Shown here piece by piece: positions 1 to 64,000 of a stretch of DNA of 64,000 nucleotides. The notes under the pieces were generated by a model that was not told where the DNA came from, made no database searches, and saw nothing but the letters and a program-made list of their open reading frames with translations. The DNA lies in NCBI GenBank assembly GCA_030426355.1, contig JAUHYQ010000006.1, forward strand, positions 124,001 to 188,000, read 5' to 3'. The position numbers and the translations under genes were made by a program. Numbering within the stretch: the stretch's first letter is position 1; each line of letters begins with the position of its first letter. This DNA comes from Gammaproteobacteria bacterium (GTDB lineage: Bacteria; Pseudomonadota; Gammaproteobacteria; Steroidobacterales; GCA-2729495).

Positions 1-1
1 G

Positions 2-259
2 CGCAATCTGGAACCGGCTGACGCTAAAAAATACAAAGACCTTCCTGCTGTCCCGGGCGCGACCGCTGCCGTGATCAATATGCTGAGTGATTTGGCGCAA
101 ATATTCATGGAGCACGGTGCCGTCAATCAGCAACTGGGCAAGTTCTATCCCTACAAGGATGCCTTGAATCAAGAAACCTGGCAGGTATTGGAAGGGATTA
201 AACAGATTGTAGACCCAAAAGGCTTAATGAACCCCGGCAGCCTCGGCCTAGGAGATTAG
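2..259 (+). CDS. FAD-linked oxidase, C-terminal fragment (cut by window start)
   Basis: The reading frame is open from the first bases and ends 4 nt before the UbiD-type gene, so only the last 85 or so residues are seen. The C-terminal string VDPKGLMNPGSLGL is the hallmark end of FAD-linked oxidases of the glycolate oxidase / vanillyl-alcohol oxidase / 4-cresol dehydrogenase superfamily, where it closes the FAD-binding cap domain. Known members oxidise hydroxy acids or phenolic side chains. Tight coupling to a UbiD decarboxylase suggests oxidation followed by decarboxylation of an aromatic or unsaturated acid, but the substrate is inference. The N-terminal PP-loop FAD domain lies outside the window. 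Confidence 0.7.
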   Translation, partial: RNLEPADAKKYKDLPAVPGATAAVINMLSDLAQIFMEHGAVNQQLGKFYPYKDALNQETWQVLEGIKQIVDPKGLMNPGSLGLGD

Positions 260-263
260 AACC

Positions 264-1763
264 ATGCCATACAAAGACATGCGAGACTTCCTCGCGCATC
301 TGCGCAAAGACGGGCAGCTTAAAGATATCAATATACCGCTGAAGGCCGGACGCGATACCAATGATTTGCAGGCACTTATGCGGCACCTTGCCGAGACCGA
401 TGGCCCGGCATTGATTCTGAACAATCTGACGGACTACAACACTCCGGACATTCCGGTCATTTTCAACCCGTTTGGCACGCGCGAGCGCACCGCCATGACC
501 ATTGGTGAGCGTGACCCGCTGGAAATGAAAAAAAAGCACGCCAGAGTTTTGGCTGATCAATCACTTTGGCACGAGCCGGTCATCGTTGAGCGCGACGCTG
601 CTCCTTGCAAGGAGGTGGTGATCGATGAAGCGGACATTGCCTTGGACAAACAGCTGCCGCACGTGTGGTTTGGCGAAGAAGGCTCGTCATTCATTTGTGG
701 CGGCGTCGTCACCACTCGTGATCCCGAAACCGGCGAGCGCAATGTGGGCTGGTACCGTCTGACCCAGTTCTGGAATGCCCGCCACGGCACCGGCGGCGAC
801 TACTCTGAAAAGCGTCAGACCAGACAGTTGTCGATATTTGCTTTCTGGAACCCCCCAATGAGCCATATTGGCCTGCACCTGGCAAAAGCGCAGGCTATGG
901 GAAAGCCGCTCGAGATCGCCATAGCGTGCCAGTGCGACCCGGCCATCCATTTGGCAGCCTGTACGTCAGTGCCTTTTGGGCAGGACGAGTTTGCGTACGC
1001 CGGCGGGCTGCGGGGCGAAGCTATCGAGCTTGTAAAGTGCGACACCGTCGATCTGGAAGTTCCTGCATCGGCAGAGTTTGTCATTGAGGGCGTATTCCAG
1101 CCGAACGTTGAGCAGGAAATCATCGGCTGGCATTCCAACACAGTGGGTTACTACGACAAGGTGCAATTGTTCCCTGTTCTGGACGTTACGCGCATTACAC
1201 ATCGGAAGAATCCGCTGTGGTATGCGACGATCGAGATGCTCCCGCCGTTTGATCACAACTATCTGGCGATCATTCCCATAGAGGGTGAATTGCTGGCCGA
1301 CCTGCAACGCAAGATTCCCGAAGTGCGGGATGTGGTCGTGACGCCTAACCTGACCTACATCGTGCAGCTAACGGTTGACGGCCAAAGGAAACCGCATGCC
1401 GAATTTGGCAAGTATGTGCTGCATGCCGTGTGGGGTGCATCCGGGCGCTGGGGGCGCACTGCCAAGTGGGTCATTGTGGTGGGGCCGGACGTAGACCCCT
1501 ATGACCTGACCTCAGTGGAATGGGCTTTGCAAACACGGGTACAACCCTATAGCGATACCATTATTAACAAGAGCGGGCAGGCCATGGTGCTGGATCCGTC
1601 GGCACCAAAAGGCGATCAGGGCTTTGCGGTGGTCGGGGAGCAAATTGGCATTGATGCCACTATCAAAATTCCCGAACGTTTCGACGACTATGCGCCCGTC
1701 AGCAAACCCGATCCGGCGCACGTCGATAAGATAGCGGAATTGCTTAAAGACGCATTGCTATAA
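264..1763 (+). CDS. UbiD family (prenylated-FMN-dependent) decarboxylase
   Basis: A 499-residue protein matching the usual length of UbiD/Fdc-type decarboxylases, which remove or add CO2 on aromatic or alpha,beta-unsaturated acids using prenylated FMN supplied by UbiX. The N-terminal MRDFLAHL, the NVGWYRL segment (Arg165, equivalent to catalytic Arg173 of fungal Fdc1) and the AEFVIEG...GYY region near residues 270-297 fit the family. In place of the common EGPFGE signature the protein reads EIIGWH (285-290), so the first Glu is kept but the second catalytic Glu appears to be His290. It is preceded by an AGGAG ribosome site and follows the FAD oxidase by 4 nt, so the two are one transcription unit. 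It is probably not the ubiquinone-pathway UbiD itself; the substrate is unknown. Confidence 0.8.
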   Translation: MPYKDMRDFLAHLRKDGQLKDINIPLKAGRDTNDLQALMRHLAETDGPALILNNLTDYNTPDIPVIFNPFGTRERTAMTIGERDPLEMKKKHARVLADQSLWHEPVIVERDAAPCKEVVIDEADIALDKQLPHVWFGEEGSSFICGGVVTTRDPETGERNVGWYRLTQFWNARHGTGGDYSEKRQTRQLSIFAFWNPPMSHIGLHLAKAQAMGKPLEIAIACQCDPAIHLAACTSVPFGQDEFAYAGGLRGEAIELVKCDTVDLEVPASAEFVIEGVFQPNVEQEIIGWHSNTVGYYDKVQLFPVLDVTRITHRKNPLWYATIEMLPPFDHNYLAIIPIEGELLADLQRKIPEVRDVVVTPNLTYIVQLTVDGQRKPHAEFGKYVLHAVWGASGRWGRTAKWVIVVGPDVDPYDLTSVEWALQTRVQPYSDTIINKSGQAMVLDPSAPKGDQGFAVVGEQIGIDATIKIPERFDDYAPVSKPDPAHVDKIAELLKDALL

Positions 1764-1772
1764 CAATACCCT

Positions 1773-4358
1773 TTACTCACCGAAACGATATAGCAACTCC
1801 ACGCCCCAGTTGCGGCCGCGGTTGGGGTTGAGTGTCCATAGATTGGCATAGACCGGAGCCAGCCCGGTGCTGTTGTCCAGTTCCTCGAGGAAGTTGATAA
1901 AGCTGGAAGCCGCCGTCGGTGTGTCGTCGTCCAGCAGATTGGTCACATACGCGGTTACTTTCCATTGCTCGGTTTCAACACCGACACGCCAATTTAACAA
2001 CTGGCGACGACCGAGCTTTAGCAGATTCGTTTCGTCCACCATACGAGGCGATTCATAGGCAAAATCAATACGGGAAAAGCCCTCCAGTGAGCCCGACAAC
2101 TGCCTGTTCAGCACCGCGCCAATAATAAAGGTGTGCTTTGGGTTATTGGAAAGCTGATTACCGGCAACATTACCCGCCCCAAATGGGTCGTTGATGCCGG
2201 TAATTGACGCATACAGGCTACTATTGAACTCCAGATACTCTGCGTCAACAAAGCCGTAGTTGGCGATCAGGAAAAGGTTGTCGTTAACGATATAGTTGGT
2301 CTCAAGCTCCAGGCCCTTGGAGCGGGATTTGCCAGCATTGACCACAACCGTATCAGCCTGATTGATTGACGAGCCTGGCAAGCCGCCCGACCGGTAGGTT
2401 GGCATCGTGTCAAATTGCCCCTGATTTTTCCAGTCTATATAGAACAGCGAAAGATTGGTGGTAACGCGGCTTTCAAGCCATGTCACCTTGGCGCCCACTT
2501 CGTAAGTCCACGCTTTTTCTTCATCGATAACAGCAATACCACAATTAATAGCATCGTCCGTGCCCAGCGCTATGCCCAGTTGAAAACAACGAGGATCTTC
2601 CGGCCCGGTAATCGGCCCGCCAATATTCGGATTATGCGGCAAACTCGGGCCGGCAAAGTAGGCGACATTGAAGTCGCCAGGCTTGGTACCCTTGGCCATC
2701 AGGCCGTAAAACGTGGAATCATCCGTCGGCTTGTACGTCAGCGTAAAGCGGGGCGTCAGGCTCTTGAACGACAGGTCGAGCGTCTTGCGATATGAATTGA
2801 CGGCGCTGGTCACCGGGTCTGCTATAAAGGCCACAAGATCTTTCTCGTCTTTGGCGTAGCGCGCCTCCACATCCAGCGTCAGCACATCGGACAAGTCGTA
2901 ACCCAGGCCGGCGAATATCGCCGTGTTAGTGGTCTCAACTTCGCGGGGAATGGAAAACTGCGCCAGTGCAGGGCCAGGAAAGTGGCGCTGCCGATCCGAC
3001 CGATCGGCTTTGTAGTAATAGGCACCGAATTCACCGCGCAGGGAACTGTCCGCCGGGCTGGAAAAACGCACTTCTGCGGAGCTGTCTTCTGACTCGGTCT
3101 GACTGTTTACATGAAACAAACCGGTCAGAAAGATCGGCACAATCGGGACACGCCCTTCGAGTCGGTCAAGGTCGAGAACTTGATCAAAATCGTCATCGTT
3201 ATAGGCGACACGGGCGGTCATGTCCCATTCACCCAGCGCCTGATCGTACTGCAGCAGAAAGCGGTTCTGTTTGCGGCGTGTGCCGGGTTTGGCACCGGGC
3301 GCCGTCCAGTCCTCCGGGCCACCGATGCCGAGCGCATTGAGCGACTCAACCCCCTCGCGAAGATCCGGCAGATTGTGCCGGATAGTCTGTCCTGAAGGGT
3401 CAACGGTACCGCAAAAGGCCCCGCCCCGGCCGGCATCAATCGATGCGCTCCACAACGGCGAGCCCGGCCCGTCGATCATCGCATCGCCCATCGCATTGGG
3501 TAAATAACAGTTGAGATCCGGGCCGCGGATCGCCGCGAAGTGACCGTCATCACCTTCGGAATAAGTATATTTAACGGTCAGCTCAGACTGATCGGTGGGT
3601 GTGAAAAGCAGCTTGCCGGTGATTTCCTGGGTTTGGGTCTCTCCCAGCCGGCTGTAGTCGCCCTGCGTGGGCTTGCTGGTAAAAACCAAGCCGCCCACTG
3701 CGCCTCCGGGCATCCCTTCAGGGGCCAGCTGATTGTGCCATTCGCCGCCGAAACTTTCCCAGTTGGCACTGACCAGATACGCAAGCTTGTCCTTAATTAA
3801 TGGCCCGCTGAACCAACCGCCTACCTGATAGTCATCATGTGTGCCTGCACGCGAACTGAGTTGCCCTTCCAGCACATCCGAGGGCTTGCGGGTGACGTAG
3901 TTAATGGCGCCCGAAAATGTGGCGCGGCCAAATTGAGCCGATTGCGGTCCGCGTAACACTTCGATGCGCTCAACGGTTCCCAGCATCGCGGTGGATATAC
4001 TCCCGGAGACAAAAGCGCCATCAATGAAATACGATGCGTTGGGCTCGCCACGGGTTGCCGGGGCAGTCATGCCGCGAATGACCGGCCGGTCATCGCGCCG
4101 ACCCAGTTGCTGCTGCGTGCTGAAGTTCACGGTGAAATCAGCGAGCTCGTAATTATTGCGTATGCCCTGCGCCTGAAGCTGCTCAGCAGTAAAAGCGGTG
4201 ACCGACAGTGGCACCTCCTGCAAGCTCTCGCTCTTTTTGCGGGCCGTGACAATAATTTCATCGGCCTGATTGGCAAAGCTTGTCGTGACCGAAAGCCCTG
4301 CACCACACGAAACCATGGCAAACACCGTACGTAGAACAATAGAGCAAGGATGTGACAT
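1773..4358 (-). CDS. TonB-dependent outer-membrane receptor
   Basis: An 861-residue receptor with a cleavable signal peptide (hydrophobic segment near residues 8-29, SFANQA), then a TonB box-like DEIIVTARK, a plug domain (about 45-160, including RNNYELADFTVNF and the VERIEVLRGPQSAQFGR motif) and a C-terminal beta-barrel ending in aromatic-rich strands (GVELLYRFGE). This architecture is typical of the large receptor families of marine gammaproteobacteria and sphingomonads that import iron chelates, cobalamin, or plant and aromatic compounds. It converges on the UbiD gene with a 9-nt gap, so it may import the substrate of that pathway (inference). The signal peptide supports the start, and a 14-nt FNR-type palindrome lies about 63 bp upstream. 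Confidence 0.93.
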   Translation of the reverse strand: MSHPCSIVLRTVFAMVSCGAGLSVTTSFANQADEIIVTARKKSESLQEVPLSVTAFTAEQLQAQGIRNNYELADFTVNFSTQQQLGRRDDRPVIRGMTAPATRGEPNASYFIDGAFVSGSISTAMLGTVERIEVLRGPQSAQFGRATFSGAINYVTRKPSDVLEGQLSSRAGTHDDYQVGGWFSGPLIKDKLAYLVSANWESFGGEWHNQLAPEGMPGGAVGGLVFTSKPTQGDYSRLGETQTQEITGKLLFTPTDQSELTVKYTYSEGDDGHFAAIRGPDLNCYLPNAMGDAMIDGPGSPLWSASIDAGRGGAFCGTVDPSGQTIRHNLPDLREGVESLNALGIGGPEDWTAPGAKPGTRRKQNRFLLQYDQALGEWDMTARVAYNDDDFDQVLDLDRLEGRVPIVPIFLTGLFHVNSQTESEDSSAEVRFSSPADSSLRGEFGAYYYKADRSDRQRHFPGPALAQFSIPREVETTNTAIFAGLGYDLSDVLTLDVEARYAKDEKDLVAFIADPVTSAVNSYRKTLDLSFKSLTPRFTLTYKPTDDSTFYGLMAKGTKPGDFNVAYFAGPSLPHNPNIGGPITGPEDPRCFQLGIALGTDDAINCGIAVIDEEKAWTYEVGAKVTWLESRVTTNLSLFYIDWKNQGQFDTMPTYRSGGLPGSSINQADTVVVNAGKSRSKGLELETNYIVNDNLFLIANYGFVDAEYLEFNSSLYASITGINDPFGAGNVAGNQLSNNPKHTFIIGAVLNRQLSGSLEGFSRIDFAYESPRMVDETNLLKLGRRQLLNWRVGVETEQWKVTAYVTNLLDDDTPTAASSFINFLEELDNSTGLAPVYANLWTLNPNRGRNWGVELLYRFGE

Positions 4359-4420
4359 GGCACCGCCGCAGAATGACTAACAATCGTTGCCTAACTTCGG
4401 CCGAAACCCATCACCCCTCA

Positions 4421-4434
4421 TTGATTTAAATCAA
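4421..4434 (-). promoter_or_regulatory. FNR/ANR-type binding site upstream of the TonB receptor
   Basis: TTGATTTAAATCAA is a perfect palindrome and an exact match to the FNR/ANR consensus TTGAT-N4-ATCAA. It sits about 63 bp upstream of the TonB receptor start on the minus strand. The other flanking gene (4501-5529) ends here and points the same way, so the receptor is the only gene this site could control. The distance to the start allows an activating site near -41 of an unmapped promoter. Binding is inferred. Confidence 0.55.
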
Positions 4435-4500
4435 ACGCGCTATTTGGCGCATTAAGCCAGGGCGACTGGCGAGGCGCGGCCTGGAACCAGGGCCGGCAAA

Positions 4501-5529
4501 TCAGCCGGCAAGCTGCCGCAACACAAACTGATCCAGCCAGGTCTGCAATCGCCAGCCTTGCAGAAATCCGCAGTGCCCGCCGGCAGGGCTACGGTATAAC
4601 TCGACGGCATCCGGGAAGTGCATATTCCGCAGGCCTTCGATCGGTATGACGGGATCGTCGTCGGCCATCAACACCGTGGTGCGCACATCGATGTTATCGA
4701 TCTTGCCCTCGGTGATTGCGTAACCCTGAAGATAGGTTTGCAAATCATCGTACTCGGTGTAGTTGACGACAAAATGATCGGTCATGTGCATCAGATTTTT
4801 CAGTGAGGCGAGCTCATTGAAATGATAAATATGCGGAAAAGCCGCGCGCTTTCTAGCCAGTGAACGACGCCACTTATGTATGAAGTACTGCTCGTAAATC
4901 GCAGGGCCCTGATCGAGCGCCCGCATGGTCTCGGACGGGTCGAGCACCGGGCATATGGCCACCACCTGATCCAGCGCAATACCCTGCTCGCGCGCCTTGT
5001 TTGCAACCCGCAGGGCAAAATTTCCGCCCAGCGAAAAACCCACGATGGCAACCGTCCGCTCGGGAAACCGGCGATTAATCCACTTAAAGGCGCCCAACAC
5101 TTCTTCCAGCCGACAAGAGTGGAATAGCTCTTCATTCAAATGGTGTGACTCGCCGTGATCACGCAGATTAAGGCGCAATGTGTCGAAACCGTGCCGGTTA
5201 AGCAGCGGCCCGGTCGTCAGGTTGTAGATGGAATCGGAGCTGCCTTCCCAGCCATGAATGATCACCGCGAGACGGCCGTTGGGTTTACCCTGCGCCGCGT
5301 TGAAGTGAGCCAGCAGGCGCACGCCGGCACCGCAGTCGATCAGTATCTCCTGACTGTCGGCCCGGAAATCCTGTGCCGCGCGCCTGATCAGCCAGCGCCG
5401 GGGCTGTGCACTCGACAGCACGGACTGGGCATGCGGGCCTGCCGCCCACCAGGTCGGCCGGAAGTCGGCGGGCCGAATCTGGTGCGAGCCGGCATGGCGC
5501 TGGTCACTGTCATCTGCAAAGGTTGTCAT
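4501..5529 (-). CDS. YheT-like alpha/beta hydrolase
   Basis: A 342-residue alpha/beta hydrolase of the YheT / UPF0017 (AB hydrolase-4) family. The N-terminus carries the family-specific FRPTWWAAGPHAQSVLS stretch, followed by the oxyanion strand VIIHGWEGSSDS, the nucleophile elbow GFSLGGN (near residue 163), an acid in MADDDPVIP and the catalytic His in SPAGGHCGF. Family members are esterases or lipases with poorly defined substrates. The gene is monocistronic on the minus strand, between the TonB receptor and divergent mdh. The ATG start gives the full-length family N-terminus. Confidence 0.85.
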   Translation of the reverse strand: MTTFADDSDQRHAGSHQIRPADFRPTWWAAGPHAQSVLSSAQPRRWLIRRAAQDFRADSQEILIDCGAGVRLLAHFNAAQGKPNGRLAVIIHGWEGSSDSIYNLTTGPLLNRHGFDTLRLNLRDHGESHHLNEELFHSCRLEEVLGAFKWINRRFPERTVAIVGFSLGGNFALRVANKAREQGIALDQVVAICPVLDPSETMRALDQGPAIYEQYFIHKWRRSLARKRAAFPHIYHFNELASLKNLMHMTDHFVVNYTEYDDLQTYLQGYAITEGKIDNIDVRTTVLMADDDPVIPIEGLRNMHFPDAVELYRSPAGGHCGFLQGWRLQTWLDQFVLRQLAG

Positions 5530-5690
5530 CGCTGTGTGCCAGGTTTCGGTAAGGCGAAGTACCCGGATGCTCCGGTAATGCTAAAATCTGCGCCCCTTAA
5601 GGGAAGTCTTACGGGAAGCCTTGTTCCAAATGAGGCTGACCAAAGCAGAATTCTAAGCAAAATCGACCCACATTATATTTAGGAAAAATT

Positions 5691-6671
5691 ATGTCTCGCG
5701 CACCTGTACGCGTCGCCATTACCGGCGCCGCCGGCCAGATTGGCTACCAGTTATGTTTTCGTATCGCTTCCGGCCAGATGCTGGGCGCTGATCAACCCGT
5801 CATCCTGCAGCTGCTGGAAATCACCCCCGCACTGGATGCCCTGAAGGGCGTCGCCATGGAACTGGAAGACTGCGCTTTTCCGACGCTGGCGGGCATTGTA
5901 GCGACTGATGATCCGAACGTGGCCTTCAAGGACACGGACTATGCCTTGCTGGTGGGCGCCCGCCCGCGCGGTCCGGGCATGGAGCGTAAGGATCTGCTGG
6001 AAGCCAACGCGCAAATCTTCTCGGTGCAAGGCAAGGCGTTGAATGATCACGCCAGCCGTGACGTCAAGGTTCTGGTGGTGGGCAACCCGGCAAACACCAA
6101 CGCACTGATCGCGCAGTGCAATGCCCCTGACCTTGATAAAGCCAATTTCACGGCCATGACGCGTCTGGATCACAACCGCGCAATGGCGCAGCTGGCTGCC
6201 AAAACCGGCAAACACACGACAGACGTAAAAGGCATGATCATCTGGGGCAACCACTCGGCCACGCAGTACCCGGATGTATCGCACTGCACCATTGCCGGCC
6301 AGGCCGCCAAAGACATCACCGACGCCGGCTGGCTGCAGGGCGAGTTTATTTCCGTGGTGCAGCAACGCGGTGCGGCCATCATCAAGGCGCGCGGCTTGTC
6401 GAGCGCTGCTTCGGCCGCCTCAAGTGCCATTGATCACGTGCGCGAATGGGCATTGGGGACACCGGCAGGGCAGTGGACCAGCATGGGCATCCCCTCGGAC
6501 GGCAGCTACGGCATTGAGCCGGGCATTGTCTACAGCTACCCGGTAACCTGCGCAAACGGCCAGTACAGCATCGTGCAGGGTCTGGACGTCGACGAGTTCA
6601 GCCGCCGGCTCATGGACGCCACCGAGACCGAGCTGCGTGAAGAGCGCGCTGCCATTGAGCATTTGCTGTAG
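5691..6671 (+). CDS. mdh: malate dehydrogenase (NAD-dependent, LDH/MDH type 2)
   Basis: A 326-residue MDH catalysing malate/oxaloacetate interconversion in the TCA cycle. The N-terminal Rossmann motif is [12 protein letters not shown]. The substrate-binding loop [15 protein letters not shown] carries the paired arginines, NPANTNALI and the TRLDHNRA motif follow, and the catalytic His is in [13 protein letters not shown]. The length and the N-terminus [14 protein letters not shown] match the type found in beta-proteobacteria and Xanthomonadales rather than the shorter E. coli enzyme. An AGGA ribosome site precedes the ATG by about 7 nt. The gene is followed by a bidirectional terminator shared with ompW. 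Confidence 0.97.
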
Positions 6672-6774
6672 AGGCAACTATCGGGAAAAAATGCCTATGC
6701 CTGGTGAACTTTCACGGCCACGGCGGGTCAGAATCCCTAGAACTTTTAAATTGCTTCTGAAAACGGTCTCCAAA

Positions 6775-6808
6775 CCAAAAAAAACCCGGCCATTGGCCGG
6801 GTTTTTTA
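6775..6808. terminator. bidirectional rho-independent terminator between mdh and ompW
   Basis: A CCCGGCC / GGCCGGG stem with a 3-nt ATT loop is flanked by an A-run on the left and TTTTTT on the right. It can therefore terminate mdh on the plus strand and ompW on the minus strand, which converge here. Confidence 0.9.
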
Positions 6809-6827
6809 TTTGCTGATTAGGGCTCAA

Positions 6828-7529
6828 TCAATACTTGTAGCCAATATTCAGGCTGATCACCGTCGGATCGATGTTCACCTCACCGACCTTAACGCCGATG
6901 ATCTTTACGTCGGTATCGATATCCATTTTGCGGAAGTCCAGGTTAACCAGCATTCTGTCATTGATGTCGTAGTCGACACCGACCTGGTACGAAAGCCCGA
7001 CTGAGTTATCCAGCGATATATCACCGGTGTTGACCGTAGTACCCAGCTCGGATGAGAGCAGGCCCGCAGCTCCGGAAGTCAGTTTCTCGCTGAAAAACAG
7101 TGTGTAGTTAATACCCAGACCAACGTAGGGTGTAAACGCCGAGTCATTATTGAAATACCACTGCGCGCTCAAAGTCGGCGGCAGGTGCTTGGTGCTGCCA
7201 ATCTCACCGAGGGCACCCACCGTAGGGCCGGATGCTTCAATTTCATGCTCAAACGGCAACGCCGCCAGCAACTCAACGCCAAAATTGTCATTAACCATGT
7301 AAACCCCGTTAAAGGTCAGCATGGTGTCGTCCTGTACATCAATGGCCAGACCGGTTGGTTCGCTGGGCAACAACCCGACAGCAAGCGTGCCGTTGTTGCT
7401 CTTGGGGTCAATGTTGGTCAGACCCACTCTGGCTTTGTACTTCGATGCCTCAGCCGCCATAACGCCCGTTACGGCGCAGCTCGCCAAAACAGATACCGCA
7501 ACACCCTTAATGAATAATGATTTGTTCAT
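6828..7529 (-). CDS. ompW: OmpW family outer-membrane protein
   Basis: A 233-residue protein with an N-terminal signal peptide (MNKSLFIKGVAVSVLASCAVTGVMAAEA) and the eight-stranded OmpW barrel pattern: KARVGLTNIDPKSNNG near the start, FGVELLAALPFEHEI, the family-typical KHLPPTLSAQWYFN, TPYVGLGINYTLFF and the C-terminal ISLNIGYKY with a terminal aromatic. OmpW proteins form narrow hydrophobic channels for small apolar molecules and respond to stress and oxygen in many species. It is transcribed alone toward the terminator shared with mdh. No obvious operator was recognised upstream. Confidence 0.93.
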   Translation of the reverse strand: MNKSLFIKGVAVSVLASCAVTGVMAAEASKYKARVGLTNIDPKSNNGTLAVGLLPSEPTGLAIDVQDDTMLTFNGVYMVNDNFGVELLAALPFEHEIEASGPTVGALGEIGSTKHLPPTLSAQWYFNNDSAFTPYVGLGINYTLFFSEKLTSGAAGLLSSELGTTVNTGDISLDNSVGLSYQVGVDYDINDRMLVNLDFRKMDIDTDVKIIGVKVGEVNIDPTVISLNIGYKY

Positions 7530-7696
7530 GTTTTGCTTCCTTATAGAGAATCAGCGACAGACGAATCCATACCGCCACCAAAGCCAATTTAAGGCCACAA
7601 CGCGGCCAACCGTATCCGGTAATCCCGCAAAATCCCTGCGATAAATACCTACAAGGGCTGGCGCTCCGAAGCTTGCCTTACGGTATGATTGGTCAC

Positions 7697-10138
7697 ATGA
7701 CTGACCTACTTATCGGCCTGTTCTGGCTACTGCTGTTTGCGGCGGTCCCGATCACGATGGCATATCGGCGTGTAGATCTCGGGAGCTCTACCCTCGCTAT
7801 CGGCGGCGCACTGATCGTCTACTCGCTGATCGGTTACGGACATCCGCTGTGGTTTTTGCTGCTGTGGATTCTGTTTGCCCCGCTGGTTGTTATCAATTTC
7901 ACCGATTTTCGCCGCGAGAAAATAACCGCACGCTTGTTTGACGTCTACAAATCCATGGTGCCGGCGATTTCCGACACCGAACGGGAGGCATTGGAGAGCG
8001 GTTCGGTGTCGTGGGACGGTGAATTGTTTACCGGCCTGCCCAACTGGGCGAACCTGATGTCGCAACCGGCCCCGGAACTCACGGCAGAGGAACGCGCGTT
8101 TCTGGACGGCCCGGTGGAAAAACTATGCGCCATGCTCGACGACTGGAAAATCACCCACGAACTGGCGGATCTACCGCCTGAAGTCTGGGAATACCTGCGC
8201 AACGAACGCTTTTTCGCAATGATTATTCCCACTGAATACGGCGGCCTGGGCTTTTCCGCAGTGGCCAATTCCGCCGTGCTGGCGAAGATTTGCAGTCGCT
8301 CGGTGGTCGCGGCTACAACGGTTGCGGTGCCCAACTCATTGGGTCCTGGCGAGCTGCTCATTCACTACGGCACCGAAGAGCAAAAGAATCATTGGCTCCC
8401 GCGTTTGGCAAAGGGTGAAGAGATTCCCTGTTTTGCGCTCACCGGGCCGCGAGCGGGTTCGGACGCCGGGGCCATTCCGGATACCGGGGTGGTTTGCAAA
8501 GGCCAGTGGGAAGGCAAAGAAATTGTCGGCATCCGTCTGAACTGGGACAAGCGCTATATCACGCTGGCCCCCGTGGCGACGGTTGTCGGTCTGGCGTTCA
8601 AGCTTTACGACCCGGATCATTTGATCGGTGACCAGGACGACTACGGCATCACGGCGGCTTTAATTCCCGCCAGCACGCCGGGTGTCGTTACAGGTCGCCG
8701 ACATCTGCCTTTAAACACCCCGTTTCAAAACGGCCCCACGCAGGGTAAAGATGTCTTTGTACCGCTGGACTTCATTATCGGCGGTGTCGAACGCGCCGGT
8801 CAGGGCTGGAAAATGCTCATGGAGCAACTGGCTGCCGGGCGCGCCATCTCACTGCCATCAGAATCCCAAGGCAGTTCGCAGGCCGCTGTCTATGCGTCTA
8901 CTGCGTATTGCCGTATTCGCAAACAATTCGGCATCTCGATAGCCCGTTTTGAAGGCGTCGAGGAAGTGCTCGCGCGCATGGCCGGACACACCTACATCAT
9001 GAACGCGGGTATCGGCTGCACCATGGCAGCCATCAAGCAGGGCGAGATTCCCGCCGTACCGTCGGCCATCATGAAATACCACTGTACCGAAATGGGTCGC
9101 ATGGTGGGCAATGACGCCATGGACGTACAGGGCGGCAAAGCCATTATTTCAGGGCCCGAAAATTATCTGGGGCGCGCATACGATTCCATTCCGATCAGCA
9201 TTACCGTGGAAGGTGCCAACATCCTGACCCGCAACCTGATTATTTTTGGTCAGGGGGCCATTCGCTGTCATCCGTTTGTGTTTGATGAAATGCAGGCGGC
9301 TGCAAACCCTGATTTCGAACAAGGTCTGCGTGATTTTGACAACCTGCTGTTCCGCCATATCGGCGCAACAATGAGCAATGCAGCACGCGCTTTTGTCATG
9401 GCACTGACGCACGCGCGATACACCGATGTGCCGCGCCAGGGCCCGACCAAGCGCTACTTCCAGCACATCAACCGTTACAGTGCGGCGTTTGCGCTGGCTG
9501 CTGACACCGCCATGCTGATACTTGGCGGCGAACTGAAACGCAAAGAAACCCTGAGCTCACGGCTAGGTGATGTGTTCAGCTATATTTACCTGGCCAGCAT
9601 GGTGCTGAAACATCACGAGAACCAGGGCTCGCCGGAAGAAGACCTGCCGCTGGTGGAATGGTCGTGTCGCGCACTCTTATACAAGGCGCAGGAGCAATTT
9701 CACGGCTTGCTGCGCAACTTCCCCAACCGCGCCGTTGCCGGCATGCTGCGTTTTCTGATCTTTCCGCGCGGGCGCAGCTATGACGCGCCCTCCGACAAAC
9801 TTGGCAAGCAGATCGTACGACTGCTGACTAGGCCCACGGAAGCGCGCGAGCGCCTCTGTGCCAACATTTACAAGGGTGACGACCCGCGCAATATGCCGCG
9901 CCGCCTGCAGAAAGTGCTCGAGCAGGTCGAGGCGAATGCGCTGCTTAGCCGCAAACTACAGGACGCTATCCGCAGCAAGCTGGTCACTCCCGGGGACGAA
10001 ATCGCGGCCATTCACGAGGCCCGTGATGCCGGGATTCTGAGTGCTGAAGAGGCCGCCAGCCTGCTTGCCCAGGATGCGGCCGTAATGGAGATGATCCGGG
10101 TGGATGACTTTCCGCCGGAAGCCCTGCGCCGCAGCTGA
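7697..10138 (+). CDS. fadE: FadE-type acyl-CoA dehydrogenase
   Basis: An 813-residue homologue of E. coli FadE, the FAD-dependent enzyme of the first beta-oxidation step. Two N-terminal membrane segments (about 4-22 and 32-58) precede NFTDFRREKITARLF. Recognisable blocks include FLDGPVEKLC, KITHELADLPPEVW, FFAMIIPTEYGG, VPNSLGPGELL, GSDAGAIPDTGVVC, RYITLAPVATVVGLAFKL, FQNGPTQGKDVFVP and ITVEGANILTRNLIIFGQGA. The C-terminus RVDDFPPEAL is also FadE-like. The frame extends upstream to TTG 7673 and ATG 7685. ATG 7697 is chosen because it begins just before the membrane segment, but no strong ribosome site separates the choices. Monocistronic by spacing. Confidence 0.95.
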   Translation: MTDLLIGLFWLLLFAAVPITMAYRRVDLGSSTLAIGGALIVYSLIGYGHPLWFLLLWILFAPLVVINFTDFRREKITARLFDVYKSMVPAISDTEREALESGSVSWDGELFTGLPNWANLMSQPAPELTAEERAFLDGPVEKLCAMLDDWKITHELADLPPEVWEYLRNERFFAMIIPTEYGGLGFSAVANSAVLAKICSRSVVAATTVAVPNSLGPGELLIHYGTEEQKNHWLPRLAKGEEIPCFALTGPRAGSDAGAIPDTGVVCKGQWEGKEIVGIRLNWDKRYITLAPVATVVGLAFKLYDPDHLIGDQDDYGITAALIPASTPGVVTGRRHLPLNTPFQNGPTQGKDVFVPLDFIIGGVERAGQGWKMLMEQLAAGRAISLPSESQGSSQAAVYASTAYCRIRKQFGISIARFEGVEEVLARMAGHTYIMNAGIGCTMAAIKQGEIPAVPSAIMKYHCTEMGRMVGNDAMDVQGGKAIISGPENYLGRAYDSIPISITVEGANILTRNLIIFGQGAIRCHPFVFDEMQAAANPDFEQGLRDFDNLLFRHIGATMSNAARAFVMALTHARYTDVPRQGPTKRYFQHINRYSAAFALAADTAMLILGGELKRKETLSSRLGDVFSYIYLASMVLKHHENQGSPEEDLPLVEWSCRALLYKAQEQFHGLLRNFPNRAVAGMLRFLIFPRGRSYDAPSDKLGKQIVRLLTRPTEARERLCANIYKGDDPRNMPRRLQKVLEQVEANALLSRKLQDAIRSKLVTPGDEIAAIHEARDAGILSAEEAASLLAQDAAVMEMIRVDDFPPEALRRS

Positions 10139-10243
10139 GGCCTCCGTCGCCGTCTAAGCGGTGACCATGCCCGCGACCATGCCCCATGACAGCGACCTAT
10201 GGACGCGTTACCATCCCGCTCCTGTTCAATCCGGGGGCTAAAA

Positions 10244-10714
10244 ATGAATCACAGAAAGCTTATTGCCACACTGACCTGCACCCTGGCGCTGAGCGCCTGC
10301 GGCAGCCCGCCCGAGTCACCGGCCGTCAGCTCGACAGAGACTCCGGCAGCGAGCGCCAGCACGAACGACAGTGCCACAGCTCGCGTCTACATCATTAGCC
10401 CGACTGACGGTGCCGTGGTGAGCTCACCGGTTACCGTTTCTTTCGGCATTGAAGGCTATGCGGTGGCCCCGGCGGGCACCTACGAGGCCAACACCGGACA
10501 TCACCATCTGCTTATTGATACCGGATTGCCGCCGCTGGATCAGCCCATACCTGCGGACGAGAAGCATGTGCATTTTGGCAAGGGTCAGACTGAAACCACG
10601 CTGGAACTGGCACCGGGACAACACACGCTGCAGCTGTTGCTGGGCGACGGCAACCATGTTCCGCACCAGCCGCCGCTGACTTCAGATATCATCACCGTTA
10701 CGGTCAGCGAATAG
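10244..10714 (+). CDS. DUF4399 lipoprotein
   Basis: A 156-residue predicted lipoprotein. The signal peptide ends in a lipobox ALSACG (Cys at about residue 19), then comes a Ser/Thr/Ala-rich linker, then a DUF4399-type beta-rich domain with VYIISPTDGAVVSSPVTVSFGIEG, GHHHLLID, KHVHFGKGQTE and GQHTLQLLLGDGNHVPH. The clustered histidines suggest metal binding, but no function is established for the family. The ATG after a GGGGG stretch gives an intact signal peptide, so the longer frame from 10199 is rejected. The gene lies between fadE and HMG-CoA synthase. Confidence 0.85.
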   Translation: MNHRKLIATLTCTLALSACGSPPESPAVSSTETPAASASTNDSATARVYIISPTDGAVVSSPVTVSFGIEGYAVAPAGTYEANTGHHHLLIDTGLPPLDQPIPADEKHVHFGKGQTETTLELAPGQHTLQLLLGDGNHVPHQPPLTSDIITVTVSE

Positions 10715-10732
10715 CCCGAACTCTTAAATATT

Positions 10733-12190
10733 ATGAGCAAGAGCCCCATCGGTATCAGCGGTATCGCGGTGCACGTCCCGCCCTTTCGCGTGGACCTGCA
10801 AAGCTGGTGCGACTGGAGCGGCGAAGACTGGAACAAGATTCGTGATGTGGTCGGCACCGGCTTCCGTTTGCCCGGGCCGCAACAAAGTGTATACACCATG
10901 GCCGCGAATGCGGTACTCAAGCTGATTGATAACTACGACGTCGATCCGTCCACTGTTCGTTACCTCGGGCTCGGTACCGAATCCAGCACCGATAACTCCG
11001 CCGGTGCCGTCATCGCCAAAGGTATGGTTGACAACGCTCTGCGACAGCAAGGCAAGGCACCGCTGTCGCGTAACTGTGAAGTGCCCGAATTCAAACACGC
11101 CTGTCTGGGCGGCGTTTACGCCGTCAAGAACGCCTTACGGTTTCTGCAAACTGACGGGCAGGATGCCGCCGCAATTGTCGTTTGTTCCGATATCGCGCTG
11201 TACGAGCAGGGCAGCAGCGGCGAGCCCACGCAAGGGTCGGGTGCCGTAGCGCTCCTGCTGCAGGCAAACCCGACGCTAGCCAGCATCGACCTGAATCAGT
11301 CCGGCAATGCATCGGACTACCGGGTGGTCGACTTTCGCAAACCCATTCAATACACCAACGGCGACGGTCGCACCTACGCGTGTACCAATATCCCGGTGTT
11401 TAACGGCCGCTATTCGGCATCCTGTTACGTTGATGAATTACTCAGCGCGCTCGAGAACATGTACGCGCGCCGCGGCCTGGATGCCAACGAATATTCGCGC
11501 CTGCTGACGGCCGTGTTTATGCATCGTCCGTTCAAACGCATGCCGGAAAACGGCTGGGGCATGGCCTACCTGTTCAGTCTGCTGGTTGACGCACATCAGG
11601 ACGAATTGCGTGGTTACGCAGACGCAGCCGGAGTCAACTTTGCCGACCTGTGCAACGAAATGCACAACCGGCCGCATCTGAGCGAATTCGGTGTGCAGGA
11701 GCGTATCGCCCAGGATGCCTTTCCGCTGGTCAATAAAGTTTTGCGTTGTTTTCGCAACTCCGACGAGTATCCGCGCCTAGTCAGCGACAAAATGCGGCTC
11801 GGCTCCGCGGTGATGGAGGAGCTTGGCAATCTCTACACTGGCGCCCTGCCGGCCTGGTTTGCGGCAGGCCTCGAGCAGGCTGCGCAAGAGTCGGTTGACC
11901 TGGCCGGCAAAGAAATATTGCTGTTCGGCTACGGCAGCGGTGACGCGGCAGAAGCCATGCCGGTAACCCTCGTGGGCGGCTGGGAACGGGCAGCCGCAAA
12001 AATCGACATGGCAACAGCGATGGCCGGGGCGGTGGATCTGAGCGAAGACCAGTATCGCTCGCTGCATCAGGGCAGCACGGCAGATCTGGGGTATCAACCC
12101 AGTGACGAATTTATTGTTGAAAGAGTCGGCGCCTCCAGCAACCGGGATTTTCAGGATAAAGGGATCGAGTACTACCGCTTCGTAGAATAA
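10733..12190 (+). CDS. hydroxymethylglutaryl-CoA synthase family protein (mevalonate pathway)
   Basis: A 485-residue thiolase-fold enzyme that would condense acetyl-CoA with acetoacetyl-CoA to HMG-CoA. The catalytic triad is visible: Glu83 in GLGTESSTDNS, the acyl-accepting Cys124 in EFKHACLGGVYA and His264 in FMHRPFKRMP. SDIALYEQGSSGEPTQGSGAVALLL and PVFNGRYSASCYVDEL are also typical. It is about 100 residues longer than the Gram-positive mevalonate enzyme. A homologous role in polyketide beta-branching is possible, but there is no polyketide machinery here, and genes for phosphomevalonate kinase and diphosphomevalonate decarboxylase follow. HMG-CoA reductase, mevalonate kinase and IPP isomerase are not in the window. 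Confidence 0.88.
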   Translation: MSKSPIGISGIAVHVPPFRVDLQSWCDWSGEDWNKIRDVVGTGFRLPGPQQSVYTMAANAVLKLIDNYDVDPSTVRYLGLGTESSTDNSAGAVIAKGMVDNALRQQGKAPLSRNCEVPEFKHACLGGVYAVKNALRFLQTDGQDAAAIVVCSDIALYEQGSSGEPTQGSGAVALLLQANPTLASIDLNQSGNASDYRVVDFRKPIQYTNGDGRTYACTNIPVFNGRYSASCYVDELLSALENMYARRGLDANEYSRLLTAVFMHRPFKRMPENGWGMAYLFSLLVDAHQDELRGYADAAGVNFADLCNEMHNRPHLSEFGVQERIAQDAFPLVNKVLRCFRNSDEYPRLVSDKMRLGSAVMEELGNLYTGALPAWFAAGLEQAAQESVDLAGKEILLFGYGSGDAAEAMPVTLVGGWERAAAKIDMATAMAGAVDLSEDQYRSLHQGSTADLGYQPSDEFIVERVGASSNRDFQDKGIEYYRFVE

Positions 12191-12211
12191 GCGCGCTCCA
12201 CGGGCTGCTGG

Positions 12212-13219
12212 TCAACTCAGCTGCAGTCCGGCGGCACCCCATTCCAGATCAATGCAGGTAAACCCGGTTTCCGCAACCCTAGCGCGAAAGCGCGTGACCG
12301 CTTCTGCATCTGCTCCGATGGCCAGACCAAAATCACCGCCGCCGGCGCCGGACGGCTTGTAAATCAATCCTGCCTCGGCAGCCAGATTTTCCAGTGCAAG
12401 GTGCTCGGCCGACCAAATACCCAGCCCCGTCACGACGTCCAGATCATGCATAGCCGCGGCGAATGCCTTCAGTGCCTCCTGCAAGGCAGCCGCGTCTCCC
12501 TGTTCGCAGGCTTGCACCGCAACCGTTGCGTGCGCCGACAATGCGGACAACAGGCTGTCATGTTGCCGGGGGTGCGCGGCGGCAAATTTGTCGAGCTCAT
12601 TGAGCATCGCCGATGTGGAAGCGGCAACCCCGGTCCACACCGCCAACCGCTGCAGGTCAGCCGGCCACGTCAGCGCGGTTACCGCGCCATGATGGACAGC
12701 CTGATCGCCGCCGTAATAACTGGCGCACACATCAATTCCGCTGCCACGATTGCGCTGAAATATGCGGTGCACCGCCAGCGCGGCATCACAATCGCGGGTG
12801 CCGCTAACGGCCTGTTGCAGGCAACCGGTCAATGCGACTGCGACTGCGGCGCTGGAACCCAGGCCCAGTTTGCGCGACTGGTCTGCATAAAAACCTTGCG
12901 AGCATAGTTGCAGCGAAAATGGTGCGAGACTCGCAACGTCCAGCCCTCTGTCCGCTAGTACCTGAACAGCGGCTTCCAGCAAGGTGCCCTGTTCGCCCGG
13001 GTTGTCATGCCATTGCACGCTGCCTTGTTGAATCTCAAATCCATAGCGCCGCCCGTCATTTTTAATGCGCAATTCGGACAGCGAAATTGACTCTGACCCC
13101 AGTAATTCGGCGCTGGCGCGGCGATTGACAGCGGAGACCATGGCGGGGCCGCCCCGCAATACGGCGTATTCGCCGATGAGCACCAGCTTGCCGGGTGCGG
13201 TTGCGCGGACAGTCGTCAC
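12212..13219 (-). CDS. phosphomevalonate kinase (GHMP kinase)
   Basis: A 335-residue GHMP-family kinase that would convert mevalonate 5-phosphate to the diphosphate. The three GHMP motifs are present: APGKLVLIGEYAVLRGGPA near the N-terminus, the phosphate loop KLGLGSSAAVAVALTG, and the C-terminal KPSGAGGGDFGLAI. The last resembles phosphomevalonate kinase (PSGAGGGD) rather than mevalonate kinase. A GTG start at 13219 overlaps the stop of the upstream decarboxylase gene as GTGA, implying translational coupling. A longer frame from ATG 13255 would add 12 unlikely residues. Mevalonate kinase remains the alternative. Confidence 0.85.
   Translation of the reverse strand: MTTVRATAPGKLVLIGEYAVLRGGPAMVSAVNRRASAELLGSESISLSELRIKNDGRRYGFEIQQGSVQWHDNPGEQGTLLEAAVQVLADRGLDVASLAPFSLQLCSQGFYADQSRKLGLGSSAAVAVALTGCLQQAVSGTRDCDAALAVHRIFQRNRGSGIDVCASYYGGDQAVHHGAVTALTWPADLQRLAVWTGVAASTSAMLNELDKFAAAHPRQHDSLLSALSAHATVAVQACEQGDAAALQEALKAFAAAMHDLDVVTGLGIWSAEHLALENLAAEAGLIYKPSGAGGGDFGLAIGADAEAVTRFRARVAETGFTCIDLEWGAAGLQLS
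13087..13108 (+). repeat. copy of a dispersed ACTCTGACCCCA repeat, inside the phosphomevalonate kinase gene
   Basis: TTGACTCTGACCCCAGTAATTC shares the 12-mer ACTCTGACCCCA with the copies at 39689-39707 and 53529-53568. Here it lies within coding sequence, where on the minus strand it encodes LLGSES near the protein N-terminus. A 12-mer is not expected to recur four times in 64 kb by chance. Confidence 0.4.
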
Positions 13220-14181
13220 TGGGCAATCTCGCGCGCGCCCCTGCCCAGGGTGCACTCAATCAGTTCCAGCACGCCTGGGCATGCTGCCAACGCTGCTTTA
13301 ACGCCCGGAACCGCCTCAGGAAGGCACACCGCCTTGAGCTGCGGTCCGGCATCGATGGTGAAAAAAACCGGCACGCCGCTCGCCTGTAAATCCCGAACCA
13401 CCTGCATCGCAGCCATGGTCGCCGCATTCCAGTACACCAAAGCCGGTTGCGAGCTCATCGCTAATGCATGCATTTTCAAGCAGCTGTGTTCGCTCACTTT
13501 GGCGAGCCTGTCGAAATCGCGCCGGGCAACACATTCGAGTGCGGTTTGCAGATCGGCGGGATGCGTTTCCAGCCAGCCCCGGTAGCAAGGCGAAGTCAGT
13601 CGGCTGCGCTCCATGCCTGCAGTAGAACCGACCGACTTGGGCGCACGGGACGTCACGGCTACCAGCACGCTTAACGGCCAATCCTCCGGTGCACAGACAG
13701 ACCGGCAGGCAATACCGTCGTCGATATTCTCGAGCAGCACGATGCCGTCATACAGTGAACGCGGCGCGGACCCCGAGCCCTGCCGGGCTATGTTGGCTAG
13801 CTCCGCCTCGTGCCCCACGATGCCCAGTGCCGCAGATGCCGCGCGGACTAGGGCCGCGTAACCCGAGGCCGATGAAGCCAGCCCTGCCCCCGTGGGAAAA
13901 TCGTTTTCGGAATCCACCCGGGCGAAGTCGCGACTGCCCGCGATAGCGCGCAACTGATCCAGACACCGCACAACCCCGCCAGCAGCTTTGGCATCCGCTG
14001 CACCGTTGACGCTCACCTGATCGGCTTGCAGTGCAGGATCGAAACTCACCCGCGTGCGCGTCTGCAGACCTTCCAGTGTCAGGGACAGCGAGCCCGTCGC
14101 CGGCAGATTTTGCCCGGTATCGCGTTTGCCCCAATACTTGATCAACGCAACATTAGGGTGCGCAATCGCGCTGGCCTGCAT
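13216..14181 (-). CDS. mvaD: diphosphomevalonate decarboxylase
   Basis: A 321-residue GHMP-fold enzyme that decarboxylates mevalonate diphosphate to isopentenyl diphosphate with ATP. Diagnostic blocks are HPNVALIKYWGKRD at the N-terminus, the phosphate-binding loop NDFPTGAGLASSASGYAAL, the SRAPKSVGSTAGMERS region and FFTIDAGPQLKAVC carrying the catalytic Asp. The start at ATG 14181 has a GGTGGA ribosome site six bases upstream, and the longer frame reaching 14286 is not supported. It forms a two-gene operon with phosphomevalonate kinase (GTGA overlap) and is divergent from ispA, with 46 bp between the starts. Confidence 0.95.
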   Translation of the reverse strand: MQASAIAHPNVALIKYWGKRDTGQNLPATGSLSLTLEGLQTRTRVSFDPALQADQVSVNGAADAKAAGGVVRCLDQLRAIAGSRDFARVDSENDFPTGAGLASSASGYAALVRAASAALGIVGHEAELANIARQGSGSAPRSLYDGIVLLENIDDGIACRSVCAPEDWPLSVLVAVTSRAPKSVGSTAGMERSRLTSPCYRGWLETHPADLQTALECVARRDFDRLAKVSEHSCLKMHALAMSSQPALVYWNAATMAAMQVVRDLQASGVPVFFTIDAGPQLKAVCLPEAVPGVKAALAACPGVLELIECTLGRGAREIAQ

Positions 14182-14227
14182 ATGATGTCCACCGTATGGA
14201 AAGTCGGCATTATAGAACGAGCCCCGC

Positions 14228-15115
14228 ATGAATCTCGCAACCACCACGCAAGCCTGGATCACTCGCGTCGAGCATAAACTCGACACAGTGCTGCCCGCCG
14301 ATACGCAACACCCGCAGAAACTGCACCAGGCGATGCGCTACTCAGTGCTCGGCGGCGGCAAGCGCATCCGGCCATTGCTGGTTTACGCCAGCGGCGTGTC
14401 GCTGGGGGCACCCATCGAAGCGCTGGATGCACCGGCTGCCGCGATCGAGCTCATGCATGCCTTTTCGCTGGTTCATGATGACCTGCCCGCCATGGATGAC
14501 GACGAGTTGCGCCGTGGCCGGCCGACTGCCCACATCGCGTTCGACGAGGCCACCGCAATACTGGCAGCAGACGCGTTGCAACCGCTGGCATTTAAAGTGA
14601 TCGCGACCGACCCCGACTTGCGGGTAACCGCGGAAACACGATTACGCATGATTCAACTGCTCGCCGATGCCTGCGGCTCGCTGGGCATGACCGGCGGTCA
14701 ATCCATAGACCTGAGCTCCGAAGGACGCAAGCTGAGCGCCGCGCAACTTGAGCACATGTACAAACTCAAGACGGGCTGCCTGCTCGAAGCCAGTGTACTC
14801 GCCGGCGCAATAACAGCCGGTGCGAACGATGCCACCGTCGAGTTGCTGAAGCGTTACATTGATAATCTTGGCCTCGCCTTTCAGATTCGCGATGATGTGC
14901 TCGATGTCGAAGGTGCTACCGAAGTCATCGGCAAACAACAGGGTGCCGATATCGAACGCAATAAAGCCACGTGGCCTGCCTTGTTCGGCATGGCGGCTGC
15001 CAAACAAAAAAGCGCGGAACTGCTAGAGGCTGCGCTGCGCGAGATTGAATCGCTGGGCGCGGCGGCTGATCCGCTGCGAGAAATCGCACGCTACATGGTG
15101 AGCCGTTGTATGTAG
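14228..15115 (+). CDS. ispA: farnesyl/geranyl diphosphate synthase
   Basis: A 295-residue trans-prenyl diphosphate synthase that condenses IPP with DMAPP or GPP. The first Asp-rich motif is HDDLPAMDDDELRRG, preceded by LMHAFSLV. The second is FQIRDDVLDVEG, and GGGKRIRPLLVY is the substrate-binding block. The two-residue insertion in the first motif is typical of bacterial FPP synthases. Unlike E. coli, the gene is not between xseB and dxs. It is divergent from the mevalonate decarboxylase gene, consistent with isoprenoids being made from mevalonate here. The protein ends YMVSRCM rather than in the usual basic C-terminus. Confidence 0.95.
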   Translation: MNLATTTQAWITRVEHKLDTVLPADTQHPQKLHQAMRYSVLGGGKRIRPLLVYASGVSLGAPIEALDAPAAAIELMHAFSLVHDDLPAMDDDELRRGRPTAHIAFDEATAILAADALQPLAFKVIATDPDLRVTAETRLRMIQLLADACGSLGMTGGQSIDLSSEGRKLSAAQLEHMYKLKTGCLLEASVLAGAITAGANDATVELLKRYIDNLGLAFQIRDDVLDVEGATEVIGKQQGADIERNKATWPALFGMAAAKQKSAELLEAALREIESLGAAADPLREIARYMVSRCM

Positions 15116-15228
15116 ATGCGACCCGGCAGTCGCGCAGCGGCCATGGTTCGGTCATGGGCCGATCATGGCAGGCAGGGAATTAGGCTAGAATGAACGCCGC
15201 TTTCAGCCGTTTTATTCGCCGCAACTAA

Positions 15229-16929
15229 ATGTATACAAGCTTTTTCGGACTCAACGAGAAGCCATTCTCGATCACACCGAACCCGCGCTACCTCTACATG
15301 AGTGAGCGACACACGGAAGCGCTTGCCCATCTTATTTACGGCATCAAGGATAGCGGCGGCTTTATTCAGCTAACAGGCGAAGTGGGCACGGGTAAAACCA
15401 CCCTGATTCGCGGCCTGCTGCAACGTCTGCCTGACAATGCCGACGTTGCGCTGATTTTAAACCCGCAATTGTCGGTCACAGAATTTTTGGCAGCCATCCT
15501 TGAAGAGCTGGGCATAGACCTTCCGGAAGAGAAACACAGCCTCAAGGCTCTGACCGATGCGCTGAATGAATTTTTGCTGGAAAGTTACAGCAAGGGCCGC
15601 CGCACCATCCTCATTGTTGACGAGGCGCAAAACTTTGCCGTTGATGTGCTTGAACAGATTCGTCTGCTGACAAACCTGGAAACGGCCAAACATAAATTGC
15701 TGCAAATCACGCTGATCGGTCAGCCGGAGCTGCGCACCATGCTCGCGCGCAACGATCTGCGGCAGCTGGCGCAGCGCATTACGGCGCGCTATCACCTTGA
15801 ACCGCTAAGCCAGGAAGACACCGAGAGGTATCTGCAGCACCGCCTGAAAGTTGCCGGCGCAACCCGACCCATTTTCAGCAAGCAGGCGTGCCGCGAATTG
15901 TTTCGACTGTCCGGCGGTATACCGCGGATTATTAATGTCATCGCCGACCGGGCGTTACTCGGCGCTTTCACCAGCGAAGAACCGCTCATCTCGCCGGGTC
16001 TGGTCCGGCGCGCAGCGGCAGAAGTTTATGGCGAAGATCCTGACTTTGAAAGCGGCTGGAAGGTTGGCCTGCGGGTAGCGGCCATAGCGGGCGTCGCTGC
16101 ATTGCTGATTGGCGCGTCCGTGTTCACCGCGCTGCGGCTGGTTAACCCGTCGGCACCACAACCGGTGGCGGCTCTGCCAGCGCCATCGGCCGGATCCAGC
16201 GCTGCAATTGGGCCCGCTGCAGCTGCGGATGGTGCCGCGCGAGCAACAACTGAGCCCACGGGTCCGGCAGCAAACGGCGGAGCTGCCGCGATCATCGACC
16301 TCGGCGCACTGCTCGCCGCGCAAGCCGAGTACACCAACACGGCCGCCGCGTTCGGCAGCCTGTTTGCACTGTGGAATGTGGCCTATGTGCCCGGGCCGCA
16401 GACCGCGTGTGATCAAGCCCGCAACTACGGCTTATCGTGTTTCTACAAGCAGGGCTCGCTGGCACAAATCTCGCTGCTGAACCGTCCTGCCATTCTTACC
16501 GTTCAGGATGCAATCGGTGCATCCCATCAAGTGGTATTGCAGCAGCTTGGCGCTGGCGATGCGATCATCCGCGTTGGTGACAGCGATTACCGGGTGCAAC
16601 TCAGTGACCTGAGTCAGTACTGGTTCGGTGAGTACCTGTTGTTGTGGCGGCCGCAAGTGGAAACGGTGAAGTCGTTTTTTCCCGGCATGACGGACCCGGA
16701 CGTCGTATGGCTGCGTGAGAGCCTCGCTGCCATTCAGGGCAAGCCGATTGAACCGATGGACTCCAGCTATTTCGATGAAGAACTCGAAGCCCGCGTCCGC
16801 GACTATCAGATAGACCGCCGGCTTACGGTGGATGGCACGGTTGGTCAGCAAACTCAGATTCTGATGAATTCGGATCTGGATATCGGCGCGCCGCGCCTGA
16901 TGGCGACACAACTGGCGAGGGCGGACTGA
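15229..16929 (+). CDS. ExeA/GspA-like AAA ATPase with peptidoglycan-binding domain
   Basis: A 566-residue protein resembling ExeA/GspA, the ATPase that with ExeB helps place the type II secretion secretin in the outer membrane. It starts with the family-typical YTSFFGLNEKPFSITPNPRYLYMS, then has Walker A GEVGTGKTTL (about 46-55), Walker B ILIVDEAQN and an arginine-rich sensor region. One transmembrane segment lies near residues 286-308. An Ala/Pro-rich linker, a C39-like periplasmic region and a C-terminal peptidoglycan-binding repeat (about 500-555, VRDYQIDRRLTVDGTVG) follow. The gspB-like gene begins one base after the stop. No secretin or other gsp genes are present. Confidence 0.88.
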   Translation: MYTSFFGLNEKPFSITPNPRYLYMSERHTEALAHLIYGIKDSGGFIQLTGEVGTGKTTLIRGLLQRLPDNADVALILNPQLSVTEFLAAILEELGIDLPEEKHSLKALTDALNEFLLESYSKGRRTILIVDEAQNFAVDVLEQIRLLTNLETAKHKLLQITLIGQPELRTMLARNDLRQLAQRITARYHLEPLSQEDTERYLQHRLKVAGATRPIFSKQACRELFRLSGGIPRIINVIADRALLGAFTSEEPLISPGLVRRAAAEVYGEDPDFESGWKVGLRVAAIAGVAALLIGASVFTALRLVNPSAPQPVAALPAPSAGSSAAIGPAAAADGAARATTEPTGPAANGGAAAIIDLGALLAAQAEYTNTAAAFGSLFALWNVAYVPGPQTACDQARNYGLSCFYKQGSLAQISLLNRPAILTVQDAIGASHQVVLQQLGAGDAIIRVGDSDYRVQLSDLSQYWFGEYLLLWRPQVETVKSFFPGMTDPDVVWLRESLAAIQGKPIEPMDSSYFDEELEARVRDYQIDRRLTVDGTVGQQTQILMNSDLDIGAPRLMATQLARAD

Positions 16930-16930
16930 G

Positions 16931-17587
16931 ATGTCGTTCATACTCGATGCCCTGCGCAAATCCGAGCACGAGCGGCAACGCAACCGGGCACCGGGCATTG
17001 CCGACATGCGTACCGCGCAAAAACAACCCAACCGCAGCCTCTGGATTCCGCTGGTTGCGCTGCTGGCAGGCCTGAATCTCGCGCTGCTGGGCGTGCTGTG
17101 GTTCGTCGGCAGCAAACCCGATGCACCTTCTGCCACACCGCTAGCGAGCAACCCGATCGCAGCGTCGGCACGTCCGGCAACGGATGTCGATACATCAACC
17201 GGCCGGCGTTTATCGGCTGAACTTGAATTGCAGTCGGCGCCTGAAGAATCCCTGGAGCCGTCGCGCTTCGCGTCTATCGCACCACCGTCCGCCGGCCTGG
17301 CCGCACCGGAAGCGGCCAATAAATCTGCCGGTATTTCTTCCAATAAATCGGGATCAGGCATACCGACGGTTACCGAAGCCATGCTGGACGGCAGTTTAAG
17401 TGTCACGCCGCTGCATCTTGATATTCATGTTTACAGCGCCAAGCCGGCCGAACGTTTCGTGTTTATCAATACCAACCGCTACGGCGAAGGCGAACGGACC
17501 CGCGAGGGGCCGACGGTCACCACCATTAACGAGCAAGGCGTGATTCTGAATTATCAGGGGCGCGACTTCCTGTTGACGCGTGATTAA
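16931..17587 (+). CDS. GspB/ExeB-like protein
   Basis: A 218-residue bitopic protein beginning with the GspB signature MSFILDALRKSEHERQR, followed by one membrane segment (about 36-60), a Pro/Ala/Ser-rich periplasmic linker and the conserved C-terminal GspB domain (LHLDIHVYSAKPAERFVFINTNRYGEG... to QGRDFLL). In Aeromonas the partner ExeB binds ExeA and the secretin and may have a TonB-like role. It starts 1 nt after the ExeA-like gene, so the two are co-translated. In this domain HVYSxxPxxRFVxIN is the recognisable consensus. Confidence 0.88.
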   Translation: MSFILDALRKSEHERQRNRAPGIADMRTAQKQPNRSLWIPLVALLAGLNLALLGVLWFVGSKPDAPSATPLASNPIAASARPATDVDTSTGRRLSAELELQSAPEESLEPSRFASIAPPSAGLAAPEAANKSAGISSNKSGSGIPTVTEAMLDGSLSVTPLHLDIHVYSAKPAERFVFINTNRYGEGERTREGPTVTTINEQGVILNYQGRDFLLTRD

Positions 17588-17595
17588 ACCTGCTG

Positions 17596-19392
17596 ATGAC
17601 TGAAGGGGTAGCGTATCTCGACGGCCCGCGCCTGCAGCGTTGCCTGACGGCGGGGCTCGACCGCCTGATCGCGGAACGTGAATACCTGAACAAGATCAAT
17701 GTGTTTCCGGTGCCGGACGGCGATACCGGTAACAATCTGGCGCAAACCGCACTGGCCGCCCGGGAAGCCATCGCCGAAGCGCATGAATCCGCTGGTGAAA
17801 TCCTCGCGCGTCTTGCTGACGGCGCACTGGACGGCGCGCAAGGCAACTCGGGGACTATTCTGGCGCAATTTTTTCAGGGGCTGGCAAGCTCGCTGGCCGA
17901 TAAGCACCGCATCCTCGCCGGTGAACTCGCCGACGCCTTTCCTGATGCAGCAGCCGGCACGCGCAATGCGCTGACGAACCCTCGCGAGGGCACTATCGTC
18001 ACGGTGCTGGATGCAGCGGCCTCGGCAGCCGGTTCCCGACGCAACAGCAAAGATTTTGCCAAGCTGCTCCCCGCCATTCTGGAGGCCAGCCGTAAGGCGC
18101 TTAGCGCAACCACCGACCAACTGGATGAACTGCGCAAGGCAGGTGTCGTCGATGCCGGCGCGCGCGGACTGGTTTGCATACTGGAAGGCTGCACCGACTA
18201 TTTACTGCACGGCTCGCTGCGCGACCAGCCCACCGCGCCGGTAATAATCGAAGAGGCATTTGGCGAACAGCATCAACACGACACCGATTTGCAGTTTCGC
18301 TATTGCACAGAGTGCATGGTTACCGGCAGCGACCTGAAGCCCTCGATCATTCGTCAGGAACTGGAAGCGCTGGGCAACAGCATGGTCATTGCCGGTTCCG
18401 ATACGCGACTGCGCATTCACATTCACACTAACGAACCGGAAACCATTTTTGACCTCGTCGGGGCATTCGGCGAGGTCGGCAAAACCAAAGCCGACGACAT
18501 GATTGGTCAGGCGCGCACACTGAATCGCGCCGACCGCGATGTGGCGATTGTCACCGACTCGGCTGCGGATATTCCGGACGATATTCTCAGCCAGTACGAC
18601 ATACACATCGTGCCGTTACGCGTGCAATTCGGGACCGAAAGCCATCTCGACAAAAGCGGCATCAGTCCGGCTGAGTTTCGGCGGCAATTGGAGACCAACC
18701 CCAATACGCCGGGAACGTCTCAACCCACGCCGGGGGATCTGCGGCGCATGTTCGAGTTTCTCGGTACGCACTTCCAGGAAATTCTCGCGGTATCGCTGAG
18801 TGCCGGGCTTAGCGGCACCCACCAGGGCACGGTGGCAGCAGCGGAGCGGACAGCGCTGGGCGACCGCATTCGCGTGGTCGACAGCCTCAGCGTGTCGGCT
18901 GGCCAGGGTCTGCTTGCAGTGCATGCGGCAAAACTGGCGGAACAGGGTTTACGTGGAGATGAGCTGACTGATGCAGTGCGCGATTTTGCCGGCCGGATAA
19001 GAATCTACGCGATGGTTTCAGATCTGAGCAATGCGGTACGCAGCGGACGCGTCAGGCCGTGGATGAAACACCTCGCCGACTGGTTCAGACTCACGCCGAT
19101 ACTGACCGGAAGAAACGACGGCACGATCGGTTTAGGCGGCGTGATACTGGGGCACGGTGATCCGGTGCGACGCTTTGCGGCTCATATCGTCCGAAATCAT
19201 AAAAACAGCGGGCCGGTCGAATTTGCGATCGCACACGGCCACACCGAAGGCGCCGATGCTGAATCGCTGAGTGGCCATCTGCAAGAGACGCTGCCCGATG
19301 CGCACTGCGCCTGGCAGACGGAGATTGGCGCAGCACTCGGCGTGCATGCGGGCATGCAGGCGCTGGTCATTGCCGTCGCCCCTACTCTCTGA
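17596..19392 (+). CDS. DAK2 (FakA-like)-DegV (FakB-like) fusion protein
   Basis: A 598-residue fusion. Residues 1-205 form a DhaL/DAK2 kinase domain with the metal-binding NVFPVPDGDTGNN (Asp41, Asp43) and GNSGTILAQFFQG. Residues 235-305 match the FakA middle domain (YCTECMV, LGNSMVIAGSDTRLRIHIHTNEP). Residues 313-598 form a DegV/FakB domain that binds a fatty acid, beginning VAIVTDSAADIPDDIL and containing TSQPTPGDL and SLSAGLSGT. In Gram-positives, separate FakA and FakB phosphorylate exogenous fatty acids for phospholipid synthesis. Here kinase and carrier are one chain, and the FakA C-terminal domain is replaced by DegV. The gene lies 8 nt after gspB and overlaps the permease gene at its 3' end by 11 nt. 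Confidence 0.88.
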   Translation: MTEGVAYLDGPRLQRCLTAGLDRLIAEREYLNKINVFPVPDGDTGNNLAQTALAAREAIAEAHESAGEILARLADGALDGAQGNSGTILAQFFQGLASSLADKHRILAGELADAFPDAAAGTRNALTNPREGTIVTVLDAAASAAGSRRNSKDFAKLLPAILEASRKALSATTDQLDELRKAGVVDAGARGLVCILEGCTDYLLHGSLRDQPTAPVIIEEAFGEQHQHDTDLQFRYCTECMVTGSDLKPSIIRQELEALGNSMVIAGSDTRLRIHIHTNEPETIFDLVGAFGEVGKTKADDMIGQARTLNRADRDVAIVTDSAADIPDDILSQYDIHIVPLRVQFGTESHLDKSGISPAEFRRQLETNPNTPGTSQPTPGDLRRMFEFLGTHFQEILAVSLSAGLSGTHQGTVAAAERTALGDRIRVVDSLSVSAGQGLLAVHAAKLAEQGLRGDELTDAVRDFAGRIRIYAMVSDLSNAVRSGRVRPWMKHLADWFRLTPILTGRNDGTIGLGGVILGHGDPVRRFAAHIVRNHKNSGPVEFAIAHGHTEGADAESLSGHLQETLPDAHCAWQTEIGAALGVHAGMQALVIAVAPTL

Positions 19393-20155
19393 TGCCGATA
19401 CCGCGCGAAATCAAGTAAAAACAGGTGGCGAAAGCCAGCGCCAGAAAAACCAGAATTACTGCAAAGGCCATGCCGATATCAATGTCGGAGACGCCCAGCA
19501 CGCCGTAGCGAAAACCATTCACCATATAAAGTATGGGATTAAAGGCCGACACTTTGGCCCAGAAATCGGGCAGCAAAGCGATGGTGTAAAACACTCCACC
19601 CAGATACGTCAGCGGGCCGAGAACAAACGTGGGAATGATGGAGATATCGTCAAACTTGGTGGCGAAAATGGCATTTATCATGCCGCCCAGCGAAAAAACC
19701 ACCGACGTCAGCACCAGAATACTGATCGCTGTCAGCGGATGCTGAACTTCCAGGTGGGTAAAGAACAAGGCCACGATGGTGACCACCAGGCCCACCGACA
19801 GACCGCGGATCACGCCTCCGACAACGTGCCCGAGAATGATCACCCAGGTCTGCATGGGCGCCACGATCATTTCCTGCAGGTGCCCCTGGAACTTCGCCCC
19901 GAAGAATGACGACACCACGTTGCCATAAGAGTTGGAGATCACCGACATCATGATCAGGCCGGGCGCCATGTACTGCATGTAATCGAAGCCGCCCATGTCG
20001 CCGATACGGCGACCGATTAAATTGCCGAAGATCACAAAATAAAGCGTCATGGTGATCACGGGCGGCACAATGGTCTGAATCCAGATGCGCAGGATACGCA
20101 CGGTTTCCTTGCGTGCGATGGTTTTGAGTGCTCGAAGCTGGCCGCGTGTCTGCAT
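19382..20155 (-). CDS. ABC-2 type transporter permease (YadH-like)
   Basis: A 257-residue integral membrane protein with about six transmembrane segments and the ABC-2 block near the C-terminus (PLTYLGGVFYTIALLPDFW, FNPILYMVNGFRYGVLG). It is most like E. coli YadH and related exporters. The N-terminal KTIARKETVRILRIWIQTIVPPVITMTLYFVIFG is typical of this group. It begins 1 nt after the stop of the ATPase gene, so the two make one exporter. The substrate is unknown. Its 3' end overlaps the DAK2-DegV gene from the opposite strand. Confidence 0.92.
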   Translation of the reverse strand: MQTRGQLRALKTIARKETVRILRIWIQTIVPPVITMTLYFVIFGNLIGRRIGDMGGFDYMQYMAPGLIMMSVISNSYGNVVSSFFGAKFQGHLQEMIVAPMQTWVIILGHVVGGVIRGLSVGLVVTIVALFFTHLEVQHPLTAISILVLTSVVFSLGGMINAIFATKFDDISIIPTFVLGPLTYLGGVFYTIALLPDFWAKVSAFNPILYMVNGFRYGVLGVSDIDIGMAFAVILVFLALAFATCFYLISRGIGIRE

Positions 20156-20156
20156 A

Positions 20157-21113
20157 TCAGATTCTTTGCTCCGGCTCGGTCACTTCGCGGGTGCGCTCGT
20201 CTTCACGACGCTCTACGAGACGCATAAACAGTTCTTCAAGGCGGTTGGTTTTATTGCGCATACTGGTGACATTAATTCCGGCAGCAGACAACGCCTTGAA
20301 CAATTGATTCAGGCTGGTGCCCTTGTGCATCTCCACTTCGATTTCATTTTCGTTGACGACAGTGGAGCTAAAGCCCTGCAGCTGAAAATCAGCGGGGACG
20401 CTCTCCTCAAGGTTCAGCAAAAACACTTCCTGATGCAATTTGCGCAACACCGCCGACATGCGGTCATTCTCGACAATTCGGCCGTCATCAATAATGCCCA
20501 CGTGACGGCACAGGTTTTCTGCCTCTTCCAGATAATGGGTAGTCAGAATAATGGTGGTGCCCTTCTGATTAATGTGCCGGAGGAAATCCCACATTGAACG
20601 GCGGATTTCTATATCAACACCGGCCGTGGGCTCATCGAGTATTAGCAGTTTCGGCTTGTGCACCAGAGCCCGGGCAATCATCAGGCGGCGCTTCATACCG
20701 CCGGAAAGGTTGCGCGCAGTTTCGTCGCGACGCTCCCACAACTGCAGTTCACGTAAGCAAGTCTCGGTGCGGATACGCGAACGCTTGGCGCTGAGACCGT
20801 AAAATCCTGCCGGGTTGTAGACACAGTTATAGACCGTGTCCCACTGATTGAGGTTGATCTCCTGCGGGACCACGCCGATACAAGCCTTCGCCTTCTCCAG
20901 CTCGGTTTCAATATTATGGCCGAACACCTCCACAGTGCCGCCGGTCTTGTTGACCAGTGAGGTCACAATGCCGATAGCGGTGCTCTTGCCCGCGCCGTTG
21001 GGCCCGAGCAAAGCAAAAAAATCACCTTCCGCGACATCGAGATCAATACCGCGTAAAGCCGTTACACCGTTTGCGTAGGTCTTACTGAGATTGCGTATAG
21101 AGAGCGCCTGCAT
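20157..21113 (-). CDS. ABC transporter ATP-binding protein (YadG-like)
   Basis: A 318-residue ATPase with Walker A GPNGAGKST, Q-loop VVPQEINL, signature LSGGMKRR, Walker B LLILDEPTAGVD and H-loop TTHYLEEAE, followed by a roughly 80-residue C-terminal extension. It resembles YadG of the YadGH pair. ATG 21113 gives MQALSIRNLSKTYANG, the usual family N-terminus. ATG 21131 in the same frame is possible and would leave only 3 nt after the FlhD-like gene. The order FlhD-like, ATPase, permease on one strand suggests co-transcription. Confidence 0.93.
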   Translation of the reverse strand: MQALSIRNLSKTYANGVTALRGIDLDVAEGDFFALLGPNGAGKSTAIGIVTSLVNKTGGTVEVFGHNIETELEKAKACIGVVPQEINLNQWDTVYNCVYNPAGFYGLSAKRSRIRTETCLRELQLWERRDETARNLSGGMKRRLMIARALVHKPKLLILDEPTAGVDIEIRRSMWDFLRHINQKGTTIILTTHYLEEAENLCRHVGIIDDGRIVENDRMSAVLRKLHQEVFLLNLEESVPADFQLQGFSSTVVNENEIEVEMHKGTSLNQLFKALSAAGINVTSMRNKTNRLEELFMRLVERREDERTREVTEPEQRI

Positions 21114-21134
21114 AGAACGGCGATTGTGCATGAT

Positions 21135-21746
21135 TCACGCGCGCGCGGCGAACTGTGTAGCTACCGTAAGGGGAATGAGACTGAGGTGGGCGACCGAAAG
21201 CTGTTTGCCGTGACCCTGCAAGACACCGTTCACCAGATCCGGCCAGCAAGCCGGATGATCGGCATGCCGGGCATGCAGGCTGGCGCATGTCACCCGCGCA
21301 CATTCGCAGAGTTCCACAAAATCCATATTAGCCAGCGCATCGGCGGCCGCCGGATCCAGCCCCATACAAAAACCGGTAATGCCGTCAGGCTGGCGGCTGT
21401 AATGCCAGAGCGAGGTCAGCAAGCGGTTGGCGTAGTTCAGTGCGCAATCAGACCATTCAGTAGAAACATGGCTTTCGGCCACCTTGCCCGCCGCCTGCAA
21501 CGGGTAGCGTTGCGCACCCGGCAGCAGCGCAAAGCCGGCGAGTAACAGGGGCGCGGTGGCGAGTTGATCCAACTGAGCAACGCTCATGCGTCGCAGACTG
21601 TCGATGACATCGGGGCTCAGGCCCAGTAAACGAGAGCGACCGTCCACTGCCGGGTGAGTCAGCAGGCTCAGAAACTCGCGGTTCATCGCGCTTATTTCAG
21701 CCTGCAAATCCGGGCTTGCAGGGCTTTCAGGACGTACAGGCGACAT
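21135..21746 (-). CDS. FlhD-like protein with two tandem FlhD-type repeats
   Basis: A 203-residue protein. Residues 18-72 (EISAMNREFLSLL, LLGLSPDVIDSLRRMSVAQLDQLA) align by eye with the core of the flagellar master regulator FlhD ([26 protein letters not shown]). Residues 126-160 (FCMGLDPAAADALANMDFVELCECA) look like a second, diverged copy. This suggests a single-chain equivalent of the FlhD dimer. It is divergent from an FlhC-like gene 151 bp away and just upstream of the YadGH-like exporter. No flagellar genes are in the window, so a non-flagellar target is possible. Typical FlhD is about 116 residues. Confidence 0.65.
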   Translation of the reverse strand: MSPVRPESPASPDLQAEISAMNREFLSLLTHPAVDGRSRLLGLSPDVIDSLRRMSVAQLDQLATAPLLLAGFALLPGAQRYPLQAAGKVAESHVSTEWSDCALNYANRLLTSLWHYSRQPDGITGFCMGLDPAAADALANMDFVELCECARVTCASLHARHADHPACWPDLVNGVLQGHGKQLSVAHLSLIPLTVATQFAARA

Positions 21747-21783
21747 TTGGGGACTCCTTCGGTTTTGAGGAGAAATTACTATA

Positions 21784-21803
21784 TATGGTCTTAAATGACC
21801 ATA
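21784..21803. promoter_or_regulatory. inverted repeat in the FlhD-like/FlhC-like divergent promoter region
   Basis: TATGGTC and GACCATA form a perfect 7-bp inverted repeat separated by TTAAAT. It lies about 38 bp upstream of the FlhD-like start and 95 bp upstream of the FlhC-like start, in an AT-rich part of the intergenic region. It is a candidate operator, possibly for autoregulation by the pair. The assignment rests only on symmetry and position. Confidence 0.4.
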
Positions 21804-21897
21804 AAAGGTAAATATCGTGTATTTTTAGGCCTCAAACCCCTTTGCGGCCGTTCCGGGCAGAAAGCCCCCGCCACCCCGACACAGGAGGAAAACACCC

Positions 21898-22455
21898 ATG
21901 CGCGTCACCGACAACCGCTACGCCACCGAAATGGCAAAATTCAATCTGGCCGTCCGCATGATCGGCCACGAAGCGCGCACCGGCACCATCCGCCGTTGCA
22001 CCGGATTCTCGGAAGACCGTATCCGCAAAATCTACGGTACCTATTTCAAGAATCGCCGCGGCAACACTGTCAAACGACGCCGCGGCAAGACGCCACGACA
22101 AATCACCTGCTTTGTTGCCTCCAGCCGGCAACAATCAGAAGCCACCCTGCTCGGATGTTTCATGGTGAATGCCGGCGTCGTGTTACCCGGGCTGTCCGAC
22201 GGGTACCCGCACAAAACCCGGCTGGACAATCTGCAATTGGGCGAACGTTTTTGCGATGCCTTCGAAGCCTATCAGGCACTGCATCCCGAACCGCAGCTTT
22301 GCTTCGAAAATGCCTGGAACCTCTATCGTGCCCTGGCGGTCGAGCAGGAGCTCTATTTCGCTTCCTGCGCTTTGTGTCAGGGCATTTACGTGCAAGACCG
22401 CTATGCTCTGGACTACCGGCGCTGTCCGTTTTGTGAACTGAAAGCATCCGGCTGA
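21898..22455 (+). CDS. FlhC-like transcriptional regulator
   Basis: A 185-residue protein. The N-terminal RYATEMAKFNLAVRMIGHEART and the CTGFSEDRIRKIYGTYF helix-turn-helix-like stretch (34-50) match the layout of FlhC. The C-terminus has paired CxxC motifs, Cys157/Cys160 and Cys176/Cys179, separated by 15 residues, close to the 16-residue spacing of the FlhC zinc site. The middle helix ENAWNLYRALAVEQELYFASC mirrors FlhC's RAWTLVRFVESGLLQLSSC. An AGGAGG ribosome site precedes the ATG. A different-frame open frame over the same DNA is a shadow. Likely works with the divergent FlhD-like protein. Confidence 0.72.
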   Translation: MRVTDNRYATEMAKFNLAVRMIGHEARTGTIRRCTGFSEDRIRKIYGTYFKNRRGNTVKRRRGKTPRQITCFVASSRQQSEATLLGCFMVNAGVVLPGLSDGYPHKTRLDNLQLGERFCDAFEAYQALHPEPQLCFENAWNLYRALAVEQELYFASCALCQGIYVQDRYALDYRRCPFCELKASG

Positions 22456-22502
22456 TTGCAGGGTTCACCAAAGCGACACAACAAGCGGCTATATTGTACG
22501 GC

Positions 22503-23423
22503 GTGGCCATCGATACTTTTTTTTCTGCCGGACCGATCAATCGCAATGCGCTGTCGCGCGGCGATGCAGATACGCTGTCAGCACTGCTCGATCATGCGGC
22601 GACTCGCTTTATTCCGATCTGGCAGTCGCAATGTTTGATCGCCGATGACGGGCCCGTGTACCTGAGTTGCGCGGAACTTGGCGGAGGATGGCAACGCGAA
22701 TACGCCATCTACTTGGGCGAGCTGGCCGGACAGCAACTGCTGGCCGTAGCACTCGCGAACGATCTGCCGCAGGACGGTCCGCAGGCAGAGGAATTCACCA
22801 ATCACAGAAGCTTGCTGGCCATGAGCTCGGCCAACGACGGCGCGATCCTCGCCTATGCCAAAGGCATGGTGGAGTGGCAGCAGCGGCATCTCTATTGCGG
22901 GCTCTGCGGTGCGCGGAACATTTCGCAGGAAGGCGGCTTTGTAATGGTCTGCAGCAACGATGCCTGCGCGCACCGCTGCTTTCCCCGCGTTGATCCGGCG
23001 ATTATTGTGCTGGTCACCCACGACGAGCGATGCTTGCTCGGTCGCCAGACACGCTGGCCCGAGGGTCGCTTTTCGACCATTGCCGGTTTTGTCGAACCGG
23101 GCGAGTCACTTGAAGATGCGGTTTGCCGCGAAGTGCGGGAAGAAACTGATGTGCACGTCGGCAAGGTTCACTACCTGGGTTCACAACCTTGGCCGTTCCC
23201 GAGCGCCATGATGATCGGCTTTCATGCCGACGCACAGAGCACCGACATCGTCTGCAATGACGGCGAGCTCGCCGAGGCCGACTGGTTTACCCGCGAACAG
23301 CTGGCTGCCGGTGCCGTCAACCTGCCCCCGGAAAATTCCATTGCCTTCCGGCTGATCGAAGCGTGGTTCGACCGGTGGGACGGTCCGCGACTCGCAAGCC
23401 TTAATTTATGCGCATATTTGTGA
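22503..23423 (+). CDS. nudC: NADH pyrophosphatase / NAD-capped RNA decapping hydrolase
   Basis: A roughly 306-residue NudC homologue that cleaves NAD(H) and NAD-capped RNA. It has a zinc ribbon (CGLCG ... CSNDAC), the Nudix box (GFVEPGESLEDAVCREVREETDV) and, after it, the NADH-specific SQPWPFPSAMMIGF motif. The start is uncertain: GTG 22503 gives MAIDTFFSAG, and TTG 22494 adds three residues; neither has a strong ribosome site. It lies 47 nt after the FlhC-like gene and upstream of the argR promoter. Confidence 0.94.
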   Translation: MAIDTFFSAGPINRNALSRGDADTLSALLDHAATRFIPIWQSQCLIADDGPVYLSCAELGGGWQREYAIYLGELAGQQLLAVALANDLPQDGPQAEEFTNHRSLLAMSSANDGAILAYAKGMVEWQQRHLYCGLCGARNISQEGGFVMVCSNDACAHRCFPRVDPAIIVLVTHDERCLLGRQTRWPEGRFSTIAGFVEPGESLEDAVCREVREETDVHVGKVHYLGSQPWPFPSAMMIGFHADAQSTDIVCNDGELAEADWFTREQLAAGAVNLPPENSIAFRLIEAWFDRWDGPRLASLNLCAYL

Positions 23424-23488
23424 CAATAGTCACTTGACCTAGCATTTTATGTGCGTATCATGCGCACCCTGTTACTTTTATGCGCATA
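23407..23488 (+). promoter_or_regulatory. argR promoter with three candidate ArgR boxes
   Basis: The palindrome TATGCGCATA occurs exactly at 23407-23416 and 23479-23488, with a diverged copy TATGTGCGTA at 23448-23457 followed by CATGCGCA. A good sigma-70 promoter, TTGACC (23434-23439), 16-bp spacer, TATCAT (23456-23461), overlaps the middle copy. Spacings of 41 and 31 bp are near whole helical turns. Repression of the argR-arg operon by ArgR is the obvious reading. The sequence differs from the E. coli ARG box, so binding is inferred. Confidence 0.6.
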
Positions 23489-23493
23489 TATTG

Positions 23494-23940
23494 ATGCCCA
23501 CCGCACCCGACATCAGGGCCCGGCGCCGTCAGGCCATTCTCGAAATTCTCGAGGAACGGCCCGTGGCGCGGCAATCTGATTTTGTCGCGCTGCTGCAAGC
23601 CAAAGGTGTCGATGCAACGCAATCGAGTATCAGCCGCGACTTACGCGAGCTGGGCATTGCCAAGCTGGGAGAAGGCTACGCACAGCTATCGGTGTCGACG
23701 CGACTGGATGACGCGGACGTACCGCAAGGTTTTGTTCGCGACATCGAAACCGCAGGTGCGAACCTGACGGTGATACAAACCGCGACCGGGGCCGCCGCCC
23801 GCGTAGCATTATCGCTGGACCGCAGTAACTGGCCGGAGATTGTTGGCACGATTTCCGGTGATGACACGATTTTTGTTGCCACCAAGAACGCGAACGACCA
23901 GAAGCAATTATTGAGCAAGCTGCGTTCGTTAATGAACTGA
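23494..23940 (+). CDS. argR: arginine repressor
   Basis: A 148-residue ArgR: an N-terminal winged helix (RRRQAILEILEERPVARQSDFVALLQAKGVDATQSSISRDLRELGIAKL), then a C-terminal oligomerisation/arginine-binding domain ending GDDTIFVATKNANDQKQLLSKL with the Gly-Asp-Asp arginine-binding motif. ATG 23494 is preferred. The upstream in-frame ATG at 23449 lies inside the promoter and would add 15 atypical residues. ArgR heads the arginine operon (argG begins 20 nt after its stop) and probably represses it and itself through the palindromes just upstream. Confidence 0.95.
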   Translation: MPTAPDIRARRRQAILEILEERPVARQSDFVALLQAKGVDATQSSISRDLRELGIAKLGEGYAQLSVSTRLDDADVPQGFVRDIETAGANLTVIQTATGAAARVALSLDRSNWPEIVGTISGDDTIFVATKNANDQKQLLSKLRSLMN

Positions 23941-23960
23941 GCATGAATTGAGTTTAGAAC

Positions 23961-25193
23961 ATGACTGACACATCACCGATTATCCTGGCTTACTCCGGCG
24001 GACTCGACACGTCGTTCTGCGTGCCGTGGTTAAAGGAAACCTACAACCGGCCTGTCGTAACGGTATGCATTAATACCGGCGGGCTGAACGATGCGGCGGC
24101 TGCCAGCCTGGAAGAACGGGCCAAGGCGCTCGGTGCACAGGAACACGTGCTGGTTGAAGCACGGCAGATTTTCTTCGATCGCGTGTTGAAGTATCTAATC
24201 GCTGCCAACGCCCGGCGTGGCAATCTGTATCCGCTGTGTGTCGGTGCCGAACGGGGCATTCAGGCAACCCTGCTGGCAGAGCTTGCCAGCGAACGGGGTT
24301 CCACTACCGTGGCGCATGGCTGTACCGCGGCAGGTAATGATCAGGTGCGTTTCGAAGTTGCCCTGCGCACTGTGAACCCGGCGCTGGAAGTGCTGGCTCC
24401 GGTGCGTGATCAAGCCTTTCAGCGGGATCAGCAAATCAAATACCTGCAGGACAACCACTACCCCATGCCACCCTCGGGTGGCGCGTACTCCATTAACCGG
24501 GGCATGTGGGGCGTGTCCATCGGCGGTGCCGAGACACTGACCTCGGGTAACACCATTCCGGAAAAGGCGTGGGTGTTGTCTGCCGGCGCCTTTGACAAAA
24601 ACCTGCCCGCCAAAGAACTGAGCGTCAGTTTCAAGCATGGCGTGCCGGTGGCGCTGGACGGCCAAGCCATGAACCCGGTCGAATTAATTGAAGCACTGGA
24701 AGGCATCGGTGGCGAATACGCCATCGGTCGCGGCATCCACGTCGGTGACACCGTGCTCGGCACCAAGGGCCGGGTCGCGTTTGAAGCGCCGGCGGCGGAA
24801 ATATTGCTGAATGCACACCGCGAGCTGGAGAAACTCACCCTGAGTGCGCTGCAGATGAAAATTAAAGAAAGCGTGGCGCAAAACTACAGTGATTTTGTGC
24901 ACGAAGGGAAGCAACTCGATCCGGTGTGTCGTGACATCGAGGCACTGCTGGATTCGTCGCAGGCAACCGTGACCGGCGACGTGAAACTGATTCTGCGGCC
25001 AGGCAACGTGTTTGTGGCCGGCGTGGATTCCGCCTTCTCGCTGATGGCCGCCACCAAGGGTGTTTACGGTGAATCCGCCGGTGAATGGACACCGCAGGAT
25101 GCGCTGGGTTATTCGCGCATCCTCGCGTTGCCGGGGATGCTGCAATCACGGGCACGGAAAAACGGCCAGAAACACGACCAGAGCAAATCATGA
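23961..25193 (+). CDS. argG: argininosuccinate synthase
   Basis: A 410-residue enzyme ligating citrulline and aspartate with ATP, the penultimate step of arginine synthesis. The N-terminal PP-loop is AYSGGLDTSFC, and VAHGCTAAGNDQVRFE and GGAYSINRGMWG are also visible. The segment VCINTGGLNDAAAASLEERAKALG, instead of the DVGQGEEL type of most proteobacterial ArgG, looks like the Bacteroidetes/Flavobacteria version. In an operon where the upstream carbamoylation uses N-acylornithine, citrulline must first be deacylated. The stop overlaps the next gene as ATGA. Confidence 0.95.
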   Translation: MTDTSPIILAYSGGLDTSFCVPWLKETYNRPVVTVCINTGGLNDAAAASLEERAKALGAQEHVLVEARQIFFDRVLKYLIAANARRGNLYPLCVGAERGIQATLLAELASERGSTTVAHGCTAAGNDQVRFEVALRTVNPALEVLAPVRDQAFQRDQQIKYLQDNHYPMPPSGGAYSINRGMWGVSIGGAETLTSGNTIPEKAWVLSAGAFDKNLPAKELSVSFKHGVPVALDGQAMNPVELIEALEGIGGEYAIGRGIHVGDTVLGTKGRVAFEAPAAEILLNAHRELEKLTLSALQMKIKESVAQNYSDFVHEGKQLDPVCRDIEALLDSSQATVTGDVKLILRPGNVFVAGVDSAFSLMAATKGVYGESAGEWTPQDALGYSRILALPGMLQSRARKNGQKHDQSKS

Positions 25194-26260
25194 TGAAAAC
25201 CGTCATAGCGGACAAAATCGCATCGGTCGCACAACACCGGGGGCTCAAACGCGAGCTGCGGGTCAGTGACGAAATTCCGTGCGAGGAAGGCGTGCTGGTA
25301 GCGGTGGAAATACTGAACAACAAATCCACCTACAACACCCTCGAACTCACCAGTGGCCGGATGGCACAGATCAAGCGCGGCGATGTCATCGTCGGCGCGC
25401 TCGGTCACCGCAAAGCGCTGTTCGGCTATTCCGGTCACCTGCCCGAAACACTCAAACCGGGTGACGAAATCCAGGTGCTGAACATTGGCGGCGTGCTTGG
25501 TATTTGCGATTCAATCAACGCCAACTTCGGTCAGCCGTTCAATGCCAGGGTGCTCGGCACGGTATTGGAGTTTCCGTATCTCGGTGAACGCATCGGCGTG
25601 CCGGCGCGTGCCGGCGGCGAAGAGCTCGGCAACGACACCACCGTGAACACCCACGGCGTGCCGGTTGTTGCCCTGGCCGGCACCTGCATGGATTCCGGAA
25701 AAACTGCAGCGGCCTGCGCCATTGTTGCGCGGCTGCGGCATCTGGGTCACACGGTTGACGCATTCAAGGCCACCGGGGTTTCACTGCGGCGGGATATTCT
25801 TGCCATGGAAGATGCCGGGGCGCGGAACACTTCGATATTTACCGACTTTGGCGTTATCACCACGACGTCGAAGAACGGTGCGCAAGTGACCCGCACGATT
25901 TTGAACAAGCTGGCGGCTACCAAACCGGATGCGATTGTGTTCGAACTGGGCGACGGCATCCTCGGCACTTACGGGGTGGACGCAATCCTTAATGATCAGG
26001 CAGTGGCCGAGTCCATCACCTGCCTTATTCTGTGCGCCAACGATCCGGTGGGCGCATGCGGCGGCGTGGCTTTATTGCAGAGTGAGTTCGGCATGCAGGC
26101 GCATCTGGTGACAGGGCCCGCAACCGACAATCAGGTGGGGCGCACCATTATTCAGGACCGGCTCGGGCTTAGCGGTATTAATGCCATTACCAACGCGACC
26201 GACCTCGGTGATGCCGTGGCCGCGATGATCGGCCTGCAGGAACAACATTATGAAAAGTAA
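25190..26260 (+). CDS. P-loop DUF1611-like protein embedded in the arginine operon
   Basis: A 356-residue protein of no certain function. Residues 1-155 are beta-rich (YNTLELTSGRMAQIKRGDVIVGALGHRKALFGYSGHLP, VLNIGGVLGICDS). Residues 158-350 form a P-loop domain with Walker A GTCMDSGKT (164-172), then KATGVSLRRDIL, FTDFGVITT and FELGDGILGTYG, an order resembling the C-terminal domain of DUF1611. One DUF1611 member, DgcN, has been described as an N-acyltransferase in D-glutamate metabolism (from memory). The gene overlaps argG (ATGA) and argC (11 nt), so it is fully embedded. The operon lacks argA and argE, so this protein is the candidate for glutamate acylation or for deacylation, which is inference. 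Start ATG 25190. Confidence 0.6.
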   Translation: MMKTVIADKIASVAQHRGLKRELRVSDEIPCEEGVLVAVEILNNKSTYNTLELTSGRMAQIKRGDVIVGALGHRKALFGYSGHLPETLKPGDEIQVLNIGGVLGICDSINANFGQPFNARVLGTVLEFPYLGERIGVPARAGGEELGNDTTVNTHGVPVVALAGTCMDSGKTAAACAIVARLRHLGHTVDAFKATGVSLRRDILAMEDAGARNTSIFTDFGVITTTSKNGAQVTRTILNKLAATKPDAIVFELGDGILGTYGVDAILNDQAVAESITCLILCANDPVGACGGVALLQSEFGMQAHLVTGPATDNQVGRTIIQDRLGLSGINAITNATDLGDAVAAMIGLQEQHYEK

Positions 26261-27332
26261 TGCCGTCCCCACCGTCATACTCGGCGGCACCGGCTATGTG
26301 GCCGGTGAACTCCTGCGGCTTGTTGCCGGGCATCCGCAGCTGCAGCTGTGTGCAGCGGTGTCCGAAAGTCAGGCGGGTGAAGCCATCAAGTCGGTGTTCC
26401 CGCATCTGCAAAACGCTTTTGCCACTCAGGCCTATATCGGTCGCGATGAACTGGATAAAACACTGGTCAAGCTGGCCGGGCAGCACGTTGCGCTGTTTTC
26501 GGCCGCACCCCACGGTGCCAGCGCGGCCATGATTGAAAGCGTATTGCAGTCTGCTGACAAGGCCGGCTGCACGCTGACCGTGGTGGATGCATCCGCGGAT
26601 TTTCGCTTTGACAACAACGCGGCTTACGAAGCCGTTTACGGCCACCCGCATGGCGCACAGGCGTTACTGGATCAGTTCACCAGCGCCTTGCCCGAACATC
26701 GGAGCATGGCAGCCGGCAGCGCTGACAAACCGCACGTGGGGCAGCCGGGCTGCTTTGCGACATCGATGCTGCTCGGTGCAGTGCCGTTGCTGCAGTCGGG
26801 CATCAGTGACGGGGTCATTCATGCTTTCGGCATTACCGGCAGTACCGGTTCAGGGCGCTCGCCGATTGCGACGACCCATCACCCGCTGAGGCATTCCAAT
26901 TTGTACGCTTACAAACCTTTGTCACACCGGCATGCGCCCGAAGTGGTGAGTATTTGCGAAATGCTCACCGGTAATGAACTCGACCTGCGTTTTATTCCGC
27001 ATTCGGGTCCGTTTGCCCGGGGCATACACATGACGTTACAAGCCGAATTGGTCAAAGACGTTGATGCGGCTTTCGTAACACGGTTGTTGCGGGAGTTTTA
27101 TGCGAACCAACCGTTCATCGACGTGCTGGATGGCATGCCCAGAATCAAGGATGTTGCCGGCAGCAATTTCGCCCATATCGGCGTAGCCGTGGAAGGCTCG
27201 GCACTGGCAATTTTTGTTGCCATCGACAACCTGTTGAAAGGTGCGGCTGGCAGTTGTGTGCAGTGGATGAACATCAAGCTCGGGCTCGACGAAACCACAG
27301 GGCTGCTGGCTCCTGGGCCCGGCTGGATTTAG
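26250..27332 (+). CDS. argC: N-acetyl-gamma-glutamyl-phosphate reductase
   Basis: A 360-residue NADPH-dependent reductase that converts N-acylglutamyl phosphate to the semialdehyde. The Rossmann motif is ILGGTGYVAGELLRL, the catalytic Cys is in GQPGCFATSMLLG, and GSTGSGRSP and FIPHSGPFARGIHMTL are family blocks. The length fits ArgC. It overlaps the end of the DUF1611-like gene and precedes argD by 21 nt. The family normally acts on N-acetyl intermediates. Whether acetyl or succinyl is used here depends on the transcarbamylase specificity. Confidence 0.95.
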   Translation: MKSNAVPTVILGGTGYVAGELLRLVAGHPQLQLCAAVSESQAGEAIKSVFPHLQNAFATQAYIGRDELDKTLVKLAGQHVALFSAAPHGASAAMIESVLQSADKAGCTLTVVDASADFRFDNNAAYEAVYGHPHGAQALLDQFTSALPEHRSMAAGSADKPHVGQPGCFATSMLLGAVPLLQSGISDGVIHAFGITGSTGSGRSPIATTHHPLRHSNLYAYKPLSHRHAPEVVSICEMLTGNELDLRFIPHSGPFARGIHMTLQAELVKDVDAAFVTRLLREFYANQPFIDVLDGMPRIKDVAGSNFAHIGVAVEGSALAIFVAIDNLLKGAAGSCVQWMNIKLGLDETTGLLAPGPGWI

Positions 27333-27353
27333 ACGAGGCAGTACCAGAAGATC

Positions 27354-28523
27354 ATGAATGCTCAAATTGATAACGCAGGCTTTAATGCCCGGCACGCTGA
27401 ACAGGCTCACCTGCTGCAGGTATACAGCCAGTATGATTTTGAACCGGTGGCCGCGAGCGGCGTAACCCTGACTTGCCGGGACGGTCGCGAGTTGCTGGAT
27501 TTCTACGGCGGCCATGCAGTTGCCTCGCTGGGTTACGGGCACCCCGACGCGGTGCGGGCGATTTCAGCGCAGGCGGAAAAACTGTTTTTTCAAAGCAACG
27601 CGGTCGCACTGGAAGTCCGCGCGCAGGCAGCCGATAAACTGGCAGCCTTCTCCGGAATGGACCGCGTGTTTTTGTGTAACAGCGGCGCAGAAGCCAATGA
27701 AAACGCGCTGCGGATTGCACTGCGCAAAACGGGCCGGAACAAAATACTGGCGCTGGAACACAGTTTTCACGGGCGCACCGCGGCAGCCGGTGCGGTGACG
27801 TGGGGCGCAGCCGATCGATGGTACGGCTTCCCGCGCACCCCGTTTGATGTGGAATTCATTTCGCGGGATGACGTCGCGGCGGCAGTTGCCGCCATTGATG
27901 GCAGCGTTGCGGCCGTTATTCTGGAACCGGTGCAAGGCATTGCCGGTGCGTATGTGCTCGGCGCGGACTTCATTCAGGCCGTGGCGGGCGCGTGCAAACA
28001 ATCCGGTGCGTTGCTGATCAGTGATGAAGTGCAATGCGGGGTTGGGCGCTGCGGTACGCCGTTTGCGATTCATCTGCACAATGTGCGGCCCGACATCATG
28101 ACGACGGCCAAGGCACTGGGTACCGGTTTTCCGGTAGGCGCGGTCATGCTCAGCGAAGACGTGGCAGCAGTGCTTGGCAACGGTGATCTGGGCACCACCT
28201 TCGGCGGCGGGCCACTGGCGTGCGCGCTGATCAACACCGTGCTGGACGTTATTGAACGCGACCGGCTGATCGATAACGTAAAAGCGTTGTCGGCGCGCAT
28301 AAAAGAAGAATGTGTCGTCGGCCCCGTGCAGCAGATATCGGGTGAAGGGTTTCTGCTAGGGCTGCGGTGCGACGGCAGTGCGGCGCCGATGCGCAACAAG
28401 CTGTTATCCGCCGGGATTCTGACCGGCTCGAGTAATGATGCGAACGTCACGCGACTGCTGCCACCGCTTACCTTAGAGGACAAACACGTGGATGCGCTGG
28501 TTGCGGCATTGAAGTCAATTTGA
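27354..28523 (+). CDS. argD: N-acylornithine aminotransferase (PLP)
   Basis: A 389-residue class-III PLP aminotransferase making N-acylornithine from the semialdehyde and glutamate. Motifs: GHAVASLGYGHPD, FLCNSGAEANENALRIA, HSFHGRTAAAGAVTW, ISDEVQCGVGRCGTPFA and the PLP lysine in TTAKALGTGFPVGAVM. ArgD and its relatives often accept both acetyl and succinyl substrates, which fits either version of this operon. It begins 21 nt after argC and is followed by the transcarbamylase gene 13 nt later. Confidence 0.95.
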   Translation: MNAQIDNAGFNARHAEQAHLLQVYSQYDFEPVAASGVTLTCRDGRELLDFYGGHAVASLGYGHPDAVRAISAQAEKLFFQSNAVALEVRAQAADKLAAFSGMDRVFLCNSGAEANENALRIALRKTGRNKILALEHSFHGRTAAAGAVTWGAADRWYGFPRTPFDVEFISRDDVAAAVAAIDGSVAAVILEPVQGIAGAYVLGADFIQAVAGACKQSGALLISDEVQCGVGRCGTPFAIHLHNVRPDIMTTAKALGTGFPVGAVMLSEDVAAVLGNGDLGTTFGGGPLACALINTVLDVIERDRLIDNVKALSARIKEECVVGPVQQISGEGFLLGLRCDGSAAPMRNKLLSAGILTGSSNDANVTRLLPPLTLEDKHVDALVAALKSI

Positions 28524-28536
28524 TCAAGGATGCGAC

Positions 28537-29535
28537 ATGAAAGAATTTAACGATCTGGGCGACTTCCAGATAGAGGAAGTCAAAGCGCTGCTGGAGCTGG
28601 CCACACGGCTGGAACACAACCCCGAGCCTCGGGCACTCGCCGGCAAGGTACTGGCGTTGCTGTTTTTGAGTCCGTCATTACGCACCCTTGCTTCTTTTCA
28701 GGCCGCCATGGTGCGCCTCGGCGGCGGGTCGTTTGTGATTTCCCCGGACATGTCTATACACGGCCTGGAAACGCGGCCGGGTATTGTTATGGACGGTATG
28801 GCCGCAGAGCACATCCGTGAGGCAGTACCGGTGATCGCTTCGTACGGCGATGCCATCGGCATTCGGGCCTTTGCGCAGCGCGAGAATCTCGAAAGCGAAA
28901 TCGCGGACGAAGAATTTAACAAACTGAAAGAGCTGTGCGACATTCCGCGCATCAACATGGAATCGGCGATCAATCATCCCTGCCAAAGTCTTGCCGACTG
29001 GAAGACCATGGACGATTTCGGCGTTCCGGCCAATGGCGGCAAATTTGTATTGAGCTGGGCTTATCATCCTCGCGCGTTGCCACTGGCGGTTCCGTCTGCG
29101 ACCGTCCATATGGCTGCCATGCGCGGCATGGATGTCACGGTGTTGAGGCCCGAGGGTTTTGAGCTACCGGAACCCGTCATGCACAAAGCCCGGCAAGCGG
29201 CGGCAATGTCCGGGGGTTCGGTTACCGAAACCGACGACCGTGCGGCCGCGCTGGAAGGCGCCAACATCATCTATGCGAAATCATGGATGTCGACGCGTCA
29301 CTACGGCAATTTGCCTGCGGATGCCGAGGCGCGTCGCGGGCGTGAAGACTGGTGTGTCGACGAACCGTGGTTTGACACGGCTGCTGCCGATGCGCGCTTC
29401 ATGCACTGCCTGCCGGTGCGTCGCGGGGTCGTCGTAGCCGATCGCATCCTGGACGGGCCGCGCAGCATCGTCATTCCCGAAGCGCGTAACCGGATGTATG
29501 CACAAATGGCCGTGCTGCATCAGATGCTGAGATAG
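28537..29535 (+). CDS. argF': N-acylornithine transcarbamylase (AOTCase/SOTCase, ArgF')
   Basis: A 332-residue transcarbamylase of the N-acylornithine group rather than ornithine transcarbamylase. Carbamoyl-phosphate residues are in LSPSLRTLASF and HPCQSLADW, and HCLPVRRGVV, AKSWMSTRHYG and YHPRALPLAVP follow. The loop that sets specificity reads DGMAAEHI, with Ala90 where Xanthomonas N-acetylornithine transcarbamylase has Glu92 and Bacteroides N-succinylornithine transcarbamylase has Pro90. Published swaps at this site show Ala allows succinylornithine, so the native substrate may be N-succinylornithine. This is inference from one residue. Confidence 0.9.
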   Translation: MKEFNDLGDFQIEEVKALLELATRLEHNPEPRALAGKVLALLFLSPSLRTLASFQAAMVRLGGGSFVISPDMSIHGLETRPGIVMDGMAAEHIREAVPVIASYGDAIGIRAFAQRENLESEIADEEFNKLKELCDIPRINMESAINHPCQSLADWKTMDDFGVPANGGKFVLSWAYHPRALPLAVPSATVHMAAMRGMDVTVLRPEGFELPEPVMHKARQAAAMSGGSVTETDDRAAALEGANIIYAKSWMSTRHYGNLPADAEARRGREDWCVDEPWFDTAAADARFMHCLPVRRGVVVADRILDGPRSIVIPEARNRMYAQMAVLHQMLR

Positions 29536-29545
29536 GTTTTTGCGA

Positions 29546-30478
29546 ATGAATAACAACGAGAAAGACAGGAGTCTGGTGGTCGCAGCGCTGCGGCATGCGG
29601 CGCCATATGTCCGCATGTACAAGCGCAAGATCTTCGTCGTAAAGGCAGGCGGAGAACTGTTTCTGAACGACACGAAAACGCGCGCGCTGCTGGAACAGAT
29701 GGCCATACTGCATCAGGTGGGCATACGTCTGGTGCTGGTGCACGGTGCCGGGCCGCAAGCGACACAGCGGGCCCGGGATCTGGGCCTGCAGGCGCAGATG
29801 GTGCAGGGCCGGCGCGTTACCGATGCGGAGACACTGAAAGTCTGCGAGCAGGTCAACGCGGAAATCAGGGCGCAGATTAAGGCCAACTGCGACGCACTGG
29901 GAATGCCCACGCACGGACTGGTGGGCGCTGACGGGCCGGTGCGGGCGCACAAACGGGCACCGGTGCAAATGGGCGACGCCGGCCTGGTTGATTTCGGTTT
30001 TGTGGGTGACATCGACAGCATTGATGCCAATGCGGTGCAAGCTTATCTGGATGCGGGAACCGTGCCGGTAATAAGCCCGCTCGGCTGTGATGCAGAAGGC
30101 GCGCTGCTGAACATCAACGCCGATACCATAGCCGCGTCGCTGGCAGCACAACTGCACGCAGAAAAGCTGATACTGGCCACCGGCGCGCTGGGTATATTTG
30201 AAGACATCAATGACAAAAGTTCGCTGGTGTCATACACCGATATTGAAGGGCTGCAACAACTGCGTGAAAACGGTTCGCTGGCTGACGGCATGCTGCCAAA
30301 AGCCAGGGCAATTGAAATGGCGGTGGAAGGCGGCGTGCCCCGGGTGCACGTGATTTCCTATGCGGTGCCGGACGGATTGCTACTGGAAATTTTTACCAAT
30401 GAAGGCACCGGCACACTGGTGGTAAAAAGCATTGCGGCGCTGACGGCGGCGGAACAGTCGGCGGGCGCCGGCCACTGA
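29546..30478 (+). CDS. argB: N-acetylglutamate kinase-like amino-acid kinase
   Basis: A 310-residue amino-acid kinase. VVKAGGELF, VLVHGAGPQA, QGRRVTDAETL, GALLNINADTIAASLA and GALGIFEDI are the NAGK/NAGS-fold blocks, and the C-terminus (LADGMLPKARAIEMAVEGGVPRVHVIS) is NAGK-like. It lacks the C-terminal GNAT acetyltransferase domain that makes the Xanthomonas protein a bifunctional synthase-kinase, so it cannot supply acetylglutamate itself. The ATG at 29546 is preferred to TTG 29540. It is embedded between argF' and argH. Confidence 0.9.
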   Translation: MNNNEKDRSLVVAALRHAAPYVRMYKRKIFVVKAGGELFLNDTKTRALLEQMAILHQVGIRLVLVHGAGPQATQRARDLGLQAQMVQGRRVTDAETLKVCEQVNAEIRAQIKANCDALGMPTHGLVGADGPVRAHKRAPVQMGDAGLVDFGFVGDIDSIDANAVQAYLDAGTVPVISPLGCDAEGALLNINADTIAASLAAQLHAEKLILATGALGIFEDINDKSSLVSYTDIEGLQQLRENGSLADGMLPKARAIEMAVEGGVPRVHVISYAVPDGLLLEIFTNEGTGTLVVKSIAALTAAEQSAGAGH

Positions 30479-30503
30479 GTTGAATGCGGACACGGAGCAT
30501 GAC

Positions 30504-31703
30504 ATGAAGCGTCTCTGGGACAAGGGTGAACCGCTGGATCAGCGGGTATTGCGCTACACGGCAGGCGAGGATCATATCCTCGACGCCCGGCTGGTGCCCT
30601 ACGATGTGCGCGCTTCCATCGCGCACGCGACGATGCTGTGCGCGCAAAATTTGCTGAGCAAGGATGACCTCAAGGCGATAGAGATCGGTCTCAATGCACT
30701 GGCCGAGAGCCATGCCGCAGGCGACTGGTCGATCAGCCTGGACGATGAAGATTGTCACACCGCGCTGGAGCGGCATCTGACCGACGCCATCGGCGAAGCG
30801 GGCAAAAGGGTGCATCTCGGCAGGTCACGCAACGATCAGGTACTGACAGCGCTACGTTTATACATGCTGGACGCCGCGACCGAGCTTGAAGCCGCTGCCG
30901 ACAAAGTGGCGGAGGCGTTAACCGCACTGGGCGAGCGGCAAGCCGACGTTGCCCTGCCCGGCTATACCCACATGCAACATGGCATGCCCAGCTCGGTGCG
31001 CCTGTGGGCTGCGGGTTTTGCGGCAGAACTGAATGACGATGCCACAGGGCTGGCGGGTGCCAAACGGCGCATCAGCAAGAACCCGCTGGGCAGCGCAGCA
31101 GGTTACGGCACACCGGGCCTGAATATCGACCGCGAACATACGCGGGCGGCGCTCGGGTTCGACATTGTTCATGAACCCGTCACGGCGGTGCAGCTATCGC
31201 GGGGTAAAGCCGAGGCAGGGTTAATTTTTGAGCTGGTTATGCTGATGCAGGATCTGGGCAAACTGTCTGCCGATCTGATGCTCTTTTATACGCAGGAATT
31301 TGCGTACGTTACCCTGCCCGAGAACATGACCACCGGTTCGTCCATCATGCCGCAGAAGCGCAATCCGGATGTGCTGGAACTGGTGCGTGGCGCCACTGCG
31401 ACGGTCAATGCAGCCTTGCATGAAGTGCTCGGCATCTGCACCAAGCTAGGTTCGGGCTACCAGCGTGACCTGCAACGGATTAAACCGGCGCTATTTCGGG
31501 CCATCGACACCTCGCTGGCCTCAGCAGAAATTATGGCGGTGCTGATTGGCGGCCTGCGGTTTGTGCCGGAGAATATTAAACTCGACGCATCTATACATGC
31601 CGCTGAACAGGCAAACAAACTCGTAACCGTCGAAGGCATCAGCTTTCGCGAGGCGTACCTGCGGGTGGCTGCGGAATTGAATAAAGAATCAAACAACAAA
31701 TGA
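30504..31703 (+). CDS. argH: argininosuccinate lyase
   Basis: A 399-residue fumarase/aspartase-superfamily enzyme releasing arginine and fumarate. Signature GSSIMPQKRNPDVLEL, plus GRSRNDQV and the catalytic His in PGYTHMQHGMPS. It is shorter than the 450-460 residue E. coli enzyme at the C-terminus, which ends soon after SFREAYLRVAAEL, as in the Xanthomonas type. A GGAG ribosome site six bases before ATG 30504 makes this start better than TTG 30480. The stop overlaps lptM (ATGA). Confidence 0.94.
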   Translation: MKRLWDKGEPLDQRVLRYTAGEDHILDARLVPYDVRASIAHATMLCAQNLLSKDDLKAIEIGLNALAESHAAGDWSISLDDEDCHTALERHLTDAIGEAGKRVHLGRSRNDQVLTALRLYMLDAATELEAAADKVAEALTALGERQADVALPGYTHMQHGMPSSVRLWAAGFAAELNDDATGLAGAKRRISKNPLGSAAGYGTPGLNIDREHTRAALGFDIVHEPVTAVQLSRGKAEAGLIFELVMLMQDLGKLSADLMLFYTQEFAYVTLPENMTTGSSIMPQKRNPDVLELVRGATATVNAALHEVLGICTKLGSGYQRDLQRIKPALFRAIDTSLASAEIMAVLIGGLRFVPENIKLDASIHAAEQANKLVTVEGISFREAYLRVAAELNKESNNK

Positions 31704-31867
31704 ACCGTATAAGAACCATCCTGCTGCAGGTGTCCGCTGCGATCTTTTTCTCGGGCGCGATTGCAGGTTGCGGCCTCAAGGGTGACTTGTACTTGCCCGA
31801 AGACGACACCGCACCGGAGATCACACCTGCCGCGGATGCAGCAGCCGACGCTGCATCCACACCATGA
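31700..31867 (+). CDS. lptM: LptM-like small lipoprotein
   Basis: A 55-residue lipoprotein with a signal peptide and lipobox IAGCG (Cys24), followed by the diagnostic GLKGDLYLPED motif of LptM (YifL), a small lipoprotein that helps the LPS translocon LptD oxidise and assemble. It starts inside the argH stop (ATGA) and its TGA stop overlaps the polA ATG, so the three are coupled. In most proteobacteria lptM precedes lysA/dapF, so its placement between argH and polA is unusual. The Ala/Asp-rich C-terminal tail is variable. Confidence 0.8.
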   Translation: MNRIRTILLQVSAAIFFSGAIAGCGLKGDLYLPEDDTAPEITPAADAAADAASTP

Positions 31868-34665
31868 GCAACAGCCCGTCAGCCGGCCAGTCGCTGTTGC
31901 TGATTGACGGCTCCTCGTATCTGTATCGTGCTTTTCATGCACTGCCGCCGCTGACCGCCAGCGACGGCACCAACACCGGCGCTGTTCTGGGCGTGCTGAA
32001 CATGCTGTATCGCATACTGCGCGAGCATCGCCCGGACCGCATTGCCGTGGTTATGGATGCGCCAGGTAAGACCTTTCGTGACGAACTGTTCAGCGAATAC
32101 AAAGCACAGCGCCCGCCGATGCCGGACGAATTGCGTGAGCAGATAGACCCGCTGCTCCGCGCCATCGAGGCAATGGGGCTGCCACTGCTGCGGATTGAGG
32201 GCGTCGAAGCCGATGACGTGATCGGCACGCTGGCGTTGCAGGCTGCAGAAGCTGGCATGCAGACTGTCATCTCCACCGGCGACAAGGATATGGCGCAGCT
32301 CGTTAATAAGCAGATCACGCTGCTGGATACCATGCCGCGCGGCGGACGCGAACCGCGGCCAATGGATGCCGCTGGCGTGGTCGAGAAATTCCAGGTGCGG
32401 GCCGAGCAGATCATTGACTACCTCGCACTGGTAGGTGATTCCTCCGACAACATTCCGGGCGTACCTAACGTTGGCCCCAAGACCGCAGTTGCCCTGCTGG
32501 CCGAATTCAATGGCGTTGATGACATTCTCGCCAACCTCGATAAAGTCGCTGAACTTCCGATTCGGGGCGCCAAAGGTGTTGCGCAACGCATCGAAGACAA
32601 CCGGGAAATGTTGCTGCTGTCGTACAAACTCGCCACCATCGATACCCATCTGGAGCTCGACAGCAAACCGGAAGACTTGCAACTTGGCGAGCCGGACAAC
32701 GACACCCTGCGCGAACTTTTTGTCCGACTGGAACTGCGTTCACTGCTCAAGCGTCTGGATGAAGAACCCGTTGAGGGCGGCAAGACCACAGCACGCGCGC
32801 CAGCAACAACTGCGGCTCCCGTACCTGCGGCTATCGGCAGGAAATCGGCCGACTACCCGACGGTGCTGACCAAGAAAGACTTCGAAAGCTGGCTGCAAAA
32901 AATCAAAGCTGCGGAACTGGTGGCCTTCGACACGGAAACCACCAGCCTCGAATACATGGACGCCGTGATTGTCGGGCTGTCGCTGGCCGTCGCAAATGGC
33001 GATGACGATGTCGAAGCCTGTTACATCCCGGTAGCCCACAACTATCCGGGCGCGCCCGAACAACTGGACAGGACCTGGGTACTCGATCAGTTACAGCCCT
33101 GGCTGGAAGATGCTGCCAGCGCCAAGGTCGGACACAACCTCAAATACGATGCGCACGTGCTGGCGAATCACGACATCACGCTGCGCGGCATCGCCCATGA
33201 CACCATGCTGCAATCCTACGTGCTGAACAGCACCGTCACGCGGCACGACATGGATTCAGTGGCACGCCGTTATCTGGGTGTGGAAACCATTCATTACGAA
33301 GATGTCGCCGGCAAAGGCGCACGGCAGATTGGCTTCGACGAAGTGCCGCTGGAACAGGCAACGCCCTACGCGGCGGAAGACGCTGACATCACTTTGCGCC
33401 TGCATCATGCCCTGTGGCCGCAAATCAGTGCTGAAAAGTCGCTCAAGGAGCTTTATCAGAACATCGAGCAGCCGCTGATTGATGTCATCGGGCGAATGGA
33501 AGCAACCGGTGTACTGATTGACAGTCAGTTGCTGGCGGACCAGAGCAAAGAAATCACGGGCAAGCTGGCGGCGCTTGAAAAACAAGCCCATCAGGAGGCC
33601 GGTCACGATTTCAACCTGGGTTCGCCTAAACAATTGCAGGCTATCTTGTTCGAAGAACTGGAACTGCCGGTGGTACGCAAGACTCCTAAAGGTCAGCCGT
33701 CTACCGCCGAAGACGTGTTGCAGGAGCTTGCAGACGAGTACGCTTTGCCACGGATAATTCTCGAGCACCGTTCACTTGCCAAACTGAAATCCACATACAC
33801 CGATAAACTTCCGGAGCAGGTGTCGGTGCATACCGGGCGCATTCACACCTCTTATCATCAGGCGGTGACCGCTACCGGGCGTTTGTCGTCATCGAATCCC
33901 AACCTGCAAAACATACCCATACGCACCGAGGAAGGTCGTCGCATACGGCAGGCCTTTGTGCCCGCCAAAGGCTGTGTGTTGCTTGCCGCCGACTATTCGC
34001 AAATCGAGTTGCGCATCATGGCGCACATTTCCGGTGATACCGGTCTGGTAAATGCGTTCAAAGAAGATCGCGACATTCATCAGGCCACCGCAGCCGAAGT
34101 GTTCGAGGTAGCGCTCGATGATGTCACCACCGAACAACGACGTTCGGCCAAAGCCATTAACTTCGGGCTCATCTACGGAATGTCTGCGTTCGGGCTCGCG
34201 AAGCAGCTGGGTATACCGCGCTACGAGGCGCAGGATTACGTGGATCTTTACTTTGAACGCTACCCCGGCGTGCAGCAATACATGGACGAAATCCGCGCAA
34301 CCGCGCGCAGCCAGGGCTATGTGGAGACCGTATTCGGGAGGCGTCTGTACCTGCCCGATATCAACGCCCGCCAGGCCCAGCGTCGCCAGTACGCCGAGCG
34401 CAGTGCTATTAATGCACCGATGCAGGGCACCGCAGCGGACATTATCAAGATGGCAATGCTCGCCGTAGACCACTGGCTGAACGAATCGAAAAGTGACGCG
34501 CGCATGATCATGCAAGTACACGATGAGCTGGTACTTGAAGTACCGGTCGGTTACATCGACGAGGTGAATGCGGCCGTGGCTTCCATCATGTCAGCTGCAG
34601 CGCAATTAAACGTGCCACTAAAAGTCGATACCGGTGTCGGCGCAAACTGGGATGAAGCGCACTAA
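31864..34665 (+). CDS. polA: DNA polymerase I
   Basis: A 933-residue protein with three domains: 5'-3' exonuclease (1 to about 300, LLIDGSSYLYRAFHAL, VEADDVIGTLA, ALVGDSSDNIPGVPNVGPKTA), 3'-5' proofreading exonuclease (about 335-520, VAFDTETTSLE retaining the catalytic Asp and Glu) and the polymerase domain (about 540-933, LLAADYSQIELRIMAHISGD, RRSAKAINFGLIYGMSAFGL, IMQVHDELVLEV). It replaces RNA primers and fills repair gaps. The ATG overlaps the lptM stop, and an sRNA locus and convergent engB lie downstream. Confidence 0.97.
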   Translation: MSNSPSAGQSLLLIDGSSYLYRAFHALPPLTASDGTNTGAVLGVLNMLYRILREHRPDRIAVVMDAPGKTFRDELFSEYKAQRPPMPDELREQIDPLLRAIEAMGLPLLRIEGVEADDVIGTLALQAAEAGMQTVISTGDKDMAQLVNKQITLLDTMPRGGREPRPMDAAGVVEKFQVRAEQIIDYLALVGDSSDNIPGVPNVGPKTAVALLAEFNGVDDILANLDKVAELPIRGAKGVAQRIEDNREMLLLSYKLATIDTHLELDSKPEDLQLGEPDNDTLRELFVRLELRSLLKRLDEEPVEGGKTTARAPATTAAPVPAAIGRKSADYPTVLTKKDFESWLQKIKAAELVAFDTETTSLEYMDAVIVGLSLAVANGDDDVEACYIPVAHNYPGAPEQLDRTWVLDQLQPWLEDAASAKVGHNLKYDAHVLANHDITLRGIAHDTMLQSYVLNSTVTRHDMDSVARRYLGVETIHYEDVAGKGARQIGFDEVPLEQATPYAAEDADITLRLHHALWPQISAEKSLKELYQNIEQPLIDVIGRMEATGVLIDSQLLADQSKEITGKLAALEKQAHQEAGHDFNLGSPKQLQAILFEELELPVVRKTPKGQPSTAEDVLQELADEYALPRIILEHRSLAKLKSTYTDKLPEQVSVHTGRIHTSYHQAVTATGRLSSSNPNLQNIPIRTEEGRRIRQAFVPAKGCVLLAADYSQIELRIMAHISGDTGLVNAFKEDRDIHQATAAEVFEVALDDVTTEQRRSAKAINFGLIYGMSAFGLAKQLGIPRYEAQDYVDLYFERYPGVQQYMDEIRATARSQGYVETVFGRRLYLPDINARQAQRRQYAERSAINAPMQGTAADIIKMAMLAVDHWLNESKSDARMIMQVHDELVLEVPVGYIDEVNAAVASIMSAAAQLNVPLKVDTGVGANWDEAH

Positions 34666-34730
34666 AAAAATCGCCAAACTTTTTTGCAGCGTCTGAACTT
34701 TTTTACCGACATATTGTCGAGAAACTCAAC

Positions 34731-34758
34731 TTGCACCGGCCCCTGTTATCGGCATAAT
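34731..34758 (+). promoter_or_regulatory. sigma-70 promoter of the polA-engB small RNA
   Basis: TTGCAC (34731-34736) and CATAAT (34753-34758) are separated by 16 bp, predicting a transcription start near 34764-34766, at the foot of the first hairpin of the small RNA. It lies downstream of the polA stop, so the RNA is independent of polA. Confidence 0.6.
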
Positions 34759-34763
34759 CGGTG

Positions 34764-34875
34764 ACAGACGTTTTACGTCTCCCGCCATCCTCCCTTGGCG
34801 GGTGATGCCGGTTTCCCCAAGTCGGCATCGCAGCCTCGGGCGCTCCCCTGTACTCGGCGCCCGGGGCGTTTTTTT
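34764..34875 (+). ncRNA. Spot 42-position small RNA (spf/ErsA-like)
   Basis: About 110 nt between polA and convergent engB, the position of Spot 42 (spf) in enterics and ErsA in Pseudomonas. It has its own promoter. Hairpins: AGACG/CGTCT (34766-34780); CCCGCCA/TGGCGGG (34781-34802) with a TCCTCCCT loop; GATGCCG/CGGCATC (34804-34829) with a TTTCCCC-containing loop; and a terminator stem CGGGCGC/GCGCCCG (34837-34863) ending in a T7 tract (34869-34875). The pyrimidine loop could pair with ribosome-binding sites, as Hfq-dependent RNAs do. Sequence homology to Spot 42 is not evident beyond the GGGGCG-T end. Name by position only. Confidence 0.65.
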
Positions 34876-34882
34876 ATCTGCG

Positions 34883-35542
34883 TTATGCGCTGGTGTCGTC
34901 GTCGCGCTGAAGCATCCCATCCAGTGCGCGACGTGCTTCGTCCGCACCGTCGCGTTTCAATGCCGAAAAGAGTTGCACACTGGCGACACCACTGAATTCA
35001 GTATTCAGTTCGCCCGATACCTTAAACAGTGCTGCCTTGGCTGCGCCGCGCTTGAGCTTGTCTGCTTTGGTCAACAAGATGTGCGCCGGACAATTCAACG
35101 CTTCGGCCCACTGCAACATCTGGCGATCGTAATCGCCGATACCCCGCCGTATATCCACGATGATGAACAAACCGACCAATGACTTGCGCTGCTCAAAATA
35201 GGCCGTCATCAACTCGCGCCAATGCCGCTGCATTGATTGGGTGACTTTCGCGAACCCGTAACCGGGCAGATCGACAATCCGCTGCTGCACGCCCTCGCCC
35301 GCGCTTGCATCGCCACCGGCACCTGCAATTGCTTTGCGCAACACGAAGAAATTGATCATCTGCGTGCGGCCGGGACTTTTGCTGACGCGGGCAAAGTTGT
35401 TGCGATTGACGATTACGTTGATCGCGCTGGACTTGCCGGCGTTGGAGCGCCCGGCGAAAGCCACCTCGGCACCTGTGTCGGCGTAGAATTGCCCGGGCTG
35501 AAAGGCGCCGGTCAGGAAGTCGGCGTCGGGATAGTGCGACAT
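34883..35542 (-). CDS. engB: ribosome biogenesis GTPase EngB/YihA
   Basis: A 219-residue TRAFAC GTPase needed for cell division and ribosome maturation. G1 AGRSNAGKSSAIN, the SPGRTQ G2 region, G3 VDLPGYGFAK and G4 LTKADKL are present. ATG 35542 has a GAGGG ribosome site five bases upstream and gives the usual N-terminus (PDADFLTGAFQPGQFYADTGAEVAFAGRSN). The upstream open frame to 35995 reads into the cytochrome c4 gene on the other strand and is not coding. Convergent with polA across the small RNA. Confidence 0.96.
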   Translation of the reverse strand: MSHYPDADFLTGAFQPGQFYADTGAEVAFAGRSNAGKSSAINVIVNRNNFARVSKSPGRTQMINFFVLRKAIAGAGGDASAGEGVQQRIVDLPGYGFAKVTQSMQRHWRELMTAYFEQRKSLVGLFIIVDIRRGIGDYDRQMLQWAEALNCPAHILLTKADKLKRGAAKAALFKVSGELNTEFSGVASVQLFSALKRDGADEARRALDGMLQRDDDTSA

Positions 35543-35692
35543 GGAACCCTCACGGCTGGCCTGCTCCGGCGGCACGGTGCCGCCGATTTTCGTGTAAAAT
35601 GCGCCGCTGCCCCGCAGTGTAACATGCACCCGGCAGACTCCTTTTTTAATCAAGTGATGCAGAGCAGGATTTAACGCGTGATCAGCATAACC

Positions 35693-36361
35693 ATGAAGCT
35701 CAAAGACATGAAGCTCAAGAATTTTCGTCTGGCCAACCCGATGGCAAAAAACATCGTCGCCCTTGTTGCCGCCGTATTGGCACTGGCGCCGCCGGCCATG
35801 GCGGAAGGCGTGACCAGCGGCGATGCCGCAGCCGGGCAGCAAAAAGCCGCGACCTGCGCGGCCTGTCACGGGATGGACGGTAACAGCGTTAACCCCCAAT
35901 GGCCCAGTCTGGCAGGCCAGCACGCCAGTTACATTGCCGATACTCTTGCGGCATTCAAAGCCGGCACGCGTTCGGATGTCCTGATGAATGCGCAAGCCAT
36001 GATTTTGCCGGATGCCGATTTAGCCGATGTTGCTGCCTACTTTGCAGCGCAATCACCGACGCAGCGGACAGCCGACCCGGCGCTCGCCGAAGCCGGTGAA
36101 CGCATCTATCGCGGCGGTGATATGGAAAATGAGGTCAGTGCCTGCATGGCCTGCCACGGGCCCACCGGTCGCGGCAATGCGCCGGCTGGCTATCCGTCGC
36201 TGACGGGTCAGCATTCAGTTTACACTGCCAAGCAATTAAACGATTACAAGAGCGGCGCACGCACCAGCGATGGTGACCAGCAGATCATGCGGAACATTGC
36301 CGCTAATCTGAGCGCGGAACAAATTGAAGCGGTAGCTGCCTACATACAGGGTTTGCGTTAA
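35693..36361 (+). CDS. diheme cytochrome c4
   Basis: A 222-residue periplasmic electron carrier. A signal peptide (hydrophobic segment AKNIVALVAAVLALAPPAMA) is followed by two c-type domains with CAACH and CMACH haem sites and axial Met in NAQAMIL and in the QQIM region. Cytochrome c4 donates electrons to cytochrome oxidases. The order engB (divergent), cc4, dsbA matches Pseudomonas. Start is uncertain among GTG 35678, ATG 35693 and ATG 35708; the signal peptide fits all. Confidence 0.92.
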   Translation: MKLKDMKLKNFRLANPMAKNIVALVAAVLALAPPAMAEGVTSGDAAAGQQKAATCAACHGMDGNSVNPQWPSLAGQHASYIADTLAAFKAGTRSDVLMNAQAMILPDADLADVAAYFAAQSPTQRTADPALAEAGERIYRGGDMENEVSACMACHGPTGRGNAPAGYPSLTGQHSVYTAKQLNDYKSGARTSDGDQQIMRNIAANLSAEQIEAVAAYIQGLR

Positions 36362-36409
36362 ACCCGTTCGTTAAGAAATTTCCTGAAAATAGTATCCCGG
36401 GGTATATGC

Positions 36410-37243
36410 ATGAATTTTCGTAAGCTGATCTCACTTTTCATCCTTTCGCTGGCGCTGGCTCTCAGCGCTTGCGATAGCCCCGAACAAGCACCTGTCGAAG
36501 GCGCGGCACCCGAAATGGCTGAGCAGACGCAGGCAGTCAAGGAAAGTGAGAAGCCCGTGACCGAAACGTCGGAACTGGCATCGGTGGAGGAGTCCGTCAG
36601 TGACGATGCCGAAGCCGCCGCTGATGATGCCATCGAGCTGACGGCTCCGACCGCCGCGACCGAAGCTACTAACTGGAAGTACTCGGAAGGCACGCATTTC
36701 CGCCGTCTGACAACCAGCCAGGGCACCAGCAGCGCACCCGACAAAATCGAAGTCGCGGAAATGTTCTGGTATGGCTGCGGGCATTGTGCCGATTTTGAAC
36801 CCATACTTAATGCGTGGATGAAACAGGTGGCCGCTGATGTTTCGGTTGTAAAAATACCGGTTATCTGGTCTCCCACCCACCAGATTCACGGCCGCATCAT
36901 GTACACCGCTGAGGTGCTGGGCGTGCTCGACAAGATTCATCCCGCCACGTACGAATCGATTCACCAAAAAGGCGTGCTGCTCACGACCGATGAAGAAATT
37001 GTTGCGTTGTTTGCGGCCGCCGGAGTGGACGAAGCAACTTTCCGTGAAGCCTACGGTTCCTTCGGTGTCACCAGTGCCTTAAAGCGTGCTGAAAACCTGG
37101 CGCGGCGCTACGGTATTCGCTCAACGCCAGTCGTAGTGGTGAACGGCAAGTATGTGGTTGAACGTAGTGAGAACGTTCCCAGCGGCGCGGTACAACTCCA
37201 GGTTACGGACGAACTCATCGAACGCGAGCGCCGCGAACGCTAG
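36410..37243 (+). CDS. DsbA-like thiol:disulfide interchange lipoprotein
   Basis: A 277-residue predicted lipoprotein (lipobox LSACD, Cys21) with a long acidic Ala/Glu/Asp-rich linker (22-90), then a DsbA-fold thioredoxin domain (92-270). The active site is CGHC (123-126) rather than the CPHC of E. coli DsbA, and the cis-Pro loop is GIRSTPVVVVNG. It would oxidise or isomerise periplasmic proteins while tethered to a membrane. It follows cytochrome c4, a conserved dsbA neighbourhood, and overlaps moaE from the other strand by 4 nt. Confidence 0.88.
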   Translation: MNFRKLISLFILSLALALSACDSPEQAPVEGAAPEMAEQTQAVKESEKPVTETSELASVEESVSDDAEAAADDAIELTAPTAATEATNWKYSEGTHFRRLTTSQGTSSAPDKIEVAEMFWYGCGHCADFEPILNAWMKQVAADVSVVKIPVIWSPTHQIHGRIMYTAEVLGVLDKIHPATYESIHQKGVLLTTDEEIVALFAAAGVDEATFREAYGSFGVTSALKRAENLARRYGIRSTPVVVVNGKYVVERSENVPSGAVQLQVTDELIERERRER

Positions 37244-37674
37244 TGTTCGCCGGCGCAGGCCTCGCAATTGACCCAGCCCGAGTCGCCGCCGACGTAGTGC
37301 TCCTTCTTCCACACCGGTACCCGGTGTTTTACCTCGTCGATAATATAGCGGCAGGCTCGAAAACATTCGTCGCGATGGCCACCGCTGACGCCCACCCAAA
37401 CAGCCATGCCGCCGATGTCCAGTGCGCCGACACGGTGCACGCATTTGGCATGTGAAATCGGAAACTTTTGTTGCGCCTCATCGAGGATGCGTCGCCCTTC
37501 CTTGAGCGCCAGCGCCGCGTAAGCCTGATATTCCAGTCGCAGCACTCGCTGACCTTCGTTGTTATCGCGCACCCAGCCTTCGAAACTGACGTAGCCGCCG
37601 CAGGCCGGATCCATGAGTTCCTGCCGCCACTGGTCAGGCTGTAAATCGGCATCCTGTATGTCGAACTCAAGCAT
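37240..37674 (-). CDS. moaE: molybdopterin synthase catalytic subunit
   Basis: A 144-residue MoaE, which with MoaD transfers two sulfurs to precursor Z to form molybdopterin. GGYVSFEGWVRDNNEG, LEYQAYAALALKEGRRI, GGHRDECFRACRYIIDEVKHRVPVWKKEHYVGG, including the catalytic lysines near the C-terminus, are present. It lies 4 nt after moaD on the minus strand. The other Moa genes (moaA, moaC) are not in the window. Confidence 0.95.
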   Translation of the reverse strand: MLEFDIQDADLQPDQWRQELMDPACGGYVSFEGWVRDNNEGQRVLRLEYQAYAALALKEGRRILDEAQQKFPISHAKCVHRVGALDIGGMAVWVGVSGGHRDECFRACRYIIDEVKHRVPVWKKEHYVGGDSGWVNCEACAGEH

Positions 37675-37678
37675 GCGC

Positions 37679-37918
37679 TCAACCCCCGGCCACAGGTGGA
37701 ATAAACACCACGGTGTCGCCGTCCTTCAGCGCTGCGCTCATATCGCTGAACTCATCGTTGAGAGCCACTTTAATACTCTGCAGGGCTGGAAAGTGATGCC
37801 GCGCGGCCAGCTCTGCATACAATTGCCGGGGGGTCTCGGCCGCCGTGCTTACCGCTTCCGTGTCGCGGCCGGCGCATTCACGCAGCACGGCAAAATATTC
37901 AATATGAACGGTTTTCAT
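37679..37918 (-). CDS. moaD: molybdopterin synthase sulfur-carrier subunit
   Basis: A 79-residue beta-grasp protein ending in the thiocarboxylate-forming GG (PPVAGG). VHIEYFAVLRECAGRD, VALNDEF and LKDGDTVVFIPPVAGG are typical. It sits directly upstream of moaE and downstream of the MocA-like gene in one minus-strand operon. Confidence 0.94.
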   Translation of the reverse strand: MKTVHIEYFAVLRECAGRDTEAVSTAAETPRQLYAELAARHHFPALQSIKVALNDEFSDMSAALKDGDTVVFIPPVAGG

Positions 37919-37968
37919 GGTTATGGGCTATTCAATCGGGTTGAGCACGGTATCAGCGGAACACAGAT

Positions 37969-38610
37969 CTAGTCGAGCAAATATAGATCATCGATGGTAT
38001 CAATGTCGGCCGCGGCCTCAGGCATGTCCAGTAATTGCAGATCGGGACAATGCCTCAGCAGCGCCCGCGCACCCTGATCGTCGTCTAACGACATCAAGCG
38101 CTCAAACCAGCTGCGGGGGAACACAGCCGGCGCACCAAAGGTTTCCGCGTACGCCGCCACCGCCGGCAAGTCCGGCTTCGCGTGCCAAAGTTGCGCCAGC
38201 GCCGCGAGTTGATGCGCACCGACTCCGGGCTGATCGCAGAGCATCAGCAAGACTGCCTTCGCCTCCGGCAAGTGGGTCGCCACATAGCGAACCCCGGTCG
38301 CCAGCGAACTGCCCATGCCGGCCTGCCATTGCGCGTTGTGCACGCAGTTCAACACGCCCGGGCTGTCCGTCATGTCGGTCAGTGCTGCTGTGACGGCCGG
38401 TTGCCCGGCGCCGGTTACAACTGTCACGCCGGCATCGCACACCACACCGACAGCAGCCACGACACCGCAGATTAGCGGGCGACCCTTATGGGGCAACAGG
38501 GTTTTGGCGCGCCCCAGACGCGATGATGAGCCGGCTGCTAACACCACACCGGCCAGGCCCGCGGGACCTGTTCCGGACGTACTCTCAGCGGGCAAATAAA
38601 TTCGCTTCAT
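37969..38610 (-). CDS. MobA-like NTP transferase (MocA-type)
   Basis: A 213-residue nucleotidyltransferase with the nucleotide-binding [40 protein letters not shown] and GAPAVFP blocks of the MocA/YgfJ family, which attach CMP (or GMP) to molybdopterin. Adjacency to moaD-moaE fits a cofactor-nucleotidylation role. The 38610 start gives [10 protein letters not shown] and overlaps the upstream VOC gene by 26 nt. Longer frames to 38637 or 38724 lie within that gene. Confidence 0.85.
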
Positions 38611-39010
38611 TGCGCATGGCCTTAAATTCAAGCGCATTCCCGGAAGGATCGCGCAAAAACAGGGTGGCCTGCTCACCGGGCTGACCGGCAAAACGCACCG
38701 TGGGCTCAATAACAAAAACCACACCGGCGCGGGTCAGCCGGTCGGCCAGCGCTTCCCAATCTGCCCACTGCAAGACAACGCCGTAATGCGGCACCGGTAC
38801 GTCGTGGCCGTCAACCGGATTCGTCATATCGGCAGCGGCCGGTGCAGTGGCCAGGTGACAAACAAATTGATGGCCGTAAAGGTCAAAGTCCACCCACTCG
38901 GCAGCGCTGCGGCCTTCCGGGCAACCTAAAATACCGCCGTAAAAACGTCTTGCCGCACTCAGGTCGTGCACCGGCACAGCAACATGAAAAGGCTGCAAAG
39001 ACATGGGCAT
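38585..39010 (-). CDS. VOC/glyoxalase-fold protein
   Basis: A 141-residue vicinal-oxygen-chelate protein with one or two beta-alpha-beta-beta-beta modules. N-terminal [24 protein letters not shown] and C-terminal [18 protein letters not shown] are family hallmarks. Candidate metal ligands are His9, His75 and Glu128. The family includes glyoxalases, dioxygenases and resistance proteins; the substrate is unknown. It starts 6 nt before the preceding hypothetical gene's stop and leads into the MocA-like gene. Confidence 0.85.
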
Positions 39011-39016
39011 TAGCCG

Positions 39017-40045
39017 CTATTGAAAGTCCTTATTATACGGGTCCCACGCCGGCGGCTGCGTGCGCAGCCAGTCGACCAGGCGCTCCATAAACGTGTCGGC
39101 ACTCACCGAAGAACGGCACGAACCCTGGTGACGCAAGCGCGGCGCAACTTCGTTGACTCCCTCGAATAACCACTGACCGCCCCCGGTTTCCAGATTGCCG
39201 AGCTGCTCGGCCAGACCGGTCAGATCGATACGCTGCGCCGGACGACGCGACGCCAGCTGTATCCAGCTCTCATAACGGTATTGAAACTCAATCGACTCGC
39301 CCTTCAGCCATACCAGGCGGGTGCAATCCGTGATGTTGTGCACTGCAAAGGGGTGCACGCTACGCTGCCAGCGCGTCAGGTAACGCCGCACCGTGCGAAC
39401 CGGCATATCTGCAGGAATACGCACCACTGCCAGCTCGAGCTCCAGCACCTCGTCAATCACCACATGACCGTCCGCGATGGCCTTTTCGCTGGCCTGCAGG
39501 TGTTCAAACTCTGCTTCCCAGTGCTGCCGCTGCCCGGGTATATCGTCCAGCAAAGCCGGCAACTCTTTCAACATCAGCGTGTAAAGCCCGGCAATCTGCG
39601 CCGGCGCCGAGCCCTTAAAAACCTCTGCAGGCAACGGCGACGTTGCCGGATCAGCATAGGCCGCCAGAACAAACGATAACTTCGCAGCATTGGGGTCAGA
39701 GTAAATCGCAAAGTCGCCGGCACGCGAAGCTCCGATCATCAGCTCACGATGACGCAGCGCATTAGCCGGGTCCACCAGCCCGTACATGCTGAGCAGACCG
39801 TCTTCATCAAAATGGCTGTTCGACACCAGCGGGATATCGACGTGCAGGTCGGGCCTGTCAAGGTAGGCAAACACGATGTCGGTGGATGTATCACGCAACA
39901 GACCGTCCGGCGTCGAATTCCACGGCCAGTGCGACAGCGTGAGTTGAGTGGCGCGCTGCGCCTGCCCGTCCACCACGATATTGGGCTGATCACCGAGCTG
40001 GCTGTAGGGGCAATAGCGCGCGGGGGCGGGAAGACGGTCACTCAT
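39017..40045 (-). CDS. conserved hypothetical protein (unrecognised, 342 aa)
   Basis: I do not recognise this 342-residue protein. Visible features: the N-terminal ARYCPYSQLGDQPNIVVDGQAQRATQLTLSHWPWNSTPDGLLRDTSTDIVFAYLDRP, several acidic/aromatic blocks (NSHFDEDGLLSMYGLVDP, DEVLELELAVVRIP) and a C-terminus with CRSSVSADTFMERLVDWLRTQ. No signal peptide, membrane segment or nucleotide motif is visible. Start ATG 40045 (MSDRLPAP) is chosen over the frame from 40096. A dispersed repeat copy lies inside at 39689-39707. It is the first gene of the minus-strand run leading into the VOC and molybdopterin genes, though co-transcription is not proven. Confidence 0.7.
   Translation of the reverse strand: MSDRLPAPARYCPYSQLGDQPNIVVDGQAQRATQLTLSHWPWNSTPDGLLRDTSTDIVFAYLDRPDLHVDIPLVSNSHFDEDGLLSMYGLVDPANALRHRELMIGASRAGDFAIYSDPNAAKLSFVLAAYADPATSPLPAEVFKGSAPAQIAGLYTLMLKELPALLDDIPGQRQHWEAEFEHLQASEKAIADGHVVIDEVLELELAVVRIPADMPVRTVRRYLTRWQRSVHPFAVHNITDCTRLVWLKGESIEFQYRYESWIQLASRRPAQRIDLTGLAEQLGNLETGGGQWLFEGVNEVAPRLRHQGSCRSSVSADTFMERLVDWLRTQPPAWDPYNKDFQ
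39689..39707 (-). repeat. copy of the dispersed ACTCTGACCCCA repeat within a coding gene
   Basis: ATTGGGGTCAGAGTAAATC is the reverse complement of the TTTACTCTGACCCCAAT unit found twice at 53529-53568. Here it is in frame on the minus strand, encoding AIYSDPNA. The 16-nt core is nearly identical to the intergenic copies. Confidence 0.5.
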
Positions 40046-40127
40046 GTGAAAAGTATCGGGGAGCAGCTCAACGCCGCTCCGATCGGTGCGGCACAAACAA
40101 ATATTATTTACGTATCGGTATGGAAGT

Positions 40128-40535
40128 TCAGGCAGTCTTTGAAACGATACCCGTCAGACGCATCACCAACACCACGACCAGTGAAACTGCAGCAACGGTT
40201 AACAGGTACTGCGGCACACCGATAAATTGCCAGCCGGGTGCGACCGCAGAAGGAAATATGGCGCTCCAGATATACCAGACCGCACCCACGCCGGCTGTCA
40301 GCAAGGTTGGCGCGACGGCCAGCCAGCGCGATTTATCGCCCGCTGCCCACAGCAGCAATAGCCCGCTGAACAACGCCACCACCAGCATAAAAACGAAATT
40401 CAACCCGAACAAAAACCCGTAAGTCTTGCCGTAGGCTTCCCAGACGCCGTTTGCCGTGGCAATTGCACCGGCGAGAACCGCCGCTACCGGCAACAAAATA
40501 ACACCGAGAAGATTGTATTTACCTTGTTTAGTCAT
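40128..40535 (-). CDS. small integral membrane protein (unrecognised)
   Basis: A 135-residue protein with four predicted transmembrane helices, near residues 8-28, 38-62, 70-92 and 108-130. Loops are short and the C-terminus is cationic (VMRLTGIVSKTA). No family was recognised. It starts at ATG 40535 (MTKQGKYN); the in-frame ATG four residues earlier is less likely. It lies between two minus-strand genes, but gaps of 40-80 nt leave operon membership open. Confidence 0.65.
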   Translation of the reverse strand: MTKQGKYNLLGVILLPVAAVLAGAIATANGVWEAYGKTYGFLFGLNFVFMLVVALFSGLLLLWAAGDKSRWLAVAPTLLTAGVGAVWYIWSAIFPSAVAPGWQFIGVPQYLLTVAAVSLVVVLVMRLTGIVSKTA

Positions 40536-40586
40536 CGTCAGATACACCGATCAATTTCCGTGCGCAGATCATACCACCGTCGAAAA

Positions 40587-40913
40587 CTAGTCGTGGTCGC
40601 GCGCCAGCCGATAATCCGCCAGCGGCTCCGGCAGGAACCCGCCGCGCGCATAGACTTCAAGATAGTGCAGTCGGCCGGCGCGCATAAACAGGTCGCACCC
40701 CGCGCCATCCATCAGGCCCGGCGCATCGAGGCGGGCTGACACCGGGGCTGCGCCGGCAGGTTCGGCGCCGGGATCCGGCTCGAAATACACAAAAAAACCG
40801 GTGCGTGTGTAGTCGCGCCGTTTCACCGAAGCTTTGGCTATCTGCGCGGCAAGCGCCGGGTCACCCGTCTCGGCCGCTATCCAGTCCAGTATGTCGCGAT
40901 CAATTTTTTCCAT
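40587..40913 (-). CDS. conserved hypothetical protein (108 aa)
   Basis: A 108-residue soluble protein with no recognised domain. An N-terminal helix (KIDRDILDWIAAETGDPALAAQIAKA) is followed by a beta-rich segment (RTGFFVYFEPD, DAPGLMDGAGCDLFMRAGRLHYLEVYARGGFLPEPLADY). It starts 8 nt after the stop of the bilin-reductase-like gene, which suggests a shared transcript and possibly a related role. No cofactor motif is visible. Confidence 0.6.
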   Translation of the reverse strand: MEKIDRDILDWIAAETGDPALAAQIAKASVKRRDYTRTGFFVYFEPDPGAEPAGAAPVSARLDAPGLMDGAGCDLFMRAGRLHYLEVYARGGFLPEPLADYRLARDHD

Positions 40914-40921
40914 CTGACAAC

Positions 40922-41608
40922 TCAGGTTGTAACTTCGTAGAAAATCCGGCGCGCCGTATCGGCCCCAATCATCTTGGCGATCATCCCCTGCGCCTTGTCC
41001 TGTGTGCGGATGTCATTCACCCAGCCGTCCTGAAACCGCGCAATCGCCTGCTGCCGGGCCGGATCGCTCACCGGCTCTGCTGCCGCGAGCTGCGACAGAT
41101 AGTAATCCAGATAGTCAAAACAGCATGCGCTGATCTCATCAATACGTTCACCGGGAAACAAACCGTAGATGGTCGATGCGTTGCGATATTTCTTCATCCA
41201 CTCCGGATACCGGTCGTTGCTCTCGAAGGGTTCATACCGATTCAGTATGGCCACCAGCGGATCAACCCATTTGGCGCGATACGCATCGTCGTCGAACGGA
41301 CAGCAGACGTTCAGATGGGCAATTACTTTTCGCTTGGTCTGCATCAGGAAAAATATAAACACGGGCACATCGTAGTTATTGCGCGGATAAAAAATCGAAT
41401 TGAGTTGCTCGATTTTGGGGATCTTCACCCGGTAGCGCATACCGAAAACTTTACGGAAATGCGGTGATGACCAATTGTAATGATTGGCCCGCAATACTTT
41501 CAGAAACGACCTGGGCTCAGCAAGCTCGCGCGGCACCTGCATCTCTTCGAGCGCCTCGACGCCGCGCAAGCGCTCGATAATCGCCTCCAGTCGCTGATCC
41601 TGATCCAC
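40922..41608 (-). CDS. ferredoxin-dependent bilin reductase-like protein
   Basis: A 228-residue protein. Residues 44-104 (YNWSSPHFRKVF, IEQLNSIFYPRNNYDVPVFIFFL, KVIAHLNVCCP) follow the core of the FDBR/HY2/PcyA fold (FRK-H..., L-xxVMFPRPEYDLPIF, AAIADLSP), and the C-terminal RFQDGWVNDIRTQDKAQGMIAKMIGADTARRIFYEV resembles the PcyA tail (NDKTRRVLEKAFG). These enzymes reduce biliverdin-type tetrapyrroles with ferredoxin. The conserved catalytic Asp region reads LNVCCP, so Asp appears replaced by Asn or Val. A relative such as red chlorophyll catabolite reductase is also possible. No heme oxygenase or phytochrome gene is nearby. Confidence 0.55.
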   Translation of the reverse strand: MDQDQRLEAIIERLRGVEALEEMQVPRELAEPRSFLKVLRANHYNWSSPHFRKVFGMRYRVKIPKIEQLNSIFYPRNNYDVPVFIFFLMQTKRKVIAHLNVCCPFDDDAYRAKWVDPLVAILNRYEPFESNDRYPEWMKKYRNASTIYGLFPGERIDEISACCFDYLDYYLSQLAAAEPVSDPARQQAIARFQDGWVNDIRTQDKAQGMIAKMIGADTARRIFYEVTT

Positions 41609-41610
41609 GA

Positions 41611-43527
41611 TCAGAAAGTGTAGACCGATGAATTAAGAAAGTCGGAAATAGCCAGCCGCTCACCGTCCAACGCCATGTCCACGTCGAAACCAAAGTTTGC
41701 GTTCGGCGAATTGTTGGGCGCCTTGATATACGACTGCTGCTGCCAGCTCATGCCGTCACGCAAGAACAGGTAGCCCGCTCCCGCACCGACAAAATCGTCC
41801 AGCAACTCGTTACCGTTGATACCCTGTGATCGACCGCCTTCCCACACGGAGGTAGCAACCAGGGCGTCGCCGCTGCTGCTGAGCTTCACGACAAAGCCAA
41901 ACTGGTCGATTGGATCTGCATTCGATGCCTTGAAGAAAGCGGTTTGCGCCCATGCGCCCCCGGACTCTTCAAACACGTAGGCGGCACCGGAATTAACCGA
42001 GTCGTTGTTGGTCTGATCGACGTTAACGCCCCGTTCGACGCTGTCCTCTTTACCTGCACCCACGGCCAACACGTCGCCGGCGGCGTTAAGATCGATTGAG
42101 AAACCAAACTCATCATTCGGATCAGGCGACATGGCCTTGATGTAGCTGTGCTGACTCCAGGACGAACCGCTGCGCTCGAACACATAGACAGCACCCGAAC
42201 CGGCAGCCGTGTTGTTAAACCCGTCGCCGTTAATGCCGAAAGCCCCGGAGGCTTCCAGCGGCGCGCCGACGGCCAGCCGGTCGCCAGAGGCGCTTAAGGC
42301 CATGCCGGATCCAAACACATCTCCGGCATCGGTATTTGAAGGCTTAATGTAGGCTTCCTGCATCCACAGCGGGCCGCCGAAATCCCTGAAGACATAGACC
42401 GCACCGGCATCGGCGGCACTGTTATCCAGCTGATCACCGTCAATGCCGAGCGCGTTACTGTCTTCGCGCGATGCACTGACGGCAAGCGTCGTCCCGTCGC
42501 CCGATAGCTCAAGCTTGTTACCAAACCCGTCGCCACCGAAGACGCCATCATCCGGATCCGGGTCGCCCTCGGTGTTCGACGCCTTGATGTAGGCAACTTC
42601 ATTCCATTCGAACATGCCACCGCCCAGGTCAGTTCGCTGGAACACGTAAACCGCGCCGGAATCTGGCTCATCGTTGTTCGCGCCGTCGCCGTCTATGCCG
42701 GTCGCGTTGCTGTCTTCGCCAATGGCGGAAACAGCCAGCGTGTTGCCGTCGTCGCTGATGGCGACGGCAGAACCGAAGGCGTCAAACTCTTCTATATTGG
42801 ATGCCTTGAGTATGGCCTGCAGGCCCCAGATGCCATCCTGAAAAATAAACACCCCGGCAGAACCTGCAAAAGGAATGGACTCCTGCAAGAACAGCTCGTC
42901 CACTTCTTCGGGAGTCAGGGTATCGGGGTATTCACATTCCTCATCAACCTCGTCCTCCGGAACCGCAACGAGCACCTCGCACTCAAAAATGCTGGTGCGG
43001 GGCGCGCCAACAACCAGCGTCGCGCCGTCTTCGGCGTATGCCAAAGCGGTTCCGGCATTGATCAGCGGGCTGATAAAAAACCGTGACAGGAAGCTGGCGA
43101 CTTGTTGACCCAGTTCGGTGCAGCCCATGGCATCGCACCAGTCGACACGGAACCGGGCATTGTCCCAATCAAACAGGTGCACGGAAATTGCCAGGGCCGC
43201 TTCCAGCGGATCCGTGCCCGTGGGGATATCGGCACCGACCTGCACAAATTCGGGTTCGCCGTCATCGTCCGAGTCGCCATCGGGGTCGTAGAAAAACTTG
43301 TAGTGCGTCGCACCCGCCACTTCGTCCCAGACAAAAACGATCTCGCCGAAAAGCTGCGGGTCTGTATCGGTAAACGTCGTTTTTACCTGCACCGGTGAAT
43401 CGGAGAAGTCCGGCCCGGTGTCTAGATCGGGATCGGTATTGCCACCCGCGCAGCCGCTCAAACCCACGCCGGCCATCGCAAAAATCAGCGCCGTGACGGC
43501 CGAAACGGGTTTGCAAATCAATCGCAT
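41611..43527 (-). CDS. FG-GAP-repeat-like lipoprotein
   Basis: A 638-residue predicted lipoprotein (lipobox LSGCAGG, Cys about 26). Residues 45-150 form a fibronectin-like region. From about residue 160 onward there are six or so repeats of a beta-propeller unit of the type FGSAVAISDDGNTLAVSAIGEDS...DSGAVYVFQRT...YIKASN, each about 65-70 residues, rich in Asp and Asn. Repeats of this kind bind calcium and occur on surface or adhesive proteins. Start ATG 43527 has an AGGAGA ribosome site; the longer frame to 43611 would put a short extension before the signal peptide. Role unknown. Confidence 0.82.
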   Translation of the reverse strand: MRLICKPVSAVTALIFAMAGVGLSGCAGGNTDPDLDTGPDFSDSPVQVKTTFTDTDPQLFGEIVFVWDEVAGATHYKFFYDPDGDSDDDGEPEFVQVGADIPTGTDPLEAALAISVHLFDWDNARFRVDWCDAMGCTELGQQVASFLSRFFISPLINAGTALAYAEDGATLVVGAPRTSIFECEVLVAVPEDEVDEECEYPDTLTPEEVDELFLQESIPFAGSAGVFIFQDGIWGLQAILKASNIEEFDAFGSAVAISDDGNTLAVSAIGEDSNATGIDGDGANNDEPDSGAVYVFQRTDLGGGMFEWNEVAYIKASNTEGDPDPDDGVFGGDGFGNKLELSGDGTTLAVSASREDSNALGIDGDQLDNSAADAGAVYVFRDFGGPLWMQEAYIKPSNTDAGDVFGSGMALSASGDRLAVGAPLEASGAFGINGDGFNNTAAGSGAVYVFERSGSSWSQHSYIKAMSPDPNDEFGFSIDLNAAGDVLAVGAGKEDSVERGVNVDQTNNDSVNSGAAYVFEESGGAWAQTAFFKASNADPIDQFGFVVKLSSSGDALVATSVWEGGRSQGINGNELLDDFVGAGAGYLFLRDGMSWQQQSYIKAPNNSPNANFGFDVDMALDGERLAISDFLNSSVYTF

Positions 43528-43660
43528 AAAACTCTCCTGCCCGACGCAGCTGCAGCGGGCGAATTCGTACTCAGAAATCAGGTAAAGCAGGCTGCAAAAA
43601 AACCGGCACATAAAGTGGCCAATGCGCCGGGTCGGCCATTTTAGCCGTTATGATGCGCGC

Positions 43661-44359
43661 ATGACACAAACAGACCGTGAAAAAGGGGCGGGGTTCAGCC
43701 GTCCGGTGCGCAGCTTCGTGAAGCGCCAGGGCCGCATGACGGTTGGCCAGAACCGCGCCCTGACTGTCGAATGGCCTCGCTTCGGGATCGAATTCGGCCC
43801 GTCAGTGCTCGATATTGCCGATGTTTTCGGCCGGGATGCGCCCGTTACGCTGGAAATCGGCTTCGGCAACGGCGACAACCTGATTGACATGGCGCGACAT
43901 TCGCCCGACAGCAATTTTCTGGGCATCGAGGTGCATGAGCCGGGGGTCGGCCATTGCCTGCTGAAAATATCGGAATACCAGCTGCAGAATGTTCGCGTGA
44001 TGAAACACGATGCTATCGAGGTGCTGCGTAGCATGATTGCTGACCACTCTTTAGCGCGCGTAAATCTGTTTTTTCCGGATCCCTGGCCCAAAAAACGGCA
44101 TCACAAGCGACGCATCGTAAATCGCGAGTTCATCACACTGCTCGCGCAAAAACTGTCCCCCGATGGGGTTTTTCATGTCGCCACCGACTGGGAAAACTAT
44201 GCCGGGCATATTGAGGAAGTCATGGCCGCAACGGCCGACTTTATAAAACTTGCACAACCGCCCGGTGACCGCTCGGTGTCGCGTTTCGACAGCCGCGGCC
44301 AGCGACTTGGGCATTCCAACTGGGAGCAAGCGTGGCGCCGTTGCGGCAACGATACCTAG
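43661..44359 (+). CDS. trmB: tRNA (guanine-N7-)-methyltransferase
   Basis: A 232-residue SAM-dependent enzyme that methylates G46 of tRNA. Motif I LEIGFGNGDNL, the NLFFPDPWPKKRHHKRRIVN catalytic/tRNA-binding block and FHVATDWENYAGHIEEVM are diagnostic. The ATG at 43661 follows the family; the upstream frame from 43622 is an extension. Divergent from the FG-GAP lipoprotein gene, with about 133 bp between starts. Confidence 0.95.
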   Translation: MTQTDREKGAGFSRPVRSFVKRQGRMTVGQNRALTVEWPRFGIEFGPSVLDIADVFGRDAPVTLEIGFGNGDNLIDMARHSPDSNFLGIEVHEPGVGHCLLKISEYQLQNVRVMKHDAIEVLRSMIADHSLARVNLFFPDPWPKKRHHKRRIVNREFITLLAQKLSPDGVFHVATDWENYAGHIEEVMAATADFIKLAQPPGDRSVSRFDSRGQRLGHSNWEQAWRRCGNDT

Positions 44360-44365
44360 GGTGCA

Positions 44366-44722
44366 TTAAACGTCCAGCATGGAGGCCGGAGCCGACACCC
44401 ATACCTCGCCGTCGGTAACCCGGCATGCGAGACGCCGCATGTTTTGCCCCGCACAAGGGCCGAAAGTGCATACACCGGTCGCAGGATCAAACATCGCACC
44501 GTGTGACACGCAGATCAGCTGACCTTTATCGGGAGTGAAAAAGCCGTCGGGCAGAATGTTAAGCGGATGCCCCTGATGCGGACACACGTTCGCATAGGCA
44601 TGCACTTCACCCTGCCAGCGCACCAGCACACCGCGAAACGGCCAGTCGCCATTGCCCGTGGTGAACTCCAGCGCGCCGGGCTCCGCGATATCGTCGAGTT
44701 GCGCGACCCGCCAGTCTTTCAT
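44366..44722 (-). CDS. Rieske [2Fe-2S] ferredoxin-type protein
   Basis: A 118-residue soluble Rieske protein with cluster ligands CPHQGH and CVSHG separated by the usual 16-18 residues. Such proteins act as electron donors for oxygenases or as small ferredoxins. Its ATG overlaps the AmpG stop (ATGA), so it is the last gene of the minus-strand xthA-ampG-Rieske operon. Partner unknown. Confidence 0.9.
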   Translation of the reverse strand: MKDWRVAQLDDIAEPGALEFTTGNGDWPFRGVLVRWQGEVHAYANVCPHQGHPLNILPDGFFTPDKGQLICVSHGAMFDPATGVCTFGPCAGQNMRRLACRVTDGEVWVSAPASMLDV

Positions 44723-46041
44723 GCGCGCTCGGTCGCGAACCAGTGATTGACACGCGTGGCCAGCCAGATTGCGGGCAGCCCCATCGCCGCCGCATAAAAG
44801 AAGAAAGTAACCCAACCCACCTGCTCGACCACGCTGCCGGAAAAACCGCTCAGTATTTTGCCGGGCAATACCATCAGCGACGTAAACAGCGCGTATTGCG
44901 TCGCGGTGTACGACACGTTGGTCAGCCCCGACAGGTAGGCGATGAACACCGTGCCGGTGAATCCCTGCGCAAGGTTGTCGGCTGTGATTGTTAACACCAA
45001 CAGACTGACATCAGGGCCGGCGATGGCCAAACCGGCAAACGCCAGATTAGTAACTGCCAGGATAACGGCCCCGAACACCAGCGGGCCACCGAGGCCAAAA
45101 CGTGCCACTGCCACACCACCGAACGCGGCTCCGGCAAGCACTGCACCAAAACCAACGGTCTTGGCATACCCCGCGATTTGCAGCTCGGTAAAACCGGTTT
45201 GCAGGTAAAACGGGTTCGCCATGACGCCCAGCACCATGTCGCTTATCCGGTAGATACCGATGAACAGCAAAACCAGCAATGCGTTGGAACCGTTGCGTTT
45301 AAAAAAGTCCGCGAAGGGCTGCACAATCGCTTCGTCGAGCCACCGGCTCGGATGCGACATGGGCGTCATGTTTTTAAGCACCATGGTTTCGGACATCGGC
45401 TGGCTCAGCGGCTCCGGCTCGGCAACCAGCAACACCGTCACGATTCCCACCAGCATCAGTGCCGCCATCACCTGATACGCCAATGGCCAACCTGTCGTGC
45501 CGCCGATGACCAGCGCACCGGCGCTCGCTGCCAGCAGCGCCACGCGATAACCCAATTGGTAAGACGCGGCCATCGCCGCCTGCTGATCGGTGGGTGCACT
45601 TTCAATGCGCCAGGCATCGACCGCGATGTCCTGGGTCGCTGAGAAAAAAGCCACGGCCAGCGCCAGCCATGCGAGAGTAATCACCTGCCCGGCCGGATCG
45701 GTTAACGACATACCGACCAGCGCCGCCGCAACCCCCGCCTGCGCAAACAGCATCCAGCCCCGGCGACGCCCGAGCTTGCGCGTCAGCAGCGGCAAATGAA
45801 TCTGATCCACCAGCGGTGCCCAGATAAATTTAAAGGCGTACAGAATGCCGACCCACGAAAACATGCCCACTTCGCGGATGCTCACGCCCGAGCGGGTCAT
45901 CCACGCTGCCAGCGTGCCGGCCACCAGCGCAAACGGCAGCCCCGCGGAGAAGCCCAACAACAACATCGCGGCGATACGCGGCTCGCGGTAAACCCGCGCC
46001 GCTTTCATCCATGCCTCCCAGGCTGACAGAGGGCGCATCAT
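44719..46041 (-). CDS. ampG: AmpG-like muropeptide permease (MFS)
   Basis: A 440-residue MFS protein with about 12-14 transmembrane helices. LLGFSAGLPFALVAGTLAAWMTRSGV, FKFIWAPLVDQ, LGRRRGWMLFAQ and FFSATQDIAVDAWRIE are typical of AmpG, which imports GlcNAc-anhydroMurNAc peptides during cell-wall recycling and beta-lactamase induction. Start overlaps the xthA stop (ATGA); the downstream stop overlaps the Rieske gene. Confidence 0.92.
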   Translation of the reverse strand: MMRPLSAWEAWMKAARVYREPRIAAMLLLGFSAGLPFALVAGTLAAWMTRSGVSIREVGMFSWVGILYAFKFIWAPLVDQIHLPLLTRKLGRRRGWMLFAQAGVAAALVGMSLTDPAGQVITLAWLALAVAFFSATQDIAVDAWRIESAPTDQQAAMAASYQLGYRVALLAASAGALVIGGTTGWPLAYQVMAALMLVGIVTVLLVAEPEPLSQPMSETMVLKNMTPMSHPSRWLDEAIVQPFADFFKRNGSNALLVLLFIGIYRISDMVLGVMANPFYLQTGFTELQIAGYAKTVGFGAVLAGAAFGGVAVARFGLGGPLVFGAVILAVTNLAFAGLAIAGPDVSLLVLTITADNLAQGFTGTVFIAYLSGLTNVSYTATQYALFTSLMVLPGKILSGFSGSVVEQVGWVTFFFYAAAMGLPAIWLATRVNHWFATERA

Positions 46042-46817
46042 CTGGAGAGGTCGTAATCGTAATCAACAATCAATGGGGCATGATCCGAATAACGCTTGCG
46101 CTTGTATATGGATGCATCGGCCACTTTGTTCTGCAGTGATGGCGTGACAACCTGGTAGTCAATGCGCCATCCGACATTGTTATCCCAGGCCCGGCCACGG
46201 TTCGACCACCATGTGTACTGATCCGGATGGGTATTTACCCGGCGAAAGGCGTCGACAAAACCGTGCGACCCGAACACCTCGTCGAGCCATGCGCGTTCTT
46301 CCGGCAGAAAGCCCGAGTTTTTCAGATTGCCTTTCCAGTTCTTGAGGTCAATTTCTTTGTGCGCAATATTCCAGTCGCCGCACAGAATATAGTCCCTTTT
46401 TGACGCGCGAATGGCTTTAAGGTGTTCGGTGAATTCCGCCATAAATCGAAACTTGGCCTGCTGACGCTCGTCTTTGGACGAACCGGACGGCATGTACACC
46501 GAGACCACGCTGAGCTTGCCGAAGCGCGCCTCTATATAGCGGCCCTCGGCATCGAACTCCGCCGAGCCGAAACCGTACAGCACATCGTCCGGTTCACGCC
46601 GGGATACCAGCGCCACACCGCTGTAGCCCTTGCGTTCGGCATATTCGTGGTAGGTGTGATAACCCTTGGGCCAATAAACCGCGTCGGCGATCTGCTCGGC
46701 CTGCGCGCGCACTTCCTGCAGACAGAACACATCCGCCTTTTGCCGCGGCAACCAGTCGAAAAAACCTTTGCGCTGAGCAGCCCTGATCCCATTAACATTG
46801 ATACTGACGATACGCAT
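46038..46817 (-). CDS. xthA: exodeoxyribonuclease III / Crc-like protein
   Basis: A 259-residue endonuclease/exonuclease/phosphatase-fold protein. INVNGIRAA (Asn7), CLQEVRAQ (Glu35), GDWNIAHKEIDL and the SDHAPL dyad preserve the ExoIII catalytic residues. The position next to divergent pyrE is that of Pseudomonas crc, so it is the crc orthologue by location. It keeps the nuclease residues, so AP-endonuclease activity is likely. First gene of a three-gene operon. Confidence 0.93.
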   Translation of the reverse strand: MRIVSINVNGIRAAQRKGFFDWLPRQKADVFCLQEVRAQAEQIADAVYWPKGYHTYHEYAERKGYSGVALVSRREPDDVLYGFGSAEFDAEGRYIEARFGKLSVVSVYMPSGSSKDERQQAKFRFMAEFTEHLKAIRASKRDYILCGDWNIAHKEIDLKNWKGNLKNSGFLPEERAWLDEVFGSHGFVDAFRRVNTHPDQYTWWSNRGRAWDNNVGWRIDYQVVTPSLQNKVADASIYKRKRYSDHAPLIVDYDYDLSR

Positions 46818-46874
46818 TGCGATACTCTAACAGCCTCACTTCTTCAGAACAGCTAGCCGCGGACGCTCTCCCCC

Positions 46875-47522
46875 ATGCAGGCCTATAAAAAAACCTTCAT
46901 CGAACTGGCTCTTGAAGTCGGTGCGCTTAAATTCGGCGAATTTGAGCTCAAGTCCGGGCGCATCAGCCCCTACTTCTTTAATTCCGGGTTGTTTTCCGGC
47001 GGCAAAGCGGCTGCCACCCTGGGCCGCTGTTATGCCGAGGCTGCCAGCGAGGCCGATGTGGATTTCGACACGTTATTCGGGCCCGCCTACAAAGGCATCC
47101 CGCTGGCCGCTCTCACCGCAGCTGCCCTCAGTGACAGCCACGGTCGCGACCTGCCCTATTGCTTCAATCGCAAGGAAGCCAAAGCGCACGGCGAAGGTGG
47201 CTCCATCGTCGGCGCAAAGGTGACCGACAAAGTGCTGATTGTGGATGACGTCATCACCGCGGGTACCGCGATTCGGGAAGCCATCGACATAATTCGGGAT
47301 GCCGGCGGGCGGGCCGCGGGCGTACTGCTGGCCCTGGACCGCCAGGAAAAGGGTACCGGCGAGCTGTCGGCCGTGCAGGAAGTCGAATCCGGCTTCGGCA
47401 TTCCGGTGTTCAGCATTATTCGCCTGACCGACCTGATAGATCATCTTAAAAATGACGATAAATCAGCTGGTTATCTTGATTCAGTGCTGGCTTACCGGGA
47501 TCGCTACGGGGTCGATCAATAG
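46875..47522 (+). CDS. pyrE: orotate phosphoribosyltransferase
   Basis: A 215-residue enzyme adding PRPP-derived ribose phosphate to orotate. [24 protein letters not shown] is the N-terminal signature, [11 protein letters not shown] the flexible loop and [18 protein letters not shown] the PRPP-binding motif. Standard length. Divergent from xthA with 57 bp between starts, as in Pseudomonas crc/pyrE. Confidence 0.97.
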
Positions 47523-47680
47523 CCGGCTGCCCGCGTCGGGTTCCGGCCCGATTCAGGCCTGATTGAGGGCCCGGTCGCGCTAAACCTGACCTGCGTCACG
47601 GTTCCCGTTCCGTCGAATCGCAATAATCCTTATGTATATCGGGACATTCCCGATGCGGACATGAGTGAAAAGGGCGCACC

Positions 47681-48376
47681 ATGCACAGCACGACTTCAAA
47701 CACTATTGGACTGCACAGAATCGAGTTTACAAAACTCCTTGTTGCCGTCGTCACACTGATTGCACTGATCTGGACTCTACCGACCCGTGCCGAAGACGAT
47801 ACGCGGGTCTATCGCTGGAAAGACAAAAACGGCGAAAGCCACTACGGTGATCGCGTGCCGCCGGAATACGCGGGCAACGCACATACGGTGCTTAACGAGC
47901 AAGGCGTGGCCATTGAAACAGTGGCGGGCCAGCTTACCCCCGAAGAACTCGCGGTCCAGCGTGAACGCGCCAGAATCAAAGCGGAAGCGGACGAAGCTCT
48001 GCGTCAGGCAGTGATCCGCGACAAGGTTTTGTTAAGCACTTATCTCTCGGTGGACGAAATCGAGGCCTTGCGCGACCGCCGCGTTGAACTGCTGGCCGGG
48101 CAATTGCGCATTACGCAAAAATATCTGGACAACCTGCGCGCTAAGCTTCTCAAGCTGGAACGCGAGGCGCAGCGCTTTAGCCCTTACAGTGCGGAACCCA
48201 ATGCGCCGCCGATTGACGAAAAGCTGGCGCGGGAACTCTCGGAAACGCTGAACTCGATTCTGCTTTATGAAAAGAATCTGGCGAAATCGCGTGATGAAAC
48301 CAAACAGGTGCAGCAAAAGTTTGCGGCCGATATCAAACGGTTCAGAGAACTGCAGGGCCTCACGCTGAACAACTAG
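47681..48376 (+). CDS. DUF4124 domain protein
   Basis: A 231-residue exported protein. An N-terminal hydrophobic segment ([21 protein letters not shown]) acts as a signal peptide or anchor. The DUF4124 domain follows ([23 protein letters not shown]), and residues 90-231 are a long helical, coiled-coil-like region rich in Glu, Arg and Lys ([36 protein letters not shown]). Function unknown. It overlaps dut at the 3' end by 4 nt. The 159-nt gap from pyrE holds GC-rich inverted repeats with no T-tract. Confidence 0.82.
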
Positions 48377-48834
48377 CCGGTGCCGGTGTGCCCGAAGCCT
48401 TGTGCGCCGCGAGCGCTCTCAACAAAGTCCTCAACGACTTCAAACTCGGCCTGCACCACGGGAACGATCACCATCTGCGCCAGCCGTTCGCCGGGTTCCA
48501 GTGCGTAGGGCTTTGACCCGCGGTTCCAGCAGGACACAAACAGCTGCCCCTGATAATCGGAATCGATCAGGCCCACAAGGTTGCCCAGCACAATACCGTG
48601 CTTGTGGCCCAGCCCTGATCGCGGCAGGATCATTGCCGCCAGACCCGGATCCTCGATGTACACCGAAATGCCGGTCGGGATCAGCTCTGTCTGCCCAGGC
48701 GCAATCTCCAGCGTGTCGTCCAGACAGGCACGCAAATCAACGCCGGCCGAACCGACGGTAGCGTGCTCGGGCAGAGGAAACTGCTGCCCGACACGAGGGT
48801 CAAGAATCTTTAGCTGGACTTTGCGGCGACTCAC
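48373..48834 (-). CDS. dut: dUTP pyrophosphatase
   Basis: A 153-residue homotrimeric dUTPase removing dUTP to make d[50 protein letters not shown] and the C-terminal [10 protein letters not shown] flexible arm are the five motifs. The neighbourhood dut-coaBC is the common gammaproteobacterial order; the gap of about 70 nt to coaBC shows no terminator. Confidence 0.97.
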
Positions 48835-48906
48835 TTCTACTGCTCCTGAAATTATTTCGTTTGAACTATTTCTCTGGAATTATTTGCTGCAACAACCGCT
48901 CCGGTA

Positions 48907-50130
48907 TTAACCGGCCTGCACCGCTGCTGCCGCACGGTCAGCACGATAACGCGAGGCGATCGTGTCCACCAGCTGCCGCGCAAGCTCCTGCTTCGACAGC
49001 TTGGGGAAAGGCTGCCGACCGCCGGGCCACAGCACCACCACTTCATTGTCATCGGCATCAAAACACAAATTAACGCCCACCAGATTGGCGATGATCATGT
49101 TGAGTTTTTTGCGCTCAAGTTTTAAGGCCGCATGTTCTTCGAGCTTTTCGGTTTCCGCGGCGAAGCCGACCGTGAAAGGTGCGTCATCGAGTGCGGCAAC
49201 GGTGGCCAGCACATCGGGCGACTTCACCATACGCAGTTCAAAGGTGTCGGCCGACTTCTTGATCTTCTGAGGTGCGGCATGCTCCGGCCGATAATCCGAA
49301 ATGGCCGCGGCACCTATATAAATGTCGGCATCCGCAACGGCGGCCATGGTTGCATCAAACATCTGCTGGGTCGTCTCGGTATCCACGCGATCAACCCCGG
49401 ACGGGGTGGGCAAATTGACGGGCCCGGCGATTAACGTCACGTGCGCGCCGGCATCGGCTGCCGCACGCGCAACCGCAAAACCCATCTTGCCGGAACTGCG
49501 GTTACTCACAAAGCGCACCGGATCAATCGGCTCCCGCGTCGGGCCGGCAGTGACCACAACTTTCAGCCCTTCGAGCGCGCCGTCGGCACCACCGCGGGTT
49601 AAACGATTCACGATGTCTGCCGGTTCGGACATGCGCCCGGGGCCGACATCACCGCAGGCCTGTTCGCCGGATGCCGGGCCGATAAAAAGTGCATTGCGTT
49701 TGCGCAGCACATCGCAGTTGGCCTGCGTAGCGGAATCGTTCCACATTGCCTGATTCATTGACGGCGCCAATGCCAGCTGCGCATCGCTGGCGAGCACCAG
49801 CGTCGTCAGTAAATTGTCCGCGCTGCCGGACGCTAGTTGTGCGATGACATTGGCGGTCGCCGGCGCGATAAGAATGTAGTCCGCCCACTTTGCGAGTTCG
49901 ATGTGCCCCATCGCGGCTTCGGCTTTTTCATCCCAGATATCACCGCGCACGGGTTCGCCGGACACGGCCTGAAAAACCGTCGGCGAAACCAGCTTCTCGG
50001 CGCTGGCTGTCAGCACCACGCGCACTTGTGCCCCCTGCTCTTTGAGCCGGCGCACGATATCGGGGCTTTTATAAGCGGCGATGCTGCCGGTTACACCGAG
50101 CAGAACTTTACGCCCCTTCAATTCATTCAT
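48907..50130 (-). CDS. coaBC: bifunctional phosphopantothenoylcysteine decarboxylase/phosphopantothenate-cysteine ligase
   Basis: A 407-residue fusion making 4'-phosphopantetheine for CoA. The CoaC flavoprotein half begins [22 protein letters not shown] with active-site His in [10 protein letters not shown] and PSMNQAMW, and the Cys lid [13 protein letters not shown]. CoaB follows from about residue 185 ([26 protein letters not shown]) and ends near [13 protein letters not shown] 50130 is preferred to GTG 50139. Divergent from radC. Confidence 0.96.
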
Positions 50131-50215
50131 GGAGTTCACACGTGGTTTGCATAAGTCAGTCTAAACGTAAGTTTATACGATGCTCTGACGTCGGACAGCG
50201 CGCAATAATGAACCC

Positions 50216-50914
50216 ATGAAGACGCTGCGAATTCCGGACTGGCCCGACAGCGAGCGTCCGCGGGAGCGGCTGCTTGCAGGGGAGCGCGGCGGCACAGGCG
50301 CCGGGCAACTGGCCGATGCCGAAGTGCTGGCTGTGCTGCTCGGCCACGGTGCCCGGGGCTTAAGCGCGGTCGAACTGGCGCGCATCCTGCTGGAACGGTT
50401 CGGCGGAATCCGCGGCACACTCAACGCCAGCGTCGCCGAGCTGTGCGAAATCACGGGAATCGGGCCCGCCAAGGCGGCGGCATTGCTGGCGGCACGCGAA
50501 TGCGGGGCACGCTATGTGCGCGAACGATTGCGCCCGGGTGTCACCATCGGTTCGCCGGGCGATTCCCGCGAATTCCTGCTGACGTCGTTGCGCGACCGGC
50601 CGCACGAGGTCTTTTGCTGCTTGTTTCTCGACAACCGCCACCGGGTACTGGCTTTTGACGAACTGTTTCGCGGCACCATTGATGCGGCAGCGGTATACCC
50701 GCGCGAAATCGTCAAACAGGCTCTGGCGCGCAACGCCGCCGCGGTGATCCTGGCCCACAACCACCCTTCCGGCGTGGCCGAGCCCAGCCAGTCCGATCAG
50801 CTCATTACGCGGCGCATTCGGGATGCGCTGGAACTGGTCGATATACGGCTGCTGGACCACTTTGTCATCGGCGACAACCAGTGCGTATCGCTGGCCAGCC
50901 GCGGGATGTTATGA
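50216..50914 (+). CDS. radC: RadC-like JAB (MPN) domain protein
   Basis: A 232-residue RadC/YicR family member. An N-terminal helix-hairpin-helix region (ITGIGPAKAAALLAA) precedes a JAB/MPN metalloprotease-like domain with AHNHPSGVAEPSQSD, the metal-binding His-x-His...Asp motif. The role in DNA repair is unproven. A palindrome TAAAC-GTAA-GTTTA lies in the promoter region it shares with coaBC (50162-50175). Confidence 0.94.
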   Translation: MKTLRIPDWPDSERPRERLLAGERGGTGAGQLADAEVLAVLLGHGARGLSAVELARILLERFGGIRGTLNASVAELCEITGIGPAKAAALLAARECGARYVRERLRPGVTIGSPGDSREFLLTSLRDRPHEVFCCLFLDNRHRVLAFDELFRGTIDAAAVYPREIVKQALARNAAAVILAHNHPSGVAEPSQSDQLITRRIRDALELVDIRLLDHFVIGDNQCVSLASRGML

Positions 50915-50967
50915 CGGGGTCGGGATGCCCGGAAACCCCTAAATAACGCGAAATACCGGCCGGAACC

Positions 50968-50996
50968 TTGTTTCCGCGGCCCCGTACTGGTATAAA
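50968..50996 (+). promoter_or_regulatory. sigma-70 promoter of rpmB-rpmG
   Basis: TTGTTT (50968-50973) and TATAAA (50991-50996) are separated by 17 bp, ending 56 bp before the rpmB ATG. The leader includes an AAAGAGG ribosome site. A good match in a region with no other gene. Confidence 0.6.
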
Positions 50997-51052
50997 ACGC
51001 GGCTCACGGCGTTCCCGCCGATAACAAGTTACTGTTTTTAAAGAGGTTGCAA

Positions 51053-51289
51053 ATGTCCCGCGTCTGCCAGGTCACCGGAAAAGGGCCAATGTCCGGCAAT
51101 AACGTGTCGCACGCTAATAACAAGACGCGACGTCGCTTCCTGCCCAATCTGCATTACAAACGCGTATGGGTCGAAAGCGAGCAGCGTTACGTTCGGCTGC
51201 GTGTTTCGCAAAAAGGTCTGCGTATTATCGACAAGCTCGGCATCGATCAGGTGCTGGTCAATCTCCGCAAGCGCGGCGTGAAGGTCTGA
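51053..51289 (+). CDS. rpmB: 50S ribosomal protein L28
   Basis: 78 residues with the invariant [43 protein letters not shown], matching bL28 end to end. The AGAGG ribosome site is well placed before ATG 51053; the TTG at 51047 in the same frame is not used. Co-transcribed with rpmG. Confidence 0.98.
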
Positions 51290-51299
51290 GGAACAAGAC

Positions 51300-51455
51300 A
51301 TGAGAGATAAGATTCGTCTGGTTTCGTCGGCCGGTACCGGTCACTTCTACACCACTGCCAAGAACAAGCGTCTCCATCCGGAAAAGATGGAGACTAAAAA
51401 GTACGATCCGGTTGTGCGCAAGCACGTGATCTACAAGGAAGCGAAGATTAAGTAA
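51300..51455 (+). CDS. rpmG: 50S ribosomal protein L33
   Basis: 51 residues, [19 protein letters not shown]... ending [11 protein letters not shown], matching bL33. It lacks the CxxC pairs, so it is the zinc-independent form common in gammaproteobacteria. Ten nucleotides after rpmB; its 3' end overlaps the convergent desaturase gene by 8 nt. Confidence 0.98.
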
Positions 51456-52641
51456 GCGCCGGCTGCAACGCGTAACCGCGAAGCCGGGCGGCGAATTCTT
51501 CCAGCGAGCGGATGCCGCTCGCTTCTGCTTCCGCACACCACTCACGCAGCTGTGCCAGTAACTTGTCATTACTGACGTTGGCTTGCTCCCATATCTCCAC
51601 CAAGCGTTCGCGCAGGTCGTGCACCTGGCGCAGTCGCTCGTGGTTCTTGAGCACGCGGTTGAGGCGGGTCTGGGCGGCCTCATCCAGCCGCTCCGGACGG
51701 CGCACCAGCGCGCTGCGGGCCTTGGCAAGCAGCGCATTGCCGCGGTCGGCGAGGCGCTCACTGCGCAATTCCGGCAATGTCACGCTGCGGGTGTAATCGC
51801 GCAACACGTGCATACGGTTGACCAGCACCGCCTGCAATGTCTGCATGTCCACCTGCGGCTTGGCTTCCAGTCGCGGCGAGGGCGCCAGCCGGCGCACCTT
51901 GCACATCCGCAGGGCGCGTAAAACGTTGATCCATAACCAGCCCATGTCGAATTCCCACCACTGCACCGAGAATTTTGCCGATGTCGGAAAAGCGTGATGA
52001 TTGTTATGCAGCTCTTCGCCACCGATCCAGAATGCAATCGGCGTCAGGTTGGTGGACGCATCGGCGGTTTCGAAATTGCGGTAGCCGGTGTGGTGGCCCA
52101 GGCCATTGATCACGCCGGCAGCAAACACCGGCATGGTAATCAGCTGTATGCCAAGAATGATGATGCCGTTCACCCCGAACAACAGCAGACTGACCAGTAT
52201 CAGCAACACAATGCCGGCATTGGGGTAGCGCCAGTAAATGTTGCGTTGAATCCAGTCGTCCGGCGTACCACGTGCGTATTTTTCGACGACCTCTTTCCTG
52301 TCGGCTTCGCTGCGGTAAAGTTCGGCACCTTGCAGCAGCACTTTCTTCAGCCCGAACACCACCGGACTGTGCGGGTCACCCTCGCGCTCGCACATGGCAT
52401 GGTGTTTGCGGTGCACTGCCACCCATTCGTCGGTGTGCATGGCGGAATTCGCCCAGATCCAGAAGCGAAAAAAATGTCTCAGCACGGGGTGCAAATCAAT
52501 CGCACGGTGCGCCTGGTCGCGATGCAGGTACAGCGTCACGGCCATCATCGAAATCTGTATACCAATGACGGACACAACAACCAGCTGCCAGAAGCTCAGG
52601 TCTAACAATCCGTGCATATAATCTGCTATGAAAGCGCTCAT
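51448..52641 (-). CDS. acyl-CoA fatty acid desaturase (delta-9 type)
   Basis: A 397-residue membrane diiron desaturase. Three His boxes are visible: [24 protein letters not shown] and [12 protein letters not shown], with hydrophobic pairs between them (about 12-35 and 140-180). These enzymes insert a cis double bond in acyl-CoA or lipid-linked chains. The last 120 residues are a charged helical tail. ATG 52641 gives [11 protein letters not shown]; the longer frame to 52716 overlaps mutM. Confidence 0.93.
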
Positions 52642-52688
52642 CAATAATCCATCTGCTGTGTGTTTGCCGACACTATATCCGACCCCGC

Positions 52689-53519
52689 ATGCCTGAACTA
52701 CCCGAAGTCGAGACAACGCGCCGCGGCATAGCCCCCGCGCTGGAAGGACGCTCCATTAAGGAGCTGCGGGTGCGCGACCGGCGGCTACGCTGGCCCATTC
52801 CCGACGATATGGAAGATCGCCTGCGCGGCCAGCCGGTGCTCAGCGTCACACGGCGCGCCAAGTATCTGTTGCTGCAAATCCAAAACGGCTGTGCGATGGT
52901 GCATCTGGGCATGTCGGGCAGCATGCGGATCGTGCCGGTGGATGAACAACCTGAAAAACATGATCACTTCGACATTGTTACCGTCGATAAAGTTTCGGGT
53001 CGCGACGAGATTGTAAGGTTTAACGACCCGCGACGTTTCGGCTCGCTGCTGTGGACGGGCCTTCAACCCGACACGCATCCGCTACTGTGCAAACTCGGGC
53101 CGGAGCCGCTCGAAGATACTTTCAACGGCGATTACCTGTGGCAGTCGTCACGCGGTCGCAAAATCACGATCAAACAGCACATCATGAACAGTCACGTGGT
53201 TGTGGGGGTCGGCAATATTTACGCCAGCGAAGCGCTGTTCCGTGCCGGCATTAGTCCCAAACGTGCTGCGGGAAAAATTTCGCGCGAACGACTGCATCAA
53301 CTGGCCGTCGCGATAAAAGCGGTATTGCTTGAGGCGATCAAAGTCGGCGGCACCACCCTGCGTGACTATCGAGGCGGTGACGGGAAGCCGGGGTATTTCC
53401 GGCAGCAACTGAATGTCTACGAACGCGGCGACCGGCCCTGCCGGATATGCGATCAGCCCATCACGCGCATTGTGCAGGGCCAGCGTGCAACCTACTACTG
53501 CAAAAGCTGCCAGCGCTGA
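52689..53519 (+). CDS. mutM: formamidopyrimidine-DNA glycosylase
   Basis: A 276-residue Fpg/MutM that excises 8-oxoguanine. The processed N-terminus PELPEVETTRRGI carries the catalytic Pro2 and Glu3; NSHVVVGVGNIYASEALFRAGI is the H2TH motif; a C-terminal zinc finger is CRIC...YYCKSCQR. Divergent from the desaturase gene, with 47 nt between the starts. Confidence 0.97.
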   Translation: MPELPEVETTRRGIAPALEGRSIKELRVRDRRLRWPIPDDMEDRLRGQPVLSVTRRAKYLLLQIQNGCAMVHLGMSGSMRIVPVDEQPEKHDHFDIVTVDKVSGRDEIVRFNDPRRFGSLLWTGLQPDTHPLLCKLGPEPLEDTFNGDYLWQSSRGRKITIKQHIMNSHVVVGVGNIYASEALFRAGISPKRAAGKISRERLHQLAVAIKAVLLEAIKVGGTTLRDYRGGDGKPGYFRQQLNVYERGDRPCRICDQPITRIVQGQRATYYCKSCQR

Positions 53520-53528
53520 GCGCGCAAC

Positions 53529-53568
53529 TTACTCTGACCCCAATGATATTTACTCTGACCCCATTAAT
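53529..53568. repeat. tandem pair of ACTCTGACCCCA repeats between mutM and ggt
   Basis: TTACTCTGACCCCAATGATAT (53529-53549) is followed directly by TTACTCTGACCCCATTAAT (53550-53568). Both share TTACTCTGACCCCA with a 21-nt period. The pair fills the 44 nt between the mutM and ggt stops, and the second copy includes the ggt stop codon. Confidence 0.6.
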
Positions 53569-55291
53569 AGACGCGGCCTTCGCCTTCGCCGCGGGGGTCG
53601 GATGCGGAGGTCACGCGGTTGGCTGACGTGTCCCAGGTCACGACATTCATGTTGCCGAAAGGCCGCGGTTCTTCTTTGAGGTTATGGCCCATGGCTTGCA
53701 GCGCGGCAATGTCGGCAGCGGTGAAGGCACCGGCTTCGTAGCTGACCCGATCGGGAAGGTACTGGTGATGAAAGCGTTTCATGCTGACCATGTCTTCAGC
53801 GGTAGCGCCGTTCAGCCAGGCCAGCGCTGAACGCAGCACCATCGTGATAATGCGGCTGCCGCCGGGCGTACCCACAATGGCAACACCGCGGTCGGATTCC
53901 AGAAAGGTCGGTGACATGCTGGATAGCGGACGTTTGCCGGGCGCCACGGAGTTGGCTTCGGCGCCCACCAGTTCGAACTCGTTGGGCACACCGGGCTTGA
54001 TGGAAAAATCGTCCATCTCATTATTGAGGATAACCCCGGTACCCGGGGGGACAAACGCAGCACCGTACCAGGTGTTGACGGTGATGGTTGCGGCCACGCG
54101 ATTACCGTCAGTATCGATGATCGAAAAGTGCGTGGTCTGGTCACCGGAGCTGCCGTCGTCCGGTATGCCTTCAAGTGCGCTGCTCGGTGTCGCCCGCGTC
54201 AGGCTGACATCGGCCCGCTGCGCATCCATGTAGTCGCGTGATATCAGCCGCTGCACCGGCACATCGACAAAGTCGGTGTCGCCCAGATACAAGGCGCGAT
54301 CGCGGTAGGCACGGCGCATCGCTTCGATCAGCAGATGCTGTCCCTGCACGCCGGCCAGTTGCTCGTCGCTGTAGCCGTCGAGAAAGTTAAATACCTGCGC
54401 CAAGACAATACCGCCGGATGACGGCAGCGGCGCTGTCACCACTTTCATGCCTCGATAACTTGTGACCAGCGGGTCGCGCTCGACAACGGTGTAATTCGCC
54501 AGATCGTCCAGCGTCCAGATGCCGCCCGCAGCGCGCACGCCGTCGACCAGCAAGCGTGCCGTCTCGCCTTTGTAGTAACCGTCGGCACCCTGGGCCGCGA
54601 GGCGCCGAAGCGTGGCCGCGAGATCCGGTTGCCGGATCACGTCGCCTTCCGCAGGTAATTCGCCGCCCGGCAGAAACACATCGGCCATCGCCGGGGACTG
54701 CTTGACGGAGTTCTTGCGAAATCGCAAACCCAGCAGTGCACGACGACTCATCGGAAAACCGTTTTCTGCATGGTAAATCGCCGGTGCGAGCAGTTCCGCC
54801 AGCGGTTTGGTGCCAAAGTTCTCGGCCAGATAAACCATGCCGGCCGGCTCACCGGGTATGCCGGCCGCCAGCGGGCCGCTTACCGTCAGCCCTTTGACCG
54901 GGTTACCGTCCGCATCCAGATACATGTCGTGCGTGGCCGCAGCCGGTGCGGTTTCGCGCGCATCAATAAAGCGATAACGGTCGCTGTCAGCTTCGTACAG
55001 CAGAAAAAACCCACCGCCGCCAAAACCCGAACTCGACGGTTCCACCACACCCAGTGTCGCCGCCACCGCAACCGCGGCGTCGAAGGCATTGCCGCCCGCA
55101 GCAAGCACATCCAGACCGGCCTGCGTGGCGCGCGGATCGGCCGACGCAACCCCGGCTTTGGCCGGCGTGAAGCGCTGCATGTTGTCGGGAAACACCAGCC
55201 CGCAGGCACCGACAACCAGCGCCAGGCTGACAACCGCTGTTCGGGTGAACCTGCGCAGCAAAACCGCGCTCATAATCGCGAACCGATGCAT
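53564..55291 (-). CDS. ggt: gamma-glutamyltranspeptidase-like lipoprotein
   Basis: A 575-residue Ntn-hydrolase cleaving gamma-glutamyl bonds of glutathione. The N-terminus has a signal segment with lipobox VGACG (Cys about 30). ASADPRATQAGLDVLAAGGNAFDAAVA and the autoprocessing site DQTTHFSIID (catalytic Thr) are diagnostic, as are NNEMDDFSIKPG, GKRPLSSMSP and GTPGGSRIITMV. Lipid anchoring differs from the soluble periplasmic E. coli enzyme. The ATG overlaps the coaD stop by one base (TGATG). Confidence 0.93.
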   Translation of the reverse strand: MHRFAIMSAVLLRRFTRTAVVSLALVVGACGLVFPDNMQRFTPAKAGVASADPRATQAGLDVLAAGGNAFDAAVAVAATLGVVEPSSSGFGGGGFFLLYEADSDRYRFIDARETAPAAATHDMYLDADGNPVKGLTVSGPLAAGIPGEPAGMVYLAENFGTKPLAELLAPAIYHAENGFPMSRRALLGLRFRKNSVKQSPAMADVFLPGGELPAEGDVIRQPDLAATLRRLAAQGADGYYKGETARLLVDGVRAAGGIWTLDDLANYTVVERDPLVTSYRGMKVVTAPLPSSGGIVLAQVFNFLDGYSDEQLAGVQGQHLLIEAMRRAYRDRALYLGDTDFVDVPVQRLISRDYMDAQRADVSLTRATPSSALEGIPDDGSSGDQTTHFSIIDTDGNRVAATITVNTWYGAAFVPPGTGVILNNEMDDFSIKPGVPNEFELVGAEANSVAPGKRPLSSMSPTFLESDRGVAIVGTPGGSRIITMVLRSALAWLNGATAEDMVSMKRFHHQYLPDRVSYEAGAFTAADIAALQAMGHNLKEEPRPFGNMNVVTWDTSANRVTSASDPRGEGEGRVY

Positions 55292-55767
55292 CAGGAAAAC
55301 CGCGCCATCAATGCCTGGTTCACCGCCGGATGCACAAATTCAGACACGTCACCGTTCATTGCCGCGATTTCGCGTACCAGCGATGAAGAGATAAACATGT
55401 GCTGCTCACTCGGTGTAAGAAACACCGTTTCCACATCCGCATCCAGATGGCGGTTCATGCTGGCCAGTTGAAACTCAAATTCGAAATCGCCGGCGGCGCG
55501 CAGGCCGCGCACAATAATGCCGGTGCCGTGCTCGCGCGCAACCTGCACGGTCAACCCTTCGTAGCCGGTCACTTCGCAATCAGGCACGTCCGCGAGCACC
55601 TCGCGAATCAGTGCCAGCCGCTGCTCGAGCGCAAACAATGGCGCCTTCGAAGGGCTGGCAGCGACTGCCACGACTACGCGCCCGTACATCCGGGCTGTGC
55701 GGCGCACCAACTCTTCATGGCCGTTGGTGAACGGATCAAAAGTTCCGGGGTATAAAGCACCGCTCAT
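55291..55767 (-). CDS. coaD: phosphopantetheine adenylyltransferase
   Basis: A 158-residue enzyme for the penultimate step of CoA synthesis. The HxGH-type motif is TFDPFTNGHEELVRR; GIIVRGLRAAGDFEFEFQLASMNRHL and the ISSSLVREIAAMNGDVSEFV C-terminus complete the family pattern. With coaBC it gives two CoA genes in the window. Three nucleotides after rsmD. Confidence 0.97.
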   Translation of the reverse strand: MSGALYPGTFDPFTNGHEELVRRTARMYGRVVVAVAASPSKAPLFALEQRLALIREVLADVPDCEVTGYEGLTVQVAREHGTGIIVRGLRAAGDFEFEFQLASMNRHLDADVETVFLTPSEQHMFISSSLVREIAAMNGDVSEFVHPAVNQALMARFS

Positions 55768-55770
55768 AAA

Positions 55771-56379
55771 TTATGCACCTCTGTCGGTCACGATCCGCTC
55801 GGCCAGCGCATAACGCACCTTGCCGGCGGTTTTTTCCCGCACGGTCCGCCAGTTCGGCGGCATTGTTGGCAGCGCCCGGTTGCGGTCCATCTCTATATAA
55901 ATCCTGCACGGATTCGCGAGCGCACCGGACGATTCGAGCAGTGTACACAAATCGGCCAGATCAAGACCCGCGCCGGCATCGACCGCAACAAACGGCGGAT
56001 CAAGAAACACCACGTCGAAAGGGCCGTGCACGGCAAGGTCAACACGCAATGCGTCGGCATGCAGCAACTTCGCGTTGTTGGCCTCCAGAGTCGCGATCTG
56101 TCCGGCAATCTCATCCGCCACCGCGCGGTTGCGCTCCACCAGCACGGCAGCAGCCGCTCCGCGTGACAAAGCCTCCAGCCCAAGCACGCCGGTACCCGCA
56201 AACAAATCCAGGCAACGCGCACCGGGCAGGTGCGGCGCCAGCCAGTTAAACAGGGTTTCGCGGATGCGGTCACCGGTAGGCCTTACGCCGTCGGCCAGAA
56301 AGCGCAGCTTACGGCCGCCCCAGCGACCCGCAATAATGCGCACCGTTGAATAGTCGGGATGGCGTGGCGGGCGATTCAT
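55771..56379 (-). CDS. rsmD: 16S rRNA (guanine966-N2)-methyltransferase
   Basis: A 202-residue SAM-dependent methylase. VRIIAGRWGGRKLRF, GVRPTGDRIRETLFNWL, CLDLFAGTGVLGLEALSRGA and the catalytic DVVFLDPPF are characteristic. ATG 56379 (MNRPPRH) is preferred over 56391. First gene of the rsmD-coaD-ggt operon, divergent from ftsY, the common rsmD/ftsY arrangement. Confidence 0.95.
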   Translation of the reverse strand: MNRPPRHPDYSTVRIIAGRWGGRKLRFLADGVRPTGDRIRETLFNWLAPHLPGARCLDLFAGTGVLGLEALSRGAAAAVLVERNRAVADEIAGQIATLEANNAKLLHADALRVDLAVHGPFDVVFLDPPFVAVDAGAGLDLADLCTLLESSGALANPCRIYIEMDRNRALPTMPPNWRTVREKTAGKVRYALAERIVTDRGA

Positions 56380-56442
56380 GGCAACAAGCATAGCGGAGAC
56401 ACACGTACCGAGTCGCCTGCATATTGGTTACCATGCGCGCAC

Positions 56443-57405
56443 ATGAACGCTGACACATCATCCAAACCCGGTTTTTTTGCGCGCCTCAAGCAACGTCTGA
56501 ATAAAGGCGGTGGCAGCGGTTTCGCTGCACTGAGCTGGCTGTCCGGGCGCAAGCTGGATGAAGACCTTGAAGAAGAAATTGAAGAGCGCCTGTTGACGGC
56601 CGACGTCGGCGTCGACACCACGCAAAGAATTATGGAGGGGTTGCGCAATCGCATTAAGCGCGCGGAGCGCAATGACGGAGACGCCTTGCGTGCTGCCCTG
56701 CGCGACGAAATTCTGGCGGTGCTGAAACCGCGCGCAATCGCTCTCGAAATCGATCGTGCCAAACAACCCTTCGTGATTCTGCTGGTGGGTGTGAACGGCT
56801 CGGGAAAAACCACCACCATCGGCAAACTGGCCAAACGGTTCAAACAACAGGGCCTGTCGGTGATGCTGGCAGCGGGTGATACCTACCGGGCCGCAGCCAC
56901 CGAGCAACTGCAGGCATGGGGTGAGCGCAACGACGTGCCGGTGGTTGCGCAGAAACAGGGCGCGGACCCGGCCGCGGTGATATTCGACGCGCTGGCGGCA
57001 GCGCGTGCCAGCGGCGCGGATGTGTTGCTCGCCGATACGGCCGGCCGTTTGCAGAATCAGGACGGCCTGATGCGGGAACTGCAGAAAGTCGTGCGCGTGG
57101 CCGGTAAAGCAGACGCCAGCGCGCCGCATGAAGTCATGCTGGTGCTGGATGCCAGCCTCGGGCAGAACGCGCTGGTGCAGGCGCGGCAGTTCGGCAACGC
57201 GGTCGGCGTCACCGGCATTACCCTGACGAAACTGGACGGCGGTGGACGCGGTGGCATACTGCTCGCTATCGCCAACGAACTGGACATTCCGTTCCGCTTT
57301 CTTGGCATGGGTGAGCAGGCCGATGATATGGCGCCCTTTGACGCCGATAAATTTGTCGATGCCTTGCTGGAGATTTCCACGGACAACCCCGCAAAGCAGG
57401 ATTAA
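56443..57405 (+). CDS. ftsY: signal recognition particle receptor FtsY
   Basis: A 320-residue SRP GTPase. The NG domain includes GVNGSGKTTTIGKLAKRF (G1), DTYRAAATEQL, the G3 block LLADTAGRLQNQ, G4 LTKLDGGGRGG and FLGMGEQADDMAPFD. The acidic N-terminal A domain is nearly absent, giving a short form. ATG 56443 (MNADTSSKPGFFARLKQRL) is used; the longer frame to 56359 overlaps the rsmD start. Heads ftsYEX. Confidence 0.96.
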   Translation: MNADTSSKPGFFARLKQRLNKGGGSGFAALSWLSGRKLDEDLEEEIEERLLTADVGVDTTQRIMEGLRNRIKRAERNDGDALRAALRDEILAVLKPRAIALEIDRAKQPFVILLVGVNGSGKTTTIGKLAKRFKQQGLSVMLAAGDTYRAAATEQLQAWGERNDVPVVAQKQGADPAAVIFDALAAARASGADVLLADTAGRLQNQDGLMRELQKVVRVAGKADASAPHEVMLVLDASLGQNALVQARQFGNAVGVTGITLTKLDGGGRGGILLAIANELDIPFRFLGMGEQADDMAPFDADKFVDALLEISTDNPAKQD

Positions 57406-57413
57406 GCACGCGC

Positions 57414-58091
57414 ATGATTCGATTCGACAGCGTTACCAAGCGTTACGACGGCACGGGCGAAGCCATACGCAATCTTTCTTTTCAGGTTGACCATGGCGAG
57501 ATGGTGTTTCTCACCGGTAGTTCCGGCGCGGGCAAAAGCACGTTGCTGAAACTGATCGCGCTGATCGAAAGACCCACGCGCGGACAGGTGCTGATGGACG
57601 GACGCAATATCGGCCGTCTGCCTGCGCGTGAAATCCCCAAACACCGGCGGCAGCTGGGCGTGGTGTTTCAGGACAATAAACTGCTGGCAGAACGCTCCGC
57701 GTTCGACAACGTTGCGCTGCCGTTGATCATCGCCGGACTGAGTGATCGCGAAATTGCGCGCCGGGTGCGGGCGGCACTGGATCAGGTGGGGCTGCTGAAA
57801 AAGGAACGCAGCAAACCCGGGGCGTTGTCGCTCGGCGAGCAGCAGCGGGTTGGCATCGCGCGCGCGGTGGTCACGCGACCGCGTGTTTTGATCGCCGATG
57901 AGCCCACGGGCAACCTCGACCCGTGGCTGTCACTGGAGATCATGAAACTGTTTGGCCGCTTTAACGACATCGGCGTCACTATGCTGATTGCCACGCACGA
58001 TCTGAATCTGCTGGGCAAACTGGGCGGGCGCCGCATACAACTGGCCAACGGCGAATTGTCGGAGCCCGAAGACGATGCACTGGTGTTCTAG
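57414..58091 (+). CDS. ftsE: cell division ATP-binding protein FtsE
   Basis: A 225-residue ABC ATPase with Walker A GSSGAGKSTLLK, signature LSLGEQQRVGIAR, Walker B VLIADEPTGNLD and the FtsE-typical start MIRFDSVTKRYDGTGEAIRNLSF. With FtsX it activates periplasmic peptidoglycan hydrolases at the septum. Starts 8 nt after ftsY and is followed by ftsX 3 nt later. Confidence 0.97.
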   Translation: MIRFDSVTKRYDGTGEAIRNLSFQVDHGEMVFLTGSSGAGKSTLLKLIALIERPTRGQVLMDGRNIGRLPAREIPKHRRQLGVVFQDNKLLAERSAFDNVALPLIIAGLSDREIARRVRAALDQVGLLKKERSKPGALSLGEQQRVGIARAVVTRPRVLIADEPTGNLDPWLSLEIMKLFGRFNDIGVTMLIATHDLNLLGKLGGRRIQLANGELSEPEDDALVF

Positions 58092-58094
58092 CTC

Positions 58095-59006
58095 ATGAGG
58101 TACTGGCTGAAACTGCATGTGCGGAATTGTCAGGGCGCGCTGATTGATCTGGCCGCGCGCCCTCTTGCCACGCTGCTCACGGCGGCTGTCATCGGTATTG
58201 CACTGGCGATGCCCGCTTCGCTGAACCTGCTCGTCAAGAACGGGCGCAATCTGGCCGGCGGCTGGGACAACGCCCGTGACTTTTCGGTCTATCTGCAAGT
58301 CGGTACGCAACTGGAAGTCGCACGCAAACTTGCATCGGATATTGAAAAGATGAACGGCGTGGAGCAGGTGAGCGTCACCGATGCAGACACGGCGTTTGCC
58401 GAATTCGCCGCAGCGACCGGTTTTGGCGAAGTGCTGAACGAGCTGGATGGCAACCCGTTGCCGCATACCCTTGGCGTGCGGCCCGCGGCAGATATCAGCG
58501 TGGCGGATCTGAACACGCTGGCCGAGCGACTTAAACTCAACGCGGCGGTTGATATCGTGCAAATCGACACGGCGTGGGTGGAGCGGCTGAACGCCATCCT
58601 CGATTTTCTGCGCCGCGTGGTTATCGTCGCAACGGCGGTGCTGGTCATCGGTGTGCTGATCATCGTCGGCAACACCATCCGGCTGGACATCCAGAGCCGG
58701 CGCGATGAAATCGAAGTGCTCAAACTGCTGGGAGCGAGCGACGGATTTGTGCGGCGACCTTTTCTCTACGTGGGCCTGTGGTACGGCATTTTCGGCAGCC
58801 TGCTGGCGGTGGTGCTGCTGCTGCTGGGAGGCTTGATTTTGTCGGGCCCGGTACAAACGCTGATCGGGCTGTATTCCAGCGACGTGGCCTTGCTGGGCAT
58901 CGACGGCAGCACTTTGCTGCTGGTGGCCGCAGGCGGCCTGTTCGCCGGCTGGGGCGGTGCCTGGAGCGCCGTGGCGCGCCATCTGGCCGCAATACAACCC
59001 CACTAA
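58095..59006 (+). CDS. ftsX: cell division protein FtsX
   Basis: A 303-residue membrane partner of FtsE with four transmembrane segments (about 26-46, 174-197, 224-250, 268-294), a periplasmic loop after the first one and the FtsX/MacB-type extracellular fold. The motif RRDEIEVLKLLGASDGFVRRPFLY is diagnostic. Last gene of the ftsYEX unit, followed by a 130-bp region containing the rpoH CIRCE. Confidence 0.96.
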   Translation: MRYWLKLHVRNCQGALIDLAARPLATLLTAAVIGIALAMPASLNLLVKNGRNLAGGWDNARDFSVYLQVGTQLEVARKLASDIEKMNGVEQVSVTDADTAFAEFAAATGFGEVLNELDGNPLPHTLGVRPAADISVADLNTLAERLKLNAAVDIVQIDTAWVERLNAILDFLRRVVIVATAVLVIGVLIIVGNTIRLDIQSRRDEIEVLKLLGASDGFVRRPFLYVGLWYGIFGSLLAVVLLLLGGLILSGPVQTLIGLYSSDVALLGIDGSTLLLVAAGGLFAGWGGAWSAVARHLAAIQPH

Positions 59007-59084
59007 ACTGCTGTTTTTAATGGTTTTATGTTAAATCGGCCCGACGATGGCTGTCGCTGCTCGCGCACGGAACTGATGCGCTTC

Positions 59085-59111
59085 TTAGCACTCTAATACC
59101 GGGAGTGCTAA
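59085..59111 (+). promoter_or_regulatory. CIRCE element (HrcA operator) upstream of rpoH
   Basis: TTAGCACTC (59085-59093) and GAGTGCTAA (59103-59111) form a perfect inverted repeat with the canonical 9-nt spacer. This is the full CIRCE consensus bound by the heat-shock repressor HrcA. It ends 25 bp before the rpoH ATG, and the spacer contains a -10-like TAATAC. HrcA itself is not in the window. Confidence 0.9.
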
Positions 59112-59136
59112 ACTCCCCAACCCGTTAGAGAGAACC

Positions 59137-60003
59137 ATGAACCAAGCTTTGACTATAGCCAATCAAAACTTAATTCTGGCCGGCCCCACCGGCAGCCTGG
59201 ACAGCTACATTCAGGCTGTTAATGGCGTTCCGGTGCTCGATAAAGAAACCGAATTTGAACTGGCGCGGCGTTTGCGTGAAGACAACGACCTCGATGCTGC
59301 CCGTCAACTGGTGATGTCGCAACTGCGTTTTGTGGTGCACATTGCACGCGGCTACAACGGATACGGTCTCGCACTGGGCGATCTTATCCAGGAAGGCAAC
59401 ATCGGTTTGATGAAAGCCGTTAAACGTTTTGATCCGAGTGTCGGCGTTCGGCTGATTTCATTCGCGGTGCACTGGATTCGCGCGGAAATTCATGAATTCG
59501 TGTTGAAGAACTGGAAGCTGGTTAAGGTCGCAACCACCAAGGCGCAGCGCAAACTGTTTTTCAATCTGCGTAAAGCCAAAAAATCCCTCGGCTGGTTGTC
59601 CAAAGACGAGACGGCCGCTGTTGCTAAAGATCTGGGTGTCAGCGAACGTGAAGTCACGGAGATGGAACAACGGCTCTACAGTCATGATGTTTCATTTGAC
59701 CCGACTCCGAACGAGGACGAAGAAAAGCCGTATTCACCGGCGCTGTATCTGCCCAACCCCGAAGCCGATCCGGCGACACAGGCAGAAGCCGACGACTTCG
59801 ACGGCCAGGCCAGTGATGCGCTGGTTGATGCGCTGGAAGAACTCGACGAACGCAGTCGCGAGATTCTGGAATCGCGCTGGCTGGCTGAGAAAAAGGCCAC
59901 GCTGCACGAGCTCGCAGACCGCTATGGCGTATCTGCCGAACGCATTCGGCAGATAGAAGCCAACGCCATCAGGAAACTGCGTACAGCGATGACCCCTGCT
60001 TAA
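59137..60003 (+). CDS. rpoH: RNA polymerase sigma-32 factor
   Basis: A 288-residue heat-shock sigma factor. Region 2 (LVMSQLRFVVHIARGYNGYGLALGDLIQEGNIGLMKAVKRFDP, FAVHWIRAEIHEFVLKNW), the RpoH box QRKLFFNLRK and region 4 (ATLHELADRYGVSAERIRQIEANAIRKLR) are all clear. A CIRCE element overlaps its promoter region, so HrcA may gate it as well as the usual control at translation and stability. Convergent overlap of 4 nt with the OmpA-like gene. Confidence 0.97.
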   Translation: MNQALTIANQNLILAGPTGSLDSYIQAVNGVPVLDKETEFELARRLREDNDLDAARQLVMSQLRFVVHIARGYNGYGLALGDLIQEGNIGLMKAVKRFDPSVGVRLISFAVHWIRAEIHEFVLKNWKLVKVATTKAQRKLFFNLRKAKKSLGWLSKDETAAVAKDLGVSEREVTEMEQRLYSHDVSFDPTPNEDEEKPYSPALYLPNPEADPATQAEADDFDGQASDALVDALEELDERSREILESRWLAEKKATLHELADRYGVSAERIRQIEANAIRKLRTAMTPA

Positions 60004-60686
60004 GAAGCAGTGATCGGCACAATGGTAATTTCCACACGGCGGTTTTGCTGCCGACCCGCCGGTGTGCTGTTGTCGGCAATCGGATACTGCTCGCCGGCAC
60101 CGACCGTCAGCAGTCGGTCTGTCATCACCGACCGTGTGCGCAGATAGGCTGACACGCTGTTGGCACGACGCTCTGACAAAGCCTGGTTGTATTGCTCCGT
60201 GCCGGTACTGTCGGTATGCCCGGCCACTTCAACCAGCGTCTTGTTGAACTCGTTCAACACCAGCGCGACCGAATCCAGCACTTCATAAAAATTCGCGTTG
60301 ATATCGGCGCTGTCCACGGCAAAAGTAATGTTTCCCGGCATGTTCAACGTAATGTTGTCACCCATGCGCGTCACGCTGACACCGGTCTCATCCAGGCGCT
60401 GGCGCAGTTTCATCTCCTGCTGATCCATGTAGCCGCCTACGCCTGCACCGGCCACCGTGCCGACACCGGCCATGATCAGGGCGCGCTTTTTGCGTTCCTT
60501 GGAGTTATCCCCGGAGATTAAACCGACCACCGCTCCCGCAGCCGCGCCAATAGCGGCACCCTTGGCAGCGTTGCTGGTTTTTTCCTCGCGGGTGTAAGGG
60601 TCGAGCGTCGTGCAGCCGGCCAAAGCAACCATTGCGGCAATGGCCGCCACGGTGCCCGTTACGGCCTTTGAATTCTGATTCAACAT
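60000..60686 (-). CDS. OmpA-family lipoprotein with glycine zipper (YiaD-like)
   Basis: A 228-residue lipoprotein (lipobox LAGCTT, Cys25) with a glycine-zipper segment (about 40-60, KGAAIGAAAGAVVGLISGD and VGTVAGAGVGGYMDQQE) followed by an OmpA-type peptidoglycan-binding domain with NITFAVDSADIN, VEVAGHTDSTGTEQYNQALSERRANSV and NRRVEITI. This is the YiaD architecture. It anchors outer membrane to peptidoglycan. Monocistronic between rpoH and the MATE gene. Confidence 0.93.
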   Translation of the reverse strand: MLNQNSKAVTGTVAAIAAMVALAGCTTLDPYTREEKTSNAAKGAAIGAAAGAVVGLISGDNSKERKKRALIMAGVGTVAGAGVGGYMDQQEMKLRQRLDETGVSVTRMGDNITLNMPGNITFAVDSADINANFYEVLDSVALVLNEFNKTLVEVAGHTDSTGTEQYNQALSERRANSVSAYLRTRSVMTDRLLTVGAGEQYPIADNSTPAGRQQNRRVEITIVPITAS

Positions 60687-60746
60687 GCATCACTCCTTTG
60701 TGAGCTATCAATTGGTTGGAACACCAATCCATGGCAGAGTTCCGCC

Positions 60747-62108
60747 ATGAATGTGTCCGCTGAAAACACAGACCGTCACGATTACAGTCACCGCGCGGTC
60801 TGGAGCATTGCGCTGCCGATGATTATATCCGCTGTCTCGGCACCGTTGCTGGGACTGGTCGACACTGCCGTCATGGGGCATCTCGACGGCCCGTGGTTTC
60901 TCGCCGCAGTAGCGGCCGGTGCCGCGCTCTTTAACGTACTTTACATAGGTCTGAATTTTCTGCGCATGGGCACCACAGGCATTGCCGCGCAAGCTTATGG
61001 CGCGCGCAATAACCGCGCAATTCCCGACAGCCTCGCCCAGCCGCTGATACTTGCAGCACTGCTGGCAATAATGATGCTGCTGTTCCGTGGGCCGCTGATC
61101 GAACTGGGCGTAAAGTTGCTGGGCACCAGTGAAACAACCACGCCGTACCTGCGCGAGTACAGTTACCTGCGCATCTGGAGCGCACCCGCGTCACTCGCCA
61201 ACCTGGTCATCATCGGCTGGCTGCTCGGCATGCAGAACGCCCGCGGCCCGCTGCTCATAACAGTCATTACCAACGGCATTAATGTAGTGCTCGACCTGTG
61301 GCTGGTGGTGGTGCTCGGCATGGAGGTGCGCGGCGTCGCGGTAGCGACGCTGTGTGCGGAATACATTGGCTTGCTGATCGGTGTGTTACTGGTCCTTAAG
61401 GAGCTTGGCAAGCGCACACCCCACTGGGTGCCGGCCGACTGGCTGCAGCTTCGCACCTACCGACGTCTGCTGGCCGTTAACAGTCATCTGCTGCTGCGCT
61501 CGGCAGCGCTGATGTTCACTTTCGCTTTTATCACCGCGCAAGGCGCACGCATCGGCGACACCGTGCTGGCCGCGAATGCGGTGCTGCTGAACTTTCTGTA
61601 CTTCTATGCCTATGCACAGGATGGCATCGCGCATGCCGCCGAAGCACTCACCGGTAAGGCTATCGGCGATCGCGATGTCAGCGGGCTGTCACTCGCGGTC
61701 AACCGCAGCCTGTTCTGGACCGGGGTGTTTACTATTGTGTTCACGGCTGCCTATTGGCTTGCCGGTGAACACATCATTGCCATGATCACCGACCTGACAA
61801 ACGTGCGTCGCATCGCGGGTGAATACCTGGTCTGGCTGTGGCTGCTGCCGGTCGCCTCCGGCTGGTGCTTTTTATATGACGGCGTCTACGTGGGGATGAC
61901 GCGCTCACGCGAAATGATGACGGTGATGGTCGGCTCGGTTGTGCTGGTATTCCTGCCCACGTGGTACCTGCTGGATCGGGTACTGGGCATCGACGGCAAC
62001 CATGCCCTGTGGGCGGCACTGATACTGTTCATGGCTTGCAGAAGCATGGCGATGCACCTGTGGTACCGGCACATGCACGTGGCTATAATGCGCGGCCTTC
62101 CAATTTAA
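60747..62108 (+). CDS. MATE family efflux transporter (DinF-like)
   Basis: A 453-residue 12-TM MATE transporter of the DinF group. SIALPMIISAVSAPLLGLVDTAVMGHLDGPWFLAAVAAG, FLRMGTTGIAAQAYGARN and DGIAHAAEALTGKAIGDRD are the family blocks. MATE pumps export drugs or other small molecules using Na+ or H+. Upstream is the OmpA-like lipoprotein, divergent by 60 nt. Confidence 0.93.
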   Translation: MNVSAENTDRHDYSHRAVWSIALPMIISAVSAPLLGLVDTAVMGHLDGPWFLAAVAAGAALFNVLYIGLNFLRMGTTGIAAQAYGARNNRAIPDSLAQPLILAALLAIMMLLFRGPLIELGVKLLGTSETTTPYLREYSYLRIWSAPASLANLVIIGWLLGMQNARGPLLITVITNGINVVLDLWLVVVLGMEVRGVAVATLCAEYIGLLIGVLLVLKELGKRTPHWVPADWLQLRTYRRLLAVNSHLLLRSAALMFTFAFITAQGARIGDTVLAANAVLLNFLYFYAYAQDGIAHAAEALTGKAIGDRDVSGLSLAVNRSLFWTGVFTIVFTAAYWLAGEHIIAMITDLTNVRRIAGEYLVWLWLLPVASGWCFLYDGVYVGMTRSREMMTVMVGSVVLVFLPTWYLLDRVLGIDGNHALWAALILFMACRSMAMHLWYRHMHVAIMRGLPI

Positions 62109-62176
62109 TAATCAGCCGCGACCGCCTGAACCGCGAGACCGCGCTTTTTTCATTGTAGAAAACCGTACAGAAAGCC

Positions 62177-63199
62177 ATGAGCAGACAAAAAGTCGTATTG
62201 ATACCGGGTGACGGTATCGGCCCCGAAATCACCGCAGCCACCACCCGCGTTATTGCCGCCGCAGGCGCCGATATTGAGTGGGTGCTTTGCCTGGCCGGCG
62301 AATCGGCACTGGAACAGGAAGGCGAAGTGCTGCCCCAGCGAACGATTGATGCCATCAGCGAACACAACGTCGCGCTCAAAGGCCCCTGCACCACGCCGGT
62401 TGGCAAAGGCTTCAAATCGGTGAACGTGCAGCTGCGCAAAGCCTTCGATTTGTATGCGGCCGTGCGCCCGGTGCGCAACCTGCCCGGCGTTGAAACGCGC
62501 TTCAGCGACGTGGATTTAATCGTGATTCGCGAGAACACCGAGAGCCTGTATAGCGGCGTCGAAGCCGAAATCACCCCCGGCGTAGTGACCAGCACCAAGG
62601 TCGCTACCGTCAAAGGCTGCACCCGCATCGCCAAGTGGGCATTCGAATACGCCCGCGCCAAAGGCCGTAAGAAAGTAACGGCGTTTCACAAAGCCAACAT
62701 CATGAAACTGACTGACGGCATGTTTCTGCGGTGTGCTGAAGAAGTGCACCGCGATTACCCGGATATCGAATACACCACGGCCATTATTGATGCCGCATGC
62801 ATGCGCATGGTGCAGGATCCGACGCAATTCGACATGCTGCTGCTTGAAAACCTTTACGGCGACGTTGTCAGCGATCTCGCGGCCGGTCTGGTTGGCGGGC
62901 TGGGCGTGACGCCGGGTGCCAATTTCGGTGAAGACCGCGCCATCTTCGAGGCCGTGCACGGCTCGGCGCCGGACATCGCGGGGCAGGACAAAGCCAACCC
63001 GCTGGCGCTGTTAATGTCGGGCGTGATGATGCTCAAACACCTGACGGAAACCAGCGGTGACGAGTCGTACGCAGAGGCCGCTGAAAAAATTAAAGCCGCT
63101 TACGATTCCTGTTTGCAGGCCGGTGAAAAAACCGCTGATCTGGGCGGCAAGCTCGGTACGCAAGCTTTTGCGGATGCGGTCATCGCGCGGCTGCAATAG
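62177..63199 (+). CDS. NAD-dependent isocitrate dehydrogenase
   Basis: A 340-residue decarboxylating dehydrogenase resembling the mitochondrial IDH3-type NAD enzymes rather than E. coli NADP-IDH. LIPGDGIGPEIT, the substrate loop VRENTESLYSGVEAEITPGV, the TAFHKANIMKLTDGMFL block, and EAVHGSAPDIAGQDKANPLALL with an Asp that favours NAD+. The role is isocitrate to 2-oxoglutarate in the TCA cycle; isopropylmalate dehydrogenase is excluded by the ESLYSG and AFHKAN blocks. Convergent overlap of 20 nt with the L,D-transpeptidase gene. Confidence 0.92.
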   Translation: MSRQKVVLIPGDGIGPEITAATTRVIAAAGADIEWVLCLAGESALEQEGEVLPQRTIDAISEHNVALKGPCTTPVGKGFKSVNVQLRKAFDLYAAVRPVRNLPGVETRFSDVDLIVIRENTESLYSGVEAEITPGVVTSTKVATVKGCTRIAKWAFEYARAKGRKKVTAFHKANIMKLTDGMFLRCAEEVHRDYPDIEYTTAIIDAACMRMVQDPTQFDMLLLENLYGDVVSDLAAGLVGGLGVTPGANFGEDRAIFEAVHGSAPDIAGQDKANPLALLMSGVMMLKHLTETSGDESYAEAAEKIKAAYDSCLQAGEKTADLGGKLGTQAFADAVIARLQ

Positions 63200-64000
63200 A
63201 CGCAGTGCGCCCGTAAACGTCGCGGCGAAAATGCGTACGTCCGTCGGCCGCGACCCAAGCGCTCAGGTATACAAAATCCAACGGCACACTTTGCGGCAAG
63301 GCAAAGGTGCGAGTCGCATAGGCCGGATCTACTGCGGCGGTTTGTATCATGTTGGACAATGCCGGATTGGGGCTGGACAACCATTCTGCCAACAGCGCCG
63401 GCTCATCAACACGCACACACCCGGCGCTTAACGAGCGCACCGACAGATCGAGTAACAACCGCGACGGCGTGTCGTGCATGTAGACATCGAAGGCATTCGG
63501 AAAATCGAACTTAAATCGACCCAGGCTGTTTAACGGGCCGGGTTCCTGACGTAATCGATAGGGAAAGCGATCGGCCTTGATAAGCTGCCAAGCGATCAGT
63601 TCGGGTTTCATTTCGGAAGTGTCGTCAGTCCAGCTGCCGAAAACCCGAAAGCCGTTCTCGCTGAGGTAGGCGGGGCTATCGAGCTGGCGCGGCAGAATGT
63701 CTTCGCCGGCAATACTCTGCGGTACGTTCCAGGCCGGGTTCACCACCACGCGCGTAATCGTGCTGCTGAGTTCAGGCGTGGGACGCGTTGCATGGCCGAC
63801 CACGGCACGCAACTGCAACTCAATCCGGCCATTGTTCAACGCGCTGACCACGGCCTCCGGAATGTTCACCCAGATGCGTCGCCCGGCTTTGCCAGCGGCG
63901 GACAGGGCGCTCCATGCTTCCTGCGCCTGGTGCAACTGCGCAATGCGCTGCCCCACCGGCAGGTTCAGCAACTCCAGCGTTTGTCCGGCAACCGCACCGT
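63180..64000 (-). CDS. L,D-transpeptidase (YcbB/LdtD-like), partial at window end
   Basis: The reading frame stays open to the window edge, so 273 C-terminal residues are seen and the N-terminus is missing. The visible start, GAVAGQTLELLNLPVGQRIAQL, is the end of a peptidoglycan-binding repeat. A YkuD domain follows with NPAWNVPQSIAGEDILP, FPNAFDVYMHDTPSR and the catalytic Cys motif SLSAGCVRV. YcbB-type enzymes make 3-3 cross-links in peptidoglycan. The in-frame TTG at 63971 is not a start. Confidence 0.92.
   Translation of the reverse strand, partial: GAVAGQTLELLNLPVGQRIAQLHQAQEAWSALSAAGKAGRRIWVNIPEAVVSALNNGRIELQLRAVVGHATRPTPELSSTITRVVVNPAWNVPQSIAGEDILPRQLDSPAYLSENGFRVFGSWTDDTSEMKPELIAWQLIKADRFPYRLRQEPGPLNSLGRFKFDFPNAFDVYMHDTPSRLLLDLSVRSLSAGCVRVDEPALLAEWLSSPNPALSNMIQTAAVDPAYATRTFALPQSVPLDFVYLSAWVAADGRTHFRRDVYGRTASIAAAR

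Follow-up and report, generated by a model that had tools for sequence, protein, structure and literature searches.

An orphan gene in the arginine operon

The window (the whole 64,000-nucleotide stretch of DNA that was analyzed) carries an arginine operon in the order argR-argG-X-argC-argD-argF'-argB-argH on the plus strand, as assigned with Pfam and NCBIfam. X denotes the gene, and its product, found between argG and argC. The features are as follows.

23449..23940, + strand: argR, arginine repressor (Pfam Arg_repressor; the best NCBIfam match is argR, under its cut-off; syntenic in relatives)
23961..25193, + strand: argG, argininosuccinate synthase (Pfam, NCBIfam)
25190..26260, + strand: X, orphan protein of 356 aa, between argG and argC
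26250..27332, + strand: argC, N-acyl-gamma-glutamyl-phosphate reductase (Pfam, NCBIfam)
27354..28523, + strand: argD, acylornithine aminotransferase (Pfam, NCBIfam)
28537..29535, + strand: argF', knotted-type carbamoyltransferase, predicted to be an N-succinylornithine carbamoyltransferase (NCBIfam, specificity residues)
29540..30478, + strand: argB, N-acylglutamate kinase, kinase domain only (Pfam, NCBIfam)
30480..31703, + strand: argH, argininosuccinate lyase (Pfam, NCBIfam)

The conserved block opens with argR. The ATG start codon of X is at 25190 and the TGA stop codon of argG is at 25191-25193, forming an ATGA overlap. The stop codon of X (26258-26260) lies beyond the start of argC (26250), an overlap of 11 nt. 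The ArgB protein, of 312 aa, has no GNAT domain by Pfam or NCBIfam and its matches to two ArgA models are confined to their kinase region (positions 2-292 at most). An initial annotation of this DNA had described the same reading frames, gene order and products, a coupling of X on both sides, and an argB without the GNAT domain; our check of the open reading frames and the Pfam and NCBIfam searches bore out all of these. Upstream of the operon, a minus-strand gene at 21135-21746 and a plus-strand gene at 21898-22455 are divergent. In this pair, FlhD is matched weakly (E 0.0087) and FlhC at the cut-off (27 bits), and an ABC-2 transporter pair adjoins it.

Fold, distribution and relatives of X

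X has a β-rich N-terminal domain (residues ~1 to 150) and a P-loop domain (~155 to 350) with the Walker A sequence GTCMDSGKT, including K171 and T172. The G, M, G, K and T of this motif are invariant in 19 and in 63 aligned X proteins. Other residues of note in the P-loop domain are K193, D202, D219 and E252, and the motifs SLRRD and TDNxVG are specific to X, as are R200 and R201. The AF2 model had a pLDDT of 89.8 and a pTM of 0.89. In VIA-align, the best match to the model was the DUF1611 structure 2g0t (Z 17.0, 183 residues, rmsd 3.0), next to CTP synthetases (up to Z 16.8), a second DUF1611 structure, 2obn (16.5), and the dethiobiotin synthetase 3of5 (16.4). DgcN (PDB 7xrj) came lower in the list (Z 15.5, 187 residues, rmsd 3.0, 14% identity). 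These matches cover mainly residues 153 to 353 of X, and Z differences under 1 are to be read as ties. Because the CTP and dethiobiotin synthetases match as well as DgcN does, the modeled fold does not differentiate CoA transfer from ATP chemistry.

The initial annotation called X DUF1611-like, which holds for the fold and at most distantly for the sequence. The P-loop fold of the solved DUF1611 members is present in the model, but it is unspecific, as CTP and dethiobiotin synthetases score alike. At the sequence level, the window X matched no Pfam family at an E of ≤1, and a search of its own genome with PF07755 (DUF1611) was negative at an E of ≤0.001. PF07755 matched five of 19 X members weakly (best E, 0.0023), and X did not reach its gathering score. 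The relation to DUF1611 is therefore a distant one. X also had no match to GNAT or to ArgJ (PF01960). At the limit of E ≤1, a MobB P-loop match was seen in 16 of the 19 members (best, 7.5e-6), and weak matches to EF-G domain 2 in six of them (best, 0.0039) are a hint only. Searching the sequences of solved structures with X gave one meaningless match, and with an X profile none; the profile of group A, a sister group described below, gave two meaningless matches, and two single group members gave none of use. Neither profile picked up the DgcN entry 7xrj. Modeled alone, the N-terminal domain was poorly predicted (pLDDT 68.8), and Foldseek with this model returned nothing under an E of 0.6.

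X matched in 160 of the 196 genomes of the order before paralogues were removed. Seven of the 160 (G003, G007, G030, G053, G063, G125 and G166) were dropped, their sole match being a group A paralogue. X is thus present in 153 of the 196 genomes and absent in 43, with partial matches scored as X by E-value alone. Identity to the window X is 59 to 85% among the full-length matches listed, and bins titled Woeseiaceae, Steroidobacteraceae and Steroidobacter are among the relatives. We class X as a conserved family of orphan proteins. With an ArgA-model E under 1e-35 as the criterion, 149 of the 153 genomes with X have an operon-type ArgB, versus four of the 43 others (G100, G127, G189 and G192). 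In G127, G189 and G192, the argB match starts ≤3.4 kb from the contig start, so that X, at the spacing seen in the window, would lie off the contig. Outside the order, X is rare: a search of 398 genomes across the phylum found it in the window's own assembly (G000) and in G463, together with three distant relatives and one marginal match. No relative of the window X turned up in a scan of viral contigs. Among the titles listed in literature searches on DgcN/DUF1611, missing argA, acetylcitrulline deacetylase, Steroidobacter and arginine, and the succinyl-type pathway, we recognized none treating X.

Two sister groups, A and B, uncharacterized like X, align with it across both domains (nine X, nine group A and 10 group B proteins). 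Thirty-four positions are common to all three, including G164, M167, G170, K171, T172, K193, G196, D202, G210, F217, D219, T225 and E252. Group A adjoins an M20-like gene in seven of the eight loci read (L202, L215, L216 and L218 to L221) and is also beside a flavin-reductase-like gene in five of the eight; these neighbor families were verified in L219 and L202 only.

Missing steps and the predicted acyl group

We searched the window's own assembly (2.82 Mb, 11 contigs, 99.69% complete) for the known first-step and deacylation genes. A profile search found no ArgJ match. The ArgA model had two matches, neither over its cut-off; the best was argB, which covers the kinase region of the model (positions 2-281 of 429). 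In a separate scan, the RimI protein matched the GNAT part of the model weakly (29 bits). The ArgE model had one match (E 1.7e-26), under its cut-off, which is consistent with the DapE found in this genome. The M20 model had four matches, and the only canonical M20 gene is dapE, which adjoins dapD and scores 530 bits against an NCBIfam cut-off of 361.8. Two of the other matches are NAGGN-system M42 peptidases (NCBIfam). The fourth lies inside a protein of 1127 aa that NCBIfam did not match at an E of ≤1e-30 and that we read, from its sequence, as an M1/M28-type peptidase. The one GNAT model used, PF00583, had 14 matches, of which one belongs to N-acetylglutaminylglutamine synthetase, two lie in a 751-aa protein and one lies in a short open reading frame. 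The other ten were scanned, and one of them, RimI, passed a cut-off. Therefore, the absence of argA, argE and argJ noted earlier for the operon extends, as far as the models reach, to the whole assembly. Elsewhere in the assembly (G000:C7, L049:5029-10733), we observed an NAGGN osmoprotectant cluster in which a gene that we read as asnB-like accompanies the N-acetylglutaminylglutamine synthetase and a tandem pair of M42 peptidases.

Across the order, the ArgA model was over its cut-off in none of the 196 genomes. ArgJ was found in none of the 80 genomes searched for it (79 of the 196 plus G463); the same search was positive in 10 of 14 control genomes. ArgE-family genes over the cut-off were present in 28 of the 196 genomes: 19 of the 153 with X, two of which belong to the window's genus, and nine of the 43 without X. 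Both the ArgA and the ArgE cut-off are stringent (one and two of the 14 control genomes pass, respectively), so genomes other than the window's own may have divergent forms of ArgA or ArgE, or other synthases. The ArgE model had one match each in G000 and in the one-contig genomes G015 (1.8e-29) and G062 (3.0e-24). We considered whether ArgE located elsewhere explains the gap, and rejected this: the ArgE neighborhoods in eight X genomes contained no argF', argB, argC or argG, and an argD-like gene was near ArgE in one of the eight. In L205, L206, L209 and L210, from the window's family, the ArgE-family gene is read as lying downstream of cytochrome c maturation-like genes.

The carbamoyltransferase gives information on the acyl group. 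As Shi and colleagues describe in passages of their review (PMC4581275), acetyl-type carbamoyltransferases have E92, N185 and K302 (numbered as in the Xanthomonas campestris AOTCase), and succinyl-type enzymes have A/S/P/V/Q, P, and V/I/E at these sites. GapMind, as outlined in part of PMC7311316, separates the two types by the first site. Aligned to the X. campestris AOTCase and its mutants, the window argF' has A90, P182 and V299 at the specificity sites. These residues belong to the published succinyl-type set, and the acetyl-type E92, N185 and K302 are all replaced. We rejected an acetyl-type assignment in which a nearby Glu is aligned with the diagnostic Glu, as the AOTCase alignment gives Ala at the specificity site. 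We aligned 89 argF' sequences, 82 of them distinct. All 82 distinct, X-linked sequences have A and P at the first two sites; the third is V in 51, A in 31 and K in none, and the 31 with A fall outside the published set at this site. At the position of R178, which anchors succinyl in the Bacteroides fragilis enzyme, 36 of the 82 have R, 31 have K and 15 have another residue, a variation that weakens the succinyl case a little. The window argF' also passes PRK04523, the NCBIfam model for N-acetylornithine carbamoyltransferase (331 bits versus 288), a model that may not separate the substrates. We therefore predict that argF' encodes an N-succinylornithine carbamoyltransferase and, because this enzyme in the X operon has succinyl-type residues, that the pathway probably runs on succinyl, like that of Bacteroidetes. 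The initial annotation had left acetyl and succinyl undecided; the A, P and V residues look succinyl-type.

Linkage of X and its proposed role

Eighteen of 20 fetched loci have the whole operon order. In the other two, L067 is without argD and L069 is split, with X-argC-argB divergent from argR-argG-argF'-argH. The set of 80 named loci comprises 56 with the complete operon, six (L112 to L117) with a reduced one, one (L136) without argD only, and 17 that run into an end of the fetched DNA. L112 to L117 have argR-X-argC-argD-argB, and argG, argF' and argH are absent from the fetched DNA, which covers 0.8 to 6.8 kb on the right side and 1.6 to 9.6 kb on the left. Their layout is near-identical, so they probably represent one event. 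X stands before argC in all 20 fetched loci and in 79 of the 80 named loci, the 80th ending after X; with six records common to both sets, the X-argC order is seen in 93 of 94 distinct loci.

G463, which belongs to another class, has an argR-X-argC-argB unit and a separate argG-argF-argH, and its ArgF is over the cut-offs for ordinary ornithine carbamoyltransferase. G463 also carries dapD-dapE, and the searches found no ArgJ there and no ArgE over the cut-off. A Steroidobacter X shares 75% identity with the one in G463. The G463 arg locus has a G+C content of 0.48 versus 0.54, and its tetranucleotide use correlates with the other contig of G463 (r, 0.94 to 0.95) and less with five loci of the order (0.24 to 0.73). 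Because tetranucleotide use fits G463's own contig, we take the unit to be a transfer, and the composition speaks against a contaminated bin.

In the broken operons (eight loci, about three events), X is kept with argC-argB, and with argD too in six, and is separated from argG, argF' and argH. L067 and L136 are uninformative, since argD, not X, is gone from the cluster. The initial annotation had suggested comparing relatives for co-occurrence of X with argF'; the two share the whole order in 18 of 20 loci and are parted in the broken operons. Acylcitrulline should not arise in G463, because its ornithine carbamoyltransferase is of the ordinary kind. X thus keeps with steps 2 to 4 and needs no acylcitrulline route, which argues for a role in step 1 or an ArgJ-like double role. 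Taken together, the broken-operon linkage and G463 point to N-acylation of glutamate rather than deacylation of acylcitrulline alone.

X is a real, widespread and uncharacterized arginine-synthesis gene. We suggest, with somewhat more confidence than doubt, that it encodes the first-step enzyme, which would acylate the nitrogen of L-glutamate, probably with succinyl, and so stand in for ArgA, for ArgJ or for a synthase of the GNAT kind. The initial annotation had proposed a non-GNAT glutamate acylase, and this is the best-supported reading given the linkage with steps 2 to 4 and a fold shared with DgcN among others, from which we infer the function. In this scenario, X would put the acyl group, probably succinyl, on the amino nitrogen of L-glutamate to give N-succinylglutamate, which ArgB, ArgC, ArgD and ArgF' would convert to N-succinylcitrulline. 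If X works as DgcN does, the likeliest donor would be succinyl-CoA, bound at the P-loop domain. This domain would bind the phosphates of CoA (or ATP), and the N-terminal domain with the SLRRD and TDNxVG motifs may hold the two acidic substrates. DapE removes succinyl in lysine synthesis. Because it is a desuccinylase there and the only canonical M20 gene found in the genome, DapE may take the succinyl off N-succinylcitrulline; this is a conjecture, and one for which the presence of dapE is no test.

DgcN resembles X in its P-loop fold, in its substrate class, glutamate, which is the one proposed for X, and in length (331 residues). It differs in that no sequence-level match to X was found and in that X sits in an arginine operon. 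The initial annotation cited DgcN as a glutamate N-acyltransferase. The title of PDB 7xrj does call it an N-acetyltransferase, but the DgcN-DgcA route is described in passages of PMC12363236 and PMC10845958 as one of D-glutamate utilization, not L-glutamate.

Could X serve both missing steps? As an ArgJ-like transacylase of new fold, it would transfer to glutamate the acyl group carried by N-acylcitrulline or, in G463, by N-acylornithine. X would then fill the place of ArgJ beside argC and argB, although no ArgJ match was found in X or in the 80 genomes searched, and the ArgJ fold class is presumably unrelated to that of X. The synthase and the deacylase are missing together, G000, G015 and G062 have a single ArgE-model match each (in G000 it is consistent with DapE), and in G463 X adjoins argC and argB with no ArgJ found. 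However, an ArgE-family protein over the cut-off is retained in 19 of the 153 genomes with X, DgcN is titled an N-acetyltransferase and not a transacylase, and the need for a P-loop in transacylation is not obvious. We regard a transacylase as unlikely, though worth keeping in view. In its specific form, the idea is that X is a single P-loop enzyme that succinylates glutamate and reclaims succinyl from N-succinylcitrulline (or N-succinylornithine), and hence an ArgJ of unrelated fold running a succinyl-type arginine cycle outside Bacteroidetes; this seems to us unlikely.

The P-loop itself raises a further alternative. X might be an ATP-dependent ligase, turning succinate (or acetate) into an acyl phosphate for coupling to glutamate, much as CTP synthetase and dethiobiotin synthetase activate their own substrates. 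The invariant Walker A residues, the fold matches to these two synthetases at Z 15 to 17 and the MobB P-loop matches favor such chemistry, but DgcN, an N-acetyltransferase by its PDB title, matches at a similar Z, and we consider a ligase distinctly unlikely. It is highly unlikely that X acts only as a deacylase or as a deacylase partner, with glutamate acylated by an unrecognized enzyme. The M20-like neighbors of group A could mean that the superfamily touches amide chemistry; in those loci, though, the M20 proteins would rather be the hydrolases themselves. The broken operons keep X with the steps before deacylation, and the modeled structure has a P-loop domain rather than the fold of a hydrolase. 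A deacylase was also an alternative in the initial annotation, and it loses ground because G463 pairs X-argC-argB with an ordinary ornithine carbamoyltransferase.

X as a glutamate acylase would, if confirmed, be a new enzyme family in a pathway of a kind already known. The acetyl-type pathway of Xanthomonas uses AOTCase, an NAGS-kinase and ArgE. The window shares with it a knotted-type carbamoyltransferase in a gammaproteobacterial arg operon, but the window argF' differs at all three specificity sites, argB has no GNAT domain, and argE was not found. With the succinyl-type pathway of Bacteroidetes it shares a predicted succinyl-type carbamoyltransferase, here within the X operon; in contrast, the synthase there is of the Cabys_1732 type, which we take to be GNAT, and here the parts would fall to X and perhaps to DapE itself. 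According to passages of PMC7311316, the Bacteroidetes set comprises the carbamoyltransferase BT3717, the probable synthase BT3761, a homologue of Cabys_1732, and the candidate desuccinylase BT3549, a distant relative of a DapE.

The first arginine enzyme is used to judge from genomes whether an organism makes arginine, and the lineage studied here, with its Woeseiaceae and Steroidobacteraceae bins, would score as missing two steps. If our proposal is true, X closes a gap in a core pathway, brings a further fold to the acylglutamate-forming enzymes and extends the succinyl-type pathway to Gammaproteobacteria; an orphan family gains a function, and its two sister groups gain a lead. Group B, annotated as DUF1611 or dethiobiotin synthase, adjoins an ABC transporter on three Rhodobacterales plasmids (L240 to L242), two of which also have alpha/beta hydrolase and S8 peptidase genes nearby. 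This context is perhaps one of peptide modification and export.
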